This document shows, in pieces, positions 1-36,986 of a DNA stretch of 36,986 bases. The position numbers were made by a program, and so were the translations under genes. A model generated the notes under the pieces. The model was not told the DNA's origin, made no database searches, and saw nothing but the letters and a program-made list of their open reading frames with translations. The DNA lies in IMG/VR virus record IMGVR_UViG_3300027733_000006, positions 1 through 36,986 of that record, one strand, 5' to 3'. This stretch comes from a virus. Positions within the stretch are counted from its first letter, which is position 1; the number at the start of each line of letters is the position of its first letter.

Positions 1-127
1 GAACTTCACAGACTGTGACGCTCGGGTTTACTTCCGAGTCTTTGGTGTTTTCAAACTTTGGGACAACGATTGTGTACGTCGCTGTGGGTAATGTTGCTAA
101 CGGCAACAGTGTTGTGGCTTCTCCTTC
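1..127. repeat. Left copy of 127-bp terminal direct repeat (circular contig overlap)
   Basis: These 127 bases are identical to 36860-36986. Joining the two copies restores a gene that is otherwise split at the window edge, so the molecule is circular in the assembly with a unit of 36,859 bp. A length of exactly 127 matches a common assembler k-mer size, so this is most likely an assembly overlap of a circularly permuted headful-packaged genome and not a biological terminal repeat. Confidence 0.95.
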
Positions 128-251
128 CTGCTACCCTGTAATGGTGAACTCGCAGGTCAGCATTGGTAAAGATCAGGATGATGACACGGTTGCGTTCATT
201 AGCCCGGATGGTGACGGCAGTCTTCACATCATTCAGGGGATCGGCATCTAA
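1..251 (+). CDS. Small beta-rich virion protein, 3' part (gene starts at 36805)
   Basis: Continuation of the gene that begins at 36805. Joined across the circle it encodes 101 residues beginning MGLAFEPNYTRG and ending IIQGIGI. The product has no signal peptide or membrane segment and is rich in short beta-type stretches. Its layout (a segment like NFGTTIVYVAVGN, then a Pro-Val turn, then VAFISPDGDGSLHIIQGIGI) resembles small proteins often found beside phage neck and tail genes, where a value, a bound and a final Gly-rich strand are typical. It lies between the gp4-like and fibre genes, so a role in the virion is likely. The stop TAA shares a base with the next ATG (TAATG at 249-253), so the next gene is probably translated by coupling. 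Function is inferred from position and general pattern only. Confidence 0.75.
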   Translation, partial: TSQTVTLGFTSESLVFSNFGTTIVYVAVGNVANGNSVVASPSCYPVMVNSQVSIGKDQDDDTVAFISPDGDGSLHIIQGIGI

Positions 252-436
252 TGATACGATACCTTTCTAGGCGCAGAAACAAGATCCCGGCCGGCACTGG
301 CACACCAACGCCGCCGCCGGTGTCGCATAACCTAAACGGCGGAGATGCCGCTACGGTTCTGTTTGCGCGTACGATCAACAACGGATTTGCTTCAACTACT
401 ACTTTCACAGACACCTTCAACGGAGGGGGCGCTTAA
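251..436 (+). CDS. Hypothetical 61-residue protein preceding the fibre gene
   Basis: Not recognised. The 61-residue product starts with a basic segment (MIRYLSRRRNK), then a Gly-Thr-Pro linker (GTGTPTPPPVSH), and ends in a Thr/Phe-rich segment with a glycine tail (TFTDTFNGGGA). It is too small to be a fibre by itself. It overlaps the previous stop codon by one base and is followed after 3 bases by the collagen-like fibre gene, so all three are likely in one transcript and translationally linked. Small proteins of this kind with glycine-rich ends are often seen next to tail fibre genes in environmental podoviruses. A structural or fibre-assembly role is only an inference. The tight spacing on both sides is the main evidence that the frame is real. 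Confidence 0.6.
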   Translation: MIRYLSRRRNKIPAGTGTPTPPPVSHNLNGGDAATVLFARTINNGFASTTTFTDTFNGGGA

Positions 437-439
437 TTT

Positions 440-3400
440 ATGGCCGATAGAATCCAACTTCGCAGAGATACAGCCGCAAACTGGACAGCATCGAACCCGG
501 TATTATTTTTGGGAGAAGTTGGTCTTGAGACGGACACGCTTAAAAGTAAGTTCGGCAACGGCAGCACGGCTTGGAACGGCTTAAGCTATACAGCATCCGG
601 CGCAACTGGAGCTGTAGGTGCAACCGGAGCCACAGGTTTGACCGGCGCTACAGGCGTTACAGGTTCTACTGGATTAACCGGCGCTACCGGCGCTGTTGGG
701 GCTACTGGCGCACAGGGGGCTACTGGCGTTGCTGGCGCAACAGGCGCAACAGGAAATAATGGTGCGACTGGTCCTGTTGGTGCAACGGGAGCCACTGGTA
801 CAAGTGGTGCTACGGGATTAACGGGAGCAACTGGATCCACAGGTTTGACCGGTGCTACTGGAGTAGGAGCAACTGGGGCAACTGGGATTGGTGCTACTGG
901 TCCTACAGGAGCCACTGGTTTCGTTGGAGCAACGGGTGCTACTGGGATAACCGGAACCACAGGAGCAACGGGGCCAAGTGGATTAACTGGAGCGACTGGT
1001 GTCACTGGTGCCACTGGCACAGCAGGGTCTACTGGCTCTACTGGCGTAGCGGGAGCAACAGGTGCTACTGGCGCTATTGGAGCTTCTGGCGCTAGCGGGG
1101 CCACCGGCACTCAAGGAAATACAGGTTCTACTGGTGCCATCGGAGCAACTGGTCCAACCGGATCAACTGGCATACAAGGATCAACTGGTGCCACTGGCAT
1201 TCCGGGCTCTACTGGCATTGAAGGTGCCACTGGCATTCAAGGTGCGACTGGAGCGACTGGAGTCATTGGGGCAACTGGAGTTATTGGTTCAACCGGCGTA
1301 GCGGGTTCTACTGGCGCTACTGGGATTGAGGGTTCTACTGGAGCCTCGGGCGCAACGGGCGCAACAGGTGTAGCTGGCGCAACGGGAGTTGCTGGTGCGA
1401 CTGGACTCACAGGTGCAACTGGTACTACTGGCACCACTGGGGCCACGGGCATCACCGGATCTACAGGAATTGGATCCAGTGGAGCCACTGGCGCTACTGG
1501 TCTTAATGGCGCTAGCGGCGCTACGGGAGCCACTGGCCCGTCTGGAGCTACTGGTTCTGGAGCTACTGGAGCTACTGGAGTTGCTGGTGCGACAGGTGCA
1601 CCTGGACAGTCTGCATCGTTTTTTAATTATCAGGCTGACACAACTTCGACCACAATGCCAAATGGCGTTGGAACCATTCCAAATGGTCATGTGTTGTGGA
1701 ATAACGCAACGCAAGTAAGTGCAACGCAGATGGCGTTTTCTCACATTGATGGGAATGGGAACGACATTGATGTATTTTTCCCTCTCTACAAAAATGGAGA
1801 CACTTTTGTTCTTCAGGATCAAAATAATTCCAATAACTATCAGAGCTGGGAAATTAATGGCACGCCAACCATCGGCAATAATGCTTGGATTGTCATTCCA
1901 GTTCAATTGACGGCCTCCGGCGGAACAGGCACAACAAACTTTGCAAATAACCATCAAGTCATTTGGGCCATTGTAACCTCTGGTATTCAGGGCGCTACTG
2001 GTCCTACGGGAGCCACTGGTCCTGTTGGCGCAACTGGAGTTCAGGGTTCCACTGGCGCAACTGGTACTCAGGGAGGCACCGGAGCTTCTGGTGCAACCGG
2101 CTTGCAAGGTTCTACTGGTGTTACAGGAGCCACTGGAGTTGCTGGGGCTACTGGTGTGATTGGCTCCACTGGGGCTACGGGAGTTGCTGGTGGTCAAGGT
2201 TCGACTGGAGCGACAGGTGCGACTGGTGTTATTGGCGCGACTGGAGTTGTCGGTTCTACGGGAGCTACTGGAGTTTTGGGTTCAACCGGCGCAACCGGCG
2301 CAACCGGAGTAGTTGGATCAACTGGTGCAACTGGAGTCGTTGGAAGCACTGGAGTCGTAGGAAGCACTGGGATTAATGGGGCCACAGGGGCCACTGGAGT
2401 TGTTGGATCGACTGGAGCCACTGGCGCAACAGGAATTGGAACCACAGGGGCCACCGGCAGTACTGGAGCAACTGGTGTTGGCACTGCTGGAGCCACAGGA
2501 GCCACAGGGCCAGCTATTGCAACGCCTGTTTCGATTGCAGATGGAGGCACTGGCCAGACAACAAACATTGGAGCCAGAAATGCACTAGGAAGCATTCAAA
2601 ATGCGACTATTCGTCACGGGAGTGCATTAGGGCTCCAAAATATTGGAACAATTTCTGGGGCAACTTGGACAACTAGCTCCACGACGCTTACATTCACTAG
2701 TTCTTCGGTCACGCTTGTGCCCGGAATGAGTATTCTTGCAGTTGGACTTACATCAGCCGTCATTAGAACGGTTGATAGTCCAACACAAGTTACAATGTCG
2801 ATAGCGGCAACTTCTGGAGGAAGTGGAACAATTTCAGCAGTTTACAATTCAACAGTGTCAACGCTTGTTTCTTCATCTATTATTGTAATGGATGGACGCA
2901 CAATGGTTGTTGGTGACATTGTGTTGCTTGCCGCTCAAACTGCAAATGCTCAAAATGGGCCATGGGTGCTTAACTCACTTGTAGGCGGCGTGATGAGTTT
3001 TGTGCGTCCATCTTATTGGACAGGTGTGCTTTTGGGGAATTTCCTGTTTTATGTTCAGCAAGGCACGGCAAATTATGGAGTAACTGCCTCTGTAAGTGGC
3101 GCAATTTCAACTGGTTCTAGCGTTGGTGTTGATGCGTTCTCTGTATACACTGCAGTAACTCGGGCCAGTAATGCAGTTGTCGCTGGAAATATTTTCACAG
3201 GCAAAAACACGTTTCAGGCTGGAGCGGCTGGCTCTGGCGCAGTTCCATTTTCGTTTCAAGCTCCCAATCCAACAATAATGACGACCCCACAGGCGCACAG
3301 CGTCGAGTGGGACAGTGCTTCGATGTACCTCACATCACTGGTGAGCTTGTCTGGAACTTGGACCACAGGAAGTGCAATAGTTACAGTTACAACCGGCAAC

Positions 3401-3589
3401 ACATCTGGACTTGTAATCGGCGCGGCTGTTGCTAGTGGAATTACTGGCACTACACTAACGGTAGCCAGCATTCAGTCATTAACTTCATTCACACTGTCTG
3501 GAACACCCACAAACAATGGAACCGCTCTTGCATTTACACTTGCAAGTCGTGATTCTGTAGTCACCACAAACTCTTTCGGAACCTACTAA
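440..3589 (+). CDS. Collagen-like tail fibre with Mtd-type N-terminal domain
   Basis: A 1049-residue fibre, probably trimeric, expected on the virion tail for host binding. Residues 1-50 ([20 protein letters not shown] and the following [19 protein letters not shown]) match the N-terminal domain pattern of major tropism determinant and related fibre proteins. Residues 54-389 are an almost unbroken collagen-like Gly-X-Y array dominated by GAT and GST triplets. Residues 390-514 form a non-repetitive, probably globular domain. Residues 515-691 are a second collagen-like block. The C-terminal part begins with a fibre motif ([10 protein letters not shown], 697 onward) and continues as a beta-rich domain to residue 1049, ending NSFGTY. 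The start at 440 is preceded by GGAGGGGG about a dozen bases upstream. No reverse transcriptase or template repeat is present, so this is not a diversity-generating system despite the Mtd-like start. Receptor specificity cannot be read from the sequence. Confidence 0.93.
599..1606 (+). repeat. Collagen-like Gly-X-Y repeat block 1
   Basis: Codes residues 54-389 of the fibre. The 9-base unit encoding Gly-Ala-Thr or Gly-Ser-Thr recurs with synonymous changes (ggt/gga/ggc, gct/gca/gcc, act/aca/acg), so protein periodicity is stricter than DNA periodicity. The opposite strand shows long open Pro-Val-Ala-Pro frames, which are a by-product of the repeat and not genes. Confidence 0.95.
1982..2512 (+). 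repeat. Collagen-like Gly-X-Y repeat block 2
   Basis: Codes residues 515-691 of the fibre. Composition is like block 1 with more GVV/GVI triplets. It is separated from block 1 by a non-repetitive domain of about 125 residues. The repeats are near-identical DNA units and are likely to change length by slippage or recombination. Confidence 0.93.
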
Positions 3590-3590
3590 T

Positions 3591-4784
3591 ATGTCTGTAC
3601 CATTCATTCCAACACGGAACTCCACGGCAGGTTCTACTGCCGCTCCTACTACGTCACAGCTCACTACACTGGGGCAGTGTGCGATCAATACGTACACCGG
3701 GTCGTTTTACATGCGGAAAGAAGACGCTACGATCAGCGACATCGTGGGTGACCGTCTGAGCGGGTTCCGCAACCGGCTGATCAATGGCAACATGGCGATC
3801 GACCAGCGGAACGCTGGGGTAAGTGTGACGCCCGCAGATGGAGCATATACAGTAGATAGGTGGGCTGCTGGTTTAACTCAGGCTTCAAAATTTTCAATTC
3901 AACAGAATGCAGGTGCCATTTCTGGGCCAATTGGGCTTCCTAATTATTTAGGAGCAACATCATTAAGTGCTTACACAGTGCTTGCTGGTGATACTTTTAG
4001 AATTACTCAAGCGATTGAGGGTGTTAATTTTGCGGACTTTGGATGGGGATCTGCTAGTGCATCTCCAGTTACATTATCATTTTGGGTTCGCTCCTCGAGT
4101 TTGACTGGAACTTTTGGTGGATCTCTAAGAAACTCTGCGTCAAATCGTAGTTATCCATTTACATATACAATTACCGCCGCAAGTACTTGGGAGCAAAAGA
4201 CTGTTGTAATTGCGGGAGACACAAGTGGTACTTGGGTTGGAGCAACAAATGGAATTGGCGTGAGTTTAGCCTTCAGCCTTGGTTCTGGCGCTACATTTAG
4301 CGGAACCGCTGGGGCATGGGCCGCTGCAAACTATATTTCTGCAACTGGAGCAGTCTCACTTGTTGGCACCAACGCCGCTACGCTCTATATTACCGGCGTC
4401 CAGCTTGAGAAGGGTCTAGTGCCTACTCCGTTTGAGGTGCGTTCCTACAGCACGGAGTTGGCGCTGTGCCAGAGGTATTGTTTAGCATTTCCAGTAAATT
4501 CGTTCTATTTTGGAGGAACGCTTAGAACTCCATCTACAACACAAGCATGCTATGGAGTTGTTCCAATTCCTGTCTCAATGAGAGCTGCTCCCACTGCTCC
4601 TGTTGGATCTCATACTTTTTATTGCGGAGATAATAGTGCGTCTGCAAATATTTCAATAAGCGGGATTACTCCAAATTCAATTTATGTTTCAGCAACAATA
4701 AGTAGCGCAATTGGAACCATTGGAGCTGCTTTTGTAGCGTTAGTTACAACTGGAAACACTGGAATATACTCTGCTGAACTTTAA
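3591..4784 (+). CDS. Second tail fibre / receptor-binding-like protein
   Basis: A 397-residue protein. The segment [18 protein letters not shown] (around residues 58-75), followed by a segment like AYTVDRW, is a hallmark of a widespread group of phage tail fibre proteins whose following part folds as a carbohydrate-binding-like beta sandwich (here about 80-285, ending ITGVQLEKG and TPFEVRSY). The N-terminus ([20 protein letters not shown], then [15 protein letters not shown]) is an attachment region. The C-terminal 120 residues are beta-rich and may be a receptor-binding tip. The gene starts one base after the collagen-like fibre stop and is followed by a small fibre-associated protein, as is common for fibre genes. 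It probably sits on the tail with, or at the end of, the collagen fibre; the partner is not shown by sequence. Confidence 0.85.
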
Positions 4785-4789
4785 TTTTT

Positions 4790-4960
4790 ATGTATAAATT
4801 ACTTAAGACAACAGCTATTGTTTATCAATTTGATAGCATTATCAGAATATCTGATGGTGCGCATATTCCTTGCGACCCAGCCAACACAGACTACCAAGCC
4901 TACCTAGCGTGGGTAGCAGAAGGGAACACTCCGCTGCCTGCTGACGAACCGGTTGCGTAG
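4790..4960 (+). CDS. Small tail-fibre-associated protein with DGA-IP-DPAN motif
   Basis: A 56-residue protein ([13 protein letters not shown] to DEPVA). Its core is the very common phage motif in which [19 protein letters not shown] is followed by [15 protein letters not shown]. This motif occurs alone or at the end of fibre-assembly-type proteins directly downstream of tail fibre genes in many phages. The role is not firmly known; a fibre assembly or accessory role is the usual assumption and fits the position 5 bases after the fibre gene. The frame was chosen because it contains the whole motif from an ATG. It lacks a clear Shine-Dalgarno sequence and is probably translated with the fibre. 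Confidence 0.85.
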
Positions 4961-5002
4961 TTTTCGCTTGCAGGTATAACCTGCCCGAATAGCTTGTCGG
5001 CA

Positions 5003-6145
5003 ATGACACAAATCCATTGCCTCGCCGTGCCACATACCATCAGCAATGATGACTATGTGGCTTGTGCTTTTACTCAGAAGGTTCGCAAGTTTTTGACGAT
5101 GTTCAAGGACTCGACCAAGTACCGCACGGTCCACTACGGCCACCCAGAGTCAGTCACAGACGCGCATGAACACGTCGATGTCATCGACAACGAAACGCTT
5201 GTTGCCGCGTACGGGGAGTACGACTGGAGAAAGAACCTGTTTAAGCATGGGATCACGGATCTGGCTCATACCGTGTTTAACGAGAGAGCTGCCAAGGAAA
5301 TCAAGGCTAGGAAGAAGAAGGGCGATCTTGTGCTTTGCTTTTGGGGAGGCACTCAAGCAGCGGCAGAATCAGCCAACGAATCAGATCTTATTGTTGTTGA
5401 GCCTGGGATAGGCTCAGGCGGGGCTTTCGCTCAGTTCCGGTGCTACGAGTCGTATCCGCTGAAGGCGGCTTTTGTAGGCACGCAGGGCGTCTCTTACTGC
5501 GACCCAAAGTGGTATTGGCGAGTGGTTCCGAATTACTTCAATCTCAACGATTTTAATCCAGCTCAAGACCGAGAAGAGTTTGCTCTCTACATTGGTAGGA
5601 TCGGCAGAAACAAGGGACTAGATATTGCGATTGATGCCTGCTCTAGAATGGGAGTTAAGCTCAAAGTATGCGGTCAAGGCAGCTCCACTGATGTTGGCTA
5701 TGATGAATGGCCGAGTCATGTGGAGTACTTGGGCTATGCTGACATTGCCACTCGCAAGCAACTAATGGGCACGGCCAAGTTTGGCTTTCTGCTCTCAACA
5801 TATTGGGAGCCGTTTGGTGGAACGGCAGTTGAGATGATGCTGTCCGGGTGCGTGCCGATCTGTTCTGATGCCGGCGCCATGATTGAATACATCGTGGATG
5901 GCGTGAACGGCTTTCGCTGCAACACAATGGGGGACATTCTCAGGGCCATTCGACTTGTCTCAACTATCCGACGCGACCGAATGGTTCGGTTCGCCCAAGA
6001 TAACTTCTTGCTCGATGCCGTGCGGCCCAAGTTTGAGCGTGCCTTTGATGACTTCTCTGATGTCTTTAACGCCGGCGGCTGGTATGAAGACCACAATAGA
6101 GAATTGTCAGGCGTTGGACTAGACTACAAAGCATTGTACCTATGA
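5003..6145 (+). CDS. GT1/GT4-type glycosyltransferase (GT-B fold)
   Basis: Transfers a sugar from an activated donor to an unknown acceptor in the cytoplasm. The 380-residue product has the C-terminal donor-binding domain of the Glycos_transf_1 family: FALYIGRIGRNKGLDIAID near residues 190-210, the Glu-x7-Glu motif in WEPFGGTAVEMMLSGCVP near residue 270, and a following DGVNGFRC segment. The first half would be the acceptor domain. The ATG at 5003 is preferred to an in-frame TTG at 4994; neither has a clear ribosome-binding site. Its stop overlaps the methyltransferase ATG (ATGA, 6142-6145). It lies between the fibres and the gp10-like gene. Likely targets are the phage fibre or capsid proteins or the host surface polysaccharide; sequence alone does not separate these. 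Confidence 0.9.
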   Translation: MTQIHCLAVPHTISNDDYVACAFTQKVRKFLTMFKDSTKYRTVHYGHPESVTDAHEHVDVIDNETLVAAYGEYDWRKNLFKHGITDLAHTVFNERAAKEIKARKKKGDLVLCFWGGTQAAAESANESDLIVVEPGIGSGGAFAQFRCYESYPLKAAFVGTQGVSYCDPKWYWRVVPNYFNLNDFNPAQDREEFALYIGRIGRNKGLDIAIDACSRMGVKLKVCGQGSSTDVGYDEWPSHVEYLGYADIATRKQLMGTAKFGFLLSTYWEPFGGTAVEMMLSGCVPICSDAGAMIEYIVDGVNGFRCNTMGDILRAIRLVSTIRRDRMVRFAQDNFLLDAVRPKFERAFDDFSDVFNAGGWYEDHNRELSGVGLDYKALYL

Positions 6146-6672
6146 GAATTATTGATGTTGGCTGCGGCCCCGGAATCTATGTGAAAGCCTTACGGGAGGC
6201 TGGAGTAGATGCAGATGGAGTCGATCTGGACCCAGCGTGTCCATACGACATCATGGATGTGTTTTCGGACGAGTTTGAAGCCAAGTACAAAGGCTATGAT
6301 CTAGCCATTTGCCTTGAGGTTGCGGAGCACTTGCCAGAGTCAAAGGCTGGCGACCTTGTCAAAAGGCTTACCACGCTCGCTCCTACGGTCTTGTTTTCTG
6401 CCGCTGTGCCCAATCAAGGCGGACACGGCCACATAAACTGCCAGCCAAAGGAGTACTGGATCGGCAAATTTGCGGAACTTAATTATGTTGTGGATTCGAT
6501 GTCTACTCTCAAGCTTCTGGATTTCATTACGTCTGGATACCACATGGGGTGGTTTAGAAATAATGCCGTAGTTTTCAAGCAATACGGAGCAACCTGTTAT
6601 GCTAGCATAATCGAAGAGGAAACTCCACAGGCGGTAAGACTTGCTGAGTACCTGTCCCAAAATAAGCTTTAA
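6142..6672 (+). CDS. Class I SAM-dependent methyltransferase
   Basis: A 176-residue Rossmann-type methyltransferase. Motif I, IIDVGCGPG, is at the very N-terminus (residues 3-11). The acidic residue ending strand 2 is in ADGVDLDPA, and the strand 4 region reads DLAICLEVAEHLPES near residues 54-68. The pattern is that of small-molecule or O-/N-methyltransferases encoded beside sugar genes (Methyltransf_11/23-like), not a DNA methylase: no DPPY or target recognition domain is seen. The length is short but complete for the core fold. It is coupled to the glycosyltransferase by an ATGA overlap, suggesting both enzymes modify the same glycan. The substrate is unknown. Confidence 0.88.
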   Translation: MRIIDVGCGPGIYVKALREAGVDADGVDLDPACPYDIMDVFSDEFEAKYKGYDLAICLEVAEHLPESKAGDLVKRLTTLAPTVLFSAAVPNQGGHGHINCQPKEYWIGKFAELNYVVDSMSTLKLLDFITSGYHMGWFRNNAVVFKQYGATCYASIIEEETPQAVRLAEYLSQNKL

Positions 6673-6716
6673 GCAGCTTGATTGATAGCTACCGTTCGTG
6701 TATTTACACTCTAGAA

Positions 6717-8129
6717 ATGCAGGTATCAGTTCCAATCCTGAACGGGATCTACACGGATAATGCCTCGGACTTCCGCGTGGAGTATCCGAGGAACCTGATT
6801 CCTGTGCTTCAGGGTAGCGGGATTTCCAAGGGATACTTCAGGCCCGCCGACGGTATCGTTGCCGCTGGTAGCGGACCTGGGGTAGACCGTGGAGGGATCG
6901 AATGGAACGGTGTCCACTACCGCGTGATGGGCACACAGCTTGTGTCCATCTCGGCCTCGAACGTAGTGACGGTGCTGGGCACTCTTGGCGGCTCTGGACA
7001 GGTAACAATGGATTATTCGTTCGATTATCTCGCAATCGCTTCGAGCAATCAGCTTTGGCTCTACAAGCCGGGCGAAGGTTTGAATCAGAACGTGGACCCG
7101 GATCTTGGTATCGTCATCGATATGGCTTGGGTCGATGGCTACTTTATGACGACCGACGGTCAGTATCTGATCGTCACCGAACTGGGTGATCCATTCTCGG
7201 TGAACCCGCTCAAGTACGGGTCTTCGGAAGCAGACCCAGATCCGATTGTGGCCCTCCTGAAGGTTCGGAACGAGATCTACGCACTCAACCGGCACACCAT
7301 TGAAGCGTTTCAAAACGTAGGTGGCGCTCTGTTCCCATTCCAGCGCATTGAAGGCGCTCAGGTGCAACGCGGGGCTATCGGCACCAATGCCTGCTGCCTC
7401 TTCATGGAGTCCATTGCATTTGTTGGCGGTGGTCGTAATGAAGCGCCGGCAGTGTGGTTTGTCACCGGCGGGAACTCCGAGAAGATCTCCACCCGCGAAG
7501 TTGATCAGATTCTTGAGACGTACAGCGAATCAGTGCTGTCGCAGATTCTTTTAGAATCAAAGGTCGATAAGGGCTACCGCCATCTGTACATTCATCTTCC
7601 GGATCGCACACTTGTCTTTGATGGAGCTGCCACTGCTCTCTCAAAGGAACCAGTGTGGTTTGTGCTTTCAAGCGGTACGGCTGAAGCTTTCACTCAGTAT
7701 AGAGCCAAGAACATGGTCTGGGTGGGTGACAAGTGGTATGTCGGTGACCCCCAAAGTTCAAACTTTGGATATTTTACTGACCAAATTTCCAGTCATTGGA
7801 ACCAGATAGTACGCTGGGGATTTGGGACAACCATTTTGTACGCTCAGAACAAAGGCGGCATCTTCTACGATCTGGAGTTGGTGCCAATCTCTGGGAACGC
7901 GACATTTGGAGCAGACCCAAGCATCTGGCTCTCGTACACCGAGGACGGCCAGACTTGGAGCCAAGAGCGCGTTGCTAGTGCTGGTAAAACTGGCAACAGA
8001 GCAAAACGCATTGTCTGGTTCCAACAGGGGCGCATGAGGCAGTGGAGAGGCTACCGGTTCCGTGGCACAAGTGATGCGCACATCTCTTTTGCGCGGCTAG
8101 ACGCGAATATTGAGCCACTGAGCGTGTGA
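6717..8129 (+). CDS. P22 gp10-like packaged-DNA stabilisation / tail hub protein
   Basis: The tail hub protein that binds below the gp4 ring and closes the portal after DNA packaging. The 470-residue length matches P22 gp10 (about 472). Shared features can be seen along its length: an N-terminal segment with NLIPVLQGSG, a propeller-like middle with DMAWVDGYFMTTDG and IYALNRHTIEAFQNVGG, then RGAIGTNACC, YRHLYIHLPDRTLVFDG, SYTEDGQTWSQER and a C-terminal RQWRGYRFRGTSD close to the P22 pattern. The ATG at 6717 is chosen because the protein then begins MQVSVPILNGIY as in relatives; an in-frame TTG at 6678 would add 13 unrelated residues. No Shine-Dalgarno sequence is visible. It is the first gene after the inserted fibre cassette and restores P22 order. 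Confidence 0.93.
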   Translation: MQVSVPILNGIYTDNASDFRVEYPRNLIPVLQGSGISKGYFRPADGIVAAGSGPGVDRGGIEWNGVHYRVMGTQLVSISASNVVTVLGTLGGSGQVTMDYSFDYLAIASSNQLWLYKPGEGLNQNVDPDLGIVIDMAWVDGYFMTTDGQYLIVTELGDPFSVNPLKYGSSEADPDPIVALLKVRNEIYALNRHTIEAFQNVGGALFPFQRIEGAQVQRGAIGTNACCLFMESIAFVGGGRNEAPAVWFVTGGNSEKISTREVDQILETYSESVLSQILLESKVDKGYRHLYIHLPDRTLVFDGAATALSKEPVWFVLSSGTAEAFTQYRAKNMVWVGDKWYVGDPQSSNFGYFTDQISSHWNQIVRWGFGTTILYAQNKGGIFYDLELVPISGNATFGADPSIWLSYTEDGQTWSQERVASAGKTGNRAKRIVWFQQGRMRQWRGYRFRGTSDAHISFARLDANIEPLSV

Positions 8130-8130
8130 T

Positions 8131-8427
8131 ATGGCTGACGGCCCATACAAGATCACACGCGCCGAGCTGGCCCAGTTTCTGCCTTCTCCTCGGGCGATCC
8201 GGGCTTTTGAGCAGCTCTTTGATATTGTCCCTGGTGACATCAACATCATTAATGCTGAGATTGTGGCGCTTGGAATAGCCGTCACTGCTGTTGATGTAAA
8301 AGCCACAACGGCAATTGGAAAGGCCGACGCTGCACAGTCTAGCGCAAATGCCGCGCAGTCCACGGCGACTGAAGCTTTAACCAAGGTCAATCAGCTTTTG
8401 GAAAACATAGACTTCGGAACCTACTGA
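8131..8427 (+). CDS. Small coiled-coil virion protein ending in FGTY (gp26/gp14 position)
   Basis: A 98-residue protein. Residues 7-30 (ITRAELAQFLPSPRAIRAFE and onward) carry an LPSPRAIRAFE motif that recurs in small phage proteins near head-tail genes. Residues 50-90 are Ala/Lys/Glu-rich heptad-like helix (KADAAQSSANAAQSTATEAL), suggesting a trimeric coiled coil. It sits between the gp10-like gene and the ejection genes, where P22 has gp26 (needle) and gp14, so it could be a shortened needle or a linker, but there is no recognisable gp26 sequence. The C-terminus ENIDFGTY shares the last four residues with two other proteins of this genome. It starts one base after the gp10 stop codon. Confidence 0.8.
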   Translation: MADGPYKITRAELAQFLPSPRAIRAFEQLFDIVPGDINIINAEIVALGIAVTAVDVKATTAIGKADAAQSSANAAQSTATEALTKVNQLLENIDFGTY

Positions 8428-8443
8428 GGGTAGGATTGATGCA

Positions 8444-9295
8444 ATGGTTTGTGAACTCACAGCACCGATTGATGCCACTGAACAGATCGAGGCCCAGCTT
8501 TTACAGCTTCCTCAGGTTGACTGTCCAGTTCTGCATCACTTTGGCCCTGGGGTCTACATCAGAGAAGTCAGGATGCCAGCCGGGTCGCTCATCCTAGGCC
8601 ATCGGCACAAGCACAAGCATACGAACATTCTAGTGTCTGGAAGGTTGAAGTTTCTGAATGAAGGTGGAGAGGTTGTTGAACTTGCTGCCCCTACGGTAAT
8701 TACATCGAACCCAGGAAGAAAGTTAGCTTTTATCTTGGAAGATACAGTGTGGCAAAACGTGTACGCCACAGAAGAGCGTGACATTGAGAAGCTTGAATCC
8801 AATTTGCTGGACAAGAGTGCAGCATGGGCAGAGTACAGTAATCAGGCTTTTAAGCTGCAAGCAGCAGCTCACGATAAAGATCGTGTTGATTTTCTGGATG
8901 TCATTACAGCTTTTGGCATGGATGAGTCTTTTGTTGAGTCAATCTCGAAATCAGAAGATGATCAAATTCCATTTCCTGAAGGATCTGCACCAAAGGTGGC
9001 ACTGCATCCAAGCCCGATACACGGCACAGGCGTTTTTGCCTCGTTTCCGATAGCCAGCTTTGAGATTATAGGTCCAGCGCGACTTGAGGGAAAAAGAACT
9101 CCTCTTGGCCGGTTTACGAATCACTCCATGAATCCGAATGCTTTTTTTGTGAAGAACGATGACGGTGACATCTATTTGATGTCATGCCGTGATATTCGTG
9201 GGTGCTCTGGTGGCGACAACGGTGAAGAAATCACGGTGGACTATCATCAGGCTTTAAAGATCAACGGATACCAGATCCAAGGAGGAACTAAATGA
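8444..9295 (+). CDS. Cupin-SET domain fusion protein
   Basis: A 283-residue two-domain protein. Residues about 30-110 look like a cupin barrel: a metal-binding type histidine cluster (GHRHKHKHTNILVSGRLKF, 52-70) followed by TVITSNPGRKLAF. Residues about 184-278 match a SET domain: SPIHGTGVFAS at 190-200, NHSMNPNA at 226-233 and GEEITVDY at 260-267, with Tyr267 in the place of the SET catalytic tyrosine. SET proteins are usually protein-lysine methyltransferases using SAM. The middle 110-180 is a helical linker. A clear ribosome-binding site (GAGGGTAGG) precedes ATG 8444. The gene lies among virion genes between the gp10-like hub and the ejection proteins and overlaps the next gene by ATGA. 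Activity and target are not known; it may modify a virion protein or a host protein, or serve structurally. Confidence 0.82.
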   Translation: MVCELTAPIDATEQIEAQLLQLPQVDCPVLHHFGPGVYIREVRMPAGSLILGHRHKHKHTNILVSGRLKFLNEGGEVVELAAPTVITSNPGRKLAFILEDTVWQNVYATEERDIEKLESNLLDKSAAWAEYSNQAFKLQAAAHDKDRVDFLDVITAFGMDESFVESISKSEDDQIPFPEGSAPKVALHPSPIHGTGVFASFPIASFEIIGPARLEGKRTPLGRFTNHSMNPNAFFVKNDDGDIYLMSCRDIRGCSGGDNGEEITVDYHQALKINGYQIQGGTK

Positions 9296-10239
9296 GTGCC
9301 ATTGCTATTGGAGTTGGTGGTCTAGTCGCGGCAGGGTCAGTCGCTGCTGGTTTAGGTGCAGCAACCGCTATCGGAGTTGGAGGAACAGCCCTTTTGGCTG
9401 GAACTGCTGCTGCTGGAATTGCAGGCAGTGTTATATCATCAAGCAATGCTGCGGATGCTGCACAAGAAGCCGCACAGACTCAGGCAACTGCTCAAGAAAA
9501 TGCAACAGCGGCTCAAACAGCGGCTCAAGACCAAGCGATCACAGAGCAGCGTCGGCAGTTTGATAAAATACAAGAGCTGCTTTCTCCGTATACACAAGCT
9601 GGTCCAGGTGCGCTTCAAGGAATGCAGGGGCTTGCCGGACTACGCGGTGCTGGAGAGCAGCAGGCATCAATTGACCAGATTAAGCAGTCTGCTCAGTACC
9701 AAGAGTTGGCCCGGCAGGGAGAACAAGGGATCCTTCAGAATGCTTCTGCCACTGGTGGTCTTCGAGGAGGAAATGTACAGGCTGCACTAGCTCAATTTCG
9801 GCCTTCGCTTCTAAACCAACTTATTGAAAGTCAATATAGCAAACTGGCTGGATTGACTTCACTAGGACAAGCATCAGCGGCTGGCACAGCGGCGGCTGGG
9901 CAACAGTCAGCAACAAACATTGGCAACCTTTACTCGGCACAAGGGGCCGCGCAGGCCGCTGGGCTAACCGGTGTGGCACAGGCACAGGCTGGTGGCATCA
10001 TTGGAGCTGCAAATGCTCAAGCACAGGGTACGGCGTCAATGATAGGAGGAATTAACTCAGGTATTCAGGGATACGCGATGCTGAATGCCGCAAATGCTCC
10101 AAGCATGAATTCTGGAATCGGAACAGGTGGGTTTGCAGGAACCTATGGGCAGGCTCAGGCCATGTACGGAGGCGCTCCGCTTGGTTATCAAACTCCAATG
10201 GGACCCGGGGCTCCTGGTGGATATTACAAAGCTCAATAA
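9292..10239 (+). CDS. P22 gp7-like ejection (DNA transfer) protein
   Basis: An ejection protein packed in the head and released into the host envelope with the DNA. The 315-residue product has a hydrophobic Gly/Ala N-terminus (residues 1-50, GSVAAGLGAATAIGVGG and on), a helical Gln/Ala stretch, then the family core: LLSPYTQAGPGAL near 102-114, QYQELARQGEQGILQ near 145-160, and ASATGGLRGGNVQAAL with FRPSLLNQLIESQY. These are the conserved segments of the P22 gp7 family. The C-terminal third is Gly/Ala/Gln-rich. A strong AAGGAGG lies just upstream of ATG 9292, which also overlaps the previous stop. With the next two genes it forms the three-protein ejectosome set in P22 order. Confidence 0.9.
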   Translation: MSAIAIGVGGLVAAGSVAAGLGAATAIGVGGTALLAGTAAAGIAGSVISSSNAADAAQEAAQTQATAQENATAAQTAAQDQAITEQRRQFDKIQELLSPYTQAGPGALQGMQGLAGLRGAGEQQASIDQIKQSAQYQELARQGEQGILQNASATGGLRGGNVQAALAQFRPSLLNQLIESQYSKLAGLTSLGQASAAGTAAAGQQSATNIGNLYSAQGAAQAAGLTGVAQAQAGGIIGAANAQAQGTASMIGGINSGIQGYAMLNAANAPSMNSGIGTGGFAGTYGQAQAMYGGAPLGYQTPMGPGAPGGYYKAQ

Positions 10240-10244
10240 CTTTT

Positions 10245-11825
10245 ATGCCTGCACCATACGACTACACGGTAAATATCCCTCAGCCTCCGGCGCAAAACTT
10301 CTTGCAGAGTCTGCTCGGGATTCAGCAGCTCAAGGGGCTTCAGCAGCAGCAGGAGCTTTCTCAGCAGCAGGCCGGCATTCAGCAGCAGCAGGCGCAGTTC
10401 GCACAGCAGATGCAGCCGCTACAGCTTCAGCAGCTTCAGGCTCAAATTGATGCATCAAAAGCTTCTGCGGCTGGTCAGTCAGTTATCACTGCCGCTAATC
10501 AGCTTACGCTGGATCAAAGGAAACAGGTTGCTGATGCTTTTGAGACGTATAAAAAAGATCCAGAGAAAAACTATGAGGCTCTTGTTAATGTGGCTCATCT
10601 TATGGATCCCACTGCTAAACAAGGAGTAGCACAAGCTGTTCCTTATTATGTAAATAAGCAGATGGATAAAGCATTTGATAAAGCAGATAAAACAGGCATT
10701 CCAGTTACTGTTGAAGAAATTCAAGGATTTTCAAAAGCCTTAACTATTTTGCCAACAGAGCAGCAAGCGCAGGCAAAGAATGCAATTCTTTCTATGCCTA
10801 AACCTCTTTTAGATTTCACTAAATCTGGAGTGCTTGGCATTACTAATGCCGCAATGAATGATAATAGACAAGCGGCAGTCAATGCCTCTGATGAAGCCGC
10901 AAAGGCTTTGTATAATTCTGGGCATCCAGCAGCTCAAGCTACGGCAAAACTATTTGATCAGCTTACAAATAGTTTAGTCGATGAAAAATCTGATTTGAAA
11001 AAAATGGCAGTATCAGCTTTAAATGTTGCAACTATTACTGGAGATAAGCAATTTGAATCCAGCGTTTTAAACAACATCAAAGAAGGTCAATTAATTCAAA
11101 AGGCCGAACTTGAAAGACCGCTACCTTCTTCGATTCAAAAAATCAATAAAGATCTTGAGGATAAAGCTAAAGCATTTGATGCAAATGCAGCTCAAGCTTC
11201 AAATGTTCTTGAAAAACTAACAAGTGTCCCAGGATGGGATACATATTATCCAGGCAAGAAAAAAATAACTGAAATTCAGAATTTTTTCAGCCCACAACAA
11301 GAGCTTGTGCTTAAAAATGAAGAAGAACGGCTAAATAAAATGGAAGGTCTTTCTGAAGAAGCCAGAAAACAAGGCAGAGGAATTGGAAGCGTGCGGATGA
11401 TGCAGCTTGCCACTTCACTGCTTCCAGATCCTTGGACAAATCCAAAGGCTGCTGCTGAAAAATTAAAGTTACAAATAGAAACAAGCAATAGACTTTCTAA
11501 AATATACAACGCAGAAGTTGAGTGGAACGCAACTTTTGTTGGAAAAAACGCAACAAAAGATACAGAGATTGCAGGTGTTGAAGTAAAAAAAGGACAACCA
11601 AAATCTAGTTTTATTAGTGCGTACAAAGATTATATGTTTCCTGAGGATGAAGTTATTTATGCTCCAGCACTCGATGCGTTGAAATCGGAGCAAAATCCAG
11701 CCGCAAGAAAGAAAAGCGCACATGATCAAAGCTTGGAAAATGCGGCGCGTCGAGGAGCAGCAGGAGCAGGATTAGGGCAAAGAGTTCCTGGAACTAATGC
11801 AACATTTGAGCTGTTACCAGAATAA
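10245..11825 (+). CDS. P22 gp20-like ejection protein
   Basis: A 526-residue, mostly helical protein in the position and size class of P22 gp20 (about 471). The first 75 residues hold a glutamine-rich, coiled-coil-like segment (LQQQQELSQQQAGIQQQQAQ). The rest is rich in Ala, Lys and Glu with no enzyme motif, signal peptide or clear membrane segment. Ejection proteins diverge quickly, so the call rests on gene order between a clear gp7-like gene and a large gp16-like gene more than on sequence. It starts 5 bases after the previous stop with no clear ribosome-binding site. The region 10450-11750 is distinctly more AT-rich than the gp10 or portal genes, which may mark a different history or relaxed codon use. 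Confidence 0.78.
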   Translation: MPAPYDYTVNIPQPPAQNFLQSLLGIQQLKGLQQQQELSQQQAGIQQQQAQFAQQMQPLQLQQLQAQIDASKASAAGQSVITAANQLTLDQRKQVADAFETYKKDPEKNYEALVNVAHLMDPTAKQGVAQAVPYYVNKQMDKAFDKADKTGIPVTVEEIQGFSKALTILPTEQQAQAKNAILSMPKPLLDFTKSGVLGITNAAMNDNRQAAVNASDEAAKALYNSGHPAAQATAKLFDQLTNSLVDEKSDLKKMAVSALNVATITGDKQFESSVLNNIKEGQLIQKAELERPLPSSIQKINKDLEDKAKAFDANAAQASNVLEKLTSVPGWDTYYPGKKKITEIQNFFSPQQELVLKNEEERLNKMEGLSEEARKQGRGIGSVRMMQLATSLLPDPWTNPKAAAEKLKLQIETSNRLSKIYNAEVEWNATFVGKNATKDTEIAGVEVKKGQPKSSFISAYKDYMFPEDEVIYAPALDALKSEQNPAARKKSAHDQSLENAARRGAAGAGLGQRVPGTNATFELLPE

Positions 11826-11827
11826 TT

Positions 11828-14380
11828 ATGCCGCGCTACAAAGTCACTGTAGATGGAAAATCATATGCGGTAACAGCCGACTCTGAAGCTGATTTGCCTG
11901 CTGTGGTTGAGCATATTTCTCAACTAAGCAAACCTTCTGCGGAAGCCGCTGCTTCTGTTTTATCCGCAGCACAAATGCCTGTAGAGTCTGGCACAATGCT
12001 GGCAACTCCAATTGAGGTTGCAGGACAGGGGGCGCAACAACCTCCACCGACACAAATCCCAGCAGAAGCGCCGCCACAGATGCCACAGGGCGCTTCAGAA
12101 GCGCAGATGCCTCCGGCGCAGCCTCAGACTCCGCCACCGTCTGGACCTTCCGCAGAAGAAGTATTAAGCAAGGTTCAGGGAGCATTTGCAGGAAACTCCA
12201 GTGATATTGCGGATTTGACTATCGGTGCTGCAATGCACGAGCAAAACCTATCGGCAGCGGCGCTTCGTGGGGTTGCCCCTACGGTAGCCGGAGCTGGAGG
12301 TGGCGCTCTTCTTGGATTACTGGCAGCCAGATCTCCTGCCGGAGCTGCAATTGGTGCCAGAGTAGGCCCAATGGCAATGCAAGGAGCCGACATCTTGACT
12401 TCCTTGGGAAACAGAGCGTTTGGAACACAAGTGCCAACTCCAAGCGAAGCTGTTCAGAACTTTTTGACCAGACAAGGAGTGCCGGAGTCCGTTACTGGTG
12501 CTGAACAGTTGACTCAAGCTGGCGTTCAAGGCGCTGCTGGTGCGTTGGGCGGTGTTGGCCTTGGGCGGCAGCTTGCTCTGTCAGCCGCACCAAAGGTGGC
12601 TAAGGTTGGGCGGTTCTTTGCAGCCAATCCTGTTGCTCAAACCGTGGGCGGCACTACAGGTGGCCTTGCAAGTGAACAAGCACGGCAACAAGGAGCGGGA
12701 ATAGGTGGGCAGCTTGCTGCTGGGCTGGCTGGAGCTGTTGTTCCTGGGGCAATGGTGTCTGCGGCAAAAGCAGTTAGATCGGCTGTTAAGGAATACTTCA
12801 CTCCGTCAGGGCACATTACTAAGGCGCTTCAACAGGCTGGGGGACGAGTTCCAATTTTGAACTCAAGAGCAAGGGCTGAAATAGCTAAAGCTTTTGGCTC
12901 AAAACCTGAACTGCTTCAAGCTGCAAAAGACCTAGGGCTCGATGTAGAACACATGAGCCCTGCGATGTTAAGCGAGAACCCGCAAGCGCAGTCAATTTAC
13001 TTTGGTGTTCAATCTGCCAAAGGTTCTCAGACTGGAATACAGGTGGCGGCTGATGTGCAGGCTCTTAAAGAAAAGGCTTTGGATCTTGCAGAAAAATGGG
13101 GCGCTAAAGATTTGAGTGAGCTTAATGTCGAAATGCGCGGTAGCATGAAATCGACTGTTGATGGGTTAGAAGCTGCGGCAAAAAATATTTACGATGTAGA
13201 ACTCCCCAAAGTTATACCTGCACTAACTCCTGTGCCTGAGGGTTCTGCTGTTGCCTTTGCAAAAGAAAGACTAGCAAAATTTGGAGGAGATATCAAGGAA
13301 CTTACATCTTTAGATAAAAAAATTCTTTCCCTTTCTGGGAAGCCAGCATTATCTGAAATTCCAAAAGATGCAAAAAGGCAGGCTTCCCTTTTGTCGGCAA
13401 GAAATGGGACAACACTTGAAGAAGAGTTGTCTAAAATGGATCTTCCAAAAAGTTTATCAAAGCCAAAAAATTACTTCACTTACGATGAAACAAGAAAACT
13501 TGTTGGAGCAAAAACAAGGGGAGAAACCGTTTTTTCAGACGCCGATAAGGGATTGGCAAAAGAATACTATAAGCGTTTAACTCAAGACCAGAATGTTGTT
13601 GCGGAAGCTCTTGGGCACAAGGATTTAGTTGATGAAGCAAAAGCCTTGGTGCAGCATCGCAAGGTTCTTGAAGATCAGATGATTGATCTTTTTGGAAAAC
13701 AGTTAGATAAAAGTTTTGTGACGCGAGCAATGCGTCCGGCTTTATCTGTAATTTCAAAAGCGGACTCAGACAAGCTGGTCAACTTGATTAATACTATCCC
13801 AAAAGAGTTCCGCGAAGATGTAATTATCTCTGGACTAACCTCGATGTTTTCCAGAGCAAATTCAGATGGTGCTTTTAATCCAAAGTTGTTCAGCAACTTC
13901 ATGTCTGGCCTTGAAAAGAACTCTGTTGCAAAAACGGCTATCTTTTCAAACCTGCCAGCAGAGACTAGAAAAGAAATTAACGCTCTTGCGATGCTTTCTA
14001 AAAACTACGTCAAAGGCATAGAGGAGCGAATTCCAACAGGGGCCTTAGCTGAAGCCTTCAAAACAACAGCTCCTCTATTTCAAAAGATTGCAAGCTATGC
14101 CGTAGCATACAAAGGTGGTCTTTTTGGTGTGATTGGATCTCACTTCTTAAACGCAAAAACTGATGTACTGCGGGCAGCAGATGATCTTCTTTCTTCTCCG
14201 CAATTTTTGGAAATGGCAAAAACAAGTATTGCAGATCCAACTAAGTTTGCCCCAGCCGCTAGAAGCGCAACGTCATCTCCTGCTTTCATTAAGTTCGCAG
14301 AGGCAGCAAACATCCCGGCAGCGGCCAGATCCACTTTCTTTACACTCGACCAAGACCAACCTCAACAGGAGTCCAAATAA
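11828..14380 (+). CDS. P22 gp16-like ejection protein (large, internal)
   Basis: An 850-residue protein, the third in the ejection set and longer than P22 gp16 (about 609). Residues 1-40 form a small domain (MPRYKVTVDGKSYAVTADSE). Residues 60-110 are a Pro/Gln/Ala linker (PPPTQIPAEAPPQMPQGA). Residues about 145-185 and 265-310 hold Gly/Ala-rich hydrophobic runs (GAGGGALLGLLAARSPAGAA; GGQLAAGLAGAVVPGAM) that could insert into a membrane. The remainder is a long helical region; no lytic transglycosylase motif was found. This fits a protein that joins the channel crossing the inner membrane during DNA entry. The gene begins 2 bases after the previous stop; its own TAA overlaps the following ATG. 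Confidence 0.78.
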   Translation: MPRYKVTVDGKSYAVTADSEADLPAVVEHISQLSKPSAEAAASVLSAAQMPVESGTMLATPIEVAGQGAQQPPPTQIPAEAPPQMPQGASEAQMPPAQPQTPPPSGPSAEEVLSKVQGAFAGNSSDIADLTIGAAMHEQNLSAAALRGVAPTVAGAGGGALLGLLAARSPAGAAIGARVGPMAMQGADILTSLGNRAFGTQVPTPSEAVQNFLTRQGVPESVTGAEQLTQAGVQGAAGALGGVGLGRQLALSAAPKVAKVGRFFAANPVAQTVGGTTGGLASEQARQQGAGIGGQLAAGLAGAVVPGAMVSAAKAVRSAVKEYFTPSGHITKALQQAGGRVPILNSRARAEIAKAFGSKPELLQAAKDLGLDVEHMSPAMLSENPQAQSIYFGVQSAKGSQTGIQVAADVQALKEKALDLAEKWGAKDLSELNVEMRGSMKSTVDGLEAAAKNIYDVELPKVIPALTPVPEGSAVAFAKERLAKFGGDIKELTSLDKKILSLSGKPALSEIPKDAKRQASLLSARNGTTLEEELSKMDLPKSLSKPKNYFTYDETRKLVGAKTRGETVFSDADKGLAKEYYKRLTQDQNVVAEALGHKDLVDEAKALVQHRKVLEDQMIDLFGKQLDKSFVTRAMRPALSVISKADSDKLVNLINTIPKEFREDVIISGLTSMFSRANSDGAFNPKLFSNFMSGLEKNSVAKTAIFSNLPAETRKEINALAMLSKNYVKGIEERIPTGALAEAFKTTAPLFQKIASYAVAYKGGLFGVIGSHFLNAKTDVLRAADDLLSSPQFLEMAKTSIADPTKFAPAARSATSSPAFIKFAEAANIPAAARSTFFTLDQDQPQQESK

Positions 14381-14667
14381 TGTCCATTCGCATCACTCCA
14401 CCGTTCCCGACATTCACAACTCTCGATGGCGGTAATCTCGAGAACGGCTTCATCTACATCGGGCTTGCAAACTTCAACGCTGAGACGGCACCGATCCCTA
14501 TCTTCTGGGACTCGGCCTGCACGATTGCGGCGTCACAACCAGTCCGGACCATTAACGGTATGCCGTCACGAGAAGGCGCACCCTCGAACTTCTACACGCT
14601 AGCGACATCGTACTCGATGACCGTGCGCGACAGCGCCGGGGGACTTGTGTACTCTGCCAACGTATGA
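14380..14667 (+). CDS. Stand-alone P22 tailspike head-binding domain
   Basis: A 95-residue protein matching only the N-terminal head-binding domain of P22-type tailspikes: a Pro-Phe start (PPFPTFTTLDGGNL), then GFIYIGLANFNAETAPIPIF corresponding to the KIYIG...PVNPANQIPVY region, then a small NAAGKI-like turn (RTINGMPSREG), and a final YSMTVRDSAGGLVYSANV matching HSMAIYDANGS. In P22 this domain trimerises and anchors the spike to the tail hub; the enzymatic beta-helix normally follows but is absent here. The position straight after the gp16-like gene is that of P22 gene 9. A good ribosome-binding site (AGGAG) lies 8 bases before ATG 14380. It may act as an adaptor for another fibre or be a remnant; the intact frame and tight coupling favour a working protein. 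Confidence 0.87.
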   Translation: MSIRITPPFPTFTTLDGGNLENGFIYIGLANFNAETAPIPIFWDSACTIAASQPVRTINGMPSREGAPSNFYTLATSYSMTVRDSAGGLVYSANV

Positions 14668-14711
14668 GCAAGAAACAGGTCAATCTATCTAAGCCTGCTA
14701 AAAAGAAATAG
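14664..14711 (+). CDS. Possible 15-residue lysine-rich leader-type peptide
   Basis: ATG overlaps the previous stop (ATGA, 14664-14667) and the frame encodes MSKKQVNLSKPAKKK before TAG. It fills the gap exactly between the tailspike anchor and the holin-type gene, ending 3 bases before the next ATG. This spacing fits either a tiny coupled gene or a leader that carries ribosomes to the lysis genes. It could also be chance. Confidence 0.25.
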   Translation: MSKKQVNLSKPAKKK

Positions 14712-14714
14712 CAA

Positions 14715-15200
14715 ATGAGCTTTTTGTCTACGCTGCTACCAACAATTGGAAATCTGATCGGCGGGCCGCTCGGTGGGATGGCCGTAGACTGTGCCGCAAA
14801 GGCCCTCGGAATGGGAGATGCTACAGCCGATAAGGTCAAGAAAGCTTTAACCTCTGGCAACCTCACGGCGGACCAGATTGCCGCCTTGCAGGCCGCTGAT
14901 CTCCAGTTGAAAACGAGGATGGCCGAGCTGGGTATCGACGCTGAAAAGATCGCTCAGGCTGATCGGGCAAGCGCCCGGACAATGCAGCAAACTACTGGGA
15001 GTTGGGTTCCGGCGGCATTGGCGGTAACCTTGACGGCTTGTTATCTTGGGATCATCTGCGCACTTTTAACCGGAGACATGAAACTATGGGAGAACCCCAC
15101 TTTGACGCTCTTGCTAGGTGGCCTGACTACTGGGTTTACGTCGGTACTGTCATTTTACTTTGGTGCATCACACATTCAGGCGGGCACTGACAAAAAATGA
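14715..15200 (+). CDS. Holin of the three-TM (Holin_3TMs-like) type
   Basis: A 161-residue membrane protein likely to permeabilise the inner membrane at lysis. The layout follows the Holin_3TMs pattern: an N-terminal Gly-rich hydrophobic stretch (PTIGNLIGGPLGGMAVDC), a helical region (LTADQIAALQAADLQLKTRM, then AELGIDAEKIAQADRASART), and two membrane segments at about 95-116 (WVPAALAVTLTACYLGIICA) and 128-150 (LTLLLGGLTTGFTSVLSFYF) before a short polar tail ending TDKK. The DRASAR segment before the first C-terminal membrane helix is typical. It is the first gene of the lysis cassette and overlaps the next gene by ATGA. Confidence 0.85.
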   Translation: MSFLSTLLPTIGNLIGGPLGGMAVDCAAKALGMGDATADKVKKALTSGNLTADQIAALQAADLQLKTRMAELGIDAEKIAQADRASARTMQQTTGSWVPAALAVTLTACYLGIICALLTGDMKLWENPTLTLLLGGLTTGFTSVLSFYFGASHIQAGTDKK

Positions 15201-15502
15201 ACTTCAAGGAACAAGGCATCGATATTGGGTTCGCCATAGCAGGCTTATTTGGGGCGCTGCTGATGATGTCGAAAACGGCAGGTCTGAATGTTGGCAGAAC
15301 AGTGCTGGCGACTGTTGGAGGCGCTGCATCGGCAAATTACGTCACGCCGCTGATCCTGCACGTCACTAAGCTCGGGGATGATCCGACATACAGCTACAGC
15401 ATCGCATTTCTGCTTGGATTTGCGGGTCTAAGAGCCATCGAAACATTAACCTCAAAGGTACTTACAGATGAACCCGCTAACAGCAGCAAACGCCGTCGCT
15501 AA
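15197..15502 (+). CDS. Small membrane protein of the lysis cassette
   Basis: A 101-residue protein with two to three hydrophobic segments (residues 8-26 IDIGFAIAGLFGALLMMSK; about 36-55; 68-85 SYSIAFLLGFAGLRAIE) and a basic tail ending SSKRRR. Topology and position suggest a second holin, antiholin or pinholin partner. It starts by an ATGA overlap with the previous gene and its 3' end overlaps the next gene by 35 bases. Not recognised by family. Confidence 0.7.
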   Translation: MNFKEQGIDIGFAIAGLFGALLMMSKTAGLNVGRTVLATVGGAASANYVTPLILHVTKLGDDPTYSYSIAFLLGFAGLRAIETLTSKVLTDEPANSSKRRR

Positions 15503-15869
15503 CGGCATCGTCATCATTTCGGTAGCCGGAATGGCAATTCGAGTGTTTGGGGATTCTAATCACCAGATTCATGCACACCGCGAACTCTTTTACATTCGCA
15601 AGTTTATATCGTCTTTGGTAATTTGTGGAGCCGTGTTGAATCTTGCGACCCTGTCCACTCCAAACTGGACAGAAGTCGTTTTGAATTATGGCTTTGCATC
15701 TAATTATCTGTTTTCACTTTATTACCATGACCGTACTTCCAGTTCCCCAAATTCCAAGAATGCAGGAACGCTACCTAAACAGCGTGCCCCCCGCCGGGCT
15801 GGTGGTGCTGGAAAGGCCGCACCGCGTCCTGCCCCCGGCAGGACAGGACGGAAACGGTCTTCCCCCTGA
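15468..15869 (+). CDS. Membrane protein with basic tail, lysis cassette
   Basis: A 133-residue protein. Residues 5-27 (TAANAVANGIVIISVAGMAI) and about 45-80 contain hydrophobic segments; the segment HAHRELFYIRKFISSLV links them. From about residue 88 the sequence turns into a Pro/Ala/Arg/Lys tail (GKAAPRPAPGRTGRKRSSP). That tail overlaps another plausible reading frame (15727-15957), so either it is a low-complexity extension or the two genes share DNA. The start overlaps the preceding gene by 35 bases with a weak AAAGG upstream. Probably a lysis accessory membrane protein; the family is not recognised. Confidence 0.6.
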   Translation: MNPLTAANAVANGIVIISVAGMAIRVFGDSNHQIHAHRELFYIRKFISSLVICGAVLNLATLSTPNWTEVVLNYGFASNYLFSLYYHDRTSSSPNSKNAGTLPKQRAPRRAGGAGKAAPRPAPGRTGRKRSSP

Positions 15870-15957
15870 CACGATTATTCCTTACAGTGGAATCTACGAT
15901 GAAAACGGAAGACTCCCAACACCGGTATCGAACCTCACATTTTTATCTCATGCTTGA
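15727..15957 (+). CDS. Possible proline-rich protein overlapping the previous gene
   Basis: A 76-residue frame, or 89 if started at ATG 15688. It reads MTVLPVPQIPRMQERYLNSV and continues with RPHRVLPPAG, GNGLPPDTIIPYSG and a C-terminus TFLSHA. For 143 bases it shares DNA with the tail of the 133-residue gene in another frame. Support: it fills 15870-15949, which would otherwise be empty in a tightly packed operon; its TGA overlaps the next ATG in an ATGCTTGA junction; and the sequence looks protein-like, with ordered Pro/Tyr/Asp segments. Embedded Pro-rich genes near endolysins recall Rz1 outer-membrane spanins, but no proper lipobox is seen, only an LIIC in the longer form. Function unknown. 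Confidence 0.42.
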   Translation: MTVLPVPQIPRMQERYLNSVPPAGLVVLERPHRVLPPAGQDGNGLPPDTIIPYSGIYDENGRLPTPVSNLTFLSHA

Positions 15958-16129
15958 AAATAACATCGAGGAAATGGTGAAGGTTAACTTTGTGAATCTG
16001 GCCGCGTTTGCTGTCAGCATCAGCGACTTTTCTGAGTTGGTTAAGTTGCTCGTAATGATCGCGTCATTGGTTTACACCGTCACAAAAATTGTTCAGACTG
16101 TGCAGGAAATTAAAGCCAAGAAAAAATGA
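15950..16129 (+). CDS. Small single-TM protein before the endolysin
   Basis: A 59-residue protein, MLENNIEEMVKVNFVNLAAF to KAKKK. One hydrophobic segment of about 20-25 residues (SELVKLLVMIASLVYTVTKI) is followed by a basic tail (VQTVQEIKAKKK), the layout of a small class II/III holin-like or anchoring protein. ATG 15950 is chosen because it forms an 8-base overlap (ATGCTTGA) with the stop of the upstream frame; upstream in-frame ATGs (15887, 15899) would add an unrelated polar segment. It ends in an ATGA overlap with the endolysin. Likely a lysis accessory protein. Confidence 0.65.
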   Translation: MLENNIEEMVKVNFVNLAAFAVSISDFSELVKLLVMIASLVYTVTKIVQTVQEIKAKKK

Positions 16130-16668
16130 GTGACTTTGAGAAAGCTTTGAAGTTTGTGCTGGAGCACGAAACCGTCTACGCCAAAGGGCATTACGGTGAT
16201 ATGGACTACGCTGTGGTCGAGAATGAACCCGGTGACTCTGGTGGGAAGACCAAGTTCGGCTTAGATTCTGCAAGCCATCCAGAGCTTGATCTCGACACAC
16301 TTACGCTTGAGGAAGCATCACTTGTGTACAAGCGAGAGTACTGGGAGCAAGCGCACTGCCCACAGTTGCCGTGGCCCCTTTCACAGGTGCAGTTTGATGG
16401 GGCGGTAAATACCGGCATCGGTCAGCAGATGAAGTTCTTGCAACGGGCCGCTGGCGTTAATCCAGACGGCGCTTGGGGACCAAATACCAGCCGGGCTACC
16501 GGAAATATGATCAGTGAGATCGGCCTAAAAGCCTTGTGTATTGATATTTGTGACAAGAAGGAAGAGTTCTACAAGAACCTAGTTTCCAAAAAGCCGAATC
16601 TAAATCGGTTCCTTCGGGGTTGGCTCAACCGGCTCAACGATCTTCGCAAGGACTGCGAACTCGCATAA
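16126..16668 (+). CDS. Endolysin, GH108-type N-acetylmuramidase
   Basis: Cleaves peptidoglycan at the end of infection. The 180-residue protein matches the glycoside hydrolase 108 plan: an N-terminal FVLEHETVY with Glu15 in the place of the catalytic Glu of the usual EGGY motif, then NEPGDSGGKTKFGLD (33-47) matching the conserved DPGGxTKxG block, then YKREYWE. The C-terminal half (FDGAVNTGIGQQMKFLQRAA, then PDGAWGPNTSRAT) corresponds to the peptidoglycan-binding-type domain usually fused to GH108 enzymes. The change of EGG to ETV is unusual, but the acidic residue remains. No signal peptide is seen, so export depends on a holin. It is the last gene before the terminator at 16688-16722. Confidence 0.9.
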   Translation: MSDFEKALKFVLEHETVYAKGHYGDMDYAVVENEPGDSGGKTKFGLDSASHPELDLDTLTLEEASLVYKREYWEQAHCPQLPWPLSQVQFDGAVNTGIGQQMKFLQRAAGVNPDGAWGPNTSRATGNMISEIGLKALCIDICDKKEEFYKNLVSKKPNLNRFLRGWLNRLNDLRKDCELA

Positions 16669-16687
16669 ATAGCTGCAAATCAACATA

Positions 16688-16722
16688 GAAAAAGCGCACT
16701 TAAAAATAGTGCGCTTTTTTTA
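16688..16722 (+). terminator. Intrinsic terminator after the lysis cassette
   Basis: Stem AAAAGCGCACT / AGTGCGCTTTT with a 7-base A/T loop, then a T run. The A-tract on the left arm makes it work in principle on both strands. It separates the late operon from the early region. Confidence 0.85.
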
Positions 16723-16750
16723 TTGCGCTAATTTTGAGCGTATACTATCT
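16723..16750 (+). promoter_or_regulatory. Possible early promoter
   Basis: TATACT at 16741-16746 is a good -10 sequence 15 bases before the regulator gene, directly after the terminator. No good -35 is found at normal spacing (TTGCGC at 16723 is too close), so an activator or a non-E. coli promoter type may be used. The position at the start of a new rightward operon is the main support. Confidence 0.35.
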
Positions 16751-16761
16751 CTGGATTCGAC

Positions 16762-17064
16762 ATGACAAACCTCCAAATGGATGTTCGCGGTGTCGTTAAG
16801 AAGTTCGGTGGCCGAGCGCAGCTTTACAGAAAGCTGTGCGTGGCGAAAGTCGAGCTAAGTCATCGCACGATAGATAATTGGATTTGTGCTGGGATTATTC
16901 CCATGCATCGATTCCTGCAACTGATGGCCCTCGCAAAAGACGAGGGGTTTACACTAAACCTCAGAGAACACACAAAAAATGAAAGACCTCACAAACCTGA
17001 CGGTGCCGGAACTGGTGTCGGAGTTGGAAACGCTGCGAATGATGCAGCTAGTCTACAAGCTTGA
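16762..17064 (+). CDS. HTH regulator (Cro/YdaS-like)
   Basis: A 100-residue protein. Residues 6-65 read as a helix-turn-helix domain of the small phage regulator type: VVKKFGGRAQLYRKL, then TIDNWICAGIIPMHRF, where the recognition helix would be in the ELSHRTIDNW segment. After residue 72 the sequence becomes a Gly/Ala low-complexity tail that overlaps the next gene by 86 bases. It is the first gene of the early operon, so it may control its own promoter at 16741. No opposing repressor gene is seen, so a Cro-like or early-timing function is likely rather than a lysogeny switch. Confidence 0.72.
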   Translation: MTNLQMDVRGVVKKFGGRAQLYRKLCVAKVELSHRTIDNWICAGIIPMHRFLQLMALAKDEGFTLNLREHTKNERPHKPDGAGTGVGVGNAANDAASLQA

Positions 17065-17407
17065 TATCCAGCATACTGAATCAGAGCTTCTAAGCCGAAC
17101 ATCTGCCGCGTTCAACGCGGAGATGGCGCAACGCGAAAAAACGCATGGCTCGATCTCGAAGGAGATCGACGGCGTGAAGCTCACATATGACGTGAAACAA
17201 ACTGTCACATGGGACCAAGAAAAACTGAAGTCTCTTCGGGAAGCTCTTCCCGTCGAGATTGCTGACAGGCTGATCAAGACTGAGTTCTCAGTCTCTGAAG
17301 CAGTCTTCAAGAACCAGGTTGATCCCGGCCTGATTGACGCTCTGGTGGACGCCAGAACGACTAAACTCGGGGTGCCTACAATAAAACCAAACAAGAAAGA
17401 TGCTTAA
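16979..17407 (+). CDS. Conserved phage protein paired with Sak4-type ATPase
   Basis: A 142-residue protein without enzyme motifs. An N-terminal helical segment (ELVSELETLRMMQLVYKLDI) is followed by GVKLTYDVKQTVTWDQEKL, FSVSEAVFKNQVD and a C-terminal ARTTKLGVPTIKP. This layout is that of a conserved small protein directly upstream of AAA-type recombination ATPases in many phages; its role is not established. Its stop overlaps the ATPase start by 8 bases. The start at 16979 has no Shine-Dalgarno but an A-rich leader (CACAAAAAATG). The 86-base overlap with the regulator gene is unusually long for this genome. Confidence 0.72.
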   Translation: MKDLTNLTVPELVSELETLRMMQLVYKLDIQHTESELLSRTSAAFNAEMAQREKTHGSISKEIDGVKLTYDVKQTVTWDQEKLKSLREALPVEIADRLIKTEFSVSEAVFKNQVDPGLIDALVDARTTKLGVPTIKPNKKDA

Positions 17408-18266
17408 ATTCACAAAAGCAGATGACCGCAAGAAAGCGGCAAAAGACAAGGTGACGATGGTCATCTTCGGCCCAGCAGGGGCCGGTAAGACAACTCAAGC
17501 GCGGACGCTTGATCCCAAGAAGACGCTGTTCATCGACTTCGAGGCCGGCACGCTGGCCCTCGGGAAAGACTGGGCCAAAGACAACGTCTTTGACGTTCGA
17601 GGCGTAGCAGGCACCGTAGGGTGCCACCCGTGGGAGCTAGCGCGTGCAGCGGCACTCTACATCGGTGGGCCGGACCCATCGGACGCTACCGGTTCGTACT
17701 CGAAAGCGATGTACGACCAGGTCTGCGGTATGTTCGGCGACCCCAAGGAACTCGACCAGTACGACACGGTGTTCGTTGATTCAATTACCGTAGCGGCAAG
17801 GGAGTGCTTTAAGTGGAGCCAAGTCCAGCCGGAAGCCATGAGCGAACGCACTGGCAAGCCAGACATGCGCGGAGCTTACGGCCTCTTGGGCCGCGAGATG
17901 ATGCGCTGGATCACTCACCTTCAACACTGCTCCAAGTCCATTATCATGGTGGGTATTCTTGATCGGCAGGAGGACGAGCTTAAGCGCGTCATGTGGGAAC
18001 CTCAGATCGATGGCTCTAAAACCGGCAGGGAACTACCGGGGGTCTTCGACGAGGTGCTCACTCTCTCAAACCTCAAGGCAGAAGACGGGACGCTCTACCG
18101 AGCGTTCGTATGCCGCGAACAAAACCCCTACGGCTTTCCTGCAAAGGATCGCTCCGGGTGCTTGGACATGGTGGAGGAACCCAACCTCGCCAAAGTCCTC
18201 GCAAAGATCCGCGCTGGAAAGCGCGTTGATAACCTCGTAACAACAATCCCAGTCAAATCAGAATAG
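17400..18266 (+). CDS. Sak4-type RecA-fold recombination ATPase
   Basis: An AAA_24/Sak4-like ATPase that promotes single-strand annealing or strand exchange in phage recombination. The 288-residue product has Walker A GPAGAGKT at 24-31, an acidic strand LFIDFEAGT (43-51), and Walker B DTVFVDSIT (122-130, Asp127), then an RGAYGLLGREMMRW segment and the IIMVGIL strand typical of the family. Family members are close to this length. Together with the upstream helper, the SSB-like protein downstream and the nuclease at 21268, it forms a full annealing module. It follows its partner with an 8-base overlap and precedes the SSB-like gene by one base. Confidence 0.9.
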   Translation: MLKFTKADDRKKAAKDKVTMVIFGPAGAGKTTQARTLDPKKTLFIDFEAGTLALGKDWAKDNVFDVRGVAGTVGCHPWELARAAALYIGGPDPSDATGSYSKAMYDQVCGMFGDPKELDQYDTVFVDSITVAARECFKWSQVQPEAMSERTGKPDMRGAYGLLGREMMRWITHLQHCSKSIIMVGILDRQEDELKRVMWEPQIDGSKTGRELPGVFDEVLTLSNLKAEDGTLYRAFVCREQNPYGFPAKDRSGCLDMVEEPNLAKVLAKIRAGKRVDNLVTTIPVKSE

Positions 18267-18267
18267 T

Positions 18268-18867
18268 ATGTCCTTCTTTTCACCCGAATCCTCAAACACC
18301 GGCTCAACCTCATTCGACCTCATCCCTGCCGGGGTGCTGGCAAAAGTCGTCATCATCGTCAAAGAAATCAAGCACTCCCAGAGTACTGGAGCCAAGTTTA
18401 TCGACTTGGAGATGGTCATCGACGGAGGCCGGTACGACCGGCGTCGAGTCTTTGGCGTCATCTGCGACCCGTGGGATGACAAAACCAGCGAGAAAGCCAA
18501 GGAGATGGCCGTTGGTGCCATCACCCGCATCATGGAGTACATCGGCGTTTTTGATCCCGCCAAACCTGAGAGCTACAACGCTTTCAACTCTGCCGGCATC
18601 GAGGAAGTTGCGATGGCGATCAATACCAAGACTGCCGGGATTGTGATCGGCATCAAAAAAGGTTCCAACGGCTACAGTGACCGCAACGAAGTTAAGGAGT
18701 GGCAGTCTCCGAATCCCAAAAGCAACGGCTACAAAAGCTACACACTTGCCCAAAGCGGAGCTGAGTCCGTCTCAGTACCGGGAGCAGCTACGACGCCGGT
18801 GGCGGCGAGGCCCAGTCCCGCGTCTGGAGGGACTGTCGGTGCTGTAAAGCCGCCTTGGATGAAGTAG
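18268..18867 (+). CDS. Single-strand DNA-binding-like protein (DUF669-like)
   Basis: A 199-residue protein. Residues about 12-120 fit an OB-type phage SSB-like domain: DLIPAGVLAKVVIIVKEIKH, then GAKFIDLEMVIDGGRYDRR, then VFGVICDPWDD. Residues 125-155 hold further strand-like sequence. The tail from 160 is Pro/Ala/Gly-rich and ends KPPWMK, similar in design to the flexible tail and short tip of SSB-like phage proteins, although the acidic tip is missing. It probably coats single-stranded DNA and works with the Sak4-like ATPase immediately upstream. It is the last gene of this run; a strong hairpin follows at 18877-18921. Confidence 0.78.
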   Translation: MSFFSPESSNTGSTSFDLIPAGVLAKVVIIVKEIKHSQSTGAKFIDLEMVIDGGRYDRRRVFGVICDPWDDKTSEKAKEMAVGAITRIMEYIGVFDPAKPESYNAFNSAGIEEVAMAINTKTAGIVIGIKKGSNGYSDRNEVKEWQSPNPKSNGYKSYTLAQSGAESVSVPGAATTPVAARPSPASGGTVGAVKPPWMK

Positions 18868-18876
18868 TTCATCCGT

Positions 18877-18921
18877 AGACTGCGCTAGCTTCCTACAAAA
18901 ACGAACTAGCCAGCGCAGTCT
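18877..18921 (+). terminator. Long hairpin after the SSB-like gene
   Basis: Arms AGACTGCGCTAGC (18877-18889) and GCCAGCGCAGTCT (18909-18921) pair over 13 positions with one mismatch around a 19-base loop. No clean T run follows (only GCTTTCGG), so it may be a weak terminator, a processing site or a 3' stabiliser. Confidence 0.55.
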
Positions 18922-18958
18922 GCTTTCGGTAAACATTCAACTGCACCAGGGGTGGTGT

Positions 18959-19042
18959 GCGCGTCGAGAGTGCTGTGCGGGGAGATCCCGCAAGAGGGTT
19001 AGTTCATTTGAACCTTTGTGAATCACTCGTCGCGCTTTTTTT
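18959..19042 (+). promoter_or_regulatory. Cloverleaf-like RNA ending in T7 at the helicase start
   Basis: An outer stem pairs GCGCGTCGAG (18959-18968) with CTCGTCGCGC (19026-19035), one mismatch. Inside it lie hairpin GCGGG-gagat-CCCGC (18977-18991) and hairpin GGTT...AACC (18997-19014) whose inner part GTTCA-tt-TGAAC is also dyad symmetric. Seven T follow (19036-19042) and the helicase ATG is next. The end is terminator-like, so this may be an attenuator, a regulatory leader or a small RNA. Folding energy was not computed. Confidence 0.5.
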
Positions 19043-20674
19043 ATGATTCTTCGACCAAGACAAAAAGCATTTGTAGAGAAGTGCCATCAGGCACTGGACC
19101 AATACGGGGCGGCGCTCGGAGTAGCACCAACCGGAGCAGGCAAGACGGTCATGCTCTCGGCAGCGGCCTCACGCTACAAGCGTACGCTCATTCTTCAGCA
19201 CCGGGACGAGCTGGTTAGCCAGAACCGGAAGACCTTCACGGCGATTAATCCGCGCATGAGAAGTGATTTATTCACGGCAGAGCGTAAGAACTGGGGAGTA
19301 AACGCCACATTTGGCATGGTTCAGACGCTCGTCAAGGAGCGAAACCTTGCGACCATGCCGAATAACTTGGACCTGCTGGTAGTAGACGAAGCACATCACG
19401 TTGCTGCCGCCTCGTACCAGAAAATCATTGAAGCCTTCCGAGAGCAGAACCCAGAGGGCCACATCTTGGGCCTGACGGCAACGCCACAGCGCAGCGACCG
19501 GAAAGCACTCATCGGTACGTTCCCGGTAGTCGCTGACATCATTCAGCTCGCTGAACTGGTTCAAGGCGGGTTCCTTGTCCGGCCTCGGGGCATCGTCATG
19601 GATCTCGGGCTCAAGTCAGAACTGGATCGCATTCCAAAGACCAGCGACTGGGACATGGACCAAGTGGCCGAGGTCATGGACAAGTCGCCGCTGAATGACC
19701 GGATCGTCAAGGAATGGAAGGCACAGGCCGGAGGCCGGCGCACAGTAGTCTTCACTGCCACCGTGGCGCACGCCGAGCATCTATGCCAAGCGTTCGTTGA
19801 GGCCGGTGTGTCTGCTGTAGTAGTCCACGGTGAGATGGGTGGCGGAGACCGCGCAGCAACTCTGAAGGGTTTCGACGAGGGACGGTATCAAGTGATTTTA
19901 AACGTGGCCGTCCTGACCGAGGGCTGGGACTGCCAACCGGTGTCCTGCGTAGTCCTCGTGAGGCCATGCTCTAGCAAAAGCGTTATGCTTCAGATGGTTG
20001 GGCGCGGCCTTAGAAAGCTGGATCCAGAACGGTATCCGGGGCAAACCAAGAGCGACTGCGTCATCATGGACTTTGGCTACAGCCTAGTGACGCACGGCAA
20101 CCTTGAGGCGGACGTGCGGTTAATCCAGAAGGCCAAGGACTCCGAGCCCGGCGAGGCACCAGAAAAGACCTGCAAAGGGTGTGGGATCAAGCTGCCGATC
20201 AGTGTGATGATCTGTCCTATCTGCGGCTACGAGGACAAGATCTCCCGTGGGATCTTGGAAGAGTTCCGCATGACCGAGGTGGAATTACTCGATGCGTCGC
20301 CATTTATGTGGGAGTCGCTGTTCGACGGTCTGGTTCTGGTAGCAAACGGGATGCAGGCCTGGGCGGCAGTCATCTCTTTTGGAGGAAGCTTCTGGGCCGT
20401 GGGGGCTGTCGAGGGACAGCGCGTCCAGAAGATCGACGTGAGTGACGACAAGATCCTAGCGATTTCAAGCGCAGATGATTTCTTGCGTACCAACGGAGAT
20501 ACCAGCTTGTGCCGAAAGACCCGGTCATGGCTTAATCTGCCTCCGACTCAAAAGCAACTTCAGCTTCTGGGATCGAGCGCCTCGATGTTCAACATGAACC
20601 GCTACCGGGCTAGTTGCCTGCTGACATGGAACTTCAACGAAAACAAAATCCGCACAAGAATTACCGCACGATGA
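19043..20674 (+). CDS. SF2 DEAD/DEAH-type helicase with zinc-binding insert
   Basis: An ATP-dependent nucleic acid helicase or translocase. The 543-residue protein has Walker A PTGAGKT (29-35), DEAH (115-118), TAT (145-147) and motif VI QMVGRGLR (317-324), with the second RecA domain carrying FTATVAHAEHL and VLTEGWDCQPV. A zinc knuckle, C377-x2-C380 with C391-x2-C394, follows. The C-terminal part from about 415 is phage-specific and ends with a SWLNLPPTQKQLQLLG motif. The layout is that of phage replication-module helicases related to the UvrB/RAD3-like and SSL2 groups. The start has no Shine-Dalgarno sequence and directly follows a T7 run, so translation may depend on the upstream RNA structure. 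The stop overlaps the next gene (ATGA at 20671). Confidence 0.92.
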   Translation: MILRPRQKAFVEKCHQALDQYGAALGVAPTGAGKTVMLSAAASRYKRTLILQHRDELVSQNRKTFTAINPRMRSDLFTAERKNWGVNATFGMVQTLVKERNLATMPNNLDLLVVDEAHHVAAASYQKIIEAFREQNPEGHILGLTATPQRSDRKALIGTFPVVADIIQLAELVQGGFLVRPRGIVMDLGLKSELDRIPKTSDWDMDQVAEVMDKSPLNDRIVKEWKAQAGGRRTVVFTATVAHAEHLCQAFVEAGVSAVVVHGEMGGGDRAATLKGFDEGRYQVILNVAVLTEGWDCQPVSCVVLVRPCSSKSVMLQMVGRGLRKLDPERYPGQTKSDCVIMDFGYSLVTHGNLEADVRLIQKAKDSEPGEAPEKTCKGCGIKLPISVMICPICGYEDKISRGILEEFRMTEVELLDASPFMWESLFDGLVLVANGMQAWAAVISFGGSFWAVGAVEGQRVQKIDVSDDKILAISSADDFLRTNGDTSLCRKTRSWLNLPPTQKQLQLLGSSASMFNMNRYRASCLLTWNFNENKIRTRITAR

Positions 20675-20922
20675 TTCCATCACCCTTAGAAGCAAAGGTT
20701 TACTGGTTGAATGCAATCGGTGTCAGCATGAAAGAAGTGGCTTCAATGCTGTCCTGCTCACGGCAGGCAGCACAGGCGGCACTCGATTCCGCCCGAAAGA
20801 AAGCAAAGAAAGTTGGGCTTTCGTATAAAATGCAGCTAAAGCCCACGGCAGAAATGCCGACCATAGAGAGTGGCATGAGCATCGCAATGACGCTCGCCCG
20901 TGAAGCACAACTAATCCAATGA
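20671..20922 (+). CDS. Small HTH-containing protein
   Basis: An 83-residue protein starting MIPSPLEAKVYWLNAIGVSM. The segment SMKEVASMLSCSRQAAQAAL is a good helix-turn-helix, like those of sigma factor region 4 or small replication regulators, and is followed by a basic helix (DSARKKAKKVG). The ATG at 20671 is chosen for its ATGA overlap with the helicase stop; an upstream in-frame ATG at 20626 would lie inside the helicase gene. A DNA-binding regulator of the replication operon is likely but the target is unknown. The stop overlaps the next gene (ATGA, 20919-20922). Confidence 0.7.
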   Translation: MIPSPLEAKVYWLNAIGVSMKEVASMLSCSRQAAQAALDSARKKAKKVGLSYKMQLKPTAEMPTIESGMSIAMTLAREAQLIQ

Positions 20923-21128
20923 CACAGAATGAAACAGTAGCCACAGAAGTCATACTTCTGGAGGCCGAACGCCAACTCGCTTCCGCACACGAAGCTTTTG
21001 AAATCGCACTTGAAGCTGCCATCCAGCTTCTTGAGCTGGGAGTGCCAGGAGTGCGCAACCGCCAGAATCTGCTGGCTTGGTCCCATCTCGGACTCACTAT
21101 CGAAACACTTAAAAGGGAGCTAAAATGA
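20919..21128 (+). CDS. Small helical protein of the replication operon
   Basis: A 69-residue protein, almost wholly helical (EVILLEAERQLASAHEAFEI, then ALEAAIQLLELG), ending with ETLKRELK. No motif is recognised. It is coupled on both sides by ATGA overlaps, which is the best evidence that it is real. Confidence 0.65.
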   Translation: MTQNETVATEVILLEAERQLASAHEAFEIALEAAIQLLELGVPGVRNRQNLLAWSHLGLTIETLKRELK

Positions 21129-21271
21129 TCAGCATCGGATTTGATGGCGACGAAGATGATCGGTACGAGGAATGTCCGTTCTGCGAGAAGTGCAAAAATG
21201 AAATGAGCCTTGATTTGTGGGATGAGTGGTTCTGCGAAATATGCTCTAAGCCGGAGGAGGTGCAGGAGTGA
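21125..21271 (+). CDS. Small zinc-ribbon protein
   Basis: A 48-residue acidic protein (MISIGFDGDEDDRYEECPFC and on). Five cysteines occur as CPFCEKC in the middle and CEIC near the end, which fits one zinc-ribbon site. A GGGAG ribosome-binding site lies before ATG 21125. Coupling is seen on both sides: ATGA with the previous gene and GTGA with the next. It may bind nucleic acid or a protein partner such as the nuclease downstream. The family is not recognised. Confidence 0.68.
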   Translation: MISIGFDGDEDDRYEECPFCEKCKNEMSLDLWDEWFCEICSKPEEVQE

Positions 21272-22053
21272 GTGCAAAGAACATGTTTGAACCACCAAAG
21301 CAGCGTCACAATGAGGAAATCGAGGCCGCTATCTCCAATGCACTCACCATCACCCGATCTAGAGAAGACCGACGCACTTATCTCGGGGCAAGCCGGTGGG
21401 GGCATCATTGTGAACGAGCACTCGGCTACGAGTTCCATGCCACTCCCAGAGACGACATGTCCAAGCCTCAGTTCAGTGCCAACTTGTACCGCGTATTCGA
21501 CATGGGACACGACGGCGAGAGTCGCATGTCCGAGTATCTGCGAATGGCGGGGTTTGAATTGCAGACGGAAAAGCCAGGAGGCGGTCAGATAGGTTTCTCA
21601 GCCTGCGACGGAAAGCTGGGTGGGCACTGCGACGGCGTTGTTCATGCCGGCCCAGGCATTAGCAAGGCGCCGCTTGTCTGGGAGAACAAGGCGCTCAACA
21701 ACAAGAGCTGGAACGACACCAAGGACAAGGGCGTCCAAAAGTCTAAGCCGCTGTACTACGCTCAGATGCAGACGTACATTGCATATCTCGATTTGCAAGG
21801 TTTCCTGTTTACGGCGATGAACCGGGACACTGGGGAGGTATACGTTGAGTTAGGCGAGCCGGACATGAGGTTGGCTCAGGAGGTCAGCGACAAGGCGCTG
21901 CGCATCATCCAGAGCGAGCACCCAGAACAGTTGCCGAGGGCGGCGAGCGTGGAAACAGACTGGCAGTGCCGGTTCTGTGATTTCCAGAAGCAGTGTTGGG
22001 GGCGGAAAGAAACGCCAGTCGAATCACGTCAGTACTTTAACTACAAAAAATGA
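21268..22053 (+). CDS. Cas4/RecB-like PD-(D/E)XK exonuclease
   Basis: A nuclease of the PD-(D/E)XK superfamily, expected to make single strands for the Sak4-like annealing system. In the 261-residue product the fold motifs are in order: RVFDMGHDGESRM (around 70), GGHCDG with the catalytic Asp (near 117-122), WENKAL with Glu-x-Lys (near 138-143) and the helix YYAQMQTYIAYLD (near 160). A C-terminal cysteine set (WQCRFCDFQKQCW), together with a Cys upstream (HHCERAL), resembles the iron-sulfur clusters of Cas4-like enzymes. The GTG start at 21268 is chosen for a very strong GGAGGAGG nearby and the GTGA overlap with the previous stop. Its own stop overlaps the primase-helicase ATG. Confidence 0.88.
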   Translation: MSAKNMFEPPKQRHNEEIEAAISNALTITRSREDRRTYLGASRWGHHCERALGYEFHATPRDDMSKPQFSANLYRVFDMGHDGESRMSEYLRMAGFELQTEKPGGGQIGFSACDGKLGGHCDGVVHAGPGISKAPLVWENKALNNKSWNDTKDKGVQKSKPLYYAQMQTYIAYLDLQGFLFTAMNRDTGEVYVELGEPDMRLAQEVSDKALRIIQSEHPEQLPRAASVETDWQCRFCDFQKQCWGRKETPVESRQYFNYKK

Positions 22054-24557
22054 TGACAGCAAAAAATGAAAGCCTGGCTCACTTCGATGAGAGTCAGGTT
22101 AGGGAACACTTGTCTTTTATCTTCGGGGCTGTGGACTTTCAGCCCGGAGCATATGTGTGTCTCCGAGGTATTGGCGAGAAAGGGACAGCGCAAGAGGGAA
22201 CTTTCCGTGAGGAGTTCTTCTTTGAGCCAGCGACCGAACAGAACTGGATGAATTCAGCCGTAGAGCACTGCCAACGCTGGGGACAGCATGCCGTGGCTTC
22301 TTTCATTGTGCCCTGCGTATTGAAAGCACCAAAGGCAACGTCTTTAAATGTCAGCCAGTTTACCACAGTTGTTGCGGACTTTGATTCTGGTAACACAGAT
22401 GAGCGGATCGATTGGGTGGCGGAACACATTGGAATGCCGGATTTGGTGGTCGAGTCTGGTGGAACCACCGAGGCCGGTACACCCAAGCGGCATGCCTGGT
22501 GGAAGATTGAGCCAACCGCTGATATTGAGGGCGTCATCAATCTGCGGCACGCGATTGCCGAGAAGAGTGGCGGGGACTTGATGCTGGGGCGGGGCGTGAA
22601 AAGCAATCCGTTTGGGCGTTCTCACCAGCCAGTAAGAATTGCCGGAACCATTCACGGCAAGGGCGGAACGGCGAAGCCGTGCCGCTTTGAGTGGGTCAGG
22701 ACGGAGTGGGAGGCAAATGGAGAGATCACGGGAGATTGTTTGCATACTGATTTTGCGGACAAAGTTAAGGAGGTTCAACCAGCTCCGTGGGCAACGAGGA
22801 CAGTGATGTCCCTTGGGGACGGAAATAACGTGATTCGGGGACTCTTTGGGGAGGATAGCACGAACTCAGGGGAGGACTTTGAGCCGGTGGAGCTGAATCG
22901 GGATGTGCATGCCGGCGGGGACGTAGTCACTCGGTTTGGCGAGTTCAACCGGGTGGCCGGCCATTACATTCACTGTGTGCGGCGCGGAGATATGGATAAG
23001 GCAGAAGCTTTCGAGGCGTTGTCTGGGTGGGTGATCTCGCACATGAAGCCTGCTTGGCCTGAGGCGCGAGTGAGGACAGAGTGGGAGGCCCTGTGCCGTC
23101 AGGACGTGTCCTCGAAGGGGGCGTTTACAGAGGAAAAATCGGGGACACACTCGGGGACGGGCGCACTGCCGGTAGGTGAGAATGGTCTGCTAGCGTGGTC
23201 TGCCCACCGCTGGATCACCGACCCAGTGCCGGTCCATGAGGAACTGGTCGAGGGACTGGTGCTCAAAGGGGAACCGCATCTGTTTGTGGGTGAGGGTGGG
23301 TCTGGAAAGACGTTCTTGGTCGCTGATCTGGCGCTGAAGGTTGCAGCTTGGAACGAGGCCAAGGATTACTTCTGGTGTGGCCAGAAGGTCCGTGCCGGTG
23401 GGACCGCTGTGCTGATTCTGTGCGAGGACTCGCAGACCGAGATGCACATCCGGATCAAGCAGCTTGATCAAGGTGGATTGATATCGCAGGCCGGCGACCG
23501 GCTCATTGTACTGCCCATGACTAACATCGGGGGAGCGTTTCCGCTTACCCAGCGGAACTCGAAGACCGGTGAATCGGTGACAAGTGACCGGTGGCGCTCG
23601 ATGCTGGATCTGATGAAGGCACTCCCAGAGCCGCCAGTATTGGTAGCGATTGATACGCTCAACAGTGTATCGCACGGGGACGAGAACTCGAATGTGGTGA
23701 TAGCCGAGATGATGCGGGAGGCCCACAGGGTGTGCGGGGAGATGGGTGCCGCTTTGCTGATTAACCACCATATCCGAAAGTCAAACGAGCCTTTAAGATC
23801 TCTGGAAGAATTACGCAGTGCGATCCGTGGAGCGTCAGCGATTCCCTCATATTTCCGCATCAACTTCGGGATGTTTCACGCTAGCGATTACGAGCGGCGC
23901 ATGAAGGCTATGAACATGACTCCAAAACGGGGCGCAATGTGGAAGTTCGGAGTCGTAAAAGCGAACATTCATGGGCTCTTGCAGGGAGAGCGTACGCTGC
24001 TTCGCAACGGAATTGGACTCTTGGAGGACATTACCTCGAACGATTCGTATGCCGCTGTAAATGTGTCTGAACGTGTGGCGTGGATGGTTTACGCGATCCA
24101 ACAGGCGGCCTCGGCGCTGCATCCGTACGCCGTAGGTGGCAAGAATGCCGCCAACGGTCTGTATAAGCGCAGGAATGAGCTGCCACAGATACTGCGTGGG
24201 GTAGGCTGGCGGGAGTTTGGTAACTTGGTTGAGGAGGCATTGGTGAAGGGACTGCTAGTGCCGTGTGCCGTTCGAGGCAGCAAGTCGAAGACGTATCTGG
24301 ATGTACCGGGTGGGGTGTTATCGCAGGACGAAGCAGGGGTAACGATAGCCTCTGGGTCGTACAATTCAGCCCCAGAATGGGAGGATTTTTACTTCGATGC
24401 GGACTCCGGCGAGGTAGTTTTAGCCGCTAAAAGCAACGCTTGGAACGCGCAGTTTCAACGTACTGTGCCGCCTATGGGTGGGCCAAAGAGAAAAAGTGAC
24501 GATTCTGACGATTGGGCCAAGAAAAGGACACGAGGACACGCCTCTCCAACAGAGTAA
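22050..24557 (+). CDS. Primase-helicase (AEP/RepB-like primase fused to RepA/DnaB-type ATPase)
   Basis: The replication protein, 835 residues. The N-terminal part (about 1-260) has features of an archaeo-eukaryotic-type primase as in RepB-like phage and plasmid primases: TTVVADFDSGN with paired acidic residues (near 105-115), PKRHAWWKIEPTAD near 150, and QPVRIAGTIHGKGG near 195-208. The C-terminal half is an AAA_25/RepA-like ATPase: Walker A GEGGSGKT near 414-421, VLILCEDSQTEMHI near 450, Walker B VLVAIDTLNS near 532-538, then LLINHHIRKSN and AIRGASAIPS sensor regions. It probably unwinds the origin and makes primers while the host replicase copies DNA. Repeats directly downstream (24524-24801) may be its origin. 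It starts with an ATGA overlap with the nuclease gene. Confidence 0.9.
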   Translation: MMTAKNESLAHFDESQVREHLSFIFGAVDFQPGAYVCLRGIGEKGTAQEGTFREEFFFEPATEQNWMNSAVEHCQRWGQHAVASFIVPCVLKAPKATSLNVSQFTTVVADFDSGNTDERIDWVAEHIGMPDLVVESGGTTEAGTPKRHAWWKIEPTADIEGVINLRHAIAEKSGGDLMLGRGVKSNPFGRSHQPVRIAGTIHGKGGTAKPCRFEWVRTEWEANGEITGDCLHTDFADKVKEVQPAPWATRTVMSLGDGNNVIRGLFGEDSTNSGEDFEPVELNRDVHAGGDVVTRFGEFNRVAGHYIHCVRRGDMDKAEAFEALSGWVISHMKPAWPEARVRTEWEALCRQDVSSKGAFTEEKSGTHSGTGALPVGENGLLAWSAHRWITDPVPVHEELVEGLVLKGEPHLFVGEGGSGKTFLVADLALKVAAWNEAKDYFWCGQKVRAGGTAVLILCEDSQTEMHIRIKQLDQGGLISQAGDRLIVLPMTNIGGAFPLTQRNSKTGESVTSDRWRSMLDLMKALPEPPVLVAIDTLNSVSHGDENSNVVIAEMMREAHRVCGEMGAALLINHHIRKSNEPLRSLEELRSAIRGASAIPSYFRINFGMFHASDYERRMKAMNMTPKRGAMWKFGVVKANIHGLLQGERTLLRNGIGLLEDITSNDSYAAVNVSERVAWMVYAIQQAASALHPYAVGGKNAANGLYKRRNELPQILRGVGWREFGNLVEEALVKGLLVPCAVRGSKSKTYLDVPGGVLSQDEAGVTIASGSYNSAPEWEDFYFDADSGEVVLAAKSNAWNAQFQRTVPPMGGPKRKSDDSDDWAKKRTRGHASPTE

Positions 24558-24704
24558 TGTAAGTGCGCGTGTCCTCAGGGGACATGGAAAAGGACACGCA
24601 AAAGTGCGTATAAAATACGCGTGTCCTCAAATGCGTTTTTTGGGGGGTCTTGAGGACGGGGCTAAGTGGTTGAAAATAGAAGTTTTACGTCATTTGAGGA
24701 CACG
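24524..24704. repeat. Iteron-like repeats, candidate replication origin
   Basis: The 9-base sequence CGTGTCCTC, or its complement GAGGACACG, occurs at 24532-24540, 24568-24576, 24620-24628 and 24696-24704. Partial copies lie at 24525, 24590 and 24650. Two forward copies are extended to CGCGTGTCCTCA. They straddle the 3' end of the primase-helicase gene and the AT-rich stretch after it. Repeats of this kind beside a replication gene are typical of origins. Confidence 0.6.
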
Positions 24705-24749
24705 GGGACTATATATAGGGAATAGGGATAAGTCCCCTAGTTCCCGTAT

Positions 24750-24801
24750 CCTCATATATTCGGATACCCTTAACCGCTAACGCTAGGGTATCCGTATGAG
24801 G
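24750..24801. other. Large two-part inverted repeat
   Basis: An inner stem pairs CGGATACCCT (24761-24770) with AGGGTATCCG (24785-24794), 10 perfect pairs. An outer stem pairs CCTCATA (24750-24756) with TATGAGG (24795-24801), 7 perfect pairs, separated on the left by a 4-base bulge. The loop is 14 bases. A T run is missing, so it is less likely to be a plain terminator. A primase or origin-binding site is possible. Confidence 0.6.
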
Positions 24802-24886
24802 ACCGTGAACGCTTCGCTTCCTTGCTATATTTTGCGACAGTGCTCAAAGTTTACAAAAAACAGCGTATACACAGAAATTAAGTACA

Positions 24887-25477
24887 ATGAAAAAACAGAT
24901 CACATTGAGCGAGGAGTGTAGCGACGGCACCGGTGAGTTGCTCGTGCGGCTGAGTGTTCGGGGAGAACCCAAGAGCCAGCCGCGTCCGCGCTTCGTAGGA
25001 GGCCGTGTAATCTCGAATACGAGCCCTGCGGTGTCGTCGTGGCAGGCAGCGGTGCGGAGGGCTGCTAGCGAGGCATTGTGTGCGATTGAGCGGGGGTTGC
25101 CGGACAAGGCGACAGCCTTGAGGGTCGATGTGACGTTCTTCTTCCCGACGAAAGTCTCCGCCCGCTGGGGGAAGCCGCACACTCAGAAGCCTGACCGGGA
25201 CAACTGCGACAAGCTGATCTTGGACGAGTGCACCAAGGTTGGACTCTTCGGTGGGGACGACTGCCGGGTATCCGCCGGCATGATCAGGAAGTACTGGTGC
25301 CGTCCCGGTGGTGAGGGAGCCGTCGTAGAGGTCTCGATAGACGCTTCAGGAGCCCCGTGGGAGGGTCTGGACTCGACTTCGAGCATGACCACAGCCGACG
25401 AGGCTCCAGAGTGGGTTAAAAGAAATCCGCCAAGGTCAGGATCGCTTGCTTGTTTGAATGGCCTTAATCGGCGGTAG
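24887..25477 (+). CDS. RusA-like Holliday junction resolvase
   Basis: Resolves branched DNA before packaging. The 196-residue protein has the RusA-type pattern: GEPKSQPRPRF near 26-36, PTKVSARWGKPHTQKPDRDN with the acidic residues near 88-107, then CDKLILDECTKVGLFGGDDC matching the family core (K-P-D-x-D-N followed by L-x-D-x-L and a D-D pair), then VSAGMIRKYW. RusA is about 120 residues; the extra C-terminal 50 residues (DASGAPWEGLDSTSSM and onward) look disordered. The ATG at 24887 follows an A-rich leader with no Shine-Dalgarno sequence. It is the last rightward gene before the leftward block; its end overlaps the convergent gene by 14 bases. Confidence 0.87.
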   Translation: MKKQITLSEECSDGTGELLVRLSVRGEPKSQPRPRFVGGRVISNTSPAVSSWQAAVRRAASEALCAIERGLPDKATALRVDVTFFFPTKVSARWGKPHTQKPDRDNCDKLILDECTKVGLFGGDDCRVSAGMIRKYWCRPGGEGAVVEVSIDASGAPWEGLDSTSSMTTADEAPEWVKRNPPRSGSLACLNGLNRR

Positions 25478-25805
25478 CCCGCAGAGTCTTCTGCTTGGCG
25501 TGCCACTCCCGGCACTTTTGAATGTTCCGAGCGCGCGCAGCGCCCACCGCTGGGTTGGCCTTGGCCCAGGCTGCTTTCTTTAGCTTCTGAGTTTGGGTGA
25601 GCGGCTTGTTGGCTTTGCGGCGCTTGCCGCTAGCCGTCGAGACCGTCTTGCTCCAAGAGCAAGAAAAGTCTTTACCGTACCGGCGCTTCTCCCAGGCACG
25701 CAGTGCCACCATCATCGAGGATGACAGCGTCCCAGCGAAGCCGCCCTCGGCTTGGGAGGGGTAAAGGTCTTGGAGCCCTTGTTTGGGCTGGGCTATCAGG
25801 CGCAT
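25464..25805 (-). CDS. Hypothetical basic protein (leftward)
   Basis: A 113-residue, strongly basic protein not assigned to a family. The C-terminal half is Lys/Ala/Arg-rich with helical character (TQKLKKAAWAKANPAVGAAR, then ARNIQKCREWHAKQK), a layout also found in the arm regions of small phage HNH-type proteins, but the HNH residues are absent. It probably binds nucleic acid by charge. It is downstream of the 91-residue membrane protein on the minus strand with a 10-base gap, and its 3' end overlaps the resolvase gene by 14 bases. Confidence 0.55.
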   Translation of the reverse strand: MRLIAQPKQGLQDLYPSQAEGGFAGTLSSSMMVALRAWEKRRYGKDFSCSWSKTVSTASGKRRKANKPLTQTQKLKKAAWAKANPAVGAARARNIQKCREWHAKQKTLRATAD

Positions 25806-25815
25806 GGTTAGGGGG

Positions 25816-26091
25816 CTAGGATTTAACCAAGGTGAACGCGACAGCGGTAACGAACAGCCCGGTCAGCATCGAGAGCGCAGCGATCACCACTGACTCGACC
25901 GGCAGGTCAGCGCAGAGCGCGAGAGCGATCCCGTCGATTAACGCTAGCGAGAGCCCAGCCAGAAAAAGCCACAGGGCTTTGCTCCGGCGCACGCGCCGAG
26001 AAGCGGAGTAAGCAATCGGAAGTGGAATCCGCATGGTCTGGGAGCCGACGTCGTGTTGCGCCGGACGGGAGGAGTAGTGTGAGGTGCTCAT
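25816..26091 (-). CDS. Two-TM membrane protein (leftward)
   Basis: A 91-residue protein starting MSTSHYSSRPAQHDVG. A basic segment (YSASRRVRRSK) precedes two hydrophobic helices: ALWLFLAGLSLALIDGIALA and SVVIAALSMLTGLFVTAVAF. An earlier in-frame ATG at 26145 would add 18 residues, but the start at 26091 follows a long unstructured A-rich leader and is preferred. Function unknown. A small membrane protein in an early block could act in superinfection exclusion or as a phage-host interaction factor; this is inference. Confidence 0.58.
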   Translation of the reverse strand: MSTSHYSSRPAQHDVGSQTMRIPLPIAYSASRRVRRSKALWLFLAGLSLALIDGIALALCADLPVESVVIAALSMLTGLFVTAVAFTLVKS

Positions 26092-26128
26092 AGTTATCGT
26101 TAGTTTTTGTTTGTTACTGCTTTGTTTG

Positions 26129-26172
26129 GGGCCCCCTTTTCCCAAGTGAAATCACTTTTGAGTTTTGGTTTT
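26129..26172. repeat. 44-bp imperfect direct repeat, copy 1
   Basis: It starts with GGGCCCCC and matches 26267-26310 at 33 of 44 positions by hand alignment without gaps. It lies 38 bases before the leftward 91-residue gene, so it may hold leftward promoter or operator sequence. Confidence 0.55.
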
Positions 26173-26266
26173 ACCAATTTCCAGTTTCTAGGAATCGGCA
26201 GCGGTGGCCTTGGGCTTTAGCGAAATCTTCCGCCGGAGGCAAGTACCGCCGGAGGCTTTCCAATCT

Positions 26267-26310
26267 GGGCCCCCATTTTCCTAGTAAAATGCTTTTTGTA
26301 TTTTGGGTTG
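26267..26310. repeat. 44-bp imperfect direct repeat, copy 2
   Basis: Second copy of the segment at 26129-26172, 138 bases away. GGGCCCCC is kept exactly; the AAAA/TTTT-rich core is kept in length but varies in base. Confidence 0.55.
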
Positions 26311-26377
26311 GGCGATTTTAGTTTTGGACTTTCCACACACGGGTACGGGTGCTTTTTGGTGCTTTACTATGGTCGGC

Positions 26378-26407
26378 TTGGGTGTCTTTGGGTGTCTTTG
26401 GGTGTCT
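26378..26407. repeat. Three tandem copies of a 10-bp unit
   Basis: TTGGGTGTCT occurs three times in perfect tandem. The 10-bp period puts the copies on nearly the same face of the helix, as for protein-binding sites. Confidence 0.8.
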
Positions 26408-26574
26408 CATAGGTGCCGTTTCCAGAGCTTCAGGGTGGCCTTGCGCTAGTGTCTGAAGCTTTGAACGGTAGGAAGTGGCTGAATGCGGGGTGAGGGATCA
26501 TTAGGCGGCTTTCTGCGCGCTTGTCAGGGGCGGCCTTTGGGGACGCTTTGGGGACAGAATGCGCTAGCATTAGG

Positions 26575-26609
26575 GCAAAAAGAAAGGCGGACCCCGTGAG
26601 AGGTCCGCC
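26575..26609 (-). terminator. Intrinsic terminator for leftward genes
   Basis: On the minus strand the stem GGCGGACC / GGTCCGCC (26602-26609 with 26586-26593) around an 8-base loop is followed by TTTCTTTTT. It lies 33 bases after the stop of the 55-residue gene and ends the leftward operon coming from 28046. Confidence 0.85.
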
Positions 26610-26641
26610 CTTGTTCGGCGATGCGTTTGGATGTTGGCTTG

Positions 26642-26809
26642 CTAGGCTATCGGCCTGCCGTAATGGTCGCGATCCTCGGCCTTAGATCGGATCAGGTGGA
26701 GCTTGTTGCGGCGTGCCCACTCGCGAGCATCGCGAGCCGAAACGAAGACGTGGGAGGTTAGGGCTCGAATGATCCAAGCTCCACCCGAGCGGATAAGCTT
26801 GGCGCTCAT
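26642..26809 (-). CDS. Small hypothetical protein (leftward)
   Basis: A 55-residue basic protein, MSAKLIRSGGAWIIRALTSH and on to GRPIA. The pattern of a short beta part followed by a helix with SARDAREWARRN suggests a compact folded domain. The ATG overlaps the upstream stop (ATGA on the minus strand, 26806-26809), and the terminator follows shortly. Not recognised. Confidence 0.65.
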   Translation of the reverse strand: MSAKLIRSGGAWIIRALTSHVFVSARDAREWARRNKLHLIRSKAEDRDHYGRPIA

Positions 26810-27051
26810 TCTACGGCCTCCTTAGGGGCGAGCATGTCCAGCAACTCAGTGTCCAGCGCAACACGTCCAGCCATACGGGAAGCATCTTCGCGTGCCCCTT
26901 GGATCTGGCGGATTGACTCGTAAGTATTTTCGATTGCGTCTCCTAAAAGATCTTCCACGTCCAGAAGATTGCCTTCTGAAAGGTGGAACAAGGCGGCCTC
27001 TAGCATGATGCGGACTTCTTCGATAAGCGGGGTGTTTTTTGTTGTTCTCAT
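26806..27051 (-). CDS. Helical hypothetical protein (leftward)
   Basis: An 81-residue acidic, helical protein (IEEVRIMLEAALFHLSEGNL, then VEDLLGDAIENTYESIRQIQ). No family is recognised. Its start lies 8 bases after the stop of the 35-residue gene and its stop overlaps the next gene, so it is part of the leftward operon. No Shine-Dalgarno sequence is visible. Confidence 0.62.
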   Translation of the reverse strand: MRTTKNTPLIEEVRIMLEAALFHLSEGNLLDVEDLLGDAIENTYESIRQIQGAREDASRMAGRVALDTELLDMLAPKEAVE

Positions 27052-27059
27052 AAAATGTT

Positions 27060-27167
27060 TTACTTGTTCAGGTTGCGGAGCTCGGCGCGGAAGGTGCGCG
27101 CAAAAAGAAGGGCGGTCCCGAGTAGGGGACCGAAGATGACAAAAAGGGAGAGTAGGATGTTTTTCAT
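27060..27167 (-). CDS. Tiny single-TM protein (leftward)
   Basis: A 35-residue protein, MKNILLSLFVIFGPLLGTAL followed by LFARTFRAELRNLNK: one hydrophobic helix and a basic tail. The ATG overlaps the upstream stop (ATGA on the minus strand). Size and layout fit a small membrane toxin-like or regulatory protein, but nothing more can be said. Confidence 0.5.
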   Translation of the reverse strand: MKNILLSLFVIFGPLLGTALLFARTFRAELRNLNK

Positions 27168-27310
27168 TCAGCCACCTCCACTGCCTTTACGTTTGCTAAC
27201 TGAATTTTGCGCGGGTTGCTTTCCACAAATGATAGGCGGGCAAAATCCGAGCAAAGCGCGGTAATTACTGCGACCAGCTTGCCGTTGTAGAATACTTTGT
27301 AAGTTTTCAT
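27164..27310 (-). CDS. Small hypothetical protein (leftward)
   Basis: A 48-residue protein, MKTYKVFYNGKLVAVITALC and on to VEVAE. It reads like a small beta-rich domain (strand, NGK turn, strand). It starts 29 bases after the stop of the 235-residue gene with an A-rich leader, and its stop overlaps the next ATG. Not recognised. Confidence 0.55.
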   Translation of the reverse strand: MKTYKVFYNGKLVAVITALCSDFARLSFVESNPRKIQLANVKAVEVAE

Positions 27311-27338
27311 TTTTAGTTTTTAGGTTGTACGGGGGGAA

Positions 27339-28046
27339 CTAGTTGATGGAAAGATTGAGAACGGCCTTTTCGGTCTGGTACCCGTGCGCCTTAATCCAGA
27401 CGGAAGGAAGCGAACGCGAACGGGTTGCACTTCGTGCGGTGCCATCGCAAAGACCGCAATCAATGCATTGGAGACCTGATTTATCAGCTAGGCATTCGAT
27501 TCCAAGCGAACGGTCCGAAGGAATCTCCGAAACTACCGTAAAGGTGCGCAAGCCAAGGTTTTGAGCGTACGACACATTATGGGGCTCACAGCTCGCCATG
27601 AAGTATTTACCGTATGCCTTTGCAAGCGACACCGGCATGATGTTCCAATCGTGGAAATAGCCTGTATGGGAGAGACTTAGGCTGGCAATATTCTCCACCA
27701 TTTCAAGGGGGAGGATGGACGGATTACCATACGCTCCGAAGCGCACCGAAGCGCCGCGAAAGAACGCATTCCACTCGGCGGAGCCCATTTGCAAATGAGA
27801 GTAGCCTCCTGCCTTATAAGCTCTCCAGAGAGCCATAAGCGGAAGAGGTGAGACGTAACATCCTTTGTTTGAAGCATAAGGACAACCTGAGCATTGGAGG
27901 GTAGCATCATGGCCCGTGCGGCGGCTTTCCACGGGGTGAACGTTGCGGCTCATGATCCAGATTTGAAGCATGGGGCCTGTTTTTACGTTGGAGCTTGCGG
28001 GGGTGGCGATTGCTACCGTTTCGGCTGTCTCGTGAATGATGTACAT
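27339..28046 (-). CDS. Conserved cysteine-rich phage protein (leftward)
   Basis: A 235-residue protein of a family seen in many phages without known function. Conserved-looking landmarks are IMSRNVHPVESRRTGHDATL, then CSGCPYASNKGCYV with three cysteines, GASVRFGAYGNPSILPLEMV, HTGYFHDWN, a LGLRTFTVVS strand and a C-terminal IECLADK...CIDCGLCDG cluster. The two cysteine clusters could hold zinc or an iron-sulfur centre. It heads the leftward operon, diverging from the small-terminase-like gene. There is no Shine-Dalgarno sequence; the leader is ACACAAACAAATG. It is probably an early host-takeover or metabolic protein; this is inference. Confidence 0.7.
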   Translation of the reverse strand: MYIIHETAETVAIATPASSNVKTGPMLQIWIMSRNVHPVESRRTGHDATLQCSGCPYASNKGCYVSPLPLMALWRAYKAGGYSHLQMGSAEWNAFFRGASVRFGAYGNPSILPLEMVENIASLSLSHTGYFHDWNIMPVSLAKAYGKYFMASCEPHNVSYAQNLGLRTFTVVSEIPSDRSLGIECLADKSGLQCIDCGLCDGTARSATRSRSLPSVWIKAHGYQTEKAVLNLSIN

Positions 28047-28148
28047 TTGTTTGTGTGGGTTGACTGACTACGCACAATCTACGCACGGCACAGAGTTGTG
28101 GCAACATCTTTTTTGCGCTTTTTTTGCGTACAGAGTGGAGGGTGTTGG
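28047..28148. promoter_or_regulatory. Divergent control region with TACGCAC sites
   Basis: TACGCAC occurs at 28069-28075 and 28080-28086, 11 bp (one helical turn) apart, and again at 28161-28167 inside the rightward gene. The complement TGCGTA is at 28125-28130. TTGACT at 28060-28065 is a possible -35, but no good -10 is seen at normal spacing. These may be operators for the two divergent operons. Confidence 0.45.
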
Positions 28149-28619
28149 ATGCGTTGTATTTACGCACAAGAAAAAAGATTGTTGGACGATCTAAAAAAGA
28201 GGAAGACTAGAGGAATGCAAAGCGGGGTCGTACCAAAGAACTTTGAAGCCCACCTTTTAAAGGCGGGGGAGCGTACCGTTGGGCGTGCTAAAGGCACGCC
28301 TAACGCTCTCACTGTTAGCGTACGCGAGGCAGTCGAACGCGCCTTCGATAAACTCGGCGGCGCGAGCTACCTAGAACACGTCGGCAGGACGGATCCACGA
28401 ACCTTTTGCGCACTCTTATCTAAACTCCTTCCAACTAAGCTCGCCAATGCAGACGGCTCGCCACTGCTGGCGGCGCTTACTGAGTTGACGGATGCGCAGT
28501 TAGAGGCGAGGACAGCGCGCGCGCTAGCGGATGCTCAAAGGCAAGGGTTGATGGCTCAATCGGGGCCGGTGATTGAGGTGCAAGCCGAGGCTGTGCAGGT
28601 GCCGTCTGATCCGGTTTAG
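28149..28619 (+). CDS. Small terminase-like protein
   Basis: A 156-residue protein. The middle (GRAKGTPNALTVSVREAVER, then LGGASYLEHVGRTDPRTFCA, LLSKLLPTKL) matches the pattern of a widespread phage protein that lies upstream of large terminase genes and is usually taken as the small subunit: a basic GRxKGTPN entry, a DNA-binding-type helical domain, and an LLxKLLP segment. It would recognise the packaging site. ATG 28149 is chosen because GGAGG lies 7 bases upstream; an in-frame GTG at 28098 lacks one. Unlike P22, about 1 kb with three small genes separates it from the large subunit. The repeat region just downstream may be its target. Confidence 0.72.
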   Translation: MRCIYAQEKRLLDDLKKRKTRGMQSGVVPKNFEAHLLKAGERTVGRAKGTPNALTVSVREAVERAFDKLGGASYLEHVGRTDPRTFCALLSKLLPTKLANADGSPLLAALTELTDAQLEARTARALADAQRQGLMAQSGPVIEVQAEAVQVPSDPV

Positions 28620-28642
28620 CTGTACTTTAACGATACTTTCGG

Positions 28643-28830
28643 GGTGATCACATGCGTTCTTCTCTGTGTGATCACCTGATTAGCAATCAGGTAATCACTC
28701 GCACTATAAGGGTAACCACTACCTATAGTGGTACTTAGTACAGTGACCACAACCTGTAGTGAACCACAACCTGTAGTGGTATGGCATGAGGTATGGTACA
28801 ACCTGTAGTGGTAGGCGGGGTGATCACCCC
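28643..28830. promoter_or_regulatory. Palindrome-rich control or packaging region
   Basis: Two families of dyad sites alternate. GGTGATCAC occurs at 28643-28651, as GTGATCACC at 28668-28676, and in the perfect palindrome GGGGTGATCACCCC at 28817-28830. CCACTACCTATAGTGG (28716-28731) is a perfect interrupted palindrome; variants CCACAACCTGTAGTG(G) lie at 28747-28761, 28764-28779 and, shortened, 28797-28811. Hairpin ACCTGATT-agc-AATCAGGT is at 28674-28692. No gene is seen. Operators or a pac site are likely. Confidence 0.6.
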
Positions 28831-28912
28831 AGGCCGCGCCGCTATAAAAAAGAAAGTCGAGGTCCCTCCACAGCCGCCCTTCGGGCGCCCTCAAACCGAA
28901 TCCATACCCCCA

Positions 28913-28951
28913 AGGGGGTGCTCACCCCAAGGGGGTACCCCCTCCTTTTTT
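28913..28951 (+). terminator. GC-rich terminator before the terminase operon
   Basis: AGGGGGTACCCCCT (28930-28943) is a palindrome able to form a hairpin with loop GTAC, closely followed by six T (28946-28951). A second GGGGTG/CACCCC pair lies just before it. It probably ends transcripts from upstream or tempers entry into the late operon. Confidence 0.5.
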
Positions 28952-28990
28952 CTGGACGGGACTCCACCGGCGGGATAGGGCTACCGGCAC

Positions 28991-29161
28991 ATGAACTCGG
29001 ACTCCCACTCACCCCAGCCGCCTGACGACTCCGTCGCGCTAGCGCAGGCGCTAGCGGCGGACGCCGCAGGGCGCGGCATGGTGTACGAGGAGTACAGCTT
29101 TGAGATAGAGAACGGCCCAGAGGACGGGTGCGAGTACAAGGTACTGGTGATGCGCATATGA
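28991..29161 (+). CDS. Small acidic hypothetical protein
   Basis: A 56-residue acidic protein, MNSDSHSPQPPDDSVALAQA and on to VLVMRI. The C-terminal part has alternating strand-like sequence (YEEYSFEIENGPEDGCEYKV). Its stop overlaps the next ATG (ATGA, 29158-29161), supporting it as the first gene of the late operon. Not recognised. Confidence 0.55.
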   Translation: MNSDSHSPQPPDDSVALAQALAADAAGRGMVYEEYSFEIENGPEDGCEYKVLVMRI

Positions 29162-29445
29162 GCAGAGACACAGACGAGAACTTCCACCCGGTGTTACCGG
29201 GTGGGTTTCAGATAGCAGGCGCCATCACAGATGACGACATCACCAGCCTGCGGCTGGCGGTGGACGCAGCAGACGCCGAGGCGCGAGCGACTGCGTGGCG
29301 GCGTGTAGCGGCGGCACTGGCTCAGGCGCTTCAGGTCAGCGGCTGGGACCCACACAGCGGCGGCATGGACGCACTGGAGACGTTCAAGAGCATGTTACGG
29401 ATAGAGTACCTAGAGCACATTAGAAACGGAAGACACACCCAATGA
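29158..29445 (+). CDS. Hypothetical protein upstream of DUF3310 gene
   Basis: A 95-residue protein starting MSRDTDENFHPVLPGG. It is acidic and helical (TSLRLAVDAADAEARATAWR), with no recognised motif. ATG 29158 is chosen for its overlap with the previous stop; an in-frame GTG at 29128 lies inside the previous gene. It ends in an ATGA overlap with the DUF3310 gene. Confidence 0.6.
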   Translation: MSRDTDENFHPVLPGGFQIAGAITDDDITSLRLAVDAADAEARATAWRRVAAALAQALQVSGWDPHSGGMDALETFKSMLRIEYLEHIRNGRHTQ

Positions 29446-29669
29446 ACGACGTATACCACCCAGCGCACTACACGGAGCACCCTACCGGGGTAGAGTGCGT
29501 TGAGATAGCGGAAGCCTTCGGCTTCAACCTGGGGAACGCGATCAAGTACATTTGGCGTGCGGGGCTGAAGACGCAGGACCCGATCAAGGACCTTGAGAAG
29601 GCGGCATGGTACATCCGGCGAGAGATCAACCGGCTTTACAAGAACCGTCCTACCCCATCAGATGAGTGA
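29442..29669 (+). CDS. DUF3310 family protein
   Basis: A 75-residue protein whose whole length matches DUF3310: YHPAHYTEHPTGVECVEIAE, then FGFNLGNAIKYIWRAGLK, then IKDLEKAAWYIRREINRLY. The domain also occurs in T7 gp1.7, a nucleotide kinase-like protein, but the function of small stand-alone members is unclear. It lies between the small and large terminase genes and overlaps the large terminase start by 8 bases (ATGAGTGA). Confidence 0.88.
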   Translation: MNDVYHPAHYTEHPTGVECVEIAEAFGFNLGNAIKYIWRAGLKTQDPIKDLEKAAWYIRREINRLYKNRPTPSDE

Positions 29670-31110
29670 CCTACTGGACGGCTTGGACCAGCGGCTGGAG
29701 CTAACGCTCCTCTTGGAAGAGAGCCTGCGGCGCAAGAAGGAGCGCAAGATCGGCATGTACTTCCCGGATGAGGGTCCGCTACGGCGTGAGCTGTACCCTA
29801 AGCACCTAGCGTACTTTAAAGCGGGACGTACTTACCGTGAGCGGCTGATGATGGCGGCAAACCGTATTGGGAAGACCGAGAGCATCGGCGGGTACGAGAT
29901 AGTATTGCACATGACCGGCAAGTACCCCATTTGGTGGGAGGGCCGGCGGTTTGAGCAGCCTATCAATGCGTGGGCGGCAGGGGATACGGGGAAGACGACC
30001 CGCGACATTCTCCAGATGAAGCTACTGGGGCCGCCCGGGGAGTTCGGCACTGGCCTGATCCCAAAGGCTGACTTGCTGCGCACCACCGCGAAAGCGGGGG
30101 TGGCAGAAGCCATTGAGACCTTGAGTGTCCGACACGTCAGCGGTGGCGAATCAAGACTTACCTTTAAGAGCTACGACCAGCGGCGGGAAGCGTTCCAGGG
30201 CTCGGAGCAAGACGTGATCTGGCTGGATGAAGAGCCGCCGCTTGATGTTTACACGGAGTGTCTTTTGCGAACAATGACCAATAGCGGCATGACGATGCTG
30301 ACGTTTACGCCACTGATGGGGTTGAGCGAGACGGTCATGTCGTTTATGCCGAATGGCGAGATCCAAGAGCAGGCCTCCGGCAGCAAGTACATCGGGATGG
30401 CGACGTGGGACGATGTGCCGCACCTCTCTAAGCAACAGAAAGACGAGTTGTGGGCTTCGATCCCGCCGTTCCAGCGCGATGCGCGCTCCAAAGGCGTCCC
30501 CCAGCTTGGCTCTGGGGCGATCTATCCGGTGCCGGAGAGCGAGATTATCTGTGAAGAGTTCAACATTCCCGAGCACTGGCGGCGGTGTTACGGGATGGAC
30601 GTGGGGTGGAACCGCACGGCGGTAGTGTGGGGAGCGACAAACCCGGACTCCAACGTGACGTACCTGTACTCTGAGTACTACCGAGGCCAGGCGGAGCCGA
30701 TCATTCACTCGGAAGCGATCAAAGCCCGTGGCGAGATGCCGGGGGTAATTGATCCAGCCAGTCGCGGTCGAGCACAGACAGACGGCCAGCAGCTTCTTGG
30801 GATCTATCGGCGGCATGGGTTGGATATAACTCCGGCCCAGAACTCAGTGGAAAGCGGTCTGTACACAGTGTGGACTGCAATGTCTGCCAGCAAGCTTCGA
30901 GTTTTCCCAAGTCTAAAGAATTGGCTGAACGAGTTTCGGCTTTATCGGCGGGATGAAAAGGGTCGCGTTGTGAAGGATAATGATCATTTGATGGACGCGA
31001 CACGGTATTTAATGGTAAGTGGTTTAGGTAGAGCAGCGATTCCCGGCAAGTATACCGGCAAGAGAAACAGCTCACTAATCATGCCGGTAATCAACTTTTT
31101 TAAGAGATGA
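29662..31110 (+). CDS. Terminase large subunit (P22 gp2-like)
   Basis: The ATP-driven motor and nuclease of headful packaging. The 482-residue product (P22 gp2 has about 499) carries an N-terminal ATPase with a Walker A-type AANRIGKT (65-72), Walker B VIWLDEEP near 195, and a coupling motif in MTMLTFTPLMG. The nuclease domain has acidic residues in YGMDVGWNRT near 312, GVIDPASRG near 370, and NDHLMDATRYLM near 460. ATG 29662 is chosen because it overlaps the preceding stop; upstream in-frame sequence lies inside the DUF3310 gene and has no terminase similarity. It overlaps the portal gene by ATGA. Confidence 0.95.
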   Translation: MSDLLDGLDQRLELTLLLEESLRRKKERKIGMYFPDEGPLRRELYPKHLAYFKAGRTYRERLMMAANRIGKTESIGGYEIVLHMTGKYPIWWEGRRFEQPINAWAAGDTGKTTRDILQMKLLGPPGEFGTGLIPKADLLRTTAKAGVAEAIETLSVRHVSGGESRLTFKSYDQRREAFQGSEQDVIWLDEEPPLDVYTECLLRTMTNSGMTMLTFTPLMGLSETVMSFMPNGEIQEQASGSKYIGMATWDDVPHLSKQQKDELWASIPPFQRDARSKGVPQLGSGAIYPVPESEIICEEFNIPEHWRRCYGMDVGWNRTAVVWGATNPDSNVTYLYSEYYRGQAEPIIHSEAIKARGEMPGVIDPASRGRAQTDGQQLLGIYRRHGLDITPAQNSVESGLYTVWTAMSASKLRVFPSLKNWLNEFRLYRRDEKGRVVKDNDHLMDATRYLMVSGLGRAAIPGKYTGKRNSSLIMPVINFFKR

Positions 31111-33122
31111 ACGAAGACAAATTGGCTGAGATTCACCAGAAAGCACGGGCTGAGTTCGATCAAGTCCAGTCTGCTCTGTACCAGGAGCGGATGAATTGTC
31201 TGGGGGATCGGCGTTTCTGTTCACTGACCGGCGCACAGTGGGAGGGACCACTTGGTCAACAGTTCGAGAACAAGCCGCGCTTTGAAGTCAACAAGGTCCA
31301 CATGGCGGTGCAGCGGATCATTAACGAGTACCGAAACAACCGGATTGGAGTGCTGTTTGTCTCTAAAGAGGGCGAGGAATACGACAAGCTGGCGGATACC
31401 TGTGCCGGTTTGTACCGGGCGGATGAGCAGACGCCTACGGCGGATGAAGCCTACGACAATGCCTTTGAAGAAGCGGTGATGGGCGGCTTTGGAGCGTGGC
31501 GGCTTCGCACCGAGTACGAGAACGACGAGGATCCCGAGGAAGACAAGCAGCGCGTGTGCATCGAGCCGATCTTTGACGCGGACTCTAGCGTGTACTTTGA
31601 TCTGGGAGCCAAGCGCCAGGACAAGGCAGACGCGAAGCGTTGCTGGGTTCTTACCAGCATGACGCGGGAAGCTTACAAGGCAGAGTTTGATGATGACCCA
31701 TCGACGTGGCCTAAGACTATCACGCGCAGTCAGTTCGATTGGTATACGCCCTCAATCGTCTACGTTGCCGAGTACTACGTCGTCGAGGAAGTCTCCGAGC
31801 AGGTCCGTATCTACAAGAACATTGACGGCAAGGAAGAGTCTTTGAAGCCGGACGAGCTTTATCAGGAAGAACAGATGCTTGCGACCGGCTGGAAAGAGGT
31901 TCGGCGCAAGAAGATCAAGGCTCGCAAGGTCCACAAGTACATCATGTCCGGGGCCAAGATCCTTGAGGACTGTGGGTACATTGCTGGGAAGAACATCCCG
32001 ATCATTCCAGTGTACGGCAAGCGTTGGTTCGTGGACAACGTGGAGCGGTGCATGGGCCATGTGCGGCTGGCTAAAGACGCGCAGCGGCTCAAGAACATGC
32101 AGCTCAGTAAACTGGGCGAGATTGCAGCTCTCTCCGCGATGGAGAAGCCGATTCTGCTTCCTGAACAGATCGCCGGCCATCAGCTCATGTGGGCCGAGGA
32201 CAACCTAAAGAACTACCCGTACCTGCTGATCAATCCGATTACGGATGCCAACGGCAACCCGGCGGCTGGCGGACCGGTGGCGTACACCAAACCTCCCTCG
32301 ATCCCGCCGTCAATGGCTGCACTGCTCCAGATCACGGAAGCCGACATGCAGGAAATTCTTGGTTCCCCTCAGCAGGGCGACAAGATGGTGAGTCATCTAA
32401 GTGGAAAGACCGTTGAGCTTATCCAGCAACGGCTTGATATGCAGACGTTTATCTACATGAGCAACATGGCTAAGGCTATCAAGCGGTGTGGGGAAGTGTG
32501 GCTTTCGATTGCTCGCGACATCTTTGTGGAGCAGGGCCGGAAGATGAAGTCTGTCACTCAAAACGGCAAGATGGAACCGGTTGAACTGATGAAGCCTGTC
32601 GTCAACGACGAGGGCGAGATTGAGTACGAGAACGACATGTCCTGTGCTGATTACGACGTGCAGGTGCTTGTCGGGCCAAGCGGCCAGACCAAGCGGCAGG
32701 CTACGGTTCGGGCGCTTACAGACATGATGACAATGACCCAGGATCCTGAGATGACCCAAGTCTTGTCCTCGATGGCTATGCTGAACATGGAAGGCGAAGG
32801 CATTGAAGATGTTCGCGACTACTTCCGCAAGAAGCTGCTTCGTATGGGGGTACTTAAGCCTACCGACACAGAAGCTCAAGAACTTGCCCAGGAGGCTCAG
32901 AACGCCAAGCCAGACCCCCAGGCACAGTACTTGCAGGCGGCAAGCGAGCAGGCCATCGCACAGGCCTCCAAGGCGCAGGCTGACAGCATTCTTTCTGTGG
33001 CTAAGGCCGAGGAAACTCGGGCTAAGACCACAGAAACGCTCTCCAAGGTCAGTATGGCTGACCAAGAGCGGATCTTTGCGCTAGCAGATCGGCTGACAGC
33101 GCCAGCCCCGCAGATGCAATAG
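31107..33122 (+). CDS. Portal protein (P22 gp1-like)
   Basis: Forms the dodecameric ring at the special vertex through which DNA passes. The 671-residue protein (P22 gp1 has about 725) shows the P22-type portal pattern: GAQWEGPLGQQFENKPRFEV and VQRIINEYRNNRIG near 45-85, EEAVMGGFGAWRLRTEY near 120, ADSSVYFDLGAKRQDKADAK near 155-175, IPIIPVYGKRWFVDNVE near 295-310 and KLGEIAALSAMEKP near 333. The C-terminal 60 residues are an Ala/Gln helix rich enough to be a barrel-like extension (QAASEQAIAQASKAQADSIL). It follows the large terminase with an ATGA overlap. Confidence 0.93.
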   Translation: MNEDKLAEIHQKARAEFDQVQSALYQERMNCLGDRRFCSLTGAQWEGPLGQQFENKPRFEVNKVHMAVQRIINEYRNNRIGVLFVSKEGEEYDKLADTCAGLYRADEQTPTADEAYDNAFEEAVMGGFGAWRLRTEYENDEDPEEDKQRVCIEPIFDADSSVYFDLGAKRQDKADAKRCWVLTSMTREAYKAEFDDDPSTWPKTITRSQFDWYTPSIVYVAEYYVVEEVSEQVRIYKNIDGKEESLKPDELYQEEQMLATGWKEVRRKKIKARKVHKYIMSGAKILEDCGYIAGKNIPIIPVYGKRWFVDNVERCMGHVRLAKDAQRLKNMQLSKLGEIAALSAMEKPILLPEQIAGHQLMWAEDNLKNYPYLLINPITDANGNPAAGGPVAYTKPPSIPPSMAALLQITEADMQEILGSPQQGDKMVSHLSGKTVELIQQRLDMQTFIYMSNMAKAIKRCGEVWLSIARDIFVEQGRKMKSVTQNGKMEPVELMKPVVNDEGEIEYENDMSCADYDVQVLVGPSGQTKRQATVRALTDMMTMTQDPEMTQVLSSMAMLNMEGEGIEDVRDYFRKKLLRMGVLKPTDTEAQELAQEAQNAKPDPQAQYLQAASEQAIAQASKAQADSILSVAKAEETRAKTTETLSKVSMADQERIFALADRLTAPAPQMQ

Positions 33123-33149
33123 TTCTTGCATTCTGTGTCAGTTTTACCC

Positions 33150-34004
33150 ATGAATACAAACCAAGAGGCAGTAGATACCGCCACAACATCGGAACCGGAA
33201 GAAGTCCTACTAAAGCAATCAGAGGCCGCGCAAGCGGAGCCTGAGACGCAGACGGAAGACGCTGGAGAAGAGCTTGTGGTGACTATCGCAGGGGAATCGC
33301 CGCCCCCGGAAGAGGAAGAGAAGCAGGCACCCGAATGGGTGCGTAACCTGAGAAAAAGCTACCGAGAGCTACAACGCGAGAAGCGTGAGCTTGAGGAAAA
33401 GCTCAAGACGGTATTACCGGCAACAGAGACAAATCCTGTTGATCCCGGACGCAAACCGACACTTGAGGCGTGTCATTACGATTTGGATAAGTTCGAGAAC
33501 GAACTTGCTGGTTGGTTTGAGCGCAGGCGGCAGTCTGAAGAGGCTGTGGCCAAGCAAAGATCCAAGCAACAAGCCGAACAGGAATCTTGGCAGAAGAAGT
33601 TGGAAGGCTACAACCAGTCTAAGACTGGCTTGAAAGTGTCTGATTTCCAAGACGCCGAGGAAACAGTTCTCGAAAGTCTAAGCGTAACGCAACAAGGCAT
33701 TATTCTTCAGGGCGCCCAGAACCCCGCTGTAATGGTTTATGCCCTCGGCAAAAACCTAAAGAAAGCCAAGGAACTGGCAGAGATCACGGACCCAGTGAAA
33801 TTCGCGTTCGCTGTTGCGAAACTCGAAACTCAACTGTCTGTAACATCTCGAAAAGCACTCCCTCCTCCTGAAAAACGAATTACAAGCAACGGTAGTCTTG
33901 ATACTTCCAGCGTTCAGTTGGATCGGTTGCGTGACGAGGCGGCACGCTCCGGGGACTTCACCAAAGTGATCGCCTATAAAAAGCAGTTAAAAAACCAATC
34001 CTAA
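33150..34004 (+). CDS. Scaffolding protein (P22 gp8-like position)
   Basis: Guides coat assembly and leaves before DNA entry. The 284-residue protein (P22 gp8 has about 303) is acidic at the N-terminus (EEVLLKQSEAAQAEPETQTE) and helical with a coiled coil (RKSYRELQREKRELEEKLK near 67-85, and ERRRQSEEAVAKQRSKQQAE near 125-145), with a basic C-terminal segment (DFTKVIAYKKQLKNQS) that could bind coat as the helix-loop-helix of gp8 does. ATG 33150 is chosen over an in-frame TTG at 33126. It lies between portal and coat as in P22. Sequence identity to gp8 is not evident; the call rests on position, size and design. Confidence 0.85.
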   Translation: MNTNQEAVDTATTSEPEEVLLKQSEAAQAEPETQTEDAGEELVVTIAGESPPPEEEEKQAPEWVRNLRKSYRELQREKRELEEKLKTVLPATETNPVDPGRKPTLEACHYDLDKFENELAGWFERRRQSEEAVAKQRSKQQAEQESWQKKLEGYNQSKTGLKVSDFQDAEETVLESLSVTQQGIILQGAQNPAVMVYALGKNLKKAKELAEITDPVKFAFAVAKLETQLSVTSRKALPPPEKRITSNGSLDTSSVQLDRLRDEAARSGDFTKVIAYKKQLKNQS

Positions 34005-34007
34005 GTT

Positions 34008-35276
34008 ATGGCCAATTCATTCAGCAAAGAAGAACGTGTAGCGTTTGAGAACCTCCTCGAAGGGTTTCAAGACGCTCTAGTCCTGTCCCGCAACGTCTCG
34101 ATCTACAACACGGATCAGACGATGATGGAACGCACCAACAACACCATCTGGAGGCCGCAGCCTTATGTCTCCCGGTCCTATTCCGGTACGGATATGACCT
34201 CGAACTTCACGGACTACACCCAGCTTTCCGTCCCTGCGACGATTGGTTTCAACCAGTCTGTGCCTTGGATTATGACGGCTACGGAACTCCGTGACGCCCT
34301 TCAGGAATCCCGTCTCGGTGACGCTGCCAAGCAGAAGCTGGCCTCCGACATCAACGTCGCTGTGCTGAACGTCGCTTCGGCTCAGGGAACGCTCGTTGTG
34401 AAGCGCGTGTCTGCCGCTAGCGGCTTTGATGACGTCGCCCAGTGCGAGGCTATCTTCAACGAGCAGGGCGTTAACGACTTTGATCGTTACCTCGCGCTTT
34501 CCACTCGTGACTACAACGGCATGGCAAGCAACCTGGCTGGTCGTCAGACGCTTCAGGGCAAAACGCTGACAGCTTATGACCGCGCCTTCATCGGCCAGGT
34601 CGCAAGCTTCGGCACCTACAAGCTCGACTACGCCAACCGCATCGCGGCTGCTGCTGGTTCCGGCATCACGATTGATACTCGTGACTCGGCTGTGAACTAC
34701 CAGGTGCCCAAGGCTGTTACGTCCTCACCGACGACGGCAGAGCGTCTCAACGTGGACAACCGCTTCCAGACGGTGACCGTGTCGAGCACGACAGGCGTGG
34801 CTGCTGGCGACGCGTTCACGATCGCGGCTGTAAACGCCGTGCATCACATCACCAAGGGCGACACTGGTCAGTTGAAGACGTTCCGCGTCATCAGCGTGAC
34901 CGACAGCACCCACATGGTGATCAGCCCCGGTATCGTTTCCAATCAGGTTCCCTCCGCCGCTTCGGCTGAGTACCAGAACTGCGTTGTGAACACCAAGGCC
35001 TCCAACAGCGCCATCGTGTTCTTGAACACGGCAGCGGCTCCGATCAACTGCTTCTGGCAGAAAGACGCGATCGAAATCCTGCCTGGTCGCTATGCGGTGC
35101 CTTCGGACGCCGGTGCAAACGTGATGCGTGCCTCCACTGATCAGGGCATCGAACTGGTCATGCAGAAACAGTACGACATCAACACGATGAAGACCCGGTA
35201 TCGTTTGGATACCATTTTCGGAGTTGTTAACAAACAGCCCGAGATGAGCGGTATCATCCTGTTCGGTCAGGCTTAG
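34008..35276 (+). CDS. Major coat protein (P22 gp5-like)
   Basis: HK97-fold shell protein, 422 residues (P22 coat has 430). Matches to the P22 family are visible along the chain: NNTIWRPQPYVSRSYSGTDM near 45-65, IMTATELRDALQESR (an E-loop/N-arm region), ASDINVAVLNVASAQGTLVV near 115-135, RLNVDNRFQTVTVSSTTGVA (very close to the P22 VNVDNRFATVTLSATTG) near 245-263, GIVSNQVPSAASAEYQNC and INCFWQKDAIEI near 345. It has an I-domain-like insert region around 225-345 as in P22. The gene has no Shine-Dalgarno sequence (CAATCCTAAGTTATG), odd for the most abundant virion protein. A strong hairpin follows the stop. Confidence 0.95.
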   Translation: MANSFSKEERVAFENLLEGFQDALVLSRNVSIYNTDQTMMERTNNTIWRPQPYVSRSYSGTDMTSNFTDYTQLSVPATIGFNQSVPWIMTATELRDALQESRLGDAAKQKLASDINVAVLNVASAQGTLVVKRVSAASGFDDVAQCEAIFNEQGVNDFDRYLALSTRDYNGMASNLAGRQTLQGKTLTAYDRAFIGQVASFGTYKLDYANRIAAAAGSGITIDTRDSAVNYQVPKAVTSSPTTAERLNVDNRFQTVTVSSTTGVAAGDAFTIAAVNAVHHITKGDTGQLKTFRVISVTDSTHMVISPGIVSNQVPSAASAEYQNCVVNTKASNSAIVFLNTAAAPINCFWQKDAIEILPGRYAVPSDAGANVMRASTDQGIELVMQKQYDINTMKTRYRLDTIFGVVNKQPEMSGIILFGQA

Positions 35277-35290
35277 TCTGACATTCACTG

Positions 35291-35325
35291 GGGGAGAGCG
35301 GTTGACTCCGCTCTCCCCTTTGTGT
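35291..35325 (+). terminator. Hairpin after the coat gene
   Basis: GGGGAGAGCGG (35291-35301) pairs perfectly with CCGCTCTCCCC (35308-35318) around a 6-base loop, followed by TTTGTGT. It may partly end transcription or protect the 3' end of the coat message, raising coat expression over downstream genes. Confidence 0.65.
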
Positions 35326-35336
35326 ATGAAGTCTTT

Positions 35337-35498
35337 ATGCCTCTCAAAAAAGGATACTCGCAGAAGACAGTCTCCAGCAATATCAGCAAGGAGATGAAGG
35401 CCGGATACCCACAGAAACAGGCTATCGCTATGGCGCTTAGTACGGCACGCAAGGCAAAGGTCGCGGCTGGAAAACCTGTTGGAAAGCTCAAGAAATGA
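35337..35498 (+). CDS. Small basic DUF6496-like protein
   Basis: A 53-residue basic protein beginning [20 protein letters not shown] and then [19 protein letters not shown]. It is very close to a short phage motif, MPLKKGxSxKTxSxNIxxxxxxGxxxxQAxAxAL, found next to head genes in many tailed phages. The role is unknown; the basic charge suggests DNA or coat contact. The stop overlaps the next ATG (ATGA, 35495-35498). Confidence 0.85.
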
Positions 35499-35830
35499 CT
35501 GAGTTTCCTGCACTCGTTTACAAGGACAAAGGTAAGCACCAGCGTAAAGGCGGGACTTATGATTTTACCGGCGTCAACAACGCTGAAGAACTGGAACAGA
35601 AACTTTCTGAAGGTTGGTTCTACAATCTTGAAGATGCAATTGCTCCAGCAAAGCCAGTTGAAAAGCCCTCGCCAGAGCCCGCAAAGCCTGTTTCTGAGCC
35701 TGTTCTGGATGATTATGCTCCTGCCACACGAGAAGAGCTGGAATCTAAGGCTACTGAGCTTGGAATTAAGTTTGATGGCCGCTTTTCTGACAAAAGAATT
35801 GCACAACTGATCGAGGAAGCACTCAAATAA
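35495..35830 (+). CDS. Head-associated protein with C-terminal HeH/LEM-like domain
   Basis: A 111-residue protein. N-terminal [20 protein letters not shown] and [20 protein letters not shown] form a small domain seen in phage proteins downstream of coat genes; a Pro-rich linker follows ([16 protein letters not shown]). The C-terminus ([20 protein letters not shown], then [14 protein letters not shown]) is a helix-extension-helix motif like HeH/LEM domains in phage head-completion proteins. It probably acts in head or neck completion before gp4. It overlaps the small basic gene by ATGA and ends one base before the gp4-like ATG. Confidence 0.78.
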
Positions 35831-35831
35831 C

Positions 35832-36314
35832 ATGGCTTGGACCAAACGACAGATTATTGAGCAGGCATTTGAAGAGATTGGACTCGCGTCATACGTTTTT
35901 GACCTGAATCCGAGCGAACTTCAGAGTGCGTTGCGTCGTTTGGACCTCATGGTGGCTTCTTGGCAGGCCCGAAACATTCAGATCGGTTTTCCGTTATCGA
36001 CTTTTCCTAACAACAGCGACATCAACAATCCTGTTGAGACATCTTTGACCAACAATGAAGCGATTGTGCTTAATCTGGCGGTGCGGCTGGCTCCGGGGTA
36101 TGGCAAGGTGGTTCAGCCGGAGACCAAAGTGGCCGCAAAGGCCCTTTACGATCAATTATTGATGGAAGCAGCAGCTCCTATCGAGCAGCAGTATGTTAAT
36201 ACACTGCCACTTGGTGCTGGATATAAGCGGACAGAACGTGTATTTGTAGATGCGCCTAACTTGAACCCGCTTCAGGTCGAAGGTAACGACCAGATGCTTT
36301 TTAAAAACTCATAG
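35832..36314 (+). CDS. P22 gp4-like tail accessory factor
   Basis: First head-completion protein; in P22 it forms the ring under the portal and locks DNA in. The 160-residue product (P22 gp4 has about 166) has the family plan: a helical start MAWTKRQIIEQAFEEIGLAS, SELQSALRRLDLMVASWQAR near 28-47, NNEAIVLNLAVRLAPGYGK near 74-92 (matching VFHNLACRIAPDYA), then AAKALYDQLLMEAAAPIEQQ and a C-terminal NTLPLGAGYKRT. A lysozyme motif known in some gp4 proteins cannot be shown here. It starts one base after the previous stop, with a GAGGAAG 13 bases upstream. Confidence 0.9.
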   Translation: MAWTKRQIIEQAFEEIGLASYVFDLNPSELQSALRRLDLMVASWQARNIQIGFPLSTFPNNSDINNPVETSLTNNEAIVLNLAVRLAPGYGKVVQPETKVAAKALYDQLLMEAAAPIEQQYVNTLPLGAGYKRTERVFVDAPNLNPLQVEGNDQMLFKNS

Positions 36315-36315
36315 T

Positions 36316-36801
36316 ATGGCTATTGAACGGCTCTCACTCATTGATCGCGTAACGGCATCGACTTATTTTGCCGTCAACGTCAATAACCAGGACTACCGGG
36401 CAGCGGCAGGGACTGTTTCTGACTACATTAGCAGCGTCATCGACAGTACGATTGCTCCTGAGACGATTCAGTACACGTCTCCCTCGACTTCGTTCACGTA
36501 CACGCTCACAAACAACAGCACGAGCACGTGGCTTGCGATTACGCCCACTACGACCATAGCAAGCGGCACAATCATCTTGCCGAATGTGAGTGTGGTTGGT
36601 GACGGTCAGGAGATCTTGATTACAACCACCCAGAATATTAATGGTCTAGTGATCAACGCAAATGGCGCAAGCGTAAACAACGTCCCATCTTCTCTCCAGC
36701 AGTACGAATGTTTTAAGTTGAAGTTTGAACCAATCACAAAGAAATGGTACAGAGTTCAATCTGACTGGGCCATCGACACATTTAATTTCGGAACCTACTA
36801 A
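36316..36801 (+). CDS. Virion or tail protein ending in FGTY
   Basis: A 161-residue protein. The N-terminus (MAIERLSLIDRVTASTYFAV and NVNNQDYRAAAGTVSDYISS) is a short attachment-type region. The rest is a beta-rich domain (SFTYTLTNNSTSTWLAIT, IILPNVSVVGDGQEILI, GLVINANGASVNNVP) of fibre or decoration type, ending WAIDTFNFGTY. The last four residues and the nucleotides encoding them are the same as in the proteins ending at 3589 and 8427. It starts one base after the gp4-like stop and leads into the fibre cassette. The family is not recognised; tail attachment is inferred. Confidence 0.72.
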   Translation: MAIERLSLIDRVTASTYFAVNVNNQDYRAAAGTVSDYISSVIDSTIAPETIQYTSPSTSFTYTLTNNSTSTWLAITPTTTIASGTIILPNVSVVGDGQEILITTTQNINGLVINANGASVNNVPSSLQQYECFKLKFEPITKKWYRVQSDWAIDTFNFGTY

Positions 36802-36804
36802 TTT

Positions 36805-36986
36805 ATGGGACTCGCATTTGAACCTAACTACACCAGAGGTGTAACAGTAACTCCGAATGGAACTTCACAGACTGTGACGCTCGGGTTTACTTCCGAGTCT
36901 TTGGTGTTTTCAAACTTTGGGACAACGATTGTGTACGTCGCTGTGGGTAATGTTGCTAACGGCAACAGTGTTGTGGCTTCTCCTTC
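36805..36986 (+). CDS. Small beta-rich virion protein, 5' part (continues at 1-251)
   Basis: The first part of the 101-residue gene that is cut by the window edge. Residues 1-23 (MGLAFEPNYTRGVTVTPNGT and SQT) are unique to this end; bases 36860-36986 repeat 1-127. It starts 3 bases after the FGTY gene stop. The GGAA of the upstream TTCGGAACCTAC lies 10 bases before this ATG and may act as a weak ribosome-binding site. Confidence 0.8.
   Translation, partial: MGLAFEPNYTRGVTVTPNGTSQTVTLGFTSESLVFSNFGTTIVYVAVGNVANGNSVVASP
36860..36986. repeat. Right copy of 127-bp terminal direct repeat
   Basis: Identical to 1-127; see the left copy. One copy should be removed when the genome is circularised. 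Confidence 0.95.

Follow-up and report, generated by a model that had tools for sequence, protein, structure and literature searches.

The element at positions 24524-24850 of an uncultured phage genome is most likely the site at which the copying of the phage DNA starts. We analysed the whole 36,986-base virus record, hereafter the window, in which the element sits between the gene of a primase-helicase (22050-24557, plus strand) and that of a RusA-like Holliday junction resolvase (24887-25477, plus strand; PF05866, E 1.1e-9). With a probability of roughly three in four, the sequence evidence and the analogy with known systems point jointly to a replication origin that would combine iteron binding, AT melting, helicase loading and priming at hairpins. 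Few origins have been identified in phages that are uncultured.

Repeats, AT-rich segment and hairpins between the primase-helicase and RusA genes

Four exact copies of the repeat CGTGTCCTC (24532, minus; 24568, plus; 24620, plus; 24696, minus) and three copies with one mismatch (24524, minus; 24590, minus; 24745, plus) were found, and all of these sites, on both strands, fall inside 24524-24753. Further partial sites lie within both arms of the larger of the two hairpins described below. The four exact and several partial copies on both strands reported in the sequence-only reading of this DNA are confirmed. The 8-mer core AGGACACG occurs six times in less than 300 bp, from position 24525, and forms the densest 8-mer cluster in the window outside coding repeats, whereas no 8-mer exceeded three copies in 60 Markov-1 random sequences.

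From left to right, the array comprises two abutting copies on the minus strand, AAGGACACG and GAGGACACG (24524-24540), where the primase-helicase gene ends, then GCGTGTCCTCA (24567-24577, plus), the partial repeat GGGGACA (24578-24584, minus), AAGGACACGC (24590-24599, minus), a second copy of GCGTGTCCTCA (24619-24629, plus) and a partial GAGGAC (24652-24657, minus) seen in the alignment of relatives. The abutting pair, AAGGACACGC and both copies of GCGTGTCCTCA are kept in relatives. They are followed by a second motif, TAAGTGGTTG (24663-24672, plus), of which TAAGTNGTTG recurs in distant relatives, singly or as an inverted pair, and by the tandem core GAGGACAC-GGGGAC (24696-24709, minus), which matches the GAGGANNCGAGGAN core found 5' of the hairpins in distant relatives. 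As in iteron origins, several copies of a short repeat are thus placed beside or inside the gene of a candidate initiator; the repeats nevertheless differ from classic plasmid iterons in being short (8-10 bp), irregularly spaced and present in both orientations. The start of the array within the last codons of the primase-helicase gene, as originally described, holds for the window, but the overlap is inessential, because in several relatives the stop codon of the gene precedes the first repeats or falls among them. An inverted pair of 25 nt (24609-24633 and 24691-24715, 84% complementary) also lies inside the array and is the only close-armed inverted pair listed by a repeat search of the whole window.

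Adjacent to the tandem core is the AT-rich segment TATATATAGGGAATAGGGATA (24710-24730), a candidate melting site. The AT-rich stretch noticed earlier is therefore present, but it is short, with a GC content over 120 bp of 0.44-0.48 in its vicinity compared to about 0.53 for the whole window. Two hairpins occupy the next positions. HP1 (24718-24745) pairs GGGAA+TAGGG with CCCTA+TTCCC, giving ten pairs and a one-base bulge, and 99.2% of its alignment cells are paired. HP2 (24749-24802) is a two-part hairpin of 17 pairs with arms at 24749-24756/24795-24802 and 24762-24770/24785-24793 and the conserved loop CGCTWACGCT. It is the 17-pair hairpin of the sequence-only reading, which had described it as the only one and had passed over HP1 immediately 5' of it. 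When the 121 nt from 24710 to 24830 were folded as DNA, the folding energy was far below that of shuffled sequences, with z values of -4.6 and -5.3 on the two strands. The conserved GTGCTCAAAG (24840-24849, plus), located 3' of HP2, is invariant in an eight-sequence alignment and has one base changed in L031.

Conservation of the repeats and covariation of the hairpins

A search of IMG/VR with the primase-helicase yielded close relatives, contigs with 83-98% protein identity. In the alignment of their intergenic regions the repeats are nearly invariant, while the spacers vary. The hairpins were compared in two ways. A hand alignment of HP2 in 14 close sequences gave 233 Watson-Crick pairs out of 234, without any G-T, the single exception being a would-be wobble on the opposite strand. 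Five versions of the inner stem occur among these 14 sequences around a constant CGCTWACGCT loop; the stem is shortened in L009 and L029 by the loss of bases from both arms together, and it is almost wholly replaced in L028. A MAFFT alignment of HP1 and HP2 (30 pairs, 99% of cells paired) contains seven doubly changed pairs, compared to a mean of 1.1 after shuffling, and none of 500 shuffles reached the observed number. Six of the compensated pairs belong to HP2 and one to HP1 (TA to AT in L029/L030), and sliding the pair partners abolishes the signal. The outer stem of HP2 has some odd cells, most of them due to the misplacement of part of L028 by MAFFT. These patterns indicate that both hairpins are under selection and are maintained via compensatory changes.

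Covariation by itself does not tell RNA from DNA, and the hairpins could instead form a structured leader RNA, with the repeats as operators for a repressor or activator of the RusA operon. We consider this regulatory explanation unlikely. The element does lie directly before RusA in all groups, and promoter-like AT-rich boxes stand just 5' of the structured part in some relatives; however, no sigma-70-like promoter was found in 24400-25000, HP2 has no T-run, a search of the element against Rfam gave no family match, and the repeats are scattered across about 180-500 bp in both orientations, an arrangement that argues against operators. The lack of G-T among the hand-aligned pairs, with its lone exception on the other strand, mildly favours a DNA structure over an RNA structure for HP2, although it is not decisive. 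An origin and a promoter region may also be combined in the element.

The association of the repeats with the primase-helicase was also approached from the DNA side. A first pattern scan with the tandem core TTTGAGGACACGRGGACTATA, in which the protein was not used, gave 11 contigs. Every one of these encodes a relative of the primase-helicase and is also among the contigs of the protein searches; two, L016/L041 and L019/L039, come from a distant group in which the primase-helicase is only about 41-42% identical. Seven of the eight contigs from two further pattern scans were loci already known from the earlier searches, and the eighth is a fragment with RusA and without the primase-helicase.

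A profile scan of IMG/VR yielded 147 related loci, 80 of which were kept for analysis. Among the loci examined, 35 contained a recognisable RusA motif, corresponding to 27 distinct rows once same-contig duplicates and false hits of the regular expression (L027 and L112, left out of the counts) had been dropped. A GAGGA-N array lies directly 5' of RusA in 25 of the 27, which are related to one another and are not 25 independent observations. The array has the highest GAGGA/TCCTC count of its locus in 21 of them, with no other 500-bp window equal to it, and the weaker arrays of the other four (L033, L034, L096 and L122) are matched by some other windows of the locus. Two loci, L063 and L064, possess both the primase-helicase and RusA and lack a GAGGA array 5' of RusA; any origin that they have would be placed elsewhere or would use another motif. 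The sequence-only reading had named a lack of conservation of the repeats in relatives as part of what would refute an origin, and relatives clearly keep them.

In the distant-relative examples, as in the window, repeats of either orientation are followed, usually after a TAAGTNGTTG-like motif, by a tandem GAGGANNCGAGGAN core, and this core by AT-rich bases and a hairpin region; the stem-loop stands about 1.1-3.7 kb downstream of the primase-helicase gene. The hairpin regions differ in sequence, and compensatory changes occur within groups of distant relatives too. After GAGGA, the group of the window and the L033/L040/L066-like phages have C at nearly every site, and other phage groups have mostly A or T (GAGGAA/GAGGAT), as expected if one co-evolving protein reads the repeats. 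A second repeat family, of the types CCGACACTAAGTC, CCGACACAAAGTC and CCCGACGATTTGTGG, flanks the element in distant relatives (L033, 12101-12500; L034, 11825-12300; L040, 11306-11400).

Linkage of the element to the replication cassette

The relatives examined share the gene order Sak4, helicase, Cas4-like exonuclease, primase-helicase, element and RusA, with the element directly 5' of RusA. Four distant genomes (G002-G005) keep the element and have no detectable homologue of the terminase and portal of the window. Since the synteny of the replication genes is kept while the head genes differ, the comparison indicates that the element belongs to the replication cassette and travels with it, not with the head and terminase genes. 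The element marks a cassette that is exchanged among head modules unrelated to one another. The genome of the window is itself a mosaic of a P22-like head module and a cassette that accompanies other head modules in relatives; its P22-like terminase, portal, scaffold and coat genes occupy 29593-35276.

Repeats and dyads can likewise be combined in packaging sites, and the terminase lies about 5 kb from the array in the window, so that a cos or pac site for the small subunit of the terminase had to be weighed. Such a site is most improbable here: the element is retained in G002-G005, where the terminase and portal of the window are not detected, and sequence searches identify both of these proteins as P22-like, the pac site of P22 being within its small terminase gene. 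The window ends in an identical direct repeat of 127 bp (1-127 and 36860-36986), and end repeats of 127 bp in G004 and G005 and of 119 bp in G001 were observed in relatives. These identical ends are probably assembler overlaps, which would imply circular or circularly permuted genomes, and circular assemblies are compatible with headful packaging as well as with circular DNA.

One more candidate function was weighed, namely a centromere-like partition site or a recombination hotspot linked to Sak4 and RusA instead of an initiation site. Centromere-like sites can consist of short inverted repeats, the substrates of RusA are junctions and cruciforms, and recombination genes abound in the module next to the element. 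We regard this function as very unlikely, as no ParA/ParB-like gene was found among the window proteins searched, the loop and the tandem core are conserved beyond the needs of a simple cruciform, and the linkage to the primase-helicase is as strong as that to RusA.

The conservation of the repeats and hairpins, the covariation and the cassette linkage give strong comparative support to the replication origin that had been proposed from the letters alone, but GC skew does not add to this support. The detrended minimum is located about 3.4 kb upstream of the element in the window and 5.6 kb upstream in G001, and in four distant relatives the distance is about 2 kb or less. The third-codon skew suggests that the signal mostly follows the coding strand, and GC skew, which speaks neither for nor against the site, was set aside as evidence.

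Other features of the window include a 1049-aa tail fibre (440-3589) with long collagen-like repeats of 9-nt period, adjoined by the gene of a glycosyltransferase-like protein (4994-6145; phrog_3408, E 1e-95), and short tandem repeats at 26378-26407 (TTGGGTGTCT, 3 copies), 26535-26555 (CTTTGGGGACG, 1.9 copies) and 28742-28778 (AGTGACCACAACCTGT, 2.2 copies), the first two of which fall inside a region (26.1-26.8 kb) with few listed open reading frames.

Proposed initiation and comparison with known systems

The primase-helicase has 835 aa, with archaeo-eukaryotic-primase (AEP)-like motifs in its N-terminal half, a RepA-type hexameric helicase and a conserved C-terminal domain. The helicase half matches AAA_25 (E 1e-26) and the RSF1010 RepA structure 1g8y (E 1.1e-4 as a single sequence, 1.3e-7 by profile). 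The motifs D110xD112, SGG..KRH148, D176 and R196..K204 vary little or not at all across 59 sequences; the N-terminal half matched no primase family in HMM searches and no PDB entry, and the same kind of search found neither a Toprim domain nor a C-terminal winged helix. The C-terminal region is conserved and, by eye, winged-helix-like in appearance, and we found no residues in it that track the repeat type. The sole structure model, built from ten sequences, is of low confidence (pLDDT 46). From these matches and motifs, the protein appears to pair a helicase of the RSF1010 RepA type with primase motifs of the AEP type.

By analogy with RSF1010 and pRN1, we propose that the repeats serve for recognition, the AT-rich bases for melting and the hairpins as signals for priming. 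The GAGGACACG repeats would act as iterons for an initiator, which is probably the primase-helicase through its C-terminal domain, the alternative being a small phage protein; this binding would melt the AT-rich segment that adjoins the tandem core and load the RepA-type helicase ring. Once unwound, the single strands would fold into HP1 and HP2, and the AEP-type primase domain would recognise these hairpins and lay the first primers next to them.

Isolate-phage records gave no DNA match to the window, and therefore no cultured system for direct testing was found; distant matches, to the helicase only, occur in Rhizobium and Wolbachia phages. A search of genome contigs found no prophage hosts, and the plasmid relatives amount to three weak matches to the helicase. 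Natural variants in sequence and structure across many phages open two questions to direct testing, namely by what means a fused primase-helicase locates its start site and whether hairpins act as signals for primer laying, and the GAGGAC, GAGGAA and GAGGAT repeat types are ready specificity pairs for binding tests.

The iterons of the RSF1010 oriV are three and a half tandem copies of a 20-bp unit. Like this IncQ origin, the element brings together repeats, a candidate melting segment and putative hairpin sites for priming, next to a RepA-type helicase (a profile match) and a putative AEP-type primase (by motif). It differs in that primase and helicase are one protein, no gene for RepC was identified, the repeats have 8-10 bp, both orientations and irregular spacing instead of being tandem 20-mers, and two hairpins stand in tandem instead of one ssi site per strand. 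In RSF1010, RepC acts on the iterons, RepA unwinds and RepB' primes beside the ssi hairpins (PMC4434180, PMC4234260), each strand having one hairpin priming site with GTG 3' of the stem (PMC4434180). A GTG is present 3' of HP2 in the window, is replaced by GAG in L004, L006 and L007, and is absent in L028.

The origin of pRN1 is an essential stem-loop downstream of a primase-helicase gene, and a similar stem-loop exists in the Bordetella phages BPP-1/BIP-1 (PMC4234260). The element shares with pRN1 a large covarying stem-loop 3' of a fused primase-helicase gene, with AEP-like motifs in the case of the window, whereas pRN1 and BIP-1 have an SF3 helicase and a stem-loop without iterons, and the protein of the window, which matches AAA_25 and RepA, is accompanied by an iteron-like array. 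The alpha protein of phage P4 is a multifunctional Toprim primase-helicase with a short-repeat origin (PMC4234260); the likeness is in the single protein and the short repeats, and the difference is in the AEP-like motifs, the RepA-type helicase and the conserved hairpin pair. AEPs fused to RepA-family helicases are described in bacterial mobile elements as the InversePrim, All3500 and PrimQH families, a likeness at the level of domain combination (PMC5862659).

Since the form of the repeats, the division of functions among proteins and the type of helicase are not the same, we do not claim membership in the RSF1010-type or pRN1-type origins; the likeness that we argue for is in the way of working of the RSF1010 oriV and the pRN1 stem-loop. 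The best reading is a variant form of a known kind of origin, found here in a large group of uncultured phages and possibly described earlier outside the open-access literature. More tentatively, one fused protein with an AEP-like primase and a RepA-type helicase may recognise both lineage-specific GAGGA-N iterons and tandem DNA hairpins that diverge in sequence and are conserved in structure; this would be an origin class undescribed in the open-access literature, widespread in an uncultured lineage (147 IMG/VR loci), in which RSF1010-type and pRN1-type initiation are merged in one protein and one locus.
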